Source: Paragorgia papillata
Taxonomy: Eukaryota; Cnidaria; Anthozoa; Scleralcyonacea; Coralliidae
DNA: 64,000 nucleotides
Assembly: GCA_035771165.1 (NCBI GenBank)
Contig: JAWNZC010000261.1
Coordinates: forward strand, 1,429,501-1,493,500
Reading direction: 5' to 3'
Each line of letters starts with the position of its first letter. The stretch's first letter is position 1. Of the stretch, positions 1 through 64,000 are shown one piece after another. The notes under the pieces were generated by a model, which searched no databases, was not told the origin of the DNA, and saw nothing but the letters and a program-made list of their open reading frames with translations. The translations under genes were made by a program, and so were the position numbers.

Positions 1-158
1 ATTCGCTCTCGTCGTATCCGAACTAATAGTCAACTCGGCGAAGCGCCTCGTTGGCTATGAGCTCATATACGACTCGAGCTCATGGTATAACTGTTAAATA
101 TTAGGAATATATTTATAATATTAAAATAGTTAAATTAGTTAGAATATAATTTATTAAT

Positions 159-470
159 ATGAAGGATGAACCTTGCACTTCGAAGGAGGCAACAAACTGT
201 GCCAAGGTCAGAGACAAAGCGATGGACAAGAAACTTGAAATTCTTCCACCTTTATTTACCTATGAGCTGTTGCAAAAGCATCTGGGAACTGAATTAGCCA
301 GTGACAACTCTACTGGTGCTGTCAAAACAGAATCAAATAACTGAAGAAATTGTATGTGCTAACTATGTGTAAGGCTGGTATTAAAGGAGGATGCTGTGAA
401 CACGTTCTAGCATTGCTATTCCTAGCCTACAGTAGTTTATCATTTATTTGTTTGTTAATATTAAAAACGT
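159..470 (+). pseudogene. possible SWIM-like zinc-finger fragment of a transposon gene
   Basis: Two adjacent short open stretches. The second (about 350-430) reads MCKAGIKGGCCEHVLALLF, which resembles the SWIM zinc-finger pattern (CxC...CxHxxALLF) found in some animal transposon-encoded proteins. The first cysteine of the usual CxC pair appears to be replaced and the frame runs on into non-coding sequence. The preceding 61-residue stretch (159-344) is hydrophilic and unrecognised; it could be the upstream exon or unrelated. No complete gene is visible. I read this as a decayed fragment at low confidence. Confidence 0.3.
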
Positions 471-582
471 CCAGCTACCTGAAGACTACCACACATATAT
501 TTTGTACTGATTGCTTTATTATGCTGTCAATGTTGTTTCTCCTTGAATCAATTGTTACGCACCTATCAATGTTAAGGCTCAG

Positions 583-616
583 GGTGGGGGGGGAGGGGGG
601 AGCGGGGGGGGGGGGG
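583..616. repeat. interrupted poly-G run
   Basis: Almost pure guanine for over 30 bases, broken by single A, T or C. C-rich blocks at about 755-815 and 900-910 lie downstream on the same strand, so the region could pair in part with itself. No coding function is evident. Confidence 0.8.
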
Positions 617-1990
617 CAATTTGACTTTCTCAAGGGATGGGATTTTTGACACATAAAATTATCTTAATATTATATTTTAGCACTTGATATTTCCCAGGGA
701 GGGGTATTTTGACCAACAAGCTATTCTACTACAGGGGAATTTGACTGAAATTTCCCCCCCACAAAGTCAATATCGCTGTGGGTTGACCACCCCCCACCCC
801 CACCCCACCCTGGGGCTTAACATTGATATGTGCATTTATATTGATACAATGGTGGAACCACAGAAAAGCTTTTTTCTTTATTTGACACAAATTGATCGTC
901 CCCCCTACCCTGGGGCTAAACTTTGAGAAGTGCATAATATTTTAGAACTTACTAAATTACTTGGGAGACGAATCAAGACACAAAGAAAATAAGCAGCTTA
1001 GTTTTCGGGCCAAAACAGAACCAAAGCATTGTCAGTAGGGGTATTGTTTATCGAACGTCTGATCGGAAGCATGGCCAAACTTTGTCAGTCTCAATAAGCG
1101 AAAAAATGCATTAAAGAGACATGCACAATTGCAAAAACGACACGATCTGTACAGATAAACTACAAACAAATATCCACATATCAAAATATTTTATTGATCG
1201 CCACTTGATAAGCTTACTCACCTGCAAACGCTTCATAAATGTTTTTGTTCGAAGCGTGTTCGCTCAGTCGATCACTCTGAATTAACTTTCTCGACAACGA
1301 CTGCAGTAACTTCATTAGGCCTACCTTTTCCACAGAATGTAGTAAATATCCCTCTAGTTATGCCGCAATAAGTAAAGTTTACTCTCGAAAGATAAAAGCG
1401 GTTAAAACCATTCAATTATTCTTCCAAGTAAAAGTGCTCGCCTCGCGGCAGCCATTTCACCCGGAAGTGAAGTGATACCCAACTACCACCATGCATTGCG
1501 GGTTTTTCCTAAAAGGAATTTGGAAACATCTATTTTCAACTTTACTAAAGAAGGTGGATCCTATTTAACAAATTTACAAATCTTACGTCTCGGCTTTCCA
1601 CAAGCAAACATTCATTTGTTGCTGACTCGATCTCTAACTTTAACATTGCTCTAACCAAATTATCTTTAAATTGTTTATGAAACTAAATTTTCGGTTCCGG
1701 TTTTTATCGTGTTTCTAATAGTTTTTGAGGCCCTGAATACGGTGAGCATATTTTTTTTTCTACAAGAAATAGAAATACCCTAAATTTGGAATAAAAAACT
1801 GCTATCTTGAAGGAAAAGGCATCCGGACTACCGCGCGACCAAAAAACTACCGTTTATCTAACGAGGATTTGTTTCTTGTAGATCTTGAGGCATAGTCAGA
1901 GCGCAGCCAGTTGTTTACATGCACCAACAACAAAAAAGACTCGCGTGAAGGACTTACAGACATTTACATTGGCAGCTACAAACGAGCGTG
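617..1990. other. non-coding stretch, no gene recognised
   Basis: AT-rich sequence with only short open frames. Around 1440-1475 a GC-richer patch contains CCGGAAGTG next to a sequence resembling the complement of ATGGCTGC, an arrangement like an ETS-site promoter on the minus strand. No downstream exon could be tied to it. Nothing else is supported. Confidence 0.4.
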
Positions 1991-2003
1991 AATATGGAGC
2001 GGT

Positions 2004-2290
2004 TTACTGACGAGTATGTATGTATGTAAACTTTATTTAAGTGTCAAATGTATTTAGCTCACAGAACTAATTAGGGAGACTGTGGGTTTTACTGAGGAGG
2101 GAAACCGGAGAACCCGGAGAAAAACCCTCGAGGCACAGGAGAGAACCAACAACTCTACTCACATGAAACTAAGGTTGCTCTCCCATGCAAATACTAACGT
2201 TAACCCCATCGGACCTGACTTAACTTCAGTGGTGAGCGGCAGCGCGCTAACGGCTTGTGCCACCCATGCCTCCCAACACCATCTACTAGT
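2004..2290 (-). repeat. tRNA-derived SINE (minus strand)
   Basis: Read on the minus strand from about 2285, the sequence opens with a tRNA-like head: TGGCACAAGCCGTTAGCGCG resembles a pol III A box, and GGTCCGAT lies where a B box would be. A body rich in CCGGGTTCTCCGGTTTCC follows, then a 3' end containing CTTAAATAAAG and a short CATA-type tail. The same 3' end recurs at 47074-47130. The structure (tRNA-like head, body, short-repeat tail) is what tRNA-derived SINEs have. The family name is not known to me. Confidence 0.6.
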
Positions 2291-5210
2291 AGTTTAGTTA
2301 AAAGCAAAGGCTGCGAATCTGCAAAGGAGATAAACAAAAAAAAAACGTTTACGAAAGAGTAAAGAGAGAAATGCCCAATTGCGGAAGAAATTATTCAACG
2401 AGAGGAGTGAGAAGAGAAATTTGATAAAGGTTAATTTACATTCTATGCGGTTTCGAAGCAAACATGTGCGACTGTATTAATAGTGTTATAAGGTTATATT
2501 ATTGAAATAAAAAGCTGTTTAAATTTCGTTGCTCTTTCTTTTTTAATTTATTGCAGTCGTTGCAAACCCAATCTAATGAGAACCCCATGCAAGAAATTAT
2601 TCGTCAGCTTTGGGCTTTAAATGTACGTTGCAAGGAAGTGGACGTATTTGTTTAAGCAAAGGTGGACTGCAAAACCATCCACGAACGCATAAAACATAGT
2701 TTCGATCCCTCTCGACAGCCATTATTTACTTCGAATTGACGGCTCAAACGTATGTTTAGGTCAGCTGTTACGTTGGCAAATTGACCATTCTTGTACCCAG
2801 ACCCACGCGGTCGCCGTGAATGCAAGTTGACCAATCAGCCGTTTCCCCCCTGTCAACCAGGCCGTAGTTTTGAAAGTTGGTTAAGCTTAAGAATATGAAG
2901 CCGATGATACCTGCACACGTCAGGGTGCAGAAATTCCGCCCGCATAATTTCAAAAAGGCCGTGGGAACGAGGTTGGGGTTACCATTATGCCCTATGGGCA
3001 CTAGCTGACATTCTATCTCTACCCTAGCTAGTCTGATAACAAGTCATAGGACCTTTACACATATTGTTATTTTTAATACTCTGACGCTAGACGGTTTTAC
3101 TTGTCAAGTGAGAAGCTCTAGTAATTAAAGGGTTCATGCACTGAGCTTATCTGTCCATTTCTCTTCCACAACATACTGACTCCCCGTAGTTCCAGACCGG
3201 CCAGCTGGCCGAAACTCCTTTGTTAATTTATTCTGTCTCTATAACACCAGACGATTTGACTCGTCAGGACTCACAGACCTTTTTTTTTAAATTTATTGGA
3301 GGAAGGGGGGAGGGGGTAATATAGGGCTACCAAAATCCGCTAATCCTTTTTTTTTTTAGTCAAATTCGCCAATTTGCAACAGGCGGGCAATTTGCCTGCG
3401 CTCACCAATAAATCGCGGGCGTATTTGTTCTTTGTTGACATTTTCTTCATGCGAAAGTCAAAATACGATTTTAATAGCTGAGCTTTTCTTCGTTTTTAAC
3501 ATGCCTTCCAAGCTTGTTGATCCGGCAATTTGCTGTTCAACTTGATGTTTTTCGTTGAAGCTGAAAAGTTGCGTAATCGGAGCAGCCGGAGTACGGCATT
3601 TTACGAAGCTGATCTTAAAGAAAATTGATTTCAACTCCTCGAGTCCTTTCTGTTCGAGCTCACAGGATTGATTGAACGTTTTCTTTTATCTCAAGATAAG
3701 TTCAGATATTTATGTTCCCAAAATGTGCTTTACATTTACATATTCGTTTCAAAGCTTTTCTTGCGAACACAAGTTGAACGAATTACTCTATTTTCAACGA
3801 AAACAGCAATTATGACTTCTTTTTGACGAAGGATAGCAAAAAAATCTAGCCCTTCGCATTGCTTTCAAAATAGATTTAAGGCAGTTCATGTTTATTCATC
3901 TGTTTTCCTGAATCAAAATTATCTTTGGGAAAAATGGGTAATACGTAAAAATCGCTCACGATGATCCATGGTGGGCGTAAGCAGAATATTAGTGGGTTTG
4001 AAGCACTGATCTCTATACAACTGGATTGTTCATCCTTTATGGTAAGCAGTAAACATTTTGAAGCCACTGACGTCCATATTCGTACTCCAGTTCCAGTGCA
4101 CCTTGCGGGCTTAAGAGTAGTAAGAGTTTAGCGGGGGAGTCGGAAAAGCCGTAAAATAATTCTCAAATGACAAATGGCCATTTACTGTTACTACTGTTAC
4201 TACCGAAAAATAGAAGGAAAATCCAAGCAAATACAGTCCGAAATTGTCAACTACATACTTCAAGGCTTTGTAAAGACTTATTCTTTAATACCAAAGGTAT
4301 ATAGATAGTTTTATTATGACGTTATTGACTGATTTCTTTTGTTTTTACGAGTGTTGTAATATAGGCAAGTTTATCGATTAACGGGCAGAGTAAAAAAACT
4401 ACAAAATAACACGTTTTACTGCTAAATAATACTAACAATTTAAATGCAAAAACTAAGCTATATAAAGCTTTTACAGTGTTCTTTGTTTGATACCAATGGC
4501 AGAAATATTTTTAATGTGGATTTTTTCGCCTCTTTTCGTGCTACGAAAGCATACAATTTTCCGTGGCGGCCATCTTGGTACTCCAAATTCGTCATCTCCG
4601 CTGGCTTCATTTCTGGACTCGGATGAGCAATCCAATTCTATAGATATCAGTGGTTTGAAGGCTGAGCAAACAAACACACTTGTTTTGTCAACGGCAACTT
4701 TTGAAGACGCTTTGACTATTATTTCTACATATCTTTTTTCCAACTATGTGACTTTATCGCACACCAAGCCTATTGTGTAGTTCTGGGGGAACATCATTTT
4801 CAGCCGTTGACTGTGGCGAAATTCGATTGGCAAATAAAGCTGAAATGCAAAAATATCTAAAAATCTTGACGTTTGTATTACTTTCAGACCATGATTTTAT
4901 TAATCTTTGGTTGGCAATTGAATTGCTCGGTAATTCATTCGGTAAAGAATGGGCCAGGTAGATTAATTCGACATTGAATATAGCATTTTCTTTATTTCTT
5001 TTCCAATTATACCGCGGACGGGAATGTGTCGCGCGCGTTTCACGAACCCACGCGAAATCGACGCATTCTTGCCGCGCATGTGCAGAGAAATTGCCCACCT
5101 GTTCCAATTTGCACTTTTTTGTTGAAATCCAAATCCACAGTTATATTTGTTGAACTTTCCGAATTCACACGATTCATGCAACTTTCCTTTTAACACGGTG
5201 AATAAATAAA
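2291..5210. other. non-coding stretch with dispersed short repeats
   Basis: No gene is recognised. Variants of a short dispersed motif of the form AGACGGTTTTACTYGTCAA occur at about 3089-3107 and 3250-3268, and again near 25240 and 48620, so it belongs to a dispersed repeat. A CpG-containing patch at 4990-5080 and overlapping open frames of 60-117 codons on both strands (4440-5200) show no motif I can name. They may be decayed exons or chance. Confidence 0.4.
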
Positions 5211-5212
5211 TA

Positions 5213-5235
5213 ACTTAAGAAGCACCTAATCCGCA

Positions 5236-5304
<69 letters not shown>

Positions 5305-5325
5305 TCAGATTAGGTGCTTAACTTA
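5213..5325. repeat. (TA)30 tract flanked by inverted repeats
   Basis: Sixty bases of alternating TA (5241-5300) sit between AAGCACCTAATCCG on the left and CAGATTAGGTGCTT on the right, which are inverted copies with few mismatches. The whole unit can fold as a hairpin with the TA tract as its inner stem. It may be a small palindromic MITE whose centre expanded as a microsatellite. Confidence 0.8.
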
Positions 5326-5760
5326 TACATTGGTAAATAATACGTAAGGAAGATTCGACAATAGAGCTTGAAAAATATTAAGTAAAGTTTAAAAAGATTT
5401 CATAAAAGTTACCAAAAGATTACATAACAGTAACAAGACTCAAGAAAGATTATATAGTAAGTCTTAAAAGTGTTAAGTAATTAAAGTTTCAAAAGATTAC
5501 ATATATAAGACTTAAAAAGATTACAAAGTTACTTACACTAGTTTTTACTGCCTACATTCCATGATTTTATAATAAGGTAATTATTTAGGATTACATAAGG
5601 CTTAAAAAGATTACATAACACTATGGTTTAAAACTATACAGTCTTAAAAATGTTAAGTGCAAGTTAAAACGGTTATACATGCATAAAGGTTACAAAAAGA
5701 TTGCATAATAGTAACAAGATTTAATTAAAGATTAAAAAGATTATATATATATCGCTCATG
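5326..5760. repeat. degenerate AAAAGATTACATA-type repeats
   Basis: The motif AAAAAGATTACATAA, with variants such as AAAAGATTACATATA and AAGATTATATAG, recurs irregularly over about 400 bases downstream of the oxidase stop codon. The spacing is uneven, so this is a degenerate dispersed or formerly tandem repeat rather than a clean array. Confidence 0.5.
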
Positions 5761-5816
5761 AATATATATAATAAAAGAAAAATAGTTTGCAGTAGCATTG
5801 GATTAAAGTTTAATTG

Positions 5817-7133
5817 TTATTCTTTCAACTGTTCATGATAACGAACATAAAACTGGTAAGCCGATTTCATACCACTTTCTAGCGCACCCTGTATCCAACC
5901 AGTAGCGAAAGAGAAGGTTTCTCCTGCGATAAACACGTTGCCAACTGGGTACCACAGCGTCTTGATGTTGTTGAACTGCCTTGGCTTGAGAAGACCATAG
6001 GCTCCCTGGGCCGAGGGCTGATCGTACCATGCATGGACAATTCCTTTGTCGTACTCATCGCTGATTTCTGGATGGATGACGGAGATTTCTTCCAGTGCTT
6101 CTTTTAATGCTGCATCTTTGTCCATAGCGCCAAAGAGCAATGCCTCTGTCTTCCAAGTGTAAATCAAAAGAAGCCCTTTCTCTGTCCCGGTCTCAAACTC
6201 TGGAACCACATAATGCACCTGGCCGATTGGTAGGTTGGTTTTGGAAAATCCTCCATTGATACCTTGACTTTCCCAAAATCGTGTCTTCGTCTGTATAAAG
6301 ATTTTGGTCGATGCACCAGTAAAGATATCTTCAATCGCTTTGAAAAATTCTTGCAGGGTTTTATTATTGTTGGCGGTTGTGATTTTAGATTCGAATGTTA
6401 TCTGTCGAAGAATGTTGACTGGAGTGGCAACAATGACAGCTCTCGCCTTTAATGTAGAAGGTGGATCTTTACTATTACTGTGATAACCATTAATCACTAC
6501 GTAGTTGCTAGCAGGATCGTTTACGTCATAATAATAAGCGATCTTGCTCACTGTGTAGTCGTGTGTGATGCTGTCTTGCAATGCTTTCTCGGCAGCTTCA
6601 TCTGGAATTGACTTGGCAAAAGCTTTAGGTAGTCTCTCCATACCACCCTCTATTCGATGCATGTTGTCCGACCCACCACTGCCCCAACTGATCCCTGAGA
6701 TACTGTACCAACGACTGGTCAAGTTGTTCTGTGTATGATAGTACAGAATAACCTCGAATAGCATCTTGAGGCCAAGGAAGAAGACATTTAAGATCTTCTA
6801 GAACCTCTCGATTTACAACATCTGGAATTTTAGCAACAATCCCATCCCAATTACTCTCAAGAAAGCTTTCAAGAGAGAACTGACTCCAGATATCAATCCA
6901 TCGATTCCACGTTGATGATTGACCTTTTGTTGTTGATTCGCGACTTAACCACAAGCGCAGCTGGTCTGTAACCACACCAGTCGTCTTATCGTAGTAATTA
7001 CCTAGAAAGAATTGTTCAGTAGACAACATTTAAAACAGAATGGCAATACTATACAATAGTAATAGATCTCACTGTAGCTTCCAAAAAGATACTACCTATA
7101 ATTACCTTCGCCAAAAGGTTATATTTTCACCCC

Positions 7134-7185
<52 letters not shown>

Positions 7186-7205
7186 CGTCCGTCCGTCCGT
7201 CTGCC

Positions 7206-7291
<86 letters not shown>

Positions 7292-9723
7292 GCTGGCTGT
7301 TTGCTTGCTTGCTTGCTCGCTCGCTCGCTTGCTTGCTCGCTCGCTCGCTCCAACAATAGCCACATGGACAAAGATGGTAGAAAATATATAATGCCGTAAA
7401 TTATATTTAGTAATTCATATCTCTAAACGTTAAAGCAAGCATTACAATTTACATACCAATATCCTTAATATCTTTAACCCCGTTTTCGTCTATCGTGTCG
7501 TTCCAATCAGGCCACACATCAGAAAAATGAGCACTCTCCCACTCTATTTTAAAGAAAAATTATCATTGAGTATCTTTTTTTCTTTATTCAACATTAACTA
7601 TATACACATCATAATTATGTCCTAAATTTTTAGAAAATTTACAAAATTTAGGAAGTACAAAATTTTGGATTCTTCTTTAGCAAAAAAGCTTTACATGCAG
7701 TTGACACGTGTCGACATGTAAAGCTTTATTCTTCAATTCATTAATCATTCATGAGGAAAATTCAAAAGGAATCAATATTTAATCAGTATTTAGAAATCGG
7801 AGGAAGATTACAGTCAAATTTAGCAAACTATGAAGTCAATTTTCTCTTAAAATATTGATTCGTTTGAGAAGCTGTATCGAACACTCGTTAGTGTTCATCC
7901 TCTGGTCTCTAAATACAGATAAGTTGGTTAAAAACTCAGCTTTGCCTCGTATTTTCAACCTGCTTGGCTAGGTATTTAGAAATCGGAGGAAGAACACTGA
8001 CTTGAGATGGACATATTAAATAAAAAACATGTTGGAATGGAATTTGTTTTGAAAAACGCTTTGGAAACATTCGTAACAAGCAACACTTTAAACATTCTTT
8101 TATGAGCCTTTCTGGCGTCGTTATGAAGCAAAAATTATTTTGAAATGCAGACACACAAGCGAGGCTGAAAAAGTTTATTAAGATGCACATAAACTGAATA
8201 TTCAAATTAGTCGCTATTATGAAAATGGTCTATATGGAGAGACATATTTGGATAAAAGATCAAAGATATGCAGAGTATGGGGGCGATTATATGCAAAATA
8301 CAACAGCTTTATTGCTAGCCTAAAAATATAAGACATCGGACCTTTTGAGTAACCGTGTAGACCATAAATGTTGGTTAAAGTGTTTTCACTACTGTTAATA
8401 AATGGTTGTGTTGGCAGCCTAAACTTTGTGACGTAAAAGCCTGTCAGGTAATGAGTCGAATCCTTGTACCGGTCGTTGTCGTCAATATCTGGTTCATTTT
8501 TACAAGGAATTCGCATAGCCCCAGCTACAAATAGAAGACAAAGGTAAAAACATTAACTTTTGCAAAACTTAACAAGCTACACATGCAAACATGTGCATGG
8601 ATAAGTTTCGACTCAAGTCAATTTTCTTCAGTATTTCAGTTTTGGTCAAAAGTTCTTTTTGTGATTTAGTTTATCGACATTAACTCTTAGAATTGGGAAA
8701 ACGAAATAAAGATTCATCAGCCATCCCGCTAACTAGTCTAGCTCACGAGACATACACGCATATAAATAAATAAAATGCGTGATTGAACTCGTACCAAAAT
8801 TATGCAAAAATGTTTCCAAAAAATAAGAATAATAGGCTCATTTATTATATGGCTGAATGAATGGGTTTGCTTTTTGGTCCGTAAAGATTGTCAGTTCTCA
8901 CTTGCTGCGACATGCTGATTCAACTTGCAACAAAATCATTGTTGCGTGATAATGTTTATAAGGTGGGTGGTAATACGTGCAACAACGCTATTCAATTTGC
9001 AAAGCCACAATGTTGCAGCAGTTTGTTGCTCGTATTAGTTAACCTTGACCGGTCGATACGTTTTTCTCTAGGCCCAGTAAGTTTTGGCTGGAAAATTTTT
9101 GAGTTGATTTGAATACAAATAAAAGAGAACTAAGTATCTTTATTCAAATATTCTGACCAATAAAATGGGTTGAAATATTACTGCTGGTTTTATTTAAAGC
9201 TGTTTATATCGGTGTTATCGCAGGCAAATATTTTCCCGTACATGCAGACCTCGCACTCGGTTAATTAGTCTTTAGTACCTTCTCCGAATAAGCCAGCATC
9301 GAGATCGCTATTTTCATTAGTGTACGTGTGTACTCTTCCACCAAAACGACCTGTCTGCTCCAGTATTTTAACTTTAACACCAGCTCTAATCAGCTCATAC
9401 GCAGCCACGAAGCCTGCCATACCAGCACCGACTATGATAACATCTGCGTCAAACTGTTGACGCACCGCAGCTCCGAGTACAGCTGGTGGATGGACTGGCC
9501 AGTTGTTGTAGGCGGTTTCTAGGCCGTTTTCAGCAATGTCCATCAGCAACGGCTTCAATAAGTCGCTTTGTTGAATTGGTTTATTAGGATCTGTGCGTGC
9601 TTCGGCGATTTTCTTGTAGAACGTATTCGCTCTGCTTGATCTATACCCTCCTAAGTATCCATTCACCCAATCAGGTTCATCAGGACGGTTAGGCGAATCC
9701 ATTTTCATACTTTTTGAAGTCAT
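5817..9723 (-). CDS. L-amino-acid-oxidase-like flavin amine oxidase, four exons, one frameshift
   Basis: Four exons on the minus strand: 9723-9279, 8524-8354, 7543-7457 and 7001-5817, all with GT-AG borders and all introns in phase 1, giving about 628 residues. The ATG at 9723 opens a leaderless N-terminus. Residues 99-104 (GAGMAG) are the FAD-binding dinucleotide loop, followed by [10 protein letters not shown]. Exon 2 begins inside AGAMRIP, an LAAO signature. The C-terminus carries [20 protein letters not shown], the second FAD-contact motif. Such enzymes oxidise amino acids to oxo acids with ammonia and peroxide; no signal peptide is seen, so a cytosolic site is likely. The last exon changes frame at 6672-6674, where a CCC run has one base too many. 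Upstream and downstream parts are otherwise intact, so either the assembly is wrong there or the gene has just been broken. Substrate is unknown. Confidence 0.85.
7133..7351. repeat. compound tetranucleotide microsatellite in oxidase intron 3
   Basis: A strict 4-bp period holds for over 200 bases while the unit changes in blocks: TGTC, then TCCG, TGTC again, TGCC, TGGC-like, TTGC and TCGC. It is followed on the minus strand by GGGGTGAAAATATAACC, the same flank seen beside the arrays at 10254 and (weaker) 62387. It therefore belongs to a dispersed repeat with an embedded microsatellite. It lies inside the last intron of the amino-acid-oxidase-like gene. Confidence 0.9.
7685..7727. repeat. 43-bp near-perfect palindrome
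   Basis: AAAGCTTTACATG at the left is matched by CATGTAAAGCTTT at the right, with GACACGTGTC at the centre, in intron 2 of the oxidase gene. Only a few central positions break the symmetry. It could be a protein-binding site or a small transposon relic. Confidence 0.75.
8686..8900 (+). repeat. partial copy of the microsatellite-bearing dispersed repeat
   Basis: Shares GCCATCCCGCTAACTAG and AGCTCACGAGA with the fuller copies at 9826, 29041 (minus) and 61965, then a stretch like AATTATGCAAAAATGTTTCC. It lacks the microsatellite and 3' part. It lies in intron 1 of the oxidase gene. Confidence 0.6.
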
Positions 9724-9825
9724 TTTTCAACCCGCGTAATTTATACTGTAACAAATTTTAAAGTGTACATGAGATAAAAATTTACACAATTTTTTTATGA
9801 CTGAGTTCTAAAAAACACTCAAAAC

Positions 9826-10290
9826 AATAGGTTATTTTCAGAGATGTTTAAAAAAAACGAGCCATCCCGCTAACCAGGTTAGCTCACGAGATCTGAATAT
9901 AAATGAATGAATAAAATACTTGATTGCATTCGTAAGCAAAATTGTGCAAACTTGTTTGCATTACATAAGGATATAATGAGCGCAATCAAACATTTCTACA
10001 CGGAGAATAATTTTTGGTCAGATTTTCATTAAATAATGACCAAATTTAACCAAAATTGAAAGCGTTGGTACTTGGTCTATGGTCAATCTTTCACCAAAAA
10101 TTTATGAAAACCTGTACTTTATTTTGTGAGATATCCTGGCGAAAAACAAACAAACGAACGAACGAACGATCGAACGAACGAACGAACGAACGAACGAACG
10201 AACGAACGAACGAACGAACGAACGAACGAACGAACGAACGAACGAACGAACAGACGTGAAAATATAACCTCCTGCAGAGGTAATAATGGA
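9826..10290 (+). repeat. dispersed repeat with internal microsatellite, GAAC version
   Basis: Contains in order AGATGTTTAAA, CGAGCCATCCCGCTAACCAG, GAGCGCAATCAAACATTTCT, ACACGGAGAAT and GATATCCTGGCGA, then a (GAAC)n array (10145-10254) and GTGAAAATATAACCTCC. The copy at 61965 has the same order but an (ACAG)n array at the same place. It sits just upstream of the oxidase start codon, so it occupies that gene's 5' flank. Confidence 0.75.
10145..10254. repeat. (GAAC)n microsatellite
   Basis: About 25 copies of a 4-bp unit, preceded by AACAAACAAAC and with one GATC variant near the start. It is the internal array of the dispersed repeat around it. Open frames through it on both strands are repeat artefacts. 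Confidence 0.95.
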
Positions 10291-10766
10291 ATATGGTTTT
10301 TACATGCCATATCTTTTTGCGATGTGGAAAAATCGATCACGCAATTTGAGCTATGTTGTGAATAGTACAATACAGAGAATGGGCCACATTTTTTGATAGT
10401 TAGACTAAAGTGAAACAAATTTTGCAGGCCTAATTACTCCAAAATTCCAGAGGTCTCGTCTCACAGTTTGAAATAGTTTAGTCAAATAAATCCAAAGATA
10501 TAGCCGAATTTTACGTTTTGTGCTTTGTACAACTTAGGAAGTCATCAGCTCAAACTTCAAGTTTAATATCGCAGGATATAAGATGCGAAAGGTGTGCAAA
10601 AACATTTTTCTATTATTTTAAGTGTTCTTCAAAATACAATTATAAAAAGTTTAGAGTAAAATTTCATGTTATGTGCACTTTAACAAAACATGGTAAAAAG
10701 CAATATCTATATTTATCTGAAAAGTATATGTCTCAAGACATACGAAAACAGTCCCTATGTAAATGT

Positions 10767-11553
10767 CTCTCCTCCGCAGAAGCTCGGAGGCGAAGGCATG
10801 CGGGCGAGAGAGAAGACGCGCGCGGAATGATGGGAAGAGGGAAAGAAAATGGGCCTCAAAGATAATGATGTCAATATGGCGCACAAACTCCGTGATGGAC
10901 TAGGTGCCAGACTCAGGATTTCAATATAATAATCAAATCTACTACGCAAATTAAAATCGAACATCAATAAATTGTGAACAAAAGACACATTTAAATCGCT
11001 GCCAGACAATTCTCAACTCGACAATGTTATTGTAACACAAGGACAGGATTTTCCGGTTTTGAATTATGCAAACAAATTAAAAGTATAAAATAAACGCTAC
11101 ATGAGAAAGTTTATCATTGATCTCAAAGGACAAACTGTTGTAAACATAGATCTTACCATTATGTAGCGATGAGAATATTTCCAGCGCTGTTCGTCGGCTT
11201 TGTTTATCAAGTTAATCTGGAGTGGAAAACTTCCAGGCAGTTGACAACGTTCGATAAACGTTTGTCAGTCTGGCAGCGTATCGAATTTTTCGATCCGTTC
11301 CGCAGGTGATTTCCATAGAAAAAACATCCAGAACTGCATTCTAGACTTAGATCGTGAAGAAAACAATGTACTTCTTGCAAACTAACTCGTCGTTGTCTGC
11401 CATTACCGGAGAAGCGCGAATTTGTCCCGAGAACGGCACATTATCTGGCAAGAGGCTACTTTTTCTCGTTTTCCGTCTTCACATCCTCCACCGCACGCCT
11501 CTGATCTTCCTCGGCCCTGGCCTAATTTACTAGAGCCTCTGCGGAGGAGAGAG
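10767..11553. mobile_element. 787-bp non-autonomous DNA transposon, 9-bp target duplication
   Basis: Ends are inverted repeats: CTCTCCTCCGCAGAAGCTC at the left and the complement of GAGCCTCTGCGGAGGAGAG at the right. TGTAAATGT flanks it directly on both sides (10758-10766 and 11554-11562), a 9-bp duplication as made by Mutator-like transposases. No transposase is encoded. A second copy, in opposite orientation and split by a later insertion, covers 34560-34685 plus 45468-46292. This copy therefore preserves the unoccupied state of two insertion sites that are filled in the other. Confidence 0.8.
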
Positions 11554-11562
11554 TGTAAATGT

Positions 11563-13486
11563 ACTGGACCTGTAAACTGTCAAGTTTATATTTAGACCCC
11601 GAGCCCGGGCGTAGGGCCGAAGGCAAGGAGCCCGGTGAGGGCCGGTGCTAATCTCGACACGCGCGGAGTCGTTTTACACGCGTGGACAAACGTGATATGC
11701 GAACGAATTTCTGTGATCTGAATATTTATTTTAATTATTTATTTTTTATTTATTTATTTATCTATTTATTTGTATATATGTGTGGACGGACCATGCGCGG
11801 TTAAGATTGTGGGGCACTGGGGACAATATATCAACATAATTTATTCTTGACAAAAAGACTTGAGAAAGGCGTTTTTGGGAAACGTATATCACTTTTGAAA
11901 GAACTGAAATAAATCAACGTCTACGTATAAAGAAAACAACGTCTTGAGTAGAAGGAGACCCGTCAAACCGAAACACGCGATCGAAAGGAGGAGAAAGCAA
12001 GAGTGAAACTTGAAAACCGACGAAGAAATAAAGGCCGGCAAAACGGTTTAAGTTTACGATAAAAATATAGAGCCGACCGCTCTCAGTAATCACGAACATT
12101 TAGTAGTAAAACTGTTCGAGTTTCCGTATGTATATCCTATCACTGTTAATTTTGTTTTCTCTTTTGTGTGTCCCTAAAGTATTTTAAACTTATCCATTGC
12201 ATGTTAGTTTGCTTGCCTGTCGTATTTTTTATCTGTGGCTGCCGTCTTAATATCTTTTAACAAATAGCTTTCTTATTGTAAAACCACTTGTGACTAACGT
12301 AACTTGCCCATAATTGGCATAAAAATCGGAAAAGGAGCAATTTTTCTTTTGTAAAATGTACAAATGCTGTTGAAATATTTATTAACATATAGGTGAAAAC
12401 AATTTCAGCACGCTGAAATGTCATAAATGAATATTGCCGTGACAGCCTGCCAGGTAGTTGTTTGATAGTTTTCAACCAATTCAGTGCCTTTGAAAAATGT
12501 TTTCAGATACTGTAGCGATGTTTTTTGTAAACATGGAAAGAAAGAAGTGACCCTAATATAACCCTAATTATTTGACAAATTTCTTCCGCCTACGTCGATA
12601 GTCTGGTGGTTAAGATAGTCGGCTTGCACGGTAACATGGTCGAGTTCAAACCGTGGATGCGATTTGCAATTTTCTTCATCTCAATATTTTCACGAAATAT
12701 CATTCTTAAATTTTTCTTTGTTCCTCGTTACTTTTTTCTTCAAAAAATAGAGTTATTAAAACTGCAGTTTTTTTATTTCAAATATTCTACTAGAATTAAA
12801 ACTATATTTGGATCAACAGGAGTGCCTATTTCCAGGCCCCCATGCAATAAAAAAGAGCGCAAGTGTTTCTAATCAGAAGGAATATCATGGGGTATTTACA
12901 AAAATTCATGCAAAAGCCGGCGAGGGGTTATTGCGTTCATGTATTTCTAGTTAATTAATTAAGTGTGAGTGTCTAGGAACCGGAAGTGTCACCTCACACG
13001 CAAGTAATGTGATTGAAAAATAACTTTTCGTGACAGGAGACGAATTCGTGTTACGTCGCGTGGGCTGTAAACGCCAGTGTTTATTGTGATATTCGATAGA
13101 TCGAAAGAAGTTATCGTGAATTTATTCCTCGAGGACTCTCACCTATTTTACGTGGCAAGTTTTTACATTGCTTGCTGCTACATAAACGTAGAATAAAATA
13201 AGAGCGCAGCTCAAAACTTCTAAATGAAGAGCCATAACACAAACCTATTTAACTAACTATAAGCTTGTGATCGAAGACGATATTGGCGTCGAAATTAATT
13301 GATATTTTACCTTGGGTTTCAAAAACCGTATCGTTCGTTCCGACGAACAGTAAAACATTTTAATAAAAACTAAGGTATTAATTATTGTTGCTTGCCGAGC
13401 GTTAGCGAGGCAGCACACTAATCTTGACTGGGTTCCCTGTGTCTCATGTCCAGGCCTCTTTGCCGAGTTATTGTATAGTCAACGAA
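11563..13486. other. non-coding stretch; one tRNA-like segment
   Basis: No gene is recognised. At about 12599-12660 TGGTGGTTAAGATAGTCGG and, 20 bases on, GAGTTCAAACC resemble pol III A and B boxes, so this is probably a SINE head or tRNA relic. The arms do not fold convincingly enough to call a tRNA. Low-complexity ATTT repeats lie at 11728-11780. Confidence 0.4.
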
Positions 13487-14266
13487 ATCGCAATCTCGAG
13501 CCCATAGTCACTCCCTTTTTGGTCAGCGGGAGAGTGCGTGGGAGACTCTGGGGAAATTGGATTTAATTACCCCTGAAATGAGGGGTTCCGCTGGTTATGC
13601 GCATGTTCGTAGCCTGAGCTGCTGTGCAGAATGTGCCATGTTTTCAGATCATGAGTTCATTTCAATTTTGCTTGAAAATACTATATTTCTGAGAAGTGAG
13701 TACCATCCATGCAGATCAAATGCACGTTAAAATTGTTGGAGAGAGCCTGACACTGCTGGTTGTGGCGCTCGACATACACATTCTTGAAATCCAAGGTAAA
13801 ATATCAATTCACCTCGCCAATATCGTCCTCGATCAAAAGCCTTTAGTCCTTTACGAGTTGCGAAGGCTGATTCCTTCTTTAATTGTCTTAAATATATGCT
13901 TTTTCGTTGTTTAAATTGTTCTATTTATACATCAAGTATAGCGACAAATGACACCAAGGTTTGTTTCGTTTATTGCGATTATTTGCTATTCGAAATTCGT
14001 CTTTACTTTGTTTATGAATTTTGTTTCAATTATTTGTGTCACTGAGACCTTGAGAGAAGAGAAGAAGAGATGTAAATGAGGCGTCTAAATTTGAAGATAT
14101 ATATGTTGAATAAAGCAATATATGACAATCTGTATGTTTTGAACGATGAATTAAATAAATTTAAATGAACCAATCAAAAAGGGTAATCAATCCAGTTTCC
14201 CCAGAATCTCCCCCGCGCTCTCCCGCTGACCAAAAATGGGTTCACTATGGGCTCGAGATTTTGCGA
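13487..14266. mobile_element. ~780-bp element with ~75-bp terminal inverted repeats
   Basis: The left end (ATCTCGAGCCCATAGT ... TTTTTGGTCAGCGGGAGAG ... CTCTGGGGAAA) recurs inverted at the right end (14185-14266) with scattered mismatches. The interior has no transposase, only a 72-codon open frame at 13696 with no recognised motif. I read it as a non-autonomous DNA transposon. Target duplications are not clear. Confidence 0.65.
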
Positions 14267-14300
14267 GGGATGTTTGTATTATGTATGTTGACTATTTTAA

Positions 14301-14411
14301 GGTAATAATTCCATGTCCTAAATAACCCAGGTACTTCATGAAAGCCTGACCCCAACACACACCCTAATCCTAACCAATAAATTCGTGAATATTGGACATG
14401 GATTTATAACC
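14301..14411. mobile_element. 111-bp MITE, 8-bp target duplication (copy 1)
   Basis: Starts GGTAATAATTCCATGTCC and ends in GGACATGGATTTATAACC, an 18-bp inverted repeat with two mismatches. TATTTTAA flanks both sides (14293-14300, 14412-14419). An almost identical 111-bp copy lies at 46117-46227 with a different 8-bp duplication. An 8-bp duplication fits hAT, P or Merlin transposases; the ends do not decide which. Confidence 0.85.
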
Positions 14412-15404
14412 TATTTTAAGACGTTTTGTGACGTAGGAAGTCTTCCTACACTTACATCACATACGCTGGAAGGATTGCTCTGCCAGACTCAATCATAAAT
14501 TGCATCATAGTCTGAAGTTGGTTAACGCCACGACGGCGATGGATTTCCGAAATGACAATTGCCCTGCCCCTGGTCATGAGCAGTTTACCTTCTTCCTCGA
14601 AGGAAAATTTTACGGTAAGAACGATACATCATGTCTTTCCAACCTCGCACCCAGGGTCTTATCTCCGCTGCTCCGCCTACCGCTGCGAAAAGACCCTGGT
14701 CGTCTGGGCTGGTCACGTGTATCCCATATTCTGGGATATTTTTCAACATTGTCGTTAGGGAGGGGGTAGAGAACTTAGGATTTGTCATCATTGTACGCGA
14801 AGACTATCGAGACTGGTGGAGCCCGTGGAGGCAAGTCGCAAGACAATCTTAAAATAAACACCGATATATGCCAACGATAATATAATATATAACGACGAAA
14901 AAACATTGGCAAAACATTTGGTTAAAGACCCTCAGACACTTTGCTGTTCGGCAAGGCCATGAGGAAACGGCAAGGCGCTTCGCAACAGTGCAACACTTCA
15001 CGGAAAAGTTGTCAGTGATGGTGAATATTTTCCCTATATCTTTCTGAACTTCCGACGAGCAGCGAATTTGAGGGGTTCTCGTCCTCGAAATTAATGTTTA
15101 CTTCATCAGTTACGACGCCAAGCTGTTACGCTCGTCGCCTGCCGGTTTGCCCAAAGAGAGGATTTTGCATGTCATCATTTATTATTGTGAATAAATATAT
15201 GGAAATCTGAAAGTCCTTGTGATTTAACATCGCCAAGATCGCTAAAACTCGACATCTATAGCTTTCAACAAAAGCTATTGCAAAAGCTAAGGTTAGTGAC
15301 ATATTTTATTATTGTTTTTAAAGTGGTTTAAATTTGTAACGCAACGGTGGCAGCAATGCCAACGCAATTTAATATTCATCTTTTAAATATAATAATACCC
15401 GATG
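14412..15404. other. non-coding stretch with one hairpin repeat
   Basis: At 14648-14697 CCAGGGTCTT and AAGACCCTGG bracket a GC-rich hairpin. An inverted copy lies at 17793-17845. Open frames of 60-90 codons here have no recognised motif. Nothing else is supported. Confidence 0.5.
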
Positions 15405-16980
15405 CAATCTAGTCTCCTTCGCAGCCGTCAGTTCAGGTTCGTTCTCACTCCCCTCAACTACCGGCTGCTTACCCGAGCAGCAAATTCCTTTCCAAATGTT
15501 GACCAATCAGAATCAGACTTCCAATATCTGGAAACCTGACCTTCGACCTTGAGGTTTGAGCTGATCGTTTGAACCATTGAACAAATTTTTCGAAACTATT
15601 GCTAATTATAGTTTAGTAAAAATTTAAACAGAATCAATAAGATGATGTTGTATTAACTGTGAATTGCAATATGAATACATGTACATGAAATAAAGTTGAA
15701 ACCGCCACTGCCTGGAATATGAAGCTGAATATAAACATCGAGGTTGCTACCCAGACATGGCCAAACATCCCGTAGAATTTACTGTCCGCTAGAAATATGT
15801 CGCCGACACTTGTAGATTTTCTAAAGCTCTTCGCACAGATTTATTTACACGACCAGCAAGAACATATTCATAATACCATTCTTCGTAAATTTTGTAAAGC
15901 TCTGAGCTATAGTAAGCGAAATATTAGCTTTCAAGTAAACTGAATTCGGGCAGTCGGCCAGTCTCTTCAGACATTGTTAATAAACACCTTACAATCTCAA
16001 ATTTCTCTTAAACGCTCTTACGCTTTACACTGACTTTCATACTTATTTGTTTGCATAGGCAGCAAGAACATAGTCAAAACAATATTCTTCGTAAATTTCG
16101 TGAAGTTCTAGGCGAAACTTTTCAAAATATTAGCTTTCGACTAAACAAATTTACATATAACAACACCATGCAGCCTAGCCTCCTTCGCAGCCCTTCTTTG
16201 CGGGCCTCGATATTTTCGTCCCCCACTAAGGTCTGCTCAAACGAGCAACACATTCCGTTCCCTTTGTGTACATGGACCAATGAAATTACACCATTGTCGT
16301 GCTAAATAAAGCCGTCCTGGGCTGGTATTGTTATGTGTAATTTGTTTAGTCGAAAGCTAATATTTTGAAAAGTTTAGCCTAGAACTTAACGAAATTTACG
16401 AAGAATACTGTTTTGACTATATGTTCTTGCTGCCTATGCAAACAAATAAGCGTGAAAGTCACTGTAAAGCGTAAGACCGTTGAGAGAAATTTAAGATTGT
16501 AAACAAACGCTCAAAGGTGTTAACGGTTTTAGAGCTTTACAAAATTTACGAAGAATGGTATTATGAATATGTTCTTGCTGGTCGTGTAAATAAATCTGTG
16601 CGAAAAGCTTTAAAAAGGCTACAAGTGTCGGCGAAATGTATCTAGCGGATAATAATTATTTACCTGGATACATGGCCAAGGTGAAGGTCAGCCTCCCCGA
16701 TTTTAGGAGCCTATCTCTGATTGGTCAATCTACGGAACGGAATGTGTTGCTCGTTTGATCAGACCTTAGTGGGGGACGAAAATATCGAGGCCCGCAAAGA
16801 AGGGCTGCGAAGGAGGCTACAGCCCGGACGACTTTATTTAGCACGACAATGGTGTAATTTCATTGGTCCATGGACACAAAGGGAATGGAATGTAGCTCTC
16901 GGGTGAGCAGACGTTAGTTTGGGGAGGAAAGCGAGCCATACGAACGTCTGCGAAGGAGGCTACATGCAATCATGATCAGA
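15405..16980. repeat. nested fold-back repeat cluster
   Basis: Several inverted pairs sit inside each other. GTAGCCTCCTTCGCAG-type ends occur at 15409, 16173, 16805 (inverted) and 16960 (inverted). The segment 16173-16262 is the complement of 16735-16822 nearly base for base. The segment 15780-16160 is inverted at 16330-16650, sharing AGCTTTCGACTAAACAAATT and CTTCGTAAATTT. No transposase is encoded. This looks like a fold-back element invaded by a related MITE. Confidence 0.7.
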
Positions 16981-18430
16981 GCTGAAAATCGATTCCTGTT
17001 TGGGAAGTGATGCCGTCATGCTGATCAAGAAAACACTGACCTTCTAACAACATATTAATATCACTAGTCTATATCAATTCCCCTTTGACTAAAAAAAACA
17101 AGGTTTTTAATATGAATCGAAGTCACTCACTAATGAACCTATTGTTGAACGTTGTTTTTATTGCGTTGTTCTTTTATACACTTGTTGTTTTAATAATAGA
17201 TATAATTGCGCCGTGAGTTCATATTAAAAGCAGTCAGAATAATAAAAAAGTGCTTATCATGTTATCAAAAATCATTAAATGTTGAATAATATAGCAATTC
17301 ATCACATAACTACTGAGATTTTAAGTATCGAGCAATATATTTTAGTATACTGTTTACTTCATAAATATACATCAAAGCCCAAGGTGTCAGTACATTTCGA
17401 TTGAAACTTTGCTCTAGTCACTTTAACACATTCTTCTACCTTATAATACCTAATGTGTTCGTAATTTACGAATACTCTCATTGTTATTTAGGTGTAATTT
17501 CGTCTGGTAGTTAATTCTGCAACTACAACAGATCTAGAATGCAAACAATCAATTCAAGTGCGGCGCAACAAACATTGTTCTTTGAAAACAGTTTTAAAAC
17601 CAAGACGGTTTGGTGAAGCAAACTTCAAATAACACATTGGAAGGTGCTATATATAAATCAACAAATAAAAGAAATTAACATTTCAAACATTGTCTCTGTG
17701 ATTATTCCGCGGTCTTCTTAGTTCCTACAAAAGTACAAATCCTACTAGCCCACTCCCAGTAAGTCTGCGGTGACACGTGACCAGACCAGACCAGGGTCTT
17801 TTCGCAGCGGTGGGCGGAGCAGCGGAGATAAGACCCTGGGTACGAGGTTGATGTCTTTCGTGCTTTCGCAAGTATTCATCAAGACCATCATTGATTCAAT
17901 GGTCAGTCTTGAGTGCATCGGCGCTATTAAGCGCACAAGCCATTCCAGTATATTCAAGTGGAACTCGACAAGCTAGCGTTGACAGTGTCTTATTTGCAAG
18001 TAGGCAATATGTACATAAATGCTTTTGAGAATGATATTACGTGTGAGAAATTTTTTTTGCTAAACTATTTATACCAACAGTCTGTTGTTCTAGGCATTGG
18101 CACTTTGTCGGCTAAGAACATATTTTACTTCTATAAATTCTATAAATATTCTTGATAAGGACTCAAATATGCATTGAGAAACTTTCAATTGCATTGACAG
18201 TTTTGCAACATCATTAGAGCAAGACGCATTGATTATTTACTATTTGTATATTAATTGTGTGTATATGCTGTCAAAACCCTTGTCAATCATGTCAATGGAT
18301 AAGTTATAGTAATTTGTAGTTTTCAATCCTTATAATTAAAAAAATACATGTGTAGATACTCTGTGTATATTGTAATTAATATTAAATTTTTGGACTTTCC
18401 AGCTTTCACAGGCAACTCTGTGAGCCCTTA
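16981..18430. other. non-coding stretch
   Basis: AT-rich sequence without a recognisable gene. The hairpin at 17793-17845 (AGGGTCTTTTCGCAGCGG ... ATAAGACCCTGG) is the inverted partner of the one at 14648. Confidence 0.5.
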
Positions 18431-20528
18431 TTGGGTGGTGTGGGAAAACTTGGTTGGTGTGGGAAAGTTGGGTGGAGTAACTGGAGTGGGGAAACTTGGG
18501 TGGAATGTTCAAACTTGTGTGGAGTGGGCAAACTTGGGTGTAATGTGCAAACTTGTGTGAAGTGGGCAAACTTGGGTGCATTAGGCAAACTTGGGTGGAG
18601 TGAGCAAATTTGGGTGGAGTGGACAAACTTGCGTGGAATGTGCAAACTTGGGTGGAGTGTGCAAACTTGGGTGGAGTGTGTAAACTTGCGTGGAGTGTGC
18701 AAACTTGGGTGGACTGGGCAAACTTGGCTGGAGTGTGCAAGCTTAGATGGAGTGTGCAAACTTGGGTGGAGTGGGCAAACTTGGGTGGAGTGTGCAAACT
18801 TAGATGGACTGAGCAAATTTGGGTGGAGTGGACAAACTTGGGTGGAGTGTGCAAACTTGGGTGGAGTGTGCAAACTTGGGTGGAGTGTGCAAACTTGAGT
18901 GGAGGGTGTAAACTTGGGTGGAGTGTGCACACTTGGGTGGAGTGGGCAAACTTGGGTGGAGTGTGCACACTTGGGTTGAGTGGGCAAACTTGGGTGGAGT
19001 GTGCAAACTTAGATGGAGTGTGCAAACTTGGGTGGACGCGGCAAATTTGGGTGTAGTGGGCACATTTGGGTAGAGTGGGCAAATTTGGGTGGGGTGGGGA
19101 AACTTGGGTGGAGTGGGGAAACTTAGGTGGAAACTTGTGTGGCGTGGGCAAACTTGGGTGGAGTGGGAAAACTTGGGTGGAGTGGGAAAATTTGGTTGGA
19201 GTGGGAAAATTTGGGTGGAGTGGACAAACGTAGGTGGAGTGGGCAAACTTGAGTGGAGTGGGCAAACTTGGGTGGAGTGCGCAAACTTGGGTGGAGTGTG
19301 CAAACTTGGGTGGAGTGTGCAAACTTGTATGGAGTGGGCAAACTTGGGTGGAGTGGGCAAACTTGGGTGGAGTGCGCAAACTTGGGTGGAGTAGGAAAAC
19401 TTGGGTGGAGTGTGTAAACTTGCGTGGAGTGTGCAAACTTGGGTGGACTGGGCAAACTTGGGTGGAGTGTGCAAGCTTAGATGGAGTGTGCAAACTTGGG
19501 TGGAGTGGGCAAACTTGGGTGGAGTGTGCAAACTTAGATGGACTGAGCAAATTTGCGTGGAGTGGGCAAACTTGGGTGGAGTGTGCAAACTTAGATGGAG
19601 TGAGCAAATTTGGGTGGAGAGGACAAACTTGGGTGGAGTGTGCAAACTTGGGTGGAGTGTACAAACTTGGGTGGAGTGTGCAAACTTGAGTGGAGTGTGT
19701 AAACTTGGGTGGAGTGTGCACACTTGGGTGGAGTGTGCACACTTGGGTGGAGTGTGCAAACTTGGGTGGACTGGGCAAACTTGGGTGGAGTGTGCAAGCT
19801 TAGATGGAGTGTGCAAACTTGGGTGGAGTGGGCAAACTTGGGTGGAGTGTGCAAACTTAGATGAACTGAGCAAATTTGCGTGGAGTGGGCAAACTTGGGT
19901 GGAGTGTGCAAACTTAGATGGAGTGAGCAAATTTGGGTGGAGAGGACAAACTTGGGTGGAGTGTGCAAACTTGGGTGGAGTGTACAAACTTGGGTGGAGT
20001 GTGCAAACTTGAGTGGAGTGTGTAAACTTGGGTGGAGTGTGCACACTTGGGTGGAGTGTGCACACTTGGGTGGAGTGTGCACACTTGGGTTGAGTGGGCA
20101 AACTTGGGTGGAGTGTGCAAACTTAGATGGAGTGTGCAAACGTGGGTGGACGGGGCAAATTTGGGTGTAGTGGGCAAATTTGGGTAGAGTGGGCAAATTT
20201 GGGTGGGGTGGGGAAACTTGGGTGGAGTGGGGAAACTTAGGTGGAAACTTGGGTGGCGTGGGCAAACTTGGGTGGAGTGGAAAAACTTGGGTGGAGTGGG
20301 AAAATTTGGTTGGAGTGGGAAGATTTGGGTGGAGTGGACAAACTTAGGTGGAGTGGGCAAACTTGAGTGGAGTGGGCAAACTTGGGTGGAGTGCGCAAAC
20401 TTGGGTGGAGTGTGCAAACTTGGGTGGTGTGTGCAAACTTGTATGGAGTGGGCAAACTTGGGTGGAATGGGCAAACTTGGGTGGAGTGCGCAAACAGGGG
20501 TGGAGTAGGAAAATTTGGGTGGAGTGGA
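18431..20528. repeat. 19-bp minisatellite, about 110 copies, with higher-order repeats
   Basis: The unit is ACTTGGGTGGAGTGTGCAA with many single-base variants (for example TTAGATGGA, GGGCAAA, GGAAAAC). Runs of variants repeat as blocks: one set recurs at 19475 and 19798, exactly 323 bp or 17 units apart, and a longer block near 19050-19390 returns at 20160-20500. Because 19 is not a multiple of three, every frame cycles through the same words and stays open for hundreds of codons on both strands. These frames are not evidence of a protein. The plus strand is strongly G-rich and C-poor. Confidence 0.95.
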
Positions 20529-20579
20529 ACAGGCTTTAGATTTCTGTTAGTTTACCTGATTGAAATATATTATGAAAGT

Positions 20580-21520
20580 TTAGACCGCATGTTCATATAA
20601 TAATACAGTTCTCTGCCTCAACATTTCCTTCATCAAAACTCCGCCCCTTTCCCCCCAAATTTTAGATTTAGCGATAGGCAGCACTTCCTTATGATAATAA
20701 CTTCTAGTAGTAAGAGTATTCCTATTAAATGCATGCTTAACACGATTTATCTGGCCTGAAATCGACATACAAGAAGTTACAGTTTTTGTAATATGTTCAT
20801 CAAAACTGAGGTTCTGACCGAAAATTACACCGAGGTCCTTTACATGTAGTGAGGGTTGGATTTATTTTTCTAATAATGTTACACGGAAGTCATATAGGTT
20901 TGATAACATTTGTCGGCTGCCATAAATCATTAGCTTTATTTTCTTTGGATTCAAGAGTAGACTGTTAGCAATACACCAGTTGCGAACGAGAGTATCATCA
21001 ATTTCAGTCATAGCCTTGGTTCTGTCATGGATTGGAAATGAAATATAAAGTTTACTGTCATCGACATAGCAGTCAGATAGCCAGGACTTAGGAACAAGCG
21101 GCGGGTTGTTGACATGAATGTGGAATAAAATTGGACGGTTATTATCTGCTTGTTCATAAACAGCTTCCTTTTAAGACTGATAAAACTTCAGCCTTCTTCC
21201 AAAGTGCTTTTCCCAACCTAAAATGTCGTTGGTTTGTCTAGCCAATTTTCTCCATTGGTCTCTTGTTTTCATAAGACAAAGGATTTCGTCAGTTATAAAC
21301 GGGTTTGGTCGACTTCTTACTTTAACTCTTTTGATGGGGGCATGCATGCATGTCCAAGATGATATTCAATAGCAAATTTAAAGCATTAAGCTTATCATCT
21401 ATATCATCAAACATTTATAACCGACCAAGGTGCATGAAGAAACATATCTTGAAGAAACGATTCAGGATTATAGTGTTTAAAGCTTCTCATATTAACATTG
21501 TCTAAAGCTTCTGATATGCT
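20580..21520 (-). pseudogene. non-LTR retrotransposon (CR1/L2-like) reverse transcriptase relic
   Basis: On the minus strand, about 21510-21150 reads like the linker before the RT domain (SRPNPFITDEI, RDQWRKLARQ, ILGWEKHFGRR). About 21120-20640 reads like the RT core end and thumb: PLVPKSWLSD, CYVDDSKLY with the YxDD motif as YVDD, RNWCIANSLLLNPKK and KDLGVIFGQNLSFDEHI. Stops and frame changes interrupt it and the central RT motifs are missing, so it is a dead, internally deleted copy. It differs in sequence from the LINE at 53855/60527. Confidence 0.75.
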
Positions 21521-22008
21521 AGCTCTAATAATAAAACTCACTCGCCAGAGTTAAATTCTGGTCTGAAACACAGTAAGGAACTAATTAACGCTTCTCTTGT
21601 AGCAGACACTGATCGCGAAAGGAGACTGGATCGAGCAATTACTGTTTGGAAAATGAAATTAAGGATATTCAGAAACGCCCTTTACACGTGCGATATATAT
21701 GCTAAGGGACCAACTGCATGTTTGAAATATCGCTACGAAGTTGTTCTCATCCTGTTTCTTCGTTTTTCGCTTTTTACAAACAAAAACACAGCATTGTGTC
21801 CAGACAGCTTCCATCTTCGTATTGATCTACCTACACAATTGCCTGATCAGCGCCATTATAGCAAGAAACCAAATCTTCCTGATTTTCACTGATCCTGATA
21901 AACAATGAGTTATACTCGATCCAGTCTTCTTTCGAGATCAGTGGTAGCATGCATGCATTGTTTTAATTCTATTAATTCACCTATTGCTGAGCTTGTATAT
22001 ATAGAGAA

Positions 22009-22155
22009 TAATACATGGATGCGCGGAAATATGAAATTTATTTCGAGTGTTGACTATGATATCTCACGAGTGGGCAAAGCGAACGAGTGAGATATCTTGG
22101 TCAACACGAGAAATAAATTTCATATTTCCAAGCATTTCAAGTATTGTTCTATTTA
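22009..22155. mobile_element. palindromic MITE, ~145 bp
   Basis: GAAATATGAAATTTATTTCG is matched by the complement of CGAGAAATAAATTTCATATT, with GATATCTCAC and GTGAGATATC nearer the centre. The outer parts (GAATAATACATGGATG / inverted CAAGTATTGTTC) extend the symmetry. It has no coding capacity. Confidence 0.75.
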
Positions 22156-22206
22156 TTATATAAAAAATTAGTCCTATTTCCCCACATAATACGTTTCACG
22201 AAAATC

Positions 22207-22256
22207 GACACATGTGAGATTATCATAAATAATCACACATGTGAGATTATCGTTTT
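22207..22256. repeat. short direct repeat
   Basis: CACATGTGAGATTATC occurs twice within about 45 bases. The first half of each copy, CACATGTG, is itself a palindrome. Confidence 0.7.
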
Positions 22257-22610
22257 TATTAGTGACAGAAACATCGTTAAAACACTCTATTTTCTATAAT
22301 AAACTTAGCTTATTTTCTGTTAGTATTTTCGGAATTTTCTGATCTTACCAGCGGTGACCGTTCTCGTATATCACACTATTTATTTATTCTTATTTCACCA
22401 TCCTTGCATGTATATATAGAACGTAGATATAGCATAAATTCTATCATAGTTTCTTAGTTTAACTTCTGATATCCTTGGGTCCGCAGTAATCCACTTTTTT
22501 CCAGCTAGGACCTTAGCGGGTCCACGTGACACTTTTCGGACAAACAATCTCAGATGAACATTCGGACACTGAGAAAACCGCACAGATAAGAGTGGTTAAA
22601 AGATGGTCTC

Positions 22611-23595
22611 AGGCCCGGTTCAAACGTCGCGCTTATCATGTGCCGAACCTAATTCGAAGTGTTAGGCACATGATGAGTTCGACGTTTGAATCAATTATAT
22701 TAAGTTCGACGATTTTAATTAAGTTCGACGCCCACATTAAGTTCGACCGAGGCGGTCGCGCTTAGGTCGAACTTAATGTATTAAGTTCGCCTTGGCGCGA
22801 CGTTGATTCAAACGTCGAACTTATCATGTGCCGAACCTAATGAAATTCACGAAAAAAACGTGTTTGTCTAGTTTATGTCGCTGTAATGCGAGGTGAAAAC
22901 ATGAAACTTAATACGCACGGCGGTCTTTTCGAGTAAATATGGACACGATACAAACAGTAATGATCTCTTCTCGCGAGTGCATAACTTGTAGTAGCTATAA
23001 GCGCGCCGACATGTAATCGATGCGCTGAGTTGTTTGAAGAAGATGAAGAAGTCAGTCGGACGGCGCACAGAGATACGTTCCGCATTCACCTGACAACAGG
23101 CTAGTGTAAGGCATAATGGCAGATTCAAGTCAATTATCTACTCACAATTACAGTAAAAACTCGCTAACAAGAACCTATACTTTTCACCAAATCAGCCTGG
23201 GATAGGTTCTTATATTCTTATATATTCTTATATAAATAAATTCTCAATTTCAGCATGAGGTTCTTAATAGGAGTAGGTTCTTGTAGGCGGGTTTTTACTG
23301 TATTCTGTTTTCGTTTCTCGCTCTCTTCGGATTTACCGTCACCATATTTCGACAAGAAAATAGTGAGAAATAGACAAGAAAAACGAAAACCGTGCGATTC
23401 ATGGCACATTATTCATGTTAAGCGGTACATTCGCGTAGGTGGACACTGACCAAATTCAACGAATGCTCGCATATAGCAATTAAGTTCGACTAATTAAGTT
23501 CGACGTTCGAATCAACGTCGAATCACGTCGAACTTTGTCGAACTCAATATGTATTAGGTTCGGCACATGATAAGCGCGACGTTTGAACCGGGCCT
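22611..23595. mobile_element. 985-bp MITE-like element with ~44-bp inverted ends
   Basis: Begins AGGCCCGGTTCAAACGTCG and ends with its complement. The inverted match continues through GCGCTTATCATGTGCCGAAC to about 44 bases. Internal sub-repeats of AAGTTCGACG and CGTTTGAATCAA are scattered throughout. The interior has no transposase. Related ends occur at 31936 (AGGCCTGGTTCAAACGTCG) and, degenerate, at 48963. Confidence 0.8.
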
Positions 23596-24203
23596 AAGAG
23601 GGCTGTAAAAGTGATTCTCGGTAAAAGCTAAACAGAAAAGACGTGACTAGGCTGCTATGTTTCATCGTTTCTTCAGCAGCGAAAATGTAGAGAACGGAGA
23701 ATCAGTTTGATAATGCTTTATATTAATTAAAAGCGTTAAAATATATTAAAAGCATATTACATGTAAATTCGTTTGCGTGAAAGTCATCTACTGTACACCT
23801 ACAACCTTCGTTTCATGCGTCAACATGGTCTATATAATGATAAAAAATCCAACCCTAACAGCAACTATGGCGGTACACGTAAGTCACAATTTGTACATTA
23901 CTGAGACGCGTTCATGATAATTATATGGTTATAATCGCTTAGTTTGTTTGCCGCCTTTTCGCAGATTGTTTTATTATAAATATGCACGGTTTAAAAAGCG
24001 TCAACGTCATCGAACTTGCCCGCACAGCGGCACCACAGTACATCTAACGAAATACCAGCCAAGCTTCCATTGCCTGCTTATCAAGCAGGGATTGAGGTGA
24101 AGTATTCTTTTCGCGAACATGCAACTGCGACTAGTTCTTCTCACAATAAGAGTGGTTAAAAGATGGTCTTATACAGTGCTGTAAAAGTGATTCTCGAGAC
24201 CCA

Positions 24204-24402
24204 CACTGCAAATTCCCAAAAACTTGTTTTAAGAAAAAAATACTTGTTTTAAGATTTTCTTGTCCCGTTTGCAAGATAATAATCTTACTGCGGTTTCTTG
24301 ACAAGATATTTTGTCTTAAAACAAGATTAAATATCTTAAAACAAGAAATAAAATCTCAAAACAAGAAAAATTATCTTGACAAGAATTGGAGGTTTTGCAG
24401 TG
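24204..24402. mobile_element. 199-bp MITE beginning CACTGCAAA
   Basis: Ends are CACTGCAAATTCCC and the complement of GGAGGTTTTGCAGTG. The interior is rich in inverted copies of AAACTTGTTTTAAGA and TCTTAAAACAAG, so nearly the whole unit is self-complementary. Confidence 0.75.
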
Positions 24403-25137
24403 CAGAACGAATAAACATGAAAGAAATAGCAGCTACAGCTATAGTAGAGAAAATGTAAGTCAAAATGCGTAGACTTTTATTAAAGACGACAATTATGATT
24501 AGTGTCTAACTCTTGCCGTGTTTGAACAGGTTATATTAATACGAATGTTGTGCAGTTGTATAGCAAGCGAGAGTCAGCAACAAGCAATAAAGCGCATGGC
24601 GAACGATTTACAACAAATCACGAAAAATCTACTGTAGAATCATTGCTGATGTCCATACAATTAACGTTCGTTTGGTCGTTCAAACAAAAAGTAAACACCA
24701 CGGGATACAATGTTGTTGTGATGATGGCATAGGTCAGTATAAGTCAGTGTCATGCGGTTTTCTCAGTGTCTTTGTCCGAAAAGTGTCACGTGGACCCCCT
24801 AAGGTCATAGCTGGAAAAAGGTGGATTGGACTTTACGCTGTTGCGGACTTGCGGTAACCCTGCCATAGGTTTATTAAGTTTATGTTTTTGTCAGTTTATA
24901 TATAAACATGTATAGTTTTTTATCTTAGTACTTAACCTATGGGCGAAGACATGCAGTCACTAAAGAAATAATAAAGTCGGAAAACTGATCACCGTTTCAT
25001 TTGTTGTCTTGTTTCAGCTTATATTTTGAGTTTCAAGACGTTTATTTTCGGTCGATGCGTTGTCTTAAATACCACACAACGCCTTGCGAAGTTTTCATAA
25101 GCTATATACCCTATATAGAAGAACCTTGTTCAGTTTC

Positions 25138-25160
25138 CTACCCTAACCCTAACCCTAAAT
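25138..25160. repeat. short interstitial telomere-like repeat
   Basis: About three and a half copies of CCCTAA in a row. This is far too short for a telomere and is flanked by ordinary sequence. Confidence 0.8.
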
Positions 25161-25239
25161 GCAGTCTCTGATGGTCTTCTTTGTGTTTTATACTTTATTT
25201 ACAATAAATCAAAGATGAAAACGTGAGGCTTCTCTCAGC

Positions 25240-25400
25240 CAGACCATTTTACTCGTCAAAGAGAGAGGTTTAGACGTTTAGAGCGTCTAAGCGGTCATTA
25301 TAGAAGGTTGCAGGTTCGAACCCGTTGTCTGGGGCTCAGAAATCGTTTCTGAGTAATTGAGCTCGACGAACGTCTACCAAATGTCTGTAAACGTACCACA
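25240..25400 (+). repeat. tRNA-derived SINE-like sequence
   Basis: GTTTAGAGCGTCTAAGCGGTC followed by AGAAGGTTGCAGGTTCGAACCC carries an exact pol III B box (GGTTCGAACCC) with a plausible A box ahead of it. The acceptor arms do not pair, so it is not a working tRNA gene. The sequence after the head (GGCTCAGAAATCG ... GAGCTCGACGAACG) would be the SINE body. Confidence 0.6.
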
Positions 25401-26822
25401 TGCATGCACTACATGTATACGTACAACTTATCAAAGAGCTAGAGAGGTCTCGAAAAGCCGGAGAAAATATCAACACAACGTTGAAATTTGAAATGGTAAA
25501 CAGTAACAACGAAAAGTTACACCACCTATTCGTTATTGAATTGATCTGCCAAACGTATAGTTGTCATTGGAAAACGTTTGTTTGAAAACTCGAAAACAAC
25601 TAGTTATTCGCTAAACGCTAAACGAAAATGGTAGTACTCGTCAAAGGGAGACGCCTCGGAAAGGTAAGCATGAAAGAATTAAACACACTATTGATTAACT
25701 AGTTACTTACAAATCAATGTTTGACCCTCTCAGTACGGCTTTCCTGTACCGTTCTTGCCTTCTGACGCTAAACAAACCTACAATTTCACATGAAATTAAA
25801 TAAGTTAGTTATTCTTGGTTTGCACATGACGTCCATGTTGGAGGAACTTTAACAAAAGAATGTCATTAGCAGCTGTTGTGTTTGCAGTATGTTTTCCTTC
25901 AACATGGCCGCGGTAACTTTGTCTTCTAAATCTCAAGGAATTGATTGCAAACCTCCAATTGTAACCCACGGTAATCAAGAGTTTAGTGCTAACCTTTTGT
26001 CGCTCAGGTATAGCTATAGGTCAAAGTGCGGTGACGATTGAGTAGATGAGAATGAACATGACAATGACATATATGCGTGCAGTGATTATGGCTGTTGTCA
26101 ACTTAATCGGTTATTTGAGCCATTATACAAGTATAATACAGACTAACAGGCGCCGCGATAATGATTTCTTTCGTCATTCGAATAATTTGAGTATTCTTTA
26201 TAAAGCCTTTTTGTCTTCCTTTAGATGTCTGCAATTCAAAAGAATCTTTGTTGCATATGTTTACATGGAAAAGTGCCAGCACTCCAAGACGAACTACAAA
26301 TACAATCATTGACAACATTTGTAATTCTGGAATACCATCCCAGGCAAATTACGTGATCCCGAGATCCCTTTACAAAAGTTCAAGTCACTTCTTTTTAACT
26401 ATTATTTTTCAGCTACTACATCTGTTTACAACACAGAAAAACAACATGCCACCAAGCAAGACAGTTATCTGTCTCAACAAAATCTTGTTTTCAACTGCAG
26501 TTCGTCGCTACCAGGGGGGGCGGTGTCTCGTAACTAATTCTGAATATAGTTACGTTGTACCACTCTTGTATCATGTTCTTACTTTAACAGGTCACTAATG
26601 TAATTGTCTCACGCTGTGTTGGCGTTCCTGAGATGTTTTGTACTGACTGTCAGTCAGTTAAAAAATTAAAGTTAATAAATATTATTAAATATTATTAAAT
26701 CAAAGTTAATAAATAAAATAAAATAAACAAATAAATAAAATTTAATAGTTGAAACGACTCGAGCGAATCATGCCATGTGAACATCTAAGCTTATATTTTG
26801 GATAAATCGCCACCTCCGCCCT
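25401..26822. other. non-coding stretch
   Basis: No gene is recognised. Short open frames of up to 116 codons carry no motif I know. AATA-type low-complexity sequence lies at 26670-26750. Confidence 0.5.
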
Positions 26823-26846
26823 CCCCCCCCCCCCCCCCCCCCCCCC
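26823..26846. repeat. poly-C tract
   Basis: About 24 consecutive cytosines. Confidence 0.95.
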
Positions 26847-26919
26847 ACCTGCCCCCTCCTTACTGAATGTTGTTACCTTAAACATGGAAACGTAGACTGA
26901 ATGCAAATTACACACGTTT

Positions 26920-27216
26920 TCAGTTCCGTAAATCGTTCCAACAATTTTTCCTAGTATTAGTAAACGAGATCGATTTCGCCTCGCAATGGTAATTTTCTAA
27001 GCTTTCGGTGGTCGACGTTAAAAGGAATGACTCAACCCATCCAGTCCTTTCGCGACTTTTCCAAAATATGTTGTCAAATTCCCTCAAACTCTTGCTTGCC
27101 TCTGGATAACGCTTGTAAATAGTGCTCCGTCGTGGTGACGTCAGGATTGATGTTTGTCCGTATTTACCCACAATTCTTGCAGTCCGAATAACAGATAATC
27201 GCTCGTTTCCAATCAT
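26920..27216 (-). CDS. hypothetical ORF, 98 codons, divergent from the oxidase at 27400
   Basis: An unbroken 98-codon frame with an ATG, basic N-terminal half (SVIRTARIVGKYGQTS, SPRRSTIYKRYPEASKS) and no signal peptide, membrane segment or family motif I recognise. Its start lies 183 bp from, and divergent to, the ATG of the FAD enzyme at 27400, so the two could share a promoter. It could also be a first exon or a chance frame. Existence as a gene is uncertain. Confidence 0.25.
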   Translation of the reverse strand: MIGNERLSVIRTARIVGKYGQTSILTSPRRSTIYKRYPEASKSLREFDNIFWKSRERTGWVESFLLTSTTESLENYHCEAKSISFTNTRKNCWNDLRN

Positions 27217-27399
27217 TTGAAAGTCAATTTTGCTTTGTTTGTTTGTCCGCTTTTACGCTATTAATAGCAGCTCGACGGTACGCTATTATATAATTATATA
27301 AGTAAACAAATTGTACGTTTCAGAACATCACAGCTTGTCAACCGGCCACTAGCGAACAAGAAAATAAATACTTCAAGTTTGTTCGGATATTAGAATAAT

Positions 27400-28816
27400 A
27401 TGAGTTGCTTTGATGTAGTTGTAGTTGGGGGAGGCCCTATGGGTCTAGCCGCGGCTTACGAGTGCTCCGTGAAACTGGGAAAAAGAGTTCTCGTCCTAGA
27501 ACAGTTAGGAGAGTTTGCTAACGAGTATGGTTTAAGTCCTGGTTATAGTTGTCAGTTTCGCATTAGTTATTCGGAAGAAAATTTGTGTGAGCTGGCGATT
27601 GAGACAAGCCCAATGTGGAACACTCTAATGAAAGAGATGAATAATCCTAATCTCCTTAAAAGAACTGGTTGTCTGTGGTTTGGAGATCCTAGTGTCGAGA
27701 ATAGCGAAGGGAACATAGATCAAGCTGCCGAGAACCTGCGCAAGTTAGGACAGAAAGAACCCGAGGAAGGAGAAGATGAGATCCTGAATGATGAACGATT
27801 TTCATTTGTTTCCAAAGCAGTCGAGGAAATTGACGGCACGCCAAAAGCTCTGTTCACGAAGGACGGAGGCACCGTTAATGTACCTGATCTTGTGAAATGC
27901 TACATAGGCGCTTTACAAGGATCGGGAAAGGCAACGCTGGAGAAGAATGCACGCGTAACAAATATCGATTACTCCAAAGAAACTATAATCGATGTCGTGG
28001 CTGTCGTTAACGGTAAAGACCAATCTTATACCAGGGGAAAAAGTGATTATGACTCCAGGTACCTATGTGAATGACGCATTAGCTACCCTTGTCCCTCTCT
28101 ACAACCGACAAATAAACCTCGCCATTTATCTCTGGTGTTCCACCTACTTCAAAACCTTTCAAGATTCCGCTGATGTTCCAAGCAATCCAAGCCAATGGCC
28201 TATATGGTATTTTTTTGGCAAAGCAAAATTGGATGATGGCGATAACCGTGAAGGCCATGTCCATGACTACAACGCGTATTACGGTTTCCCAAGCGAGCCA
28301 CAACGCCCAAACTTCCTACGTGTTGCTCCTGCCTTTACCTCGCAAGAAGAATTTGACTTCCAGGATTACCCTTCCGCTCCTGAGAAAGAGAAAAGACCGG
28401 TCGATGAAGATGCCATGAAATTCACCAGTGAATTTGTAAAGCAATACATGCCAGACCTGAGCCCACATTTGATCGATAGTGAGAAAACCACCTGTGTGGC
28501 TGGTTTTGCCGAGCTCCTGAATCCATCTGACGATCAAGAGGACAACAGTGCGGCGTTTGTTTTGGATTCTTTGGTCCAAAAGCGCATCGTGCTGTTCACC
28601 GGTGGCTTGGGAATGAAGTATGTCCCGATGATTGGAAAGATACTAACCGATCTAGTGATCTGTGGTAATACTGAGTACCAGAAGCAGATTGAGCCGATGA
28701 ATATCAACCGCGGAATCCTGAAGCCCGTGGAAACATCAAGAGGAAAGAGAGAAGAGAAAAGGGTAAAGCTGTCGGCCGCAATGCCGGCTGCCAAGTTTAA
28801 CAAAATTTGGTGTTAA
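27400..28816 (+). CDS. sarcosine/pipecolate-oxidase-like FAD enzyme (DAO family), intronless, one frameshift
   Basis: A single exon of about 471 residues beginning FDVVVVGGGPMGLAAAYE, the FAD-binding GxGxxG loop at residues 10-15, then VLVLEQ at the second strand. Family relatives (monomeric sarcosine oxidase, PIPOX, N-methyltryptophan oxidase) oxidise N-methyl or cyclic amino acids and release peroxide. The C-terminal half keeps EKTTC, whose cysteine falls where these enzymes bind FAD covalently, and GGLGMKY, whose lysine matches the conserved oxygen-activating lysine. No peroxisomal SKL-type ending is present (the last residues are IWC). The frame changes within GGGGAAAAA (28034-28042), where one base is surplus; both sides are otherwise intact. 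Lack of introns, unlike the other oxidase, could reflect retroposition or transfer, but this is not shown. Confidence 0.8.
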
Positions 28817-29040
28817 ATTAAAACTATGCCTTTGGTGTTTTTAGTTTCTTGTTCAGCTAATTGCTTTGAATTTTATTTCCATTTTATTGAACATTATGTT
28901 TCGAAACATGTATAGTTTGCTTTGTTTAATGTATGTTTTTATTTGTCTCATCATCTTTTAAATCTATATAGTTAAATGCTTAAATATAATATGTCGGATA
29001 TATCACCCTCGTATAAACTTTATCTACATGTATTTATCTT

Positions 29041-29400
29041 GTGAGCGTTTGGTAGTAATATTTGCACCGATTTTCATGAAAGTTTGAAGCAGAAGGGTTG
29101 GCTATAGACCAACTACCAATCCATTAAATTTTGGGTGAATTTAGTAAAAATTTGGATGAGCAATTAATAAAAATCTGACCACAAGATTCTCCGTGTAGAA
29201 GAAATGCTTGATTGCGCTCATTATCTTTAATTTTTGCAAATATTTTTGCATCATTTTAGTACGAGTGCTATCGAGCATTTTATTCATACATGCATGTGTG
29301 GGTCTCGTGAGCTAGCTGGTTAGCGGGATGTTCGTTCTCTTTCTAAACATCTCTAATAACCCGCTGGCGGAGGTATATGCAGTCCCTGACTGCCATCTAG
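29041..29400 (-). repeat. minus-strand copy of the microsatellite-bearing dispersed repeat
   Basis: Read on the minus strand it shows CTGCATATACCTCCGCCAG, AGAGATGTTTAGAAA, CATCCCGCTAACCAGCTAGC, GAGCGCAATCAAGCATTTCT and ACACGGAGAATCT, in the same order as the copies at 9826 and 61965. It ends before the microsatellite position, at about 29041. Confidence 0.7.
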
Positions 29401-29629
29401 TTACCCATCTTGAAGAACTAGTGTATACGTTATCCACTTATCCATGTTGTAGAATTGATCATGCATTAGACGTTATACTTTGGCCTGTCACAAATACTGT
29501 TCAGAGCGTGGTGTTTTTCTCTGATTGGTCAAAAATACAACGACGAAGTAAATACCTTGTTATGATTCGTTTGGGTAAATTACGCGAACCGTTTCCTGTT
29601 TTTTTTTACGGTTTTCAAGATTCATTATT

Positions 29630-30004
29630 AGGGACCTTACGATGCTAGGACGACGACGGCTGTTAAAAAGCAACTTAAACTTTATAATTAAAAAAGGTCA
29701 CGGATAACTGACTATGGTATTTGATATTTGAAGCTAGTTTAAGGACTTTCAAAACGCCGCAGTACTGCAAAAAGATTGTAGTGTCCGTATTGAGGTCAAT
29801 CTAAAACAACAGTTCTCATCTTTTGGCCGTTGACGTCGTCCTGAAGACGTGGAAATGCTCTAAGTGGCGTTGTAAAAAGAACGAGGACACTGTTGAGATT
29901 ACTATTGGGACTAAAAATTATTCATTCTCTTCGTTCCACAACTAGAATTCTTTTGTTTAGAAGACGTCGTCGTTGAAGTTGCCGTCGTACTTCGTAAGGT
30001 CCCT
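29630..30004 (+). mobile_element. ~375-bp MITE, family copy 1
   Basis: Ends AGGGACCTTACGA and the complement of TCGTAAGGTCCCT, flanked by ATT on both sides (3-bp duplication). The interior shares GCTAGGACGACGACGGC and CATCTTTTGGCCGTTGACGTC with the two copies that follow. A 3-bp duplication fits PIF/Harbinger. It has no coding capacity. Confidence 0.75.
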
Positions 30005-30010
30005 ATTAAT

Positions 30011-30380
30011 AGGGAATTTACGACGTCAACCTCAACGACAACGTCCTCAACAAAATAATTCTTTTTGCCAAACAAAGAAAATAAATAATTTTCAGTCCTA
30101 GAGTAATCACAACGCCGTCCTCGTTCTTTCTACGACGCCGCTTAGAGCCATTTTCACATCTTCAGGACGACGTCAACAGCCAAAAGATGAGAAGAACTGT
30201 TGCTTGATATTGACGTCAATACATACACTGGGATCATTTTAGCAATGGTGGGGCGTTTTGGAAGTCATTAAACTAGCTTCGAATATCAAATATAATAGTT
30301 AGTTAACCGTGACTTCTTTAAATTGTAAAACTTGTCTTGCTTTTTAACCGCCGTCCTCGTCCTAGCCTCTTTAAGACCCT
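30011..30380 (-). mobile_element. ~370-bp MITE, family copy 2 (inverted)
   Basis: Lies six bases after copy 1 in the opposite orientation. It ends in the complement of AGGGTCTTAAAGAGGCTAGG and contains the complement of CATCTTTTGGC. The close head-to-head placement with copy 1 makes the pair a 750-bp imperfect palindrome. Confidence 0.75.
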
Positions 30381-30713
30381 ATTCACTAATTCACGACTGC
30401 ATATGGCGATTAGTCGGTTTTCCAACATTTTCGTGTCTCTGAAATACTTCACTTTTCATTTCCGTTGTGGTTATGCCGAAGGTTCTAGATTTGGAAGACT
30501 CAACTTAGCAAACTCGGAAAGTGTAAGAAAGCAGTTCGTTGTCATCCTTGGTGAGAGCGGTGTTGTTTTTGTTTTGTGTTTAGGTTTACCTTCGAAAGGC
30601 GCTTGCAAATCTCGAGAGGGGCTATGTATGTTGATCAAGATGAATAGCACTATAAACGAGACAAAGTGCTAAAGAGCGGTGCCCGGTTTGGCGTCAAGAA
30701 AGTCGCTTACGTT

Positions 30714-31093
30714 AGGGATTTTAAGATGCTAGGACGACGACGGCGGTTAAAAAGCAAGATAACTTTTACAATTTAAAGAAGTCACGGTTAACTGACTATA
30801 TTATATTTAATATTTGAAACTAGTTTAATAACTTCCAAAACGCTCCAGTATTGTTAAAATGGTTGTAGTGTCCGTTTTGAAGTCAATCTCAAGCATCAGT
30901 TCTCATCTTTTGGCCGTGGACGTCGTCCGGAAGACGTGAAATTACTCTAAGTGGCGTTGTATAAAGAACGAGGATGGTATTGAGATTACTCTAGAGACAC
31001 GAAAATTATTCATTCTGTTGTTTTGCAAGAATAATTATTTTGTTTAAAGGACGTCGTCGTTGTGGTTGACGTCGTAGATCTTATAAAGTCCCT
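30714..31093 (+). mobile_element. ~380-bp MITE, family copy 3
   Basis: Begins AGGGATTTTAAGATGCTAGG and ends AAGTCCCT. GTT flanks both sides. It is the same orientation and interior as copy 1. The flank just before it (GCTAAAGAGCGGTGCCC ... TTTGGCGTCAA) matches sequence at 62526-62560, so it is inserted at the edge of another repeat. Confidence 0.75.
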
Positions 31094-31935
31094 GTTTCTG
31101 GATCCGTGACGTACGGTTTCCACAAAAAAATGTGATACACAGAATCCTAGAGAGATGCAAAGTATCATCAAAGCCCTTATTTGTCTGTTCAACAATAAAA
31201 TGAGTAATAAACTAAATGGTTTGAACTTAAGATTAGTACATGTTTGTGAAAATTGATCATCAAGGTTAGCCTAGCCTTACGAAAGACTGTTGTTGATGTT
31301 AGTGACTGACGTTTCGACGGCCTCGACAGTCTTGTGAATGTTTAAAGTGTATTTATTTTAAGAAACAAAATAAGTTTCACATTAAAATCGATTAGTTGGG
31401 TTTTTTTTCAGTAGTGTACTGCAATATTTGTATGATATTTAATTTTTTAATTAAACATAAACGTTTTTTAAAGCCCCTGCGCCCCTTCCTTTTCTCCTTT
31501 TTGAGGAGCCATCCCTTTCATGCAGAGTAAAAATAATTTAAAGGCCGCCAAGTTTCTCCTCACCCCCGCGTATAATAAACAATGAGCAATCCCTATATAA
31601 AAGGCTTACCCCTTAACATTTTCACCACTTTTTGCCATTTTTAAATTACGTCACGTGCCGGTCGATTATTTTATGTAGTCGACCAGTCGGTTATTACGAG
31701 TTTTGTCAGCCATTGTTTAAGCCATTGTCGCATATTTTATGAATTCAGTAACCTAAGCACTGAAAGTGAGTTTCAGGATTCCAAATGCGATAACAACAAG
31801 GACAATAATATTGAAAACGATGAGTCTATGTCACGTTCAAGTTCACGCTGTTTATACGTACCAATTGCAAGGTAACATTATGTTTCTTGAGGTATGTTAA
31901 TATTAACCTTCGTTATTTATTTTGGACACTTAGGC
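31094..31935. other. non-coding stretch
   Basis: No gene or clear repeat is recognised. It contains short poly-T tracts and a CA-rich patch. Confidence 0.5.
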
Positions 31936-32104
31936 CTGGTTCAAACGTCGCTCTTCTCATGCGCCAACATTATTACACGTTTGAATCAATTAATAAGAGC
32001 GGCAGATTGTGTTAGGAGCGGCAGATTGTATTTGGAGCGGCAAGGCCTTTTGCATTATGCGACGTTAAAAGCCCGACGTTAAAGTCCCGGTTCATGCGCC
32101 GAAC

Positions 32105-32860
32105 CACAGAATAAAGAACTGAGCAGAAGGTCCACTCGCGTCGGAACCTTTGAAGTTTTTGTCCCCGCGCTGGTTACCGAAAACCACTTCCGGAAAATCT
32201 CGCAGCCAGTAAACCTCAGCCAGTTCAACAAGGAGTGCAATGGCGAAATACGGAGTTGGATCACTAAAATCGGTATATCTCACAAACTAGTCGCTCGATT
32301 TTTACGCTACAACCAGTAATAATAGAGGAAAGGCAGATGACAATATTTTTGCCATTTAGAAGGTATGGGAAACATTTGAAAGTGAAAATTTACGGATTAA
32401 AACGAACTCGAACCGCCATTGTGTGAAGCTATTTAAAGCATTACCGTCTACTTTAAACTTGCATTTGCAAGCAAAAATAAGAGCAGACTATCTTTGAAAA
32501 CAGTTTAAACGTTAAATATAAAGATTAAACTGCACATATTTGATATTTCTTGTTATTTCTTGAATGGGATGAGTAATTTTGAAGAACGAAGCAATGCTAT
32601 TAGTTGACGTTTTACAAGTAATACTTGAAAATAAGGCCAGCTGTTGTTTTTTTTCATAGGGATGCAACAACATATATTTTTTTCATAACTCATGTTTAAA
32701 TCTGCTTGGTGTCACCACCTTTGAGTTTGCTGTCATGTTGTTTGACATCAGTGTAATGTATGTTTTAATAACCAATTCTGCAGTTAAAAAACTGAATTAC
32801 AATGGATTTACAATGAATGAATATACAAAATTTCTAATAGAATAGAATAGAATAGAATAG

Positions 32861-32891
<31 letters not shown>

Positions 32892-34417
32892 CAATTTGGA
32901 CAAGGGAATTGTTTTAGCAAAACTCTCAGTTGATGAATTAGCAATAAACAAGTATGATTTAATTTGTTGGGGTTTTTTTGTACGAGCCATTTATGTATTT
33001 ACTAGATCCATCCAAACAACCAGCCCTGCAGGAGACTCTTAAAATTAAACCTGACTTTTTACAGGAAAAACAGAATTTCTCTGAATGACTTTGCTTGGTC
33101 ATAATATGCAAAATTCAAAGTTAGTGCAAAATTGCTGTTGCACTGGTGCAGTTCAACAAGAAATTCAACCTCAAATGATAAACTTTTTTGTGCAATCACA
33201 AACAGTCAATCCCAAATATTTATTTTCATATAGCAAAATATATTAAAATAATTTACACTGTAGTGAAAATCAAAGTACAGTATCAAACTATAGATTTTTT
33301 TAGAAATAATTTACAAGTGACCATCCAATAAACAAAATACTCCACTAAAATAATTATTATACACCAGGCCTTGTTTTGATCTAAAATATATGATCATTCC
33401 TCTACCATGAAACATTACAGCTTAGGTTAGCAACCCCAATCTTGGACTGAATTGCATATATTTCAGTACACTACTTTCAGGTTCAAGAAGATCAAGGGTC
33501 TGACATGATATGAATATAAACAAGTTCAAGAAGAAGTACTGTATGCATGATTCAACTGTAATAAAAATAAAACAAACATAAAAATCACAGCCACGCTTCT
33601 CAATATAAACATATTAAAGTTATCATTGCAGAACTATGTAACTTTAGTTTTGCAAAGCGAGTTGTCTTTTAACATGGAATACCCGTCAGCAAATTTCAGT
33701 GTCCAATAGCCCCAAATTCACCTAACAGAATTGCTTCGTTGTTCAGAACTACTCATCCAATTCAATAAATAACAATAACAAAAAGTGTGATTTCATCTTT
33801 GTACTCCATGTTTGAAATGTTTTCAAAGAGTTTCTACTCTTTTTCTAGCCGTAAAGGCAAGTTGAAAGTCGACAAGAATGCTTTAGTGGCTCAATACTAT
33901 GGCGGTTTTAATTCCGTAAATTTTCACTTTCACATGTTTTTCATACCTTCTAAACAGCAAATATATTGTCACTTACCTTCTCTGAATCATTACTGGTTGT
34001 AGCGTGAAGATCGAGCGACTAGTTCGTGAGATATAGCGATTTTAGTGAAGCAACTCCGTATTTCGACATTACACTCCTTGTTGACCTGGCTGAGGTCAAT
34101 CTCGTCCCCAGAGCCTGCGGTCCTTTTGCCCAGCGGCAAGGAGCCATCGGCTCTGGCCGGAATCAGAATGTCGAGTCAGAAAAACGTGGACTTCCGAGAG
34201 AACGCACATGAGGATTTAAGCCAATCACCGTACTGCTTTACTTCGTTCTTGCCAGAGCCGATGGCTCCTTGGCGCTGGCCAAAAGGACCGCAGGCTCTGG
34301 GGACGAGATTGGGCTGAGGTTTACTGGCTGCGAGCTTCGCAGACCTCGCGCATGCGCACTGAAAAACGGCGCACTTTTACTCCCGAGTGGACCTTCTGCT
34401 CAGTTCTTTATTCTGTG
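32105..34417. mobile_element. 2.3-kb non-autonomous P-like element
   Basis: Perfect 34-bp terminal inverted repeats start CACAGAATAAAGAACTGAGC. GCCGAAC flanks both sides (32098-32104 and 34418-34424), a 7-bp duplication. Its ends match those of the 10.8-kb element at 34686 in sequence and duplication length. Subterminal sequence is also shared, for example AGTAAAC followed by ATCAACAAGG-type words. The arms remain complementary for about 400 bp each side once the MITE at 34097-34312 is discounted. The AT-rich interior has no transposase, so it would need the enzyme of a larger relative. Confidence 0.85.
34097..34312. mobile_element. 216-bp MITE with ~63-bp inverted ends, 8-bp duplication
   Basis: Begins CAATCTCGTCCCCAGAGCCT and ends in its complement. 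The match runs about 63 bases with few mismatches. GCTGAGGT flanks both sides (34089-34096, 34313-34320). The left arm of the host element (32205-32220) shows the unoccupied site. A degraded relative (CTCGTCCCCAGAGCCCACG) lies at 62754. Confidence 0.85.
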
Positions 34418-34559
34418 GCCGAACCTAATACAAGCATTAAGTGCGGCAGAAGAGCTACGTTTGAATCAATTAAGAGCGGCAGATTGTACTTGGAGCGGCA
34501 AGTCCTATACGACGCTGGAGCGACTCCAATTCAAACGTCGAACTTCTCATGTGCCGAAC

Positions 34560-34685
34560 CCCCTCTCCTCCGCAGAGGCTTTGCGTGGATAATGAGGTCT
34601 AACATGAAGTAGCTACGTGCCAAGAGGGAAAACCGCTAGTGGGAGGAACGTGGGCGGAAGGTCCAAGACGTGCGGTGGACGATGA
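34560..34685 (-). mobile_element. left part of second 787-bp-type element, split by the 10.8-kb insertion
   Basis: Begins CTCTCCTCCGCAGAGGCT, like the end of the element at 10767-11553, and runs to GTGCGGTGG next to the ACGATGA duplication. The rest resumes at 45468. Confidence 0.75.
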
Positions 34686-34717
34686 CACAGAATAAATGCT
34701 AAGCAGAAGGCCCACTC

Positions 34718-36637
34718 AGGGGTACGGAGTGTCCTCACTTTTTTAGTGCGCATGTCACACGCCGCCATGTTGAAAGCAAGTAAACTCCCGGCGGATCAAC
34801 AAGGCACAACATGGCGGAAAACGAAGTCAAGTCACCAAAATGGCTGTAGCTGGAAAAGTTTTTGGACGATTTCCATTTAACTTGGATATTGTGTGAAGAG
34901 AAGGTAAGAGATTAATTTACTGGTGATTGTAAGGTATGTTAAAAAATTTTCCGCCTGGAATTTAGCTCGCGACTACGTTTCCAATAAACAGTTTATTCAT
35001 GAAGACTGAAGTACTTTATTATCCTATTTTACAGAAATCAAAAATTTTAAATTGACAACTGCATTGTACGAAAAGTACAAATCGTTCTGTTATCAAACAA
35101 ATTATAGGCCAGATAAATGCCGTAAGATAAATGCTATAAATTCTTAGTTCAACTTTGTCTAGTTGAGTAGTTGGGCGAAAACATTTAATGACAAAAGCAT
35201 TCGTTCGATTCAATGAGTAAAAATGAATTAAATAAATTATGACTTCTATCCTTTTTTGTGTTTGCTGTGTTCTTATTGTTTCTAAACTTTACTTCAAAAT
35301 ATTAACAATGGTTCAGTATAACCACAGAATAAGAACTCAATTATATAAAATTAGAACATTTTGCATTTGTGACTGTGTATTGGACAGGGTTTACAACAAT
35401 GTTCAAATGAAAGTTTTTGATACTGGTTTACCTATAGAGGACAGGTAGCTTTCCTTTGACCATTTTTTAATATTTTGCACTTATGTTTTGAGTAGGTTAG
35501 TTCACCAAGTTAATTTGGTATTAATTTGATTTTTCTTTTGTTTCTAGATTCTGTGTTTTTGGACTTTTAAAAAAGCTTTAATTCAACTCATTGGCATTGA
35601 AGACTGGAATTTTTTAACCCAAAATATCCTTCAAATCAGTTGGTCTGATTGATGTTACTATTTGAACCATGGGTGACTTCTTCCATAATTTGCTGGCTAG
35701 TGGCGTAGACATTCAGTGCATAATTAATAATTTACATGTTAAGGATCTGATGCCAAGATGGATGTAAAGATAATAATATAAACTGTGCACATATATCACT
35801 AATATTTTTATTCCATTGAAAATATTTGTCAAATAAATGTTCTGTGCAAATCATGTGATATAAAAATAGACAGAAAAGGTTTTTCAGAGGAAGAATTTAT
35901 TTAGAAAGGAAACTTTGAGTTCTCCCTTTTTATGACTGAGTACAACAGGCAAAATATACTTTTCTCAACATGTATTAACACCATCTTCATTAAGGGTGGT
36001 GCAACTGGGGGTTTAATTTTTCTGCATATTTTAACCTAAGAATGCAGTAGAATGCATTTCAGAGCAGGAAGGTATCCTGTACCACCCACACCCTTGCCAA
36101 AGCCACTCGGGTAAACCCACTTCATCAGCTGCAAATGCCATTATGCCCCCAATAATTTCTATCTTCTGCCTCCCCTGTTTATCCAACCTAAACCAATTAG
36201 AAAAATGATTTAAAATGAAGACAGGTAATTAAAGTCTCAAAAGGGATTAAGTGGTTACTCTTAAGATCTCAAGCAGTCACTATGTATTTATTTATTTAAA
36301 AACTTCACCTCATGACATTACAAATATTTGCCAAAAATTACAGTACAAACAATCAAAACATAACAGGCAGGGTATCCGCAACAGCATTGCCAATTACAAC
36401 AAGACACTAAACTTAAAATACAATCCTTTTGATGTAAAGGCTGTGGCATTGGTGGTAGTGCTTGACATTTTTTAAAAGAAATTATTTTTCAGAAAATCTT
36501 AAAACTTTGTACCAGGCCACTGCACGAAATTCCACCCTGTTACCATATGCAATTCTCAGAAAGTGTTCCAGGTTTTTTTGCTCTCTTGATTTTTTAAACA
36601 TTCTTGTGGTCTCTGGTATTACATTTTGCTTCAAAAA
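34718..36637. other. 5' region of the 10.8-kb element
   Basis: The first 200 bases carry ATGGCGG-type CpG-bearing subterminal sequence shared with the 2.3-kb element. The rest is AT-rich and without a recognised gene. The transposase promoter should lie here but no element can be named with confidence. Confidence 0.5.
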
Positions 36638-39600
36638 ATGACGGATCCGAAAGGTAAAGTCACCTCAAGCGCACAGAAAACGCACTGTTCAGCTGTGAAC
36701 TGTTCAAACAGCAAGCGATCGCATCCAGATCTTAGTTTCTTCCGATTTCCGTCCGATCTAACAAGGTATGTTTTTGCTTTCTGTGTTGTTTCAGATCATA
36801 ACTCTTGAAAATTGGTAAAATGTTAAAAATCATTTAGATCAAAAGAATGGGTAGTGCTGTGTCGACGCGAGGACCTTTTGGACAAGAGCGCAAAATATCT
36901 ATATAATAATTGCAAATTGTGTGCTGAACATTTTGAAGATTGTATGTTTTACAACTTCTTGAAAAACCGCCTGAAATGTGACGCCAAACCAACACTGTTC
37001 AACATCCCAAACCCACCAGCCAAAATCAGTCATAAACGACGAACCCTGCAGAAGACAACCGCAGTTAGTAAAGGTAACTGGACTTTTCAATCATGTGCTT
37101 AAACCCATGTCCATTTAAAATTATTTAGTGAAAAAAAATACATTTAAAAAATTCCTTTTTAGGAAAGAGGCTTAAATTGGATGAAAGTAGCAGTCTGGAA
37201 GGTATGTAAAAGTAAGAACAGCTACATGTACATAATCGCAAACTTTGCATAAAATACCTCCCCCAAAAATAATTTTGAAAATACCGAGTGTTTGAGTATT
37301 TCAGTGGGACATATTCTAGGATGAGTATATTATGTACGTTGAGTAAAAAACGGTTTTCATAATTTTTTTATGACCCTCTTTTACAGTAATAGAGGGCCTT
37401 GAAAAATTATTCCTCCTTCACCATGACCTCTTCCCCCTTGCAACCATGCACCCCTTAGATATAAGCGGAGAAGAATTGGGTGAGGGGGGGGCATGATATT
37501 CTTCGCTACAGCCAAGGAGAAAGGCTCATCAATGATCTGGGAGTGGGAGTGGAGGTTGTGGTGTGGTGGGTGGTAAGACTCAATGTTTCATTACAAACCT
37601 CCACCCCATCTGGAAATTTATGACTTCCCTCTAAACTCAAACAACAAAAACTTCATTGACATTGTTACCCAAAATCAATAGACAGAACTCCAATAATGTA
37701 ACCAAATGTACTGTATATTTAACTGTAATTGTATGCATGACAAGCCAACAGCAAACATTTTTAAACATTAATTATAGACCAAGATAATATACATGGACAA
37801 GGAAGTTCCAGCAAGGAAGGCAACAATGAAGCACAAGATGTTGCTGATATTGAAAGTATAAAAATATTTTGCCATAAGTCTTCAGTGGTGGATCTGAGCA
37901 GGGGGGGGGGGTGTGTCCAACCCTCAAAAATATTTTTGACAAAAAACATGAAAGCATTCAAAAATACAGGAAATAGAATTATAGCACCTTATGAAATTAA
38001 AAAATTTCCATGGTACATATATGCACATACCCCCATCTGCCTATACATTTTTCACATGAAAAGCTGTTGCCACCCCCCATCCCACCCCCTACAAAAACCC
38101 AGGCTGGATCCACCACTGGTCTTTTATATATGACATAAAGCTATAATTATGTTAAATTGGCAAGGAGTTCTCACATAAATAATTAAGAATTTATCAAGTT
38201 CTTTTTTTCTGATTCAGTGCATCAAGAATTTCTGACAGCAAACAACTTAAACGATTGCAGCACTCAGACAAGCCAACACCTTTCTAATAATACACCTAGA
38301 AAAGAGAAACAAAAAAAGGTTATTCAATCTCAGAGCAAGAAAATCAAGCGACTGAAGATGGCAGTTGGGGGTTATCAGGTTTCAAATGGGAAGAAAGCCA
38401 GACAAGAACAAGCATTGGAAGAGGCACTTCAGAAGTTGCCAGAAAATCTATCTAATTTTGTTAAGATGCAGCTGGAATTAAATTCAAAAAAGAAACATGG
38501 AAGACGATATTCATCACAGATGAAGTCAATAGCAATCTCTTTGTACCATGCCAGTGGGAAAGCATATCGGTTGTTATCCAAATTGTTTGTTTTGCCAACT
38601 AAATCCTCCCTTAAGAGATATATATCAAAAATGCCAACAGCCCCTGGTATTTCCCAAGCAGCATTAAAAATAATAGAAAAGAAAGTAATGCAGATGGATC
38701 CAAAAGAAAGATTGTGTACACTGTGCATGGATGAAGTTTCGTTAAAGACCCACCTGTACTACAACATATCTGCTGACAAGATAATTGGTCTAGAAGATTT
38801 TGGAGGAAATTACAGAACCAACAAAGTGGCAACATCTGCTCTTGTGCTGCTGGTACGTAGCATCTCAGGAAAATGGAAACAGCCCATTGGTTACTACCTG
38901 GTGAATGGAGGATGTCCTAGTGACCTCATGGAAGATTTAGTGAAAGAGGCAGTTGAAAAGTTGGATAGCATTGGTTTTGAATGTTGTTGTGGTGATGTCA
39001 GACATGGGATCCAACTTTTACAGTTTATCCAAACGCCTGAATGTCACTCCTGAGAAGCCCTGGTTTATGCACAATAAGAAGAAATACTTCCTGATGTTTG
39101 ACCCTCCCCATTTATTAAAGTGTGTACGAAATAATCTAATGAAGTACTCCATCAAATTTGGTGAGCATGTGGCCAAGTGGAAGGACATTGAGGATTTCTA
39201 CAACAAAGATACAGCACTTTCCATCCGTTCAGCACCCAAGTTAACAGAAAAGCACATACACCCAACCAATTTCAATAAAATGAAGGTCAAGTTGGCAAGC
39301 CAAATTCTAAGTCACACTGTAGCAGCCTCACTTTGCATGTATGTTAGTCTGGGGGCCATTCCATCTACTGCCATGGGAACAGCAGAGCTTCTTTTGAAAT
39401 TTGATTCAATTTTTGATTGTGTAAACAGCTCCACTGTATACTCCACCAAAAAGTTTAAGTGTGCTCTTAGTGATAAGACCATGCATCAAGAGTTTATGAA
39501 AGAGGCAATGGCCTTCATAAAAGGAATAAATGTTTTCGATGACAACAATAAAAATGTAACAGGGAGAATTAAGTGCCTAAAGGGATGGTTGGTTACCCTC

Positions 39601-40402
39601 AATTCTTTTAATTTGGAATCACCTCTGCACAAACCATGGTTTTAAGTTTCTCTTGACAAGAAGGCTAAACACTGACCCTTTAGAGAATTTCTTTGGTACC
39701 ATACGGCAACAGGGAGGGAATAATGACAACCCAACCCCAATACAATTCACCAGTGCATTTAGGAAATTATTTTTTAGTTCATTTCTCACTTCCTCAGCTG
39801 GGAATTGTGCTGAAGATCTGGACAACCTTCTTGCCCAGTGTATAGAAACATCAACTTCACCAGTTCTAGTTACAACACCAACTCAACCCAAGACCCTGGC
39901 AATTGGACCAACTGACTACAAAGAGACAAACGTGAACATGAACATTATCAAAGATAATGCCATTGCATATGTTGCTGGTTACCTGCTCCACAAATGTATG
40001 AAGATCCACACTTGTCAAACATGCACAGAAGGCTTGGTTGCTAACAGTTTGGAAGATAACAAAAACCTACTTTGCTATTTCAAGGCATTTAACCAGGAAA
40101 AGTCAACATTTGGAGGCCTGTATGCACCAACAGACACCTACCTTCAATATATCATTCTGTTGGAAGATATTTTTGTCAAGAACTTTTCTGTTTATACCAA
40201 GAGCCCAACTGTTGGAAATGATATCTTACAGCTGCTGAAGAATGTACCAGTAGCACCTCAGTGCTGTGAAAAATTTCCAATTGACTTTCACCAGAAGTTG
40301 TTTCTGCGAATGCGAATTTATTACTCTTTGAAATTTGCAAATCGCAATCTAAAATCCACTAAAAGAAAAGATAGAAAATATCTGAAAGTGTCCCACCTTT
40401 AA
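36638..40402 (+). CDS. THAP-domain P-element-type transposase, five exons, two frameshifts
   Basis: Exons 36638-36765, 36838-37073, 37163-37201, 37778-37855 and 38218-40402, all GT-AG, total about 887 residues; human THAP9 is about 900. Residues 1-90 form a THAP zinc domain: CSAVNC, FRFPSD, EWV, CKLCAEHF and AKPTLF. A basic, lysine-rich stretch follows. The RNase H-like catalytic part shows LCMDEVSLK (first Asp), VMSDMGSNF (second Asp), FDPPHLLKCVRNNL and DPLENFFGTIR, the P-family end motif with the likely catalytic Glu. One base is surplus near 38983-38995, just before the second Asp, and one near 39630-39636. Everything else is open, so it is either a very young pseudogene or an assembly artefact. 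It would cut and paste the surrounding element and its 2.3-kb relative. Confidence 0.88.
37883..38118. mobile_element. 236-bp MITE in the transposase intron
   Basis: Begins CAGTGGTGGATCTGAGCAGG and ends CCAGGCTGGATCCACCACTG, flanked by GTCTT on both sides. CAG...CTG ends resemble hAT MITEs, though only five flanking bases match rather than eight. It contains a G-run and C-rich blocks. Confidence 0.75.
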
Positions 40403-41388
40403 ACAGTATTAACTCTGGCCAACCAAGCTTTAACTTCAAACCTCAGCAACAAGAAGCACTCAAGATCTGCACTTTCCATTCAAATGAAAAAATGCAAACC
40501 TGAGTGATATTTCAAATAGACTTCTTAATAACTCATAAGAGGCAGTGCAGTGGCCTAACATTTCCAGTGATCTGCCTTCATCACATACATGTACATGTAT
40601 ATATCAAAGAGAATAGAATACTTAAAGATCCGTGATTGGTAAACTGCTGTAATTTAAACAGTTACAATAATATCATATGGAGATAAGTGCTATAAACACA
40701 TTTATATTCCCAATAGATTGGATAGCTCAACTGGTAGACCAAAACTCTAAATAAGTTTTCTAAATATTAAAATACTCGAGCTCTGATAATTGTAAGGTCT
40801 AAACACAAACTGCAAGCAATTCCAAAAGTATCCTACTCAGGCCGACTGTAATGGAGAAAAGCACAACATTTCTAAAACTTTCATAGGGTCTGTAAATATC
40901 GAATACATTACTAGTATGTGTAAATAAATATTAAATGAAATAGCCAATTGTTCCATGGTAAACTGCACGGCAGTATTGGCAGACCGAGTTTCTTCTTGTT
41001 AAATTCACCTTCGAATATCTTGCCAAATTGCCGAAATTTCACAAAATATAATTGCTTCGTTCTTCAACACTACTCGTTCAATTCGGTAAAGCACAATAAA
41101 TACGTGTGATTTCATCACAATAATTATATTTAAACTGTGTTTAACAAGTTTCCACTCTTACTTCTGCCTGCAAACACAAGTTCAAAAGTGGAAGGGTGTG
41201 CAATAATCGCTCTCGAGTTGTTACAACGAAACCGCAAAATTGCTTGTTTAAACTTTGATAATTTCCTTTTTAATCACAATAAAAATTATCACCTACCTTC
41301 TTTTTTGATGTCTTATCCGCGGAGACAAAATCAACCACCAAAATTTTGAGTTATAGCCATTCAAACGATCAGAACGCTTTTCGCCATA
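40403..41388. other. 3' region of the 10.8-kb element
   Basis: No gene. Between 41049 and 41117 ATTGCTTCGTTCTTCAACAC ... GTGTGATTTCATC matches 33731-33795 in the 2.3-kb element, and its complement occurs at 52160-52235. It is a shared subterminal block of the P-like family. Confidence 0.65.
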
Positions 41389-41497
41389 TTTAACAATTAT
41401 TCGCCGAAGGCGAAGTGAATATCGGTGAATAATAACCGAGACGAAGTCGAGGTTATTATTCACCGATATTCACTGTGCCTGAGGTGAATAATTGTTT
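41389..41497. repeat. 109-bp palindrome at the left edge of the Crypton-like element
   Basis: AACAATTATTCGCC and GGTGAATAATTGTT form the outer stem. GAATATCGGTGAATAATAACC and its complement form the inner stem, around GAGACGAAGTCGA. It abuts the 26-bp inverted repeat starting at 41497, and nothing comparable lies outside the right-hand repeat. Confidence 0.8.
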
Positions 41498-43328
41498 TAG
41501 TATAAATACATAGGTGATTATTTCAAAAAAATTAAAATATGCACATGAATTTCAATGAACAGAAATTTTAATGAATTTAAAAGCGGCATGCGTGATAACG
41601 AAGGCGCACGCAGCCATCGGTCACGTGAAGATCGAAGTCGAACAGTCGACATTTTTAATCACTCAACCAGATCAGTGCACTCAACTGTCAATTTCTTCGT
41701 AAACAATGGTAAACATGGCAATATTGAACGTTCAAACAGTCTACAAATGCAAAAAATCAACGTCCATGGTTTACATTAATATTGAACGTGAAAGAACAGT
41801 TTTCAAATGTCCCTGATGGCAGAAGAGCTCCAGGATTACAGCCGTTTTCAATCAGAAAATTCTCTTGTTGTGAACTGAGGTAGCCTTGGCCAGAAGAAGC
41901 TGAAACTAAGGCGTTTTGTGGTCTGGATAAAGTGGCAGCAGGAGGACTAATATTATCAAGCTGAGGCTGTGAGATTTCATCGCCTTCGACATAAGAAGAA
42001 AGGGCCTTCGACATATCTTTGAATTGGTTGAGTGTCGGCCGCTCACAATAGCTCTCAATGCTTGTGTCACTTCGATGGCCTGTAATCGCTTTGATTTTAC
42101 GCGTCTCGATGTTATTTGACGACAGAACTGTTACGGTTGTAGCCCTCAACGAGTGGTTTGTCAGATATGGAGAGATTTCTGCTCTGGTGGTGATGATTTT
42201 CAACATATTCTCGAGAGTGTTGTGACCAAGCTTTCGAGCACTATACCACACCATGCAGGTCTCGGGACTAAACTTGCTGGACAATTATTTTGGTCTCTGG
42301 AAAAGAGCATCATTTTCTGGATTAAGATGCGAAAGATATGCCTTTATCAAAGCTACTGGACAACGCGGTGAACCTGGCCTGGAAAAAATTTCGCCGTCTG
42401 AGTGATCTTCGGCAGCTTCAAGTCCTCCAGGATGGTTTTTGCTCGTGAGGACGGTTCCTGCCTCCTTCTTATTTAACTCGAAGTATTCTTCGCCATTGGC
42501 CGTCGTTACTAGACGAAGCATTGATTTATTCACGAGAGCCTGGTTTTCTCTTCCTCTTTTGCCGAAATACAGCGAAATAAAAAACCATGCAGTTTGGAGC
42601 AAAGCGCGAGGGTCGTGTGTTGTTGCTTGTGCTAGTTCGCCTTTCTCGTACAACTTTTGAATTGTTTCGCTTGTCAATGGCGTCTTGTGGATAGTCCCTG
42701 CAATTTTCCCAGTACTGCAAAGATGCTTAAGGTAAGAATTCAGTGTTTTGTTAGATTCACTGAACATGTTGTTGTCGCAAATGCTGAATTTCTTGTTGTA
42801 TGGCGGCGACTTCAGGTGCCTATCCAGAGCAGCTCTTATCGACAACAACGTTGCTTTTTTATAATATTTCCCTTCATTTTTTCTTATGGAGACGTAGAAT
42901 TTGGACAAGCACTTATTCATTTCTGCAACATTCATCTCTTCGAACTCAGTAGTAAATTCTGACTGTTGTTGAAACCACTCTGTTGTGAAAAAGATTTTTT
43001 TGACAATTGTAAACAATGTGTAGACGATTGTAGCGTATTTGACTTTTCGCGTTGATAAAATGATGTTTTTAAACAAAATAAAGTTCGCCAGCATTCTGCA
43101 ACGTAGTTACTTACCTTGAAACAATTTTAGACCAAATTTCGTTGCTTCTTTCGTGCTTTTTGGTATAGCATTTTCTTTGAAATTGTTTATTTCCGCATCT
43201 GTTACCTCTACAAAACGGCTTGCCGCCATTTTTAAAAAACGCTGTAGGTGATTATCGCGAAATAATCCGAGGTAGCTCGACCAATCAGCATGCGCAATTT
43301 TCAATAATCACCTATGTATTTATACTAA
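41497..43328 (-). mobile_element. Crypton-like element bounded by 26-bp perfect inverted repeats
   Basis: TTAGTATAAATACATAGGTG ... at 41497-41522 is the exact complement of 43303-43328. Between them lies one tyrosine-recombinase gene on the minus strand. A shorter inner pair (TAGGTGATTAT at 43246, ATAATCACCTA at 43305) lies near the right end, next to the presumed promoter. Cryptons are normally described as lacking terminal inverted repeats, so these ends are unusual. The unit lies inside the 3' region of the P-like element. No target duplication is evident. Confidence 0.75.
41757..43229 (-). CDS. Crypton-type tyrosine recombinase (DUF3504-like), two exons, one in-frame stop
   Basis: Exon 1 43229-43115 (start MAASRFVEV in good Kozak context), exon 2 42979-41757, phase-1 GT-AG intron; about 446 codons. 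The N-terminal part (EMNKCLSKFYVSIRKNEGKY) matches the SAM-like region of Crypton and KIAA1958/ZMYM-type proteins. The catalytic set is complete: Arg in YFGKRGREN, HSLR, GHRS, and Tyr in SIESYCERP. These enzymes cut and rejoin DNA through the tyrosine, and Cryptons move by this reaction. A TAA at 42285-42287 interrupts the frame once, between FQRPK and LSSKFSPE, with no shift. It separates the first Arg from the other three catalytic residues, so the copy is inactive unless the stop is an error or is read through. An upstream ATG at 43304 would add 25 residues and overlap the inverted repeat. Confidence 0.85.
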
Positions 43329-43357
43329 TGTTTACTGTTGAGAGGAGCGGCTTTTAC

Positions 43358-45354
43358 GGGGTTTGCTATAACCCGGGCGATGATCGAGGATGAGCATGAA
43401 ATCTTTTTGGTCAGCGGTCGTCAAGATCTGAGAATCTCGGCTCAGAACGCTATGTATCTATCGATTTTATATGGTATACTCTATAAACTTCTAATATCAC
43501 GGCCCACCGGCCAATCCCGAGAATAAGATCCGATTCTCCCTATTATTAATAAATCTCAAACGAAAAAAATATCTTCGATATTAATAATTAGCCCTGCTGC
43601 AGCAGAAGCCAAATAATCGTATGAATATACATAGCCCGCAGGCTAATTAAAATATACACAAATTACCTATTTTAAAACATACCTCCTCCCGAAAATTATC
43701 ACTTCTGAATATAATCCCGGAAAAAGGTTTTTAAAAAATAAGTTTAAAGCTTATTATCAAAGTTTTTCTAATTTTTTCTAATACTATGTCCGAATGTTTT
43801 GATTCCTTTTTGAGGCCTCTACTTTTCTTGCATCTGCTCATGGGCGTATACGGTCACATTGCGCAGAAGTGGACCTAAATTCTGACAAATTTTAATTTTG
43901 CAAGACTGACATTAATTTTCCAATTACTTTGCCGTTAGGGCTGTATCTCTTCCAACCTGGTACACCTATAAACCTCCGTGCCAAACGCTTTTCTTACGCA
44001 GAATGTCCAAGGGTGCCGGAAATCTGGGCAGGGCTTGGGGATGGGGAAAGTGCCAGCGGCTGATATCTCCAAAAGTATTTACGTTATTGAAATAAAACTA
44101 AGTAGGCTTATAGAACAATCACAAACATTTAAATTTATATTAGTGTCACCTCACATCAGTGGCGGATTACCTATGGGGAAAAGGGGGCATTTGCCCCCGG
44201 CCCCAGATTCTGACCGGCCCAAAAAAATGAGTGAATAAAAAAATTATGCAGCTTCTCTTTGAAAGTCCGAATTAGCCTGAGAAAATCACACGCTATCTCA
44301 GCCACGGGCCCCCTTCTGTTTGAAAACCGGAGGGGAGTGGCGCCTGAGGCAGCCTAAGTACGAACCTCCGATGATCCGATCAACCTACGCTTTCAGTTCA
44401 CGTACGTGATCAAAAAATCATCTGACCTTTTATTGATTTTTTCATTTTTCTTGATTTGCCCCTCGGAATTAATTAATTACACTTTTTGAAGGAAAATCTC
44501 GAAGAATTTCTTAAATTAAAATTAATTTCAACAGAAAAGCAGTTAAATAGTCTCTAGAAAAATTAAGCAATTCTAGGTTTGTGTAAAATCTAACTATATA
44601 ATATCAAAAAATTATTTTTTTAATGACCGGCATGAATTAAAAGTTTTAGGGTATTATAGTTCCACGTTTTTTGTGCAGAAAGTCATTCCAAGAAAAAATC
44701 CACCGCCAATTTAATTTAATTTTAAGTAACCTTTGAAATGTTCAATAACGCACATGCATGCAAACATATGCAGTAATATTGGTTCCGTTTCACTCATAAA
44801 TATGTTTTTCTCACGCTCCCAATATCTAAAAGCACTCTTTTATATATTCCAGACAACAAACTTTTTTTATATATTTTTACCGAAAACACACCCAGTGGAT
44901 CGATGACGTGTAATTGGCACGCGTCCCGTGCACAAAATTTGTTGTCGACCTTATATATTTTTTTAATTTTATCATCTTTTTTTCCAGTTTGGGATAAAAA
45001 GATTTCTTTCGCGTGTTTGTAAATTTAAACTTTAAAAATATGGGTTTAAGCTTCAACGCCAATCACCGGTTCACACAAAAGAAAGGCTTTCCCCCAGCAC
45101 TCTTTAAATTTAGTATTCTTTTTGTTTCTCGTGTGATTTTTTTTATTCAGACGTCTCGAGAATATTTTTTGACATCTTTTTTGAAGGACGAATTGTCTAG
45201 ACGTGTCACACCTCACACGAATCTTCATATAATCCAGTGTTCGAAAATGTTCGAACACTTTACGGTTTCCGTTGATGTTATGTAGTTAATATGACTGCTG
45301 ACCAAAAAGATTTCATGCTCATCCTCGATCATCGCCCGGGTTATAGCAAACCCC
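43358..45354. mobile_element. 2.0-kb non-autonomous element, 58-bp perfect inverted repeats, 9-bp duplication
   Basis: GGGGTTTGCTATAACCCGGG ... TTTTTGGTCAGC (43358-43415) is exactly complementary to 45297-45354. GGCTTTTAC flanks both sides. The 9-bp duplication and long G-starting ends point to the Mutator-like superfamily. The interior is AT-rich with no transposase; open frames at 45013-45285 have no known motif. It lies inside the right end of the P-like element. Identical ends imply a recent insertion. Confidence 0.85.
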
Positions 45355-45467
45355 GGCTTTTACTTGCTTTCAACATGGCGGCCAACATGCGCGAGGCGAC
45401 TTGCGCGAGGACATAAACTTCAAAGGTTCCGACGAGAGTGGGCCTTCTGCTTAGTATTTATTCTGTG

Positions 45468-46292
45468 ACGATGAGAAGACGGAAAACGAGAAAAGTAGCC
45501 TCTGCCAGATAATGTGCCGTTCTCTGGACGAATTCGCGGTTCTCTGGTCATGGAAGACAGCGACGATAGTTTATACGAAGTACATTGTTTTCTTCAAGAT
45601 CTAAGTCTAAAATGTACTTATGGATGTTATTCTGAATTTTTCTATCGAAATCACCTGCGGAACGGATCGAAAAATTCGAAACGCTGCCAGACTGACAAAC
45701 GTTTATCGAACGTTGTCAACTGCCTAACTTCCACTCCAGATTAACTTGATAAACAAAGCCGACGAACAGTGCTGGAAATGTTCTCTGCGCTATAACTTTC
45801 TACGACATAATGGTAAGATCTATGTTTACAACAGTCCGTCCTTTGAGATAAATGATTAACTTTCTCATGTAGCGTTTGTTTTATACTTTTATTTACATAA
45901 TTCAAAACCGGAAAACCTGTCCTTGTGTTACAATAACATTGTGGAGTTGAGAATTGTCTGGCAGCGATTTAAATGTGTCTTTTGTTCACAATTTATTGAT
46001 TTCCGACTTTTGCGTAGTAGATTTGATTAAATATTGAAATCTCGAGTCTGGCGCCTAGTCCATCACGGAATTTGGGCGCCATATTAACATCATTATCAGG
46101 CAGAGGCTCATTTTCTGGTAATAATTCCATGTCCTAAATAACCCAGGTACTTCATGAAAGCCTGACCCCAACACACCCCCTAATCCTAACCAATAAATTC
46201 GTGAATATAGGACATGGATTTATAACCCATTTTCTTTCCTTCTTCCCATCATTCCCCACGCGTCTTCCCTCTCGCCCGCACGCCTTCCCCTC
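45468..46292 (-). mobile_element. right part of the split 787-bp-type element
   Basis: This is the complement of about 10795-11485 with moderate divergence, starting at the ACGATGA duplication (45468-45474). An 111-bp MITE is inserted at 46117-46227. The copy fades after CGCCCGCACGCCTTCCCCTC at 46292, so its terminal repeat is lost. The 76-codon frame at 45514 is part of the repeat and has no recognised domain. Confidence 0.75.
46117..46227. mobile_element. 111-bp MITE, 8-bp target duplication (copy 2)
   Basis: Same ends and length as 14301-14411. CATTTTCT flanks both sides (46109-46116, 46228-46235). The paralogous position 10844-10851 holds a single AGAAAATG (its complement), so the empty site is visible in this window. 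Confidence 0.9.
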
Positions 46293-46975
46293 CAATGCAT
46301 AAATGATTTTACCTTACAATTCGGGCTGAACAAGAACTGAGCATGTGCAGAGGTACGAGAATATGGTAGAATCGTAGGACAAACGCTTTATATGAAATTT
46401 CTAACAACACACGTACCTGATATCTTTCAATAATACGTTTAAGAAGTTATTAGCTATCTTCTTCCATATGCCTGTCTGACATACTTGTCATACCATACAT
46501 GGCGAACTTGAAAGTAAAACTTGACTCAAAATCTCAAATCGAAAGATACAGCGTCGTGTATAAATTATCGGCAGTGTATCGTCAAGCTAGAATCAAACTA
46601 ATTTAATTAAATTCGAGTAATTTGTGCTTCAAATGTAGTGTGGATTAAAGTCTGACGGGACGATAGCATTATTACGTGCTTCAATTAGAATTGACGTTTG
46701 TTTATGAAAAACAATTAAGAACGACTCTGGAGCGAATCTATAAATTGTATTAACACGGGGGCGCAACTATAGAGGGGGGGGGGGGGTGAGGTTGCAACCC
46801 CTGCCATTTTTAACCCCTGCCCTTTTTGTGAGACCTCTAATACTATGTTAGACATTAGATAAACAGATAATTAATCGTCTATTGTAGTACGCAATACAAA
46901 TCTCCGCAAATCTGGCGAGACTCAGAGGCTTCTAGTTCAGCTTCAATCTCGTACACACAGCCTCCGAGCGCGGCT
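46293..46975. other. non-coding stretch
   Basis: No gene is recognised. A G-run lies at 46777-46788. Confidence 0.5.
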
Positions 46976-47130
46976 GAATGAATGAATGAATGAATGAATG
47001 AATGAATGAATGAATGAATGAATGAATGAATGAATGAATGAATGAATGAATGAATGAATGAATGAATGAATGACTTTATTTAAAGTTGGATTTATAAGTA
47101 GCTCATGAAGCTAATCACAGCACAGCACAG
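46976..47130 (-). repeat. (AATG)n microsatellite grown from a SINE 3' tail
   Basis: About 24 copies of AATG (46976-47073) run directly into ACTTTATTTAAAGTTGG and TAGCTCATGAAGCTAAT. That sequence resembles the 3' end of the SINE at 2004-2290 (CTTTATTTAAGTG, TTAGCTCACAGAACTAAT). On the minus strand the array is therefore the SINE tail. The SINE body is truncated after about 55 bases. Confidence 0.7.
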
Positions 47131-47171
47131 CACATGCTGGCTATTCTATTCCATTCTCTACCATTTCTTTC

Positions 47172-47330
47172 CCTCCCTTCCCTTCCCTTCCCTTCCCTTC
47201 CCTTCCATTGCATTGCATTGCATTGCATTGCATTGCATTGCATTGCATTGCATTGCATTGCATTGCATTGCATTGCATTGCATTGCATTGCATTGCATTG
47301 CATTGCAGTTGCATTGTATTGCATCATTAT
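47172..47330. repeat. (CCCTT)n then (CATTG)n pentanucleotide repeats
   Basis: Seven or so CCCTT units are followed by about twenty CATTG units. The long open frames on both strands through this block are repeat artefacts. Confidence 0.95.
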
Positions 47331-47466
47331 TAACTTCTTATTAACCGATCGCGAGAGCGCGGCCATTACGGAAAAATATCCTACCGAGGTCTTGACAGCA
47401 CATAAAGACCGAAGTCTGATATTTTTCCGTAATGATCAAGCGGACGCGGATAATAAGAAGTTTATA
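47330..47466. mobile_element. ~135-bp palindromic MITE
   Basis: ACTTCTTATTAACCG ... GCCATTACGGAAAAATATC is mirrored by GATATTTTTCCGTAATGATC ... CGGATAATAAGAAGT, around GGTCTTGACAGCACATAAAGACC. It abuts the pentanucleotide array. Confidence 0.75.
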
Positions 47467-48356
47467 AGTTTATTATGGCATTTTGAAACAACATACCTTA
47501 CATTTATACCTTGTCATGATACGTACTTAAGTCAGTTAAGTGTGACCTCAAGCGTGTGACATAAACTCATCGTTTTCAATGTTGTTGCTCTTGTTGTCAT
47601 CGATATCGCTTTCGGAATGCTAATACTCCCTTCCAGATTGCTCATCGTCCCACTCATACATAATTTAGTCCTCAGGTTGTTGAATTCACAAAAATTTTGA
47701 GGTTTTGAAGTAACTTGTGCCATATAATAAATTATATTTTAATGATTTTTGCGTTAGATGACGCGTGATTTCTAATAACCTGATGTAAACATCGCATGCG
47801 TCGTTACGAATTCGTTTGTCTATAGTTACGGCGAAAGGTTAGTGTTTTGAGGATATCTATTTCAGCTAGTTTTTCACGGCCTTTTGTCTCCAGTTAGGCC
47901 AATACGTTTGATGGCTTTGTTTGGGCTAGTTTTCCTGAGAATTGCAGCAGCTTTAGTAAAAGGTCACCCGCAAGCTCATTAATTCTTAAGGGTTCTCAAA
48001 TTTCGGTCCCGCATGCAGTTCGCTGTGACATCTTTTTATTTTTTCGTTTTAACGACCAAATTTGCTTCAGCTTGTCTACGTTAACCTGCTGGTCATCTCT
48101 CATTTGAAACCATATAGTGGTTCGCTTGATTACGCTAGTACCAAAGCAGGTCAGTTCCGCTTTCTAGTCTCGCCAACCGGCCGACGGCGGTGGCCATGGA
48201 GAAAACTATATTCCACGTTTCGTTTCGAATCTTAGCGTTCAATTTGATGTGTCTATAATCAAACATACACTTTGTGGGGAATGGAAGTATAGCTGACGTT
48301 TGTCGGCGATCCGCGCTTCCGTTTTCGACGTATTCGAGAATAAAAGAGGACACGTG
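47467..48356. other. non-coding stretch
   Basis: No gene or clear repeat is recognised. Confidence 0.45.
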
Positions 48357-48392
48357 CACACACACACACACACACGCACACACACACACACA

Positions 48393-48435
<43 letters not shown>

Positions 48436-48496
48436 ACACATACACACACACATACACACGCACACACACAAACACACACACACACACACACACACA
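48357..48496. repeat. (AC)n microsatellite
   Basis: About 140 bases of AC/CA with occasional TC, GC and TA variants. Confidence 0.95.
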
Positions 48497-48962
48497 TAGC
48501 AGCATTACTGTATAAATTATATTATATTATGTCAAGCGCGCCAAATGAGTATACTTTTCAAAGAGAGAACGTACCCTCAGCAAGCCTAGGCATGGGTAAA
48601 CCCCTTTGCTGTTAGACTAGACTGTTTTACTCATCAAGGGGAAACCCCACCCTAGTCAAAATAAGAGTTACGGTATCCACATAAACAATTTTAGGGAATT
48701 CCCCAATATATATGACGCGCTCGTGTGATATTTCTATAAGTCATGTAATAGTCCCTATAAGCATCTTTCTGTAATTCTCACACACTTAAAGGTGCGTTGT
48801 AGCAACACACATGATAGTGTGTACTTTTTGCGACAAAAAAGGTGTGTAGTAACTGCCCACCTGTTTAAGAGAGTATGTTCTTCCTGTAATTCCTTATAAG
48901 GGGTGCTGATACGCTAAATGGAAATCAGGCTAAATGGAAATCCAGCATTATATTTATATTTA

Positions 48963-49036
48963 TTAAGGCCCGTTTCAAGCGTCGCACTTTTGGCCTTCTG
49001 CCGTGTCGAAACAGAAGTGGAAGTGCGACGCCTGAA
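48963..49036. repeat. short palindrome related to the GGCCCGGTTCAAACGTCG family
   Basis: AGGCCCGTTTCAAGCGTCGC is mirrored by GCGACGCCTGAAGCC around CTTCTG/CAGAAG. It looks like a deletion derivative retaining only both ends of the MITE type seen at 22611-23595. Confidence 0.6.
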
Positions 49037-49286
49037 GCCAATCTTATCTAATAAATTCGACAGGTTGGTCACCATTCGCGCGGCAGAGGTTACGTCAAAT
49101 TCAATTCATAAACTATGACATAGTTAAAAAAATCTCCGCTTCCGCTTCCAATTTCTTATTCCTTTTCTGTTCCTTGGCGTTCTATTCCATCTCGAGGCAG
49201 TCATTAGAAGAGTTTATCAGGGCACTATAGTTTTCTCCTATACTAGTAACACTGGACAAATGAAGGATCTCGAGGAAGGACAGTTA

Positions 49287-49690
49287 CAGTGCTGGATTTA
49301 GGACAGTGCGAACTGGGCGGTCGCCCAGGGCCCCCCACAAAATAATGTTTAAGGGGGGCCTCCACAAAAATGTCTTGAAAGTTGAAAAAATAGGTGTTGA
49401 AATGAAAAAAATCTTGAGAGCCCAAAATATGAGTCAAAAACAAGACAAAAGATATATGGATGATTGTAGGGTCACTTCTGTGTAAAGTGTATATACTATG
49501 ACGATTAGGACAGATTGATGGATGGAGTTGACAAGTTGTTATTTTATTGTAAACCTGATTCAGTGTGCGAATTGTGACTTCGAAGTTGTATTAGTTCGTA
49601 AAGCAAAATTATCACGTTCGGAAATAGAATTGATATATTGTGCTGGTCAGTGACAGCCCAGGGGCCTCCACAGTCCTAAATCCGGCGCTG
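49287..49690. mobile_element. 404-bp hAT-type MITE, 8-bp duplication
   Basis: Begins CAGTGCTGGATTTAGGAC and ends in GTCCTAAATCCGGCGCTG. GACAGTTA flanks both sides (49279-49286, 49691-49698). CAG...CTG ends with an 8-bp duplication are the hAT signature. The interior has G-rich and C-rich blocks and no transposase. Confidence 0.88.
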
Positions 49691-49802
49691 GACAGTTAAT
49701 AGATACGACTTATATATAGAGTTCAGCATAAATGTTAGTGTTTGAATTACATTAGACGTTTGAAACAGCAGTCGCATTCAGTTGCATCTCATTGGCAATT
49801 GA

Positions 49803-50017
49803 ACACACGACTTTCGAATCTCAGTTCTGAATCGGGATAAAACTCATTTCAATTCATAACATCAGGCAACGACTGATAGTATTCATTTGCATTGCATTTA
49901 AGTTCCGAACATCAATTATACGGAGACCTCACCTATAGATGTTACGAACTGAAATGAGTTTTATCCCGACCCAGGACGCGTCGTACTGATGGGCAGTTGA
50001 GATTCGAAAGTCGTGTA
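49803..50017. mobile_element. ~215-bp palindromic MITE
   Basis: ACACGACTTTCGAATCTCA at the left and its complement at the right form the outer arms. GGGATAAAACTCATTTCA and its complement form the inner arms. It has no coding capacity. Confidence 0.75.
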
Positions 50018-50530
50018 TTGAATATAGGAAACTAGGCAAATTTGGTAAAACCGTTATAGCTAACCGATAACAGCCAAGTGAAGTTAAGCCGCTGCTACAG
50101 TGTTACACGATGCAACGATTTGTGCGGAAACCTGTGTGGCAACGCTAATTGAGAGACAGGTTTCAAGACAGCTTGCAAGGTGTAACACCCCCAGGTTTTA
50201 TGAATTTGTGTTGCAGTTTTCAAATAAGGTTTGAGTTAATATATAGTTTAATATATAATGTATGTGTTCAAGATGAAAGATAAGACAAATTTATTACAGT
50301 ATAGTTCATTAGGAAAAATTGAAAGAAAATAATTTTGAATCCTTAAACTGCGTTTAAATATTGGCTTATTTTGTACATAAACCTTTCAAGATTTTTACAG
50401 GTACAGTAAAATGATATACAATATAAATTATAACGAACCTAGATTATGAACCAGTTATTGGAATATTCAGAAACATTTAACCATTAAGGAGGAATGATAA
50501 TTACTGTAAATGATAATGCATGTGTTTTGT
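50018..50530. other. non-coding stretch downstream of the HIRAN-like gene
   Basis: AT-rich sequence; nothing recognised. Confidence 0.45.
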
Positions 50531-51118
50531 CTATATATTTATATGTGAGTTGTAGTTGTTCCTAGGTTCATCTTTCCCCCATTGTCCATGCTTAACAATC
50601 ATCACAGAAGAACAGAAGAGAAATTCCTTCTCTTTTCTAGCAAAAATCCTCTTTAATGCATCCAGGGTTATTGATGTAATTTCATCCTTATGCATAGCCC
50701 TTTTCAGTTTTGGCAACTTTTTTACCCCACAGTACCCCATAACATACCATTTATCATTGTGAAATACTGAGAATTTAATGGCATTTGTATCTTTTATGTT
50801 GTCAGGTTCATGCTCCACTTGTATTTCTACAAGAAGATTTCTACATCTCCTCCAAGAACAAATAGAAAGTGCCTGTTGGTAAATTATTTCAGACCATGAT
50901 CCAACCACAGCAAACCGTTCTGCAAATAGGACATTTTCTTCTTCAGCGCGGCCATTATTGTCTGTATCTTCCAAGTCAAGAATTTCTGTCAACTGATTGA
51001 GTTCATCACCTTCCTTACTAGTATTATCATCAGAAGTTTTACTCTCGAATGAACCCAATTGATATGCTAGAATAGCGCTGTATGCCATCCTTTTTTTTTC
51101 GACAATAACGATGTACAA
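50531..51118 (-). CDS. HIRAN-like protein, 195 codons
   Basis: One unbroken exon. If the ATG at the MAYSAIL position is used the product is about 185 residues; the longer frame adds MYIVIVEKKR. Residues 1-75 are acidic and low in structure. From about residue 85, FAVVGSWSEIIYQQ ... VEIQVEHEPDNIKDTNAIKF ... VMGYCGVKKL resembles the HIRAN domain, whose hallmark is the E-x-DN-x-x-D-x-NAI strand followed by a GY loop. HIRAN domains bind DNA ends in helicases such as HLTF. Here it stands alone, as in some transposon-associated proteins. The 5' part and upstream region are repeated in inverted orientation at 52440-53233. Its ending (NYNSHINI) resembles that of the Tudor-knot gene at 54633 (NYNRHTNIV), perhaps from related elements. 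Function is unknown. Confidence 0.6.
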   Translation of the reverse strand: MYIVIVEKKRMAYSAILAYQLGSFESKTSDDNTSKEGDELNQLTEILDLEDTDNNGRAEEENVLFAERFAVVGSWSEIIYQQALSICSWRRCRNLLVEIQVEHEPDNIKDTNAIKFSVFHNDKWYVMGYCGVKKLPKLKRAMHKDEITSITLDALKRIFARKEKEFLFCSSVMIVKHGQWGKDEPRNNYNSHINI

Positions 51119-53233
51119 TCCTGACTCACGGGAGGCGAATAAAAGAAGGATAGCTTCGGGTGAAAGGAACGCCGATTTGTCAAGGATAAAGGTGTGAAAT
51201 GAACGCCGACATCTACTTCTGTGACCTGTTCGTCGTTCGAAGTAGTTTCAACGGGAATATTTGGTACTAAGACGATTCACAGCAGTTTATCACGAGGAAA
51301 ACCCGTCGGTGTGGCGATTACAAAACGACAACAATAGAGCGTGGGAAAGTGACAAGAACTTGTGCATGTCATCAGTTTCATATTTCTTTTTATCGAAGTA
51401 TTGTTTGCGTCGTTCGATCTTTGATCAAGAATATATCGAAATATACTTGACTTGGTAATGTCGTCTACCTCTGGTTCTAACACTGATAGCTAAAATGACT
51501 AGACTAGGATGTAAACATTATTCCGGGATACGTAATCGAGATCGAAGACGAAGTAAAACTGTCTTCCAGTGTGGCCATACCTGAAGACGTATCATCTGAA
51601 TGCATTGTCAAGCCGTATGAAGACGAGTCGGTTGCCGATGATTTGGATCGTAAATCATAATGAGCAAATGCGACTTGAAAAAGGTCTTTAGTACGACGGC
51701 TAGAAATTCGCTTTTGAGGGGCACGATAAGGTAAATGATTGGTAAGTTTAATTGAAAGTTGCTTTTATCAGTGAATTTATGTTTACGTTTTATCTGCAAA
51801 TTAATGTTGTTTTCACGCATTTGCTAAAACAAAATTGTATGCTGTCAAAGCCTAATGATTCGCATGTTTAATTCTATTCGATATTACTCTGACACTGACT
51901 GACTGCTTAATGCGAATGCGAAGGAATGTCAGTAAATCAAAGCTTGCATTGAAATGGTTTATAATAACAGTGTCAAGTTCTTTACACTTGTTTGCCTGGA
52001 AATCTGGTCACTGCGTCTAGCGGGATTACTTACATAAAAAAATTGACAAGATAAAGTATCAAATAAAAGTCAGTACAGAAAACAGGTAGGAACTGTCTGT
52101 TGATTAAAATAGATTAATGGAATACTTGCATCCAGAGTCAATTTCTTCAAGTTTGAAGATGAAATCGCACAATTGTTGTTGTTTATCGAATTGGACGAGC
52201 ACTGAATTGTGGCAATTTTGAAGAACGAAGCAATTCTATTAGCCTAGGTGAATTGTGCGCAGCTAGCTTATTCGCAAGTGAAAATCGGAAAGCGAACGGG
52301 TATTCTATTAATCAATACTGACAGTATCTACCTGCTTTCTACATCTTCTATTTTATACTTTGCCTCGTCAATTCTTCGATATTTGCAGCCCGCTAGACGC
52401 AGTGACCAGATATATAACAAATATAAACATGCGAATCATTTGGCTTTGACAGCATTATTACAATTTTGTTTTAGCAAATATGGCCAATTGCAAATATGGC
52501 ATGTCAGTGATAAAACATTCGATAAAACGTAAACATAAATTCACTGATAAAGCAAACTTTCATAACTTACAAATCGTTCACCTTATTGTGCCCCGCAAAG
52601 CGAATTAATAGCCATCGTAGAAGATATTTTTCAAGTCGCATTTGCTCATTAAATTTGCGATCCTAAACTCGTCTTCATACGGCTTGACAATGCATTCTGA
52701 TGATTCGTCTTCAGGTATAAATGGACTAGACAGTAATACTTCGTCTTCGATCACGATTACGTATCCCGGAATGTTTACCTCCTAGTCCAGTCATTTTGGC
52801 TATCAGCATTAGAACCAGAGGTAGACGACATTACCAAGTCAAGTATATTTCGATATATTCTTGATCGAAGATCGAATTCGATAAAAAGAAATATGACACT
52901 GATGACATGCACAAGTTCTTGTCACTTTCCGGAAAAACACGCTCTATTGTTGTCGTTTTGTAATCGCCACACCGACGGGTTTTCCTCGTGATAAACTGCT
53001 GTGAATCGTCTTAGTACCAAACTACTTCGAACAACGAACAGGTCATAGAGGTAGATGTCGGCGTTCATTTCACACCTTCATCCTTGACAAATCGGCGTTT
53101 CCCGAAGCTATCCTTTTATTCGCCTCCAGTGAGTCGGGAATCGGGATTGTACATGGTTATTGTCGCAAAAAAAAAAAAGGCATACAGCGCTATTCTAGCA
53201 TATCAATTGGGTTCATACGAGAGTAAAAACACT
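51036..53233. repeat. 2.2-kb imperfect palindrome around the HIRAN-like gene's 5' region
   Basis: Arms 51036-51850 and 52440-53233 are inverted copies with moderate divergence. Shared words are CCAATTGATATGCTAGAATA, AAATATACTTGACTTGGTAA and GCATTGTCAAGCCGTATGAA. A further inverted pair, CTGGTCACTGCGTCTAGCGG, lies at 52003 and 52383. The loop (52030-52370) carries TGAAGAACGAAGCAATTCTA, a subterminal block of the P-like family. The right arm ends inside the coding sequence after YESKN, so it holds a truncated second copy of the gene start in opposite orientation. A P-family fold-back origin is possible, but the CACAGAATAAA ends are not present. Confidence 0.7.
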
Positions 53234-53854
53234 ACGCACCTGTTTGGCATAATTTTTAAAAGAATTTCCGACAAAATAACCTGAATAAAGCCAAGAAAAT
53301 CCAAGGTGAACCGTAAACTCCCGATGTAAACACTGTTACTGTCTGAGAAGGTCTCCCTGCCTTACGTCACTTCCGGCGACTAGAACCCAGTAAAAAATTT
53401 TCACGGCCATCGTCAAAATCGCCAACTTTAACAGCAAAAAAGTCCATGAAGATGGAATTTTAGGAAAAGAAGATATATTACAAATCTTCTTAAAATGTTC
53501 AAAATATCCTAAATATGTAAAATCCCCAACCCTGAGATAGGCACTTTAATATTAATTTATCCCTTCCACAGATTTGCGACCAACTCTCAGTCTTTTAACT
53601 CCCTTGTACTATAATTGTTTTTTATAAAAAGAGAATTATTGAAATAATAATTTACGCGAAATTTTACTGAATTAAATGCCATGGATTTTGAAATATTACA
53701 ATTAATACAAACAGTTAATTTAATAGCTTCAGACATTGGCCGCTCGAGATCATATTTCATTTAGGGGTGTTTGACAAAACCAAAGAGCTCCACTGCAGGC
53801 GTTACTTCTCAGCCCTCTCCCCAGTCCCCCAATCCAGTAACGCCTGCTATGCAG
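53234..53854. other. non-coding stretch with a MITE end
   Basis: At 53790-53855 CACTGCAGGCGTTACT ... AGTAACGCCTGCTATGCAGG forms a hairpin next to the LINE fragment. Nothing else is recognised. Confidence 0.45.
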
Positions 53855-54008
53855 GCTAGTCAAGGCTCAATTTATGGGCCTCTTCTTTTTCTAATCTACA
53901 TAAATGATCTTCCGCATTGTGTGCAACATTCAAGACCAAGAATGCATGCTGATGACACAAATATAACCACAAGTGGTAGATCATTAAAAACTGTTATTGA
54001 ATCAATTA
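53855..54008 (+). pseudogene. CR1/L2-like LINE reverse transcriptase, 5' piece
   Basis: QGSIYGPLLFLIYINDLP and MHADDTNI are RT motifs (the catalytic box has HADD for YADD). The open frame continues to SLKTVIESI, where the 6.5-kb element is inserted. The frame resumes at 60527. The copy is 5'-truncated at about 53855. Confidence 0.85.
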
Positions 54009-54493
54009 GCCTTTCTCACGCTATGCGACCAGGCCTTTCCCGCCATTTTTGGGTGGCAAAACCACGCGGGGACAGAGGATGACAACAATTCAAAGTGTAA
54101 TTTGGTGAAGTGGAAAGCCTGTACATTTGGACGCTTTTTTTGCAATTTAAATAAAAGAAAACCGAAGTTCTTGCTTAGATACCTGAATAGGTAGTTCATC
54201 ATACTGGATGTGAAATTTTAGCGCTCCAATTTGTAAACCACCGAAGAAAACAGAGATTGATAGTTCAATGTGACGTCGTCAACGACTTCAGGTTAGATCG
54301 ATGATTTATTTACTTCAATACACGGTGTTTGACTCTGAACTACACTTGCCCTGCGATAATTAAAAACATATAAGTTATAAAAATCTAATCACTGACAATC
54401 ACTTGATCTAAATTCAGAGGTTACAGAATACTAGCTCGGAGTATAAAAGGCTTTTTGTTGTGTTTTTAGACCAATGGTCGCCACACAGCTTCC

Positions 54494-54568
54494 ATGCCTG
54501 GACGAGTTAAATGTTTCGTCACAGGCTGCAGCAATTCGTGGTACAGATATCAAACTTATCCCTATTAG
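54494..54568 (+). pseudogene. THAP-like first exon in the left inverted repeat
   Basis: MPGRVKCFVTGCSNSWYR has the start and Cys-x4-Cys pair of a THAP domain. The inverted copy at about 60057-60000 has a stop in place of the second cysteine. The frame closes after 24 codons here. In the right repeat the sequence after WYR leads into a different open stretch. It is probably a remnant of a THAP-bearing transposase gene. Confidence 0.5.
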
Positions 54569-54632
54569 TTGAGACAAATGCTTTTACTAGATCCCAGTTT
54601 CCTATTTTCTCAAAACACGCGCAGTAATCAAA

Positions 54633-55355
54633 ATGGCGACGAGGCCGAAGAGAGAAACAAGAATCCCAAAGAGGTATTCGGAAGAGTTTATTGAACCAAA
54701 GCGGAAAAAAACATCTAAAAGTGTGAGAAATGACAATAAACTTTACGAAGTGGAAATCGTCGATGTCAACAAAGAGGAGGGGAAGGTAAAACTTCACTAT
54801 AAAGGATATGGAGAAGAATACGACGAGTGGAGATCTTGTGTTGGTGAATGGTGACAATATGCCTGTCACACGCTTGGAACGGAGGAGTACGGCATCGAGA
54901 AATTCGTTAGTTGACCGTCTTACTTCCCTGCACGAATCATTGTATCGGGAAGTAAAACGAAAACTCTATTCTACACTTCGCGACGACCCGGAGATCAGAA
55001 TAGATATCCCCATAGATAGGACGTATTTGAGGAAGGTCTCAAGAAAACGGAAGACGTCACGACCAAATTTATCCGGGGGAAAACTATTTACTCTGTTCGC
55101 TCGAATAGAAGTTTGGATATTGTACTTGGTGCCAAATGGGACGAACGTATATTTAACCAAAATGGAGATTTTGCCTACGTTGTGCATGGTACTGTTCGTT
55201 TTTGGTGTACAAAGAGAGCAGCGATTAAAGAGTATAAACTCATTGCGGGGAGGTATATAGAATCGGCAATTGAGGATGACAACATTTTAATTTTTACATT
55301 TGTAAGGGGTGATGGGAACAGTCATAATTATAATAGACACACAAATATAGTATAA
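54633..55355 (+). CDS. Tudor-knot (chromo-barrel) protein, frames broken
   Basis: The ATG at 54633 opens MATRPKRETRIPKRYSEEF, a basic leader. LYEVEIVDVNKEEGKVKLHY and GYGEEYDEWR follow, the Tudor-knot/chromo-barrel fold of MSL3, MRG15 and ARID4-type readers of chromatin. Further on, a region with DPEIRIDIPIDRTYLRK and then LDIVLGAKWDERIFNQNGDF and EYKLIAGRYIES is unrecognised. Two frame changes occur: one near 54840 (one surplus base) and one near 55040-55060 (the opposite sense). Total length would be about 240 residues. It lies between the left inverted repeat and the RAG1-like gene, in the opposite orientation to the latter. A chromatin reader beside a transposase could guide target choice, but that is inference. 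Confidence 0.6.
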
Positions 55356-55544
55356 TAATTTCTTTTTATTTTGTTTTGTTAAGTTTGTATACAATTATAT
55401 ATTTTGACCAGAATTTAATGGTTATTATTATTATGTCTCCTCTAATACAGATTTAATTTGTTGGATGTGTAAGGCTTTCACCTTTGGTTGAGTGTTCAAC
55501 TTGAGTCCAATAATCTCAACTTTGACTCTTGTTGGGCTCTTATG

Positions 55545-55992
55545 GGGTGTTCATAATATGAGCCAGGCCAGTCTGTCTAGCTGGATGACCGGCCGGTTAA
55601 CCTGATTTTTATTTGTGTTCACATGAGAAGAGCTAGCCTGCCAAGCTGGGATGACTTGTTTACCAAGATGACTGCAACTATTTTCCCACTAAGCATGAAA
55701 TATTGTTTTCATGAGCATGTTTTAAATTTATAACAAACTCATAAACAAACATAACTTTTGAAATGAAAAGTTGACCAAAATATATAGGTCAAGATGAAGT
55801 TGTTTGTGTGTTCTAAGCTTTGACTTGCTAGCCTGGTTAGGCAGCCAGCCAGTGGTCATTGTGTTCATAGGGGGTAAAATAGAACGCCTAGCCCGGATAA
55901 TAATCCAATATTACTATTAATATTTTTATTAAGGCAGTGGGTTCTGGCATTTCAAAGTTATCCCATGTGGCCCAGCTCATATGAACACCCCC
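55545..55992. mobile_element. ~448-bp MITE with GGGGTGTTCAT ends
   Basis: Begins GGGGTGTTCATAATATGAGC and ends CTCATATGAACACCCCC. Internal AGCCTGGTTAGGCAGCCAGCC and CTAGCTGGATGACC add imperfect symmetry. It lies just beyond the stop codon of the RAG1-like gene. Confidence 0.75.
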
Positions 55993-56005
55993 TTAGCTAC
56001 AGTAT

Positions 56006-57799
56006 TTACATCTGACAAGACACTACCCACTTCTTATTTACTTTAATAAGATGCCCACAGCAACTTATATGGTCACATTGAGTGCATTTTGCAGTGCAAG
56101 TTTTTATTGTATGACCATTATTCCCACAGTTCCTACATCTATAACTATTCTTCACCCTTTCATAGCCTGCTGCTTCAAGAAACTGTACCCTATTCTTTTT
56201 TTGAAACATTTGTTTCAAAGATTCTATACCCCTGTGGTTACTTGATCTAAAATAATGTTTACTAGATGTGTCATTATACTTTTCCATACCTTGTTGATTA
56301 AAATAACTGATGTTGTTATATTGGCTGAGAAATTCTGGTACATGCGAAAATAATGCATGCATGTATGGTGTTACATCTTTTGTTTGGTAAATAGAATTAA
56401 AAAGCGTAAACCACGATGTCACTTTGTCCCTGAATGACTCAATATGTTCTGTTGATGTAAAAGTTAATTTTAAATCACGAATTATGTCCATGAAAATTTT
56501 CCATAAATTCTGAATTTCATTTTTATCCTCACCATTGGGTAGTAATGTTGGGATATTTACACGCTGGAAAAAGATCAGCTTCTCTGGACCAGTTAGGTCT
56601 CTATAATCTAATTTTTTTGTGTCTGGGTTTACCCTCCATTGAAATGAAATACCTAAGTTCTGTAGACAAGCTTCATATGCAGCCATGTGCTTAAATTTTT
56701 GTCTTGAAAATTCACCAGTGAATTGCTGATTTTTACCAATTGAATCTTGTCGTTTCAGTTCTCGTATGAGCAATTATATTAAATTATCAGCTATCCTTAG
56801 AAAAAGGTGTAAAGTGTCAATAATAACATGGTCTAAATCAATAAAAGAAAATAGTGGTGGAAATTTGCAATTAAATTTTCTTGACCTTGCATGTGCAGTG
56901 ATTTCCTTAATAGATCTGGCCCCAAAATCAGGGTTCTTTAAAGACCACTGTTTACTGGTAATCCCTCTTTGAAGCCTTGGGCATTTACACCAAATACATG
57001 CATATTCCTGATTTGCAGCCCCTTTCCCACAAACGGTAGCCAAAAACTTCCAATCCCCTCCTAAAAAATACTCTAATTTATATGTGGAATTATCAACTGT
57101 TAGTTCTTTTAAATGTTCCATTTCAACACTATAAGTTCCCCTAGATTTATTCTTAAGTTGTCATAAGTTTCCTTCATCTGAATTATTGCTAAAATGTAAT
57201 TCCCTTTTTCACTCATTACAACATTATTTTCATTTAAAATTGTATATGTAAAATTCTCAATTTTTAACCTTTTACCAATGTTTGTTCCATCTCCACTTAA
57301 TTTTATTTTTATTGTATCACCATCATTGATCAATTTATTCAATTTTAACTGTCTAACATTTTCCTCAAGACTCTCTACAAAACTTATCTGTATCCCCAAC
57401 ATATCTCCAGGTGTGGGTTTCAGATTCCATTTGCTGTTCAATTCCTTCATCTGCTTTGTCATTTTATACAGATTGGGCACTCCTTTAGCACTTCTCGATA
57501 GCTCACCCCATGCTTCATTCGAAATTTGGTTTATTTTCATCTCTCTTCTTAGAAGCTAAAATAAATATATGCATATATAGATCCGAATTATAAGTAGTTC
57601 AGCATAATTAACCAAAAAATCAGGGAATAGAAAGAGAATGTGACTTACTTGTTTATTTCGACATTAAATGAAGGATATCTAGTCCCCGAATCATTGGCAT
57701 TGCCATCCGAACTCGAGTGTTGTTCACCTATAGCATGAACACAACGCCCCCAAATTAAAAGTGTCAAAAGCAACAAGACTATAGATTTCAGGCCCATAT
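56006..57799 (-). CDS. RAG1-like transposase candidate, two exons, one frameshift and one stop
   Basis: Exon 1 57799-about 57650 ends at a GTAAGT donor; exon 2 runs from about 57555 to 56006. Exon 1 begins with an unexpected hydrophobic stretch (IVLLLLTLLIW), so the true start may differ. Exon 2 shows, in order, Asp in KLSGDGTN (57289-57291), Asp in GGDWKF (57053-57055), a Cys pair in YACIWCKC 19 and 22 residues on, HALFSHVPE, Glu in GMEKYN 25 residues after the first His, and the zinc knuckle CRNCGNNGHTIKTC. In RAG1 the same kinds of residue occur in the same order (D600, D708, C727/C730, H937/H942, E962), and the 19, 22 and 25 spacings are identical. The frame is broken near 57155 (one base missing) and by TAA at 56774-56776. 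A divergent Transib/RAG1-superfamily transposase is my best reading; a different RNase-H-fold family is possible. Confidence 0.6.
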
Positions 57800-58220
57800 T
57801 GCCGAGGTTAAATCGCTACGAATATGGATGAAACACCCATCAAAATGATGCAAATTTTGTGATCTTTCGAAATTTGGCGGTAGAAATTTGATATACGCAT
57901 GCACAATAAAGTTATAGAGCCCAGTCCACGGCTTCCAGTCGAGCGGCCAACAAAACATACGGCTATTTTGCAATACCATCGGTCACGGAACCTCGAAATG
58001 CCAACCCAAAACTTCACTCATATTTAACGCACACACATATAGGGCAAAGCTTATATGCTCTTATTTCATAATCCGAAGGTAGTAAATTGTCTTCGATAAA
58101 AAAGATTATAATAAACAGCGAAAATCATCGAAATTCCTTGTTTATTTCTTAGCGGAAGTCGCTGTTTCGCCCCCTTGTAACAAGACCCGACTTTTTAGTA
58201 CCAATAAGTTTCATATTTGA

Positions 58221-59985
58221 GAAATATAAATAATAAAAAACGAGATCTAAGTTTTAATCCGTCGGTTATCTAGTAATGAAGCTCTTGTTGAAAAGTACGA
58301 AAGCATTTTAAAAACTAAACTTTCAAACGCACAAAATGCAAGTGCAGATGCAGATGGAACTTTCAGGAAATTGTTGTCTATTCAGACATAGATTTGGAAA
58401 TTTCTTCCATTGAGTTTGATGAAGCCTTCTTTCTGGATCTAAAATACACATGTATTTATAGTTACAGAACTGGTATGATGTTTATATCAAGCTTATCTTG
58501 ACATCTCAAAAATGCCCCAAATCATAATAATGTAAATTACCTTGTGTATTGACAATTATAAACAAACATGGAACACATCTCTAGGTGTTTTTAATTTAAA
58601 TAATGAATTATTTAATTATAATAATTAATTAATTAATTAATACAATTATTTTATAAATATAAATATAATTATATATTTAATTAATTAAAATTGAGACAAA
58701 ATTATAAATATCTATTAAAATAATTGTAAATAATTTAAATATTCAAATACCAAATTGTACATTCTTTTATAACATTATGTTTCTAAAAATAATCATGTTC
58801 AATAAAAATATTTTGTATACAGTAATACACATATTCCTCAACCTGATTGATTTTGGAACCAATAGGTAAGAGTCCAATTACTTTCCATGTAGGATTAAGT
58901 AAATCATGCTGATTCATTTGGCAGACCTGCAACAGGATATGCCAGTTTCTCATTCTTCCAATAAATCGTTCAACATGTGGAACTGTGCAACTACTGTTAA
59001 AGGGTTAGTTGGCATAACCCCAGACGGAATTGGTTGTTTTTTTAGTGATCTAATGCCACGATCAATATCAGATTTACACATAAATCTTAGATCAACACTT
59101 AAATCTGGTGTACTAGATATAGTTGAATCTGGCAGTGGAGTGATGACAGATAGAGGGTTTACCATCCAGGATACCTGTGCTGAAAGGGGGCTGTACCATT
59201 TTACACCACCACTGTTGCAGGCTGAGCAAATGTCAATCACTGAATGCACTAAAACATTTGACATAACTCATCTTCATATTCATGTTGAACGATTTATTGG
59301 AAAAATGAGAAACTGGCATATCCTGTTGCAGGTCTGGAAAGTAATTGGACTCCTAGCTATTGGTTCCAAAATCAATCAGGTTGAGGAGTAAGTGTATTAC
59401 TGTATAAAAAATATTTTTATTGAACATGATTAATTTTAGAAACATAATGTTATAAAAGAATGTACAATTTGGTACTTGAATATTTGAATTATTTACAATT
59501 ATGTTAATAGATATTTATAAAGTCTCAATTCTAATTAATTAAATATATAATTATATTTATTAAATAATTGTATTAATTAATTAATTAATTAATTATTATA
59601 ATTAAATAATTCATTATTTAAAATAAAAACAGTTGGAGATGTGTTCCATGTTTGTTTTTAATTGTCCATGCACAATGTAATTTACATTATTATGATTTGG
59701 GGCATTTTTGAGATATCAAGATAAGCTTGATATAAACATCATACCAGCTCTGTAACTATAAATACATGTAGCTTTTAGATCCAGAAAGAAGGCTTCATCA
59801 AACTCAATGGAAGAAATTTCCAAATCTATGTCTGAATAGACAACAATTGGCTGAAAGTTCCATTTGCATCTGCCCTTGCATTTTGTGCGTTTGGAAGTTT
59901 AGTTTTTAAAATGCTTTCGTACTTTTCAACAAGAACGTCATTACTAGATAAGCGATTAAAACTTAGATCTTGTTTTTTATTATTT
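58221..59985. repeat. internal palindrome of the 6.5-kb element
   Basis: Left arm 58221-58977 and right arm 59280-59985 are inverted copies at high identity, including long AT-rich blocks (TTAATTAATTAATTAAT). The 300-bp loop carries the DDE fragment. The right arm continues without a break into the right terminal repeat, so the element's right side is a gene segment duplicated in inverted orientation. Confidence 0.85.
58960..59391 (+). pseudogene. DDE_Tnp_4-type transposase fragment
   Basis: WNCATTVKGLVGITPDGIG, SGSGVMTDRGFTIQD and HIHVERFIGKMRNW are typical of the DDE_4 family seen in Harbinger and ISL2EU-like elements. The Asp of MTDRGF and Glu of HVERFIG would be the second and third catalytic residues. 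The first (the usual DxTE block) is missing, so the domain is N-terminally truncated. The frame ends at 59391 within a region also present inverted at 58830-58890. ISL2EU-type proteins carry THAP domains, which fits the THAP-like exons in the terminal repeats. Confidence 0.7.
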
Positions 59986-60526
59986 ATATTTCTGTACCAC
60001 GAATTGCTTCAGCCTGTGATGAAACATTTAACTCGTCCAGGCATGGCCGCTGTGTGACGACCATTGGTCTAAAACACAACAAAAAGCCTTATATACTCCG
60101 AGCTAGTATTCTGTAACCTCTGAATTTAGATCAAGTGATTGTCAGTGATTAGATTTTTTTAACTTATATGTTTTAAATTATAGCAAGGCAAGTGTAGTTC
60201 AGAGTCAAACACCGTGTATTGAAGTAAATAAATCATCCTTACCTGAAGTCGTTGACGACGTCACATTGCACTTTCAATCTTTGTTTTCTTCGTTGGTTTA
60301 CAAATTGGAGCGCTAAAATTTCACATCCAGTATGATCAACTACATATTCAGGTATCTGAGCAAGAACTTCGGCTTTTCTTTTATTTAAATTGCAAAAAAA
60401 TCGTCCAAATGTACAGGCTTTCCACTTCACGAAATTACACTTTGACTTGTTGTCATCCTCTTTCCCCGTGCGGTTTTGCCACCCAAAAATGGCGGGAAAG
60501 GCCTGGTCGCATAACGTAAGAAAGGC

Positions 60527-61447
60527 AATTAATAAAGACCTGAGCAACATAAAGCAGTGGTTACTAGCAAACAAATGAAGTCTAAACGCCACAAAACAGA
60601 ACACATGTTTATAGGATCGGACGATAACCTTAATAAAACTCGAAATTTATCGCAAATTAATATTGACGATCATTAAGAAAAAAGTGTTAAATTCACTAAA
60701 TGTTTGGGTGTGCATATTGATGAAAGACTTGCTTAGGACGAACACGTTGATTGTATGTCAAAAAATATTTCACAAGCAATTGCAGGCTTGAAGCAAGCGC
60801 TTCCACTTGTTTCCAAAGAGGTGGCCCTTGCAATTTACAATTCTTTAATACAGCCTTTATTTGATTATTGTGATACAGTTTGGGATAATCTGACGGCATT
60901 CCAAGCAACTAGACTACAAAAGTTAAAAACCGTGCTGGCCGGCTATAAGGCTATGATGTCCGATCCTAAGTAATTATAGAGGAACTGGTCATAAAGTAGT
61001 CCTCGTACATAAAGCACTTAACAACCTAGCACCTCCATATCTGTTAGAATACTTACACTTGTGCAACTATTCGGAAAATTATAACTCTCGAGATCGCGAC
61101 ATGAAAATCGCCTTATTAAAACCGAAAACGAATTATTTAAAAGACAGTTTCGCGTACAATGCTGCAAAACTGTGGAATAGTCTACCTAATGAAGCAAGAT
61201 TAGCAACAAGCTTAAAACCGTTTAAAAATTATGTCTCATCCTTTAGTTTCTCAAACTAAAGAATCATAAGCAATTAAATTAATTAAATTAATGAAATAGA
61301 TGTACAAATAATATATTATAATTATTCATCATTTTATCAAAATTACAAAAAAATAATTGTGTATATACAACCAATGTAAATATTTAATCGGCTTTCATGA
61401 AAAGAAAGCAATTTGTAATTATTGATTGAAACACCGATTTTAAATAA
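60527..61447 (+). pseudogene. CR1/L2-like LINE, 3' piece and 3' UTR
   Basis: The continuation of the RT frame from 54008: NKDLSNIKQWLLANK, then CLGVHIDERLA, AIYNSLIQPLFDYCDTVWD and, after an internal deletion, HLCNYSENYNSRDRDMK and FAYNAAKLWNSLPNEARLA to a stop at 61259. Several stops interrupt it (for example after LLANK). The AT-rich 3' UTR ends in TTTTAAATAAATGATCTC followed by a (TCTG)n tail. Dead copy. Confidence 0.85.
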
Positions 61448-61453
61448 ATGATC

Positions 61454-61528
<75 letters not shown>

Positions 61529-61598
61529 GCCTGCCTGCCTGACTGCCTGCCTGTCTGTCTGTCTGTCTGTCTGTTTTTCTGTCTGTCTGTCTGTCTGA
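61448..61598. repeat. (TCTG)n microsatellite at the LINE 3' end
   Basis: A 4-bp array with a TGCC patch in the middle. CR1/L2-type LINEs often end in short tandem repeats, so this is probably the expanded tail of the LINE before it. Confidence 0.9.
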
Positions 61599-61964
61599 AT
61601 CATTATTTTGCTTACATGGTTATTAAACTGCTGCAACTCAGTAAAAAAATCACAATTCATGAAATACTCTAGTTAGCAAAACTGGTTGACCAATAAAACA
61701 ATAGTGTTGTTTTTCATCATATTTGTAGAAGTTGATGATACTGTCAGATTTGAGCAAGACGTGGATCAGTATGGCAAAGAAGAAGAGTCGAAGTCAGCAG
61801 GGGTGGATCAACGGATTTTTGTGAATAGTTCCCAAACGGTCAGTCTCTCCCACATAATAAATTCAACGCTAATGTTTTTGCAGAATTATATTTCTTTATA
61901 CATGTATCTCTGTTTTTAAAATGTTTATTGAGTAGTTCTCAAGTTTGGTGAATTCATATCAAAC
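61599..61964. other. possible isolated exon
   Basis: TTTGTAG then AAGTTGATGATACTG opens a hydrophilic frame (VEVDDTVRFEQDVDQYGKEE) to about 61841 that could be an internal exon. No partner exons or family are recognised. The rest is AT-rich. Confidence 0.2.
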
Positions 61965-62325
61965 AAGAGGGCACTCAGAGACTGCATACCTCCGCCAGTG
62001 TGTTATTATTAGAGATGTTTAAATGAAAACGAGTCATTCCTCTAATGAAACTAGCTCATGACGGGCTACACATTTAAGATTGAATAAAATGTGTAATTGC
62101 ACTCGTATATACTGGAATTATGCAAAAATGTTGGCAAAAAATTAGAATAATGAGCGAAATCAAGCATTTATTTACACGGAGAATCTAGTGATCAGATTTT
62201 TATGAAATTTTCATCCGAATCAAAACCTAATTTAGCAAAAATTTTATGGGCTGGCCCTTGATCTGTGATCAATGTTTTCACAAACTTTCATGAAACCTGA
62301 GCAGTACTTTGTAAGATATCCTGGC

Positions 62326-62387
<62 letters not shown>

Positions 62388-62560
62388 GGGGAAAACTGAA
62401 CATCCTGGCCGAGATAAATATGTTCAGTCAAGTGGGATAAGGCAACGGAATAAAGCCTTACTTACAGTCATCGCAGAAACTGGCTTCCAGTTCGGTGCGA
62501 ATACTTGCATCTAACCAGACACAGTGCTAAAGTGCGGTGCCCTGTTTGGCGTCAAAGACG
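61965..62560 (+). repeat. fullest copy of the microsatellite-bearing dispersed repeat, ACAG version
   Basis: Order: GGGCACTCAGAGACTGCATA, CCTCCGCCAG, AGAGATGTTTAAATG, GAGCGAAATCAAGCATTTAT, ACACGGAGAATCTAG and GATATCCTGGCGA, then (ACAG)n at 62324-62388, then GGGGAAAACTGAACATCCTG. It closes with GCTAAAGTGCGGTGCCC ... TTTGGCGTCAA, which also lies at 30668-30697. Confidence 0.75.
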
Positions 62561-64000
62561 TCGCTTGTTATTATATTAATTCCGCACCAACAAACGAATG
62601 AACGACTCACAACCAGAGTAAGCACAAATTTATGGCAAAATCATGATTAAACTAATTTTAACCGCTGTAAAAAATGTATTAACTTGTGGAATGCTTTCGT
62701 CCTCAAAAAACCGCCAAAATGAGACCTGGTATCAAAAACGTCGCTTGCATTCTCGTCCCCAGAGCCCACGTTTCTGTGTTCGTGGCGTTCGATCTCGCGG
62801 GCTATAGCGCACGATTCTACTAAATGTGACATCCAGAATATAAAGCAGGCACCACAGTTAATAATAATTCATTGCCAAAACAACAACAACAACAGCAAAC
62901 AAAACAAGCCGCAAGTTTTATTTTTTGCTCTTTGCCAAATTAAACAAAGTCGTAGTGACAGAATTTGCTAAAATGTCTTTTGTTATAGACCAACCTCGCC
63001 GAAAATGATGACAGCACCGGAGAATGTGTGAGCCACATAGGCTGCAACGTTTCAGTTTGAAATGGGATTAATTTAAATATAATTATAGTGTAGTTAGAAA
63101 ATGGCAACATAGTTTTAGTTAATACTAATTTAAAATCGTTAAATCGTTGAGATAAATTGGTAAATTTAAAAAAAAATCTAAACGATTTTTGATGCTTTGA
63201 AGGAGTAAACTTTCTTCCATTAATGGTGGAAATATTTTACAAATAGTATGTCCACATTTGTTAAGTAGAATAATAATATATTGGAGATAAACCTTTCTCG
63301 ATCATTGGCAGGCATTCCATTCTATGCGTAGAATGAATGTCATTGCTATTAAGAAAAAGTAAAATCGAGATTTACAATAATTAATATACAAATATTGTTA
63401 TATGCAATCTTTTTTTAAAAAAATATCAAAACTAACTAAAAAAAATTATACCATTTTGTGCCTTTAAGCTAAAGGTTTTAAAATCTGCATTCGTTAATAA
63501 TGTAATAATTACGACTTTTGTTCTTTTAAGTATTAAGAATTCCAGGTGTATATATTGGTGTCTTAATATTTTTGGTGCTGCTTTACATTTTGCATTTTCT
63601 TGAAACTTGCTGAAATTTGTCAAATTACTTTAATGTATAATTATTATTTGTTCAATTTCATTCGGTTAGTGACTATGAAACGAAAACTTAGTCTTGTATT
63701 TCACTGAAAGAACACTTAAAATTTTAGAGTAACATCTTTTGCAGTTTTTCGTTTTCTTGCCTCGTTTTTGAGATATTTCAGTTTGCTTGTTATTTTGACG
63801 GCACACAGTACATAATGAGTTATCAAAGAAAGTTATGTGTCTTTGCAATTACCAAGTATAGTAACTTGAAAATCTACATGTTTGGTTTTGTGGGAGAAAC
63901 ACACCAACATGCTTCCTTCGAATTAATTTGGTTTGATAATAGAGAAAATATATAAGCTTCTCCGATAACTCATTATGTGCACGTACACGTCAAAATGTTT
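62561..64000. other. non-coding stretch
   Basis: No gene is recognised. CTCGTCCCCAGAGCCCACG at 62754 is a degraded end of the MITE family at 34097. The remainder is AT-rich with short open frames of no known family. Confidence 0.5.

Follow-up and report, generated by a model that had tools for sequence, protein, structure and literature searches.

The window analysed here (64,000 nucleotides of a Paragorgia papillata contig, JAWNZC010000261.1) carries at 56006..57799 a gene whose acidic, cysteine and histidine residues follow the pattern of the RAG1 active site, and the question is whether this places the gene in the RAG1/Transib superfamily, as originally predicted, and what kind of mobile element it belongs to. 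In all likelihood the answer is a dead cut-and-paste transposon of two convergent genes, one for a DDE transposase with a RAG1-type core and the other for a protein with a royal-family domain.

The transposase gene and its lesions

All of the residues named in the original prediction are found at the spacings it gave, and its figure of about 80 residues between the two catalytic aspartates (D1 and D2) compares with 78 in all 11 aligned rows in which both motifs matched. A further shared residue, missed at first, is the IDTLH histidine (Table 1). The gene is broken in three ways, by a frameshift, by an in-frame TAA and by N-terminal loss. At the TAA position five of six further copies have a sense codon (GAA in L132 and L133, GAG in L134 and L135, GGG in L136), and the sixth, L131, which is 98% identical, has TAA. 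The window transposase matches only residues 262-765 of the 765-residue frame of copy L149; since the match begins at residue 262 the N-terminal third is missing, and nothing in the window copy of the element convincingly corresponds to L149 residues 1 to 261. In the predicted structure the first 250 residues of L149, upstream of the core where RAG1 carries its nonamer-binding domain and RING region, consist mainly of helix, one helix being long; the window copy lacks this part. The idea of a signal-peptide-like exon at about 57799-57651 was weighed and then dropped.

Table 1. Features of the two-gene element in the window
Feature	Position	Strand	Basis or remark
Full span of the two-gene transposon copy (about 3.67 kb), lying within an older inverted-repeat element	54546..58217	.	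copy alignments
Left terminal inverted repeat	54546..54559	+	GATATCAAACTTAT in window, CATATCAAACTTAT in L131
Right terminal inverted repeat	58204..58217	-	minus-strand reading AATATGAAACTTAT in window, CATATGAAACTTAT in L131
Accessory gene, broken in window	54633..55355	+	alignment A3, tblastn
MBT/Tudor/chromo-barrel-like domain of accessory gene (putative)	54633-54854	+	profile against PDB sequences
Conserved C-terminal region of accessory gene	55020-55352	+	alignment A3, tblastn
Transposase piece 1, with D1	57112..57555	-	open frame; aligned with L149 in alignment A1
Transposase piece 2, with D2, Cys-x2-Cys and H795-like His	56777..57160	-	open frame; alignment A1
Transposase piece 3, with His-x4-His, Glu and CCHC knuckle	56009..56773	-	open frame; alignment A1
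D1 codon (SGDGT; SGDGTN)	57291-57289	-	piece 1
D2 codon (GGDWK)	57055-57053	-	piece 2
Cys +19 and Cys +22 after D2	56998-56996 and 56989-56987	-	piece 2
His of IDTLH	56809-56807	-	piece 2; aligns with mouse RAG1 H795
His-x4-His	56359-56357 and 56344-56342	-	piece 3
Glu, 25 residues past first His of His-x4-His	56284-56282	-	piece 3
Cx2Cx3GHx4C knuckle	56137-56096	-	piece 3
Frameshift zone, overlap of pieces 1 and 2	57112..57160	-	same piece boundary in L131
In-frame TAA splitting pieces 2 and 3 (one frame)	56774..56776	-	copies compared at this codon
Upstream part of the originally predicted gene	57556..57799	-	similar DNA in L131, L132, L133, L137

The family in the genome

Across the 617,864,297 bases in 473 contigs searched for copies, the DNA of the originally predicted gene has at least 51 matches and the L149 transposase protein at least 67, several of which may in each case share one copy. 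Besides the transposase frame, L149 has a convergent accessory frame of 244 residues, both counted stop to stop (the first methionine of the transposase frame is residue 44), and its open frames of at least 90 residues are these two and one antisense frame. Four more remote loci, L169, L170, L171 and L172, at about 45-47% identity, likewise have open transposase frames of 751-792 residues, stop to stop. The residue pattern is kept in paralogues down to about 45% identity, and so a chance motif is ruled out as its source. The Cx2Cx3GHx4C tail occurs in L149 (residues 723-736), in L170 and in the window, and in L169 with Asp for Gly. Still more distant members, at 29-34% identity, lie at G000 C77:2200684-2202684, C64:114301-115983 and C58:1931216-1932658, with open frames of more than 800 residues in two of the three.

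Kinship with RAG1

The original argument from two spacings identical to those of mouse RAG1 proved weak. In the excerpted text of PMC12730594 the C2C and H(3-4)H arrangements are common to the CMCT clade, so these spacings do not single out RAG1, and the distance from His to Glu varies among RAG relatives (25 residues in mouse RAG1, against 27 in HzTransib and 28 in the lancelet protein, from PDB rows). Nor is the Cx2Cx3GHx4C tail diagnostic of RAG1, the same spacing being that of an ordinary retroviral knuckle. A retroviral or Gag-like origin of the knuckle was considered and rejected; those PDB matches of piece 3 for which an alignment was listed reached no further than the knuckle and its edges.

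Kinship with RAG1 is supported by a profile search of PDB sequences using a diversified family profile, by a profile alignment set against 300 column shuffles, and by a fold search with a predicted structure. From D2 to E, seven residues align with mouse RAG1 without forcing. The RAG1 fragment used excluded D600, the counterpart of D1, and D1 was assigned solely by its position after a predicted strand. The predicted structure appears to hold the RAG1 core fold with its active-site and zinc residues, and no placing of these residues apart from a single RNase-H-like active site and zinc site appeared, in a model of middling quality where distances are not readable and a residue-level superposition was not seen. 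P elements and hAT transposons (Hermes) also possess an RNase-H-like DDE core with an insertion, as the present transposase would, and neither was the best match in the fold search; no better match to another transposase superfamily came from the profile or the fold searches.

The likeness to RAG1 lies at the profile level. A single-sequence search with L149 found no RAG1 at E<=10, Pfam gave no transposase family for the RAG1-like transposase, and piece 1 showed no pairwise similarity to the RAG1 fragment; the score of piece 3 against RAG1 under PAM250 was reached by 3 of 300 shuffles. An AlphaFold2 model from a single sequence was useless (pLDDT 36.4). The A1 profile ranked ribosomal eL43 above RAG1 among PDB sequences, a match rejected as spurious zinc-ribbon similarity, which RAG1 overtook once the profile was more diverse. 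The P-like and DDE_4 sequences of the window, used as controls, showed no similarity to RAG1 or to the family, and HzTransib (part of one Transib member) gave no pairwise or profile sequence signal. Searches for relatives found none in viral contigs (non-eukaryotic), whether by single pieces, by motif pattern with tblastn or by a four-row alignment; none in non-eukaryotic genome contigs, where at least 115 stretches came up and the best tblastn value over 129 loci was 0.015; none in phages, searched with piece 2 only (best match 0.8); and none in plasmids, where the HzTransib row was likewise empty. Rfam returned nothing at gathering scores.

Placement among known systems

Of the predicted membership in the RAG1/Transib superfamily the kinship with RAG1 stands, and membership in RAG1L or Transib proper is not supported, because the partner is not RAG2-like, a 5-bp duplication is lacking and HzTransib gives no signal. 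PMC12730594 describes the members of the CMCT clade as having in common D, D, C2C, three His and E, with CA..TG ends in most cases and duplications of 2-5 bp. In the present transposase D, D and E are all found, and the stretch from D2 to E contains C(2)C, the extra His and H(3-4)H; the element so shares with the clade eight residues (three acidic, two Cys, three His) as well as the CA..TG ends, and differs from it in having no consistent duplication. Because the spacings are CMCT-wide, and EnSpm was compared only through two unverified sequences that scored in the range of shuffles, the element is filed, on the sequences compared, as a RAG1-related CMCT lineage and not as RAG1L or Transib.

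With RAGL elements (ProtoRAG and the protostome and cnidarian RAG1L-RAG2L) the likenesses are a predicted RAG1-type core fold, aligned D2, C2C, H795, H4H and E, the C-terminal Cx2Cx3GHx4C, two convergent genes, and short ends that start with CA and contain CAAAC. Judged by eye, the ends (CATATCAAAC here) resemble both the RAGL consensus CACTWMCAAACKTYKBB given in the excerpts of PMC7204232 and the microalgal 13-bp element CACACCCAAACCT (PMC9435367). The differences are a Kelch-PHD RAG2L there against a royal-family second gene here, a D1-D2 distance of 108 (D600 to D708) against 78 here with likeness at the profile level only, and the 5-bp duplication of RAGL against none seen here. Transib (HzTransib, PDB 6pqn/6pqx) differs in giving no sequence signal, in a D2-E distance of 211 against 255-262 in the rows measured here (254 by residue number in mouse RAG1), in the second gene present here and in its 5-bp duplication.

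A minority reading, possible though not favoured, is that the element belongs to another CMCT lineage, be it EnSpm/CACTA, Chapaev, Plavaka or one without a name, and stands at least as far from RAG1 as they do. The shared residues and CA..TG ends fit such a placement as far as the sampled text of PMC12730594 describes the clade, and RAG1 could rank first simply since RAG1, RAGL and Transib are the only CMCT members among the solved structures listed, the fold-search listings containing no EnSpm or Chapaev structure, an absence that carries no weight of its own. Against it, two EnSpm-like sequences scored 17.9 and 22.2 with the family profile as compared with 49.6 for RAG1, both scores falling inside the RAG1 shuffle range; as the two sequences are unverified, this is weak evidence.

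It is unlikely that the element is a strict RAG1L or a Subgroup I Transib whose RAG2L was lost or never present and which took another partner. In Subgroup I Transibs the alpha11-alpha12 portion of the zinc domain is retained, along with a CTT1 tail and asymmetric ends (PMC9435367), with which the longer D2-E distance (D2 of HzTransib being taken as the Asp of MIDGK), the CCHC tail and ends that are alike over a short stretch only would agree. Yet the 5-bp duplication is absent in 11 copies, a genome search for an HzTransib-like match, run without a positive control, was empty, and the lancelet protein resembles RAG1 far more closely (phmmer 9.4e-64 against the mouse core) than the present transposase does. 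The preferred placement is still that of a RAG1-related CMCT lineage.

The accessory gene

The prediction that no RAG2-like Kelch gene lies nearby stands in so far as the convergent gene lacks Kelch and PHD (none in Pfam scans of three accessory proteins), and that gene itself had been missed. Among 28 loci (L130-L157, the window included) the transposase is found in 27 and the accessory gene in 21 of those, in each of the 21 on the opposite strand and tail to tail with the transposase; the four loci at about 45-47% identity have it at the same place and in the same orientation. The five-row A3 profile matched, among PDB sequences, L3MBTL3 (1.9e-5, the sum of three weak repeats of which the best alone is 0.5), PHF20 (2.3e-5), L3MBTL (2.4e-4) and MRG15 (Mortality factor 4-like 1, 0.0023), and Pfam gave MBT and MSL3 chromo-like domains, both below cut-offs. 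By these profile matches the product is a protein of about 235-260 residues with a predicted royal-family (MBT/Tudor/chromo-barrel-like) domain.

Constraint was gauged from 21 transposase pairs, of which the 19 distant ones had pN 0.09-0.40 and pS 0.46-0.81, and from five distant accessory pairs with pN 0.22-0.36 and pS 0.79-0.82; these pairs share sequences and hence are not independent. In three very close pairs (two transposase, one accessory) dN/dS was uninformative or high (3.27, 0.53 and 0.62). Since pN lies well under pS in the distant pairs both genes evolved under constraint, and purifying selection on the transposase and on the accessory gene is the reading of these substitution patterns.

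Transposons do capture host genes, and the accessory match is absent in six of the 27 loci (some possibly cut short), as would be expected were the second gene a piece of host DNA that the element had picked up and that plays no part in transposition. That account is improbable in view of the constant place and orientation, both in the 21 loci and in the four more divergent ones, and of an accessory pN that stays low with pS near saturation. A second gene belonging to the transposon remains the preferred reading.

Ends and integration

Copies L131, L135 and L136 align from window position 54547 and end at window 58216-58231, with differing flanks. Three near-identical pairs occupy other sites (L138/L163, L149/L160 and L145/L162; 98.8-99.2% over the longest aligned block), and in each the match stops precisely at the C that closes one end, which fixes that terminus and suggests recent movement. 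The inverted ends, 13-15 bp long, follow CATATSAAACTYWN apart from some exceptions. In the 11 copies read at both ends, the left and right end of a copy resemble each other over this length and no further. In those copies left ends start CATATCAAAC and right ends CATATCAAAC or CATATGAAAC, so that the termini read CATATCAAAC..GTTTSATATG; the window copy has altered terminal bases. That the gene belongs to the large inverted-repeat element at 54001-60533 (duplication AATTA) was rejected because the copies show a separate insertion inside it.

L135, L136 and L134 have another inward-facing end resembling CATATCAAA, some 380 bp in from the right end (at 4082 and 4462 in L135, 4104 and 4487 in L136, 63 and 443 in L134), which would fit a subterminal repeat or a small non-autonomous element.

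In none of the 11 copies, taken as separate insertions because their flanking bases differ, do the junctions show an exact direct repeat between 4 and 10 bp long (11 flanking bases compared for L149 and only 9 for L135), and a 5-bp duplication would have two or three mismatches of five in every one of them; shorter exact matches were 3 bp in L136 and 2 bp in L140. For L139 an empty site was found in L133:365-555 (86% over 199 bp), its flanks joined with nothing between, and this is the one empty-site witness to the lack of duplication. A genome-wide search with the L138 flanks found no continuous empty site, and the L142 flanks match repeats within the window. To judge from these junctions the element seems to insert without the usual target duplication. 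The reading that the target is duplicated after all, as ATAT in CATATG sites with true ends CAAAC..GTTTG, draws on the ATAT at both ends of the 11 listed copies and was rejected as very improbable, the L139 empty site in L133 having its flanks joined with no CATATG between them.

Proposed mechanism and its implications

Gene 1 would encode a DDE transposase made up of an RNase-H-like domain, an insertion between D2 and E that binds zinc, and a CCHC knuckle at the C terminus, and this enzyme would pair both ends and cut at the outer CA with D340, D418 and E674 (L149 numbering), perhaps via hairpinned flanks by analogy with RAG. The knuckle may touch the end sequence, much as the equivalent lancelet RAG1L tail does, that tail helping in end recognition according to the passages of PMC7204232 available here. 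By a further analogy, with the RAG2 PHD finger, the accessory protein might bind the transposase, read a histone mark and so steer or license the reaction. The excised element could then join its target without duplication, by a blunt cut or by capture at a double-strand break. The window copy itself probably moved when already broken, since both its TAA and its piece boundary recur in L131, which sits elsewhere in the genome, and it would have done so in trans with enzyme made elsewhere.

Accounts of how V(D)J recombination arose centre on one transposon pairing RAG1 with RAG2. Evenly balanced in our view is the proposal that RAG1-type recombinases acquired a histone-reading partner, in tail-to-tail gene order, on more than one occasion, the present element, with a royal-family reader in place of Kelch-PHD RAG2 and with its duplication-free integration, being an independent counterpart of RAG1-RAG2. 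An unrelated convergent gene resembling a chromatin reader suggests that such recombinases recruit histone readers repeatedly, and with repeated recruitment the reason why RAG needs RAG2 could be tested by comparing such systems. The excerpts of the literature searched report no duplication-free integration by RAG, Transib or the CMCT clade, and if this mode is true of a RAG1-fold enzyme it would widen the known reach of this active site. No title or abstract in the literature search dealt with a RAG1-like transposon having a royal-family partner; Repbase was outside its scope and an entry there is possible. The system can be assayed, given that the genome holds open-frame copies and near-identical copies at different sites.

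Neighbouring elements in the window

The RAG1-like element sits inside the long inverted-repeat element at 54001-60533, whose arms (54001-54550 and 59988-60533, about 550 bp) are 94% identical and whose 5-bp AATTA duplication would be of 6 bp if its ends are asymmetric; the surrounding sequence is LINE-like by eye. Directly beside the RAG1-like element is a palindrome at 58219-59993 with arms of about 0.7 kb, and inside this lies a DDE_Tnp_4 fragment (Pfam 6.9e-18). Elsewhere in the window a P-element-like transposase occupies three overlapping frames at 38187-40399 (TNP-like_RNaseH_N 5.6e-34, TNP-like_RNaseH_C 2e-13), and on the minus strand at 41763-43106 a tyrosine-recombinase-like gene is split into two pieces (Phage_integrase 9.1e-8, with DUF3504 at 3.9e-6 just under cut-off). 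Frames at 50534-51247 (minus strand) and 53005-53284 (plus strand) look related by eye, in opposite orientation, the longer, minus-strand frame carrying a sub-threshold HIRAN hint (0.073).
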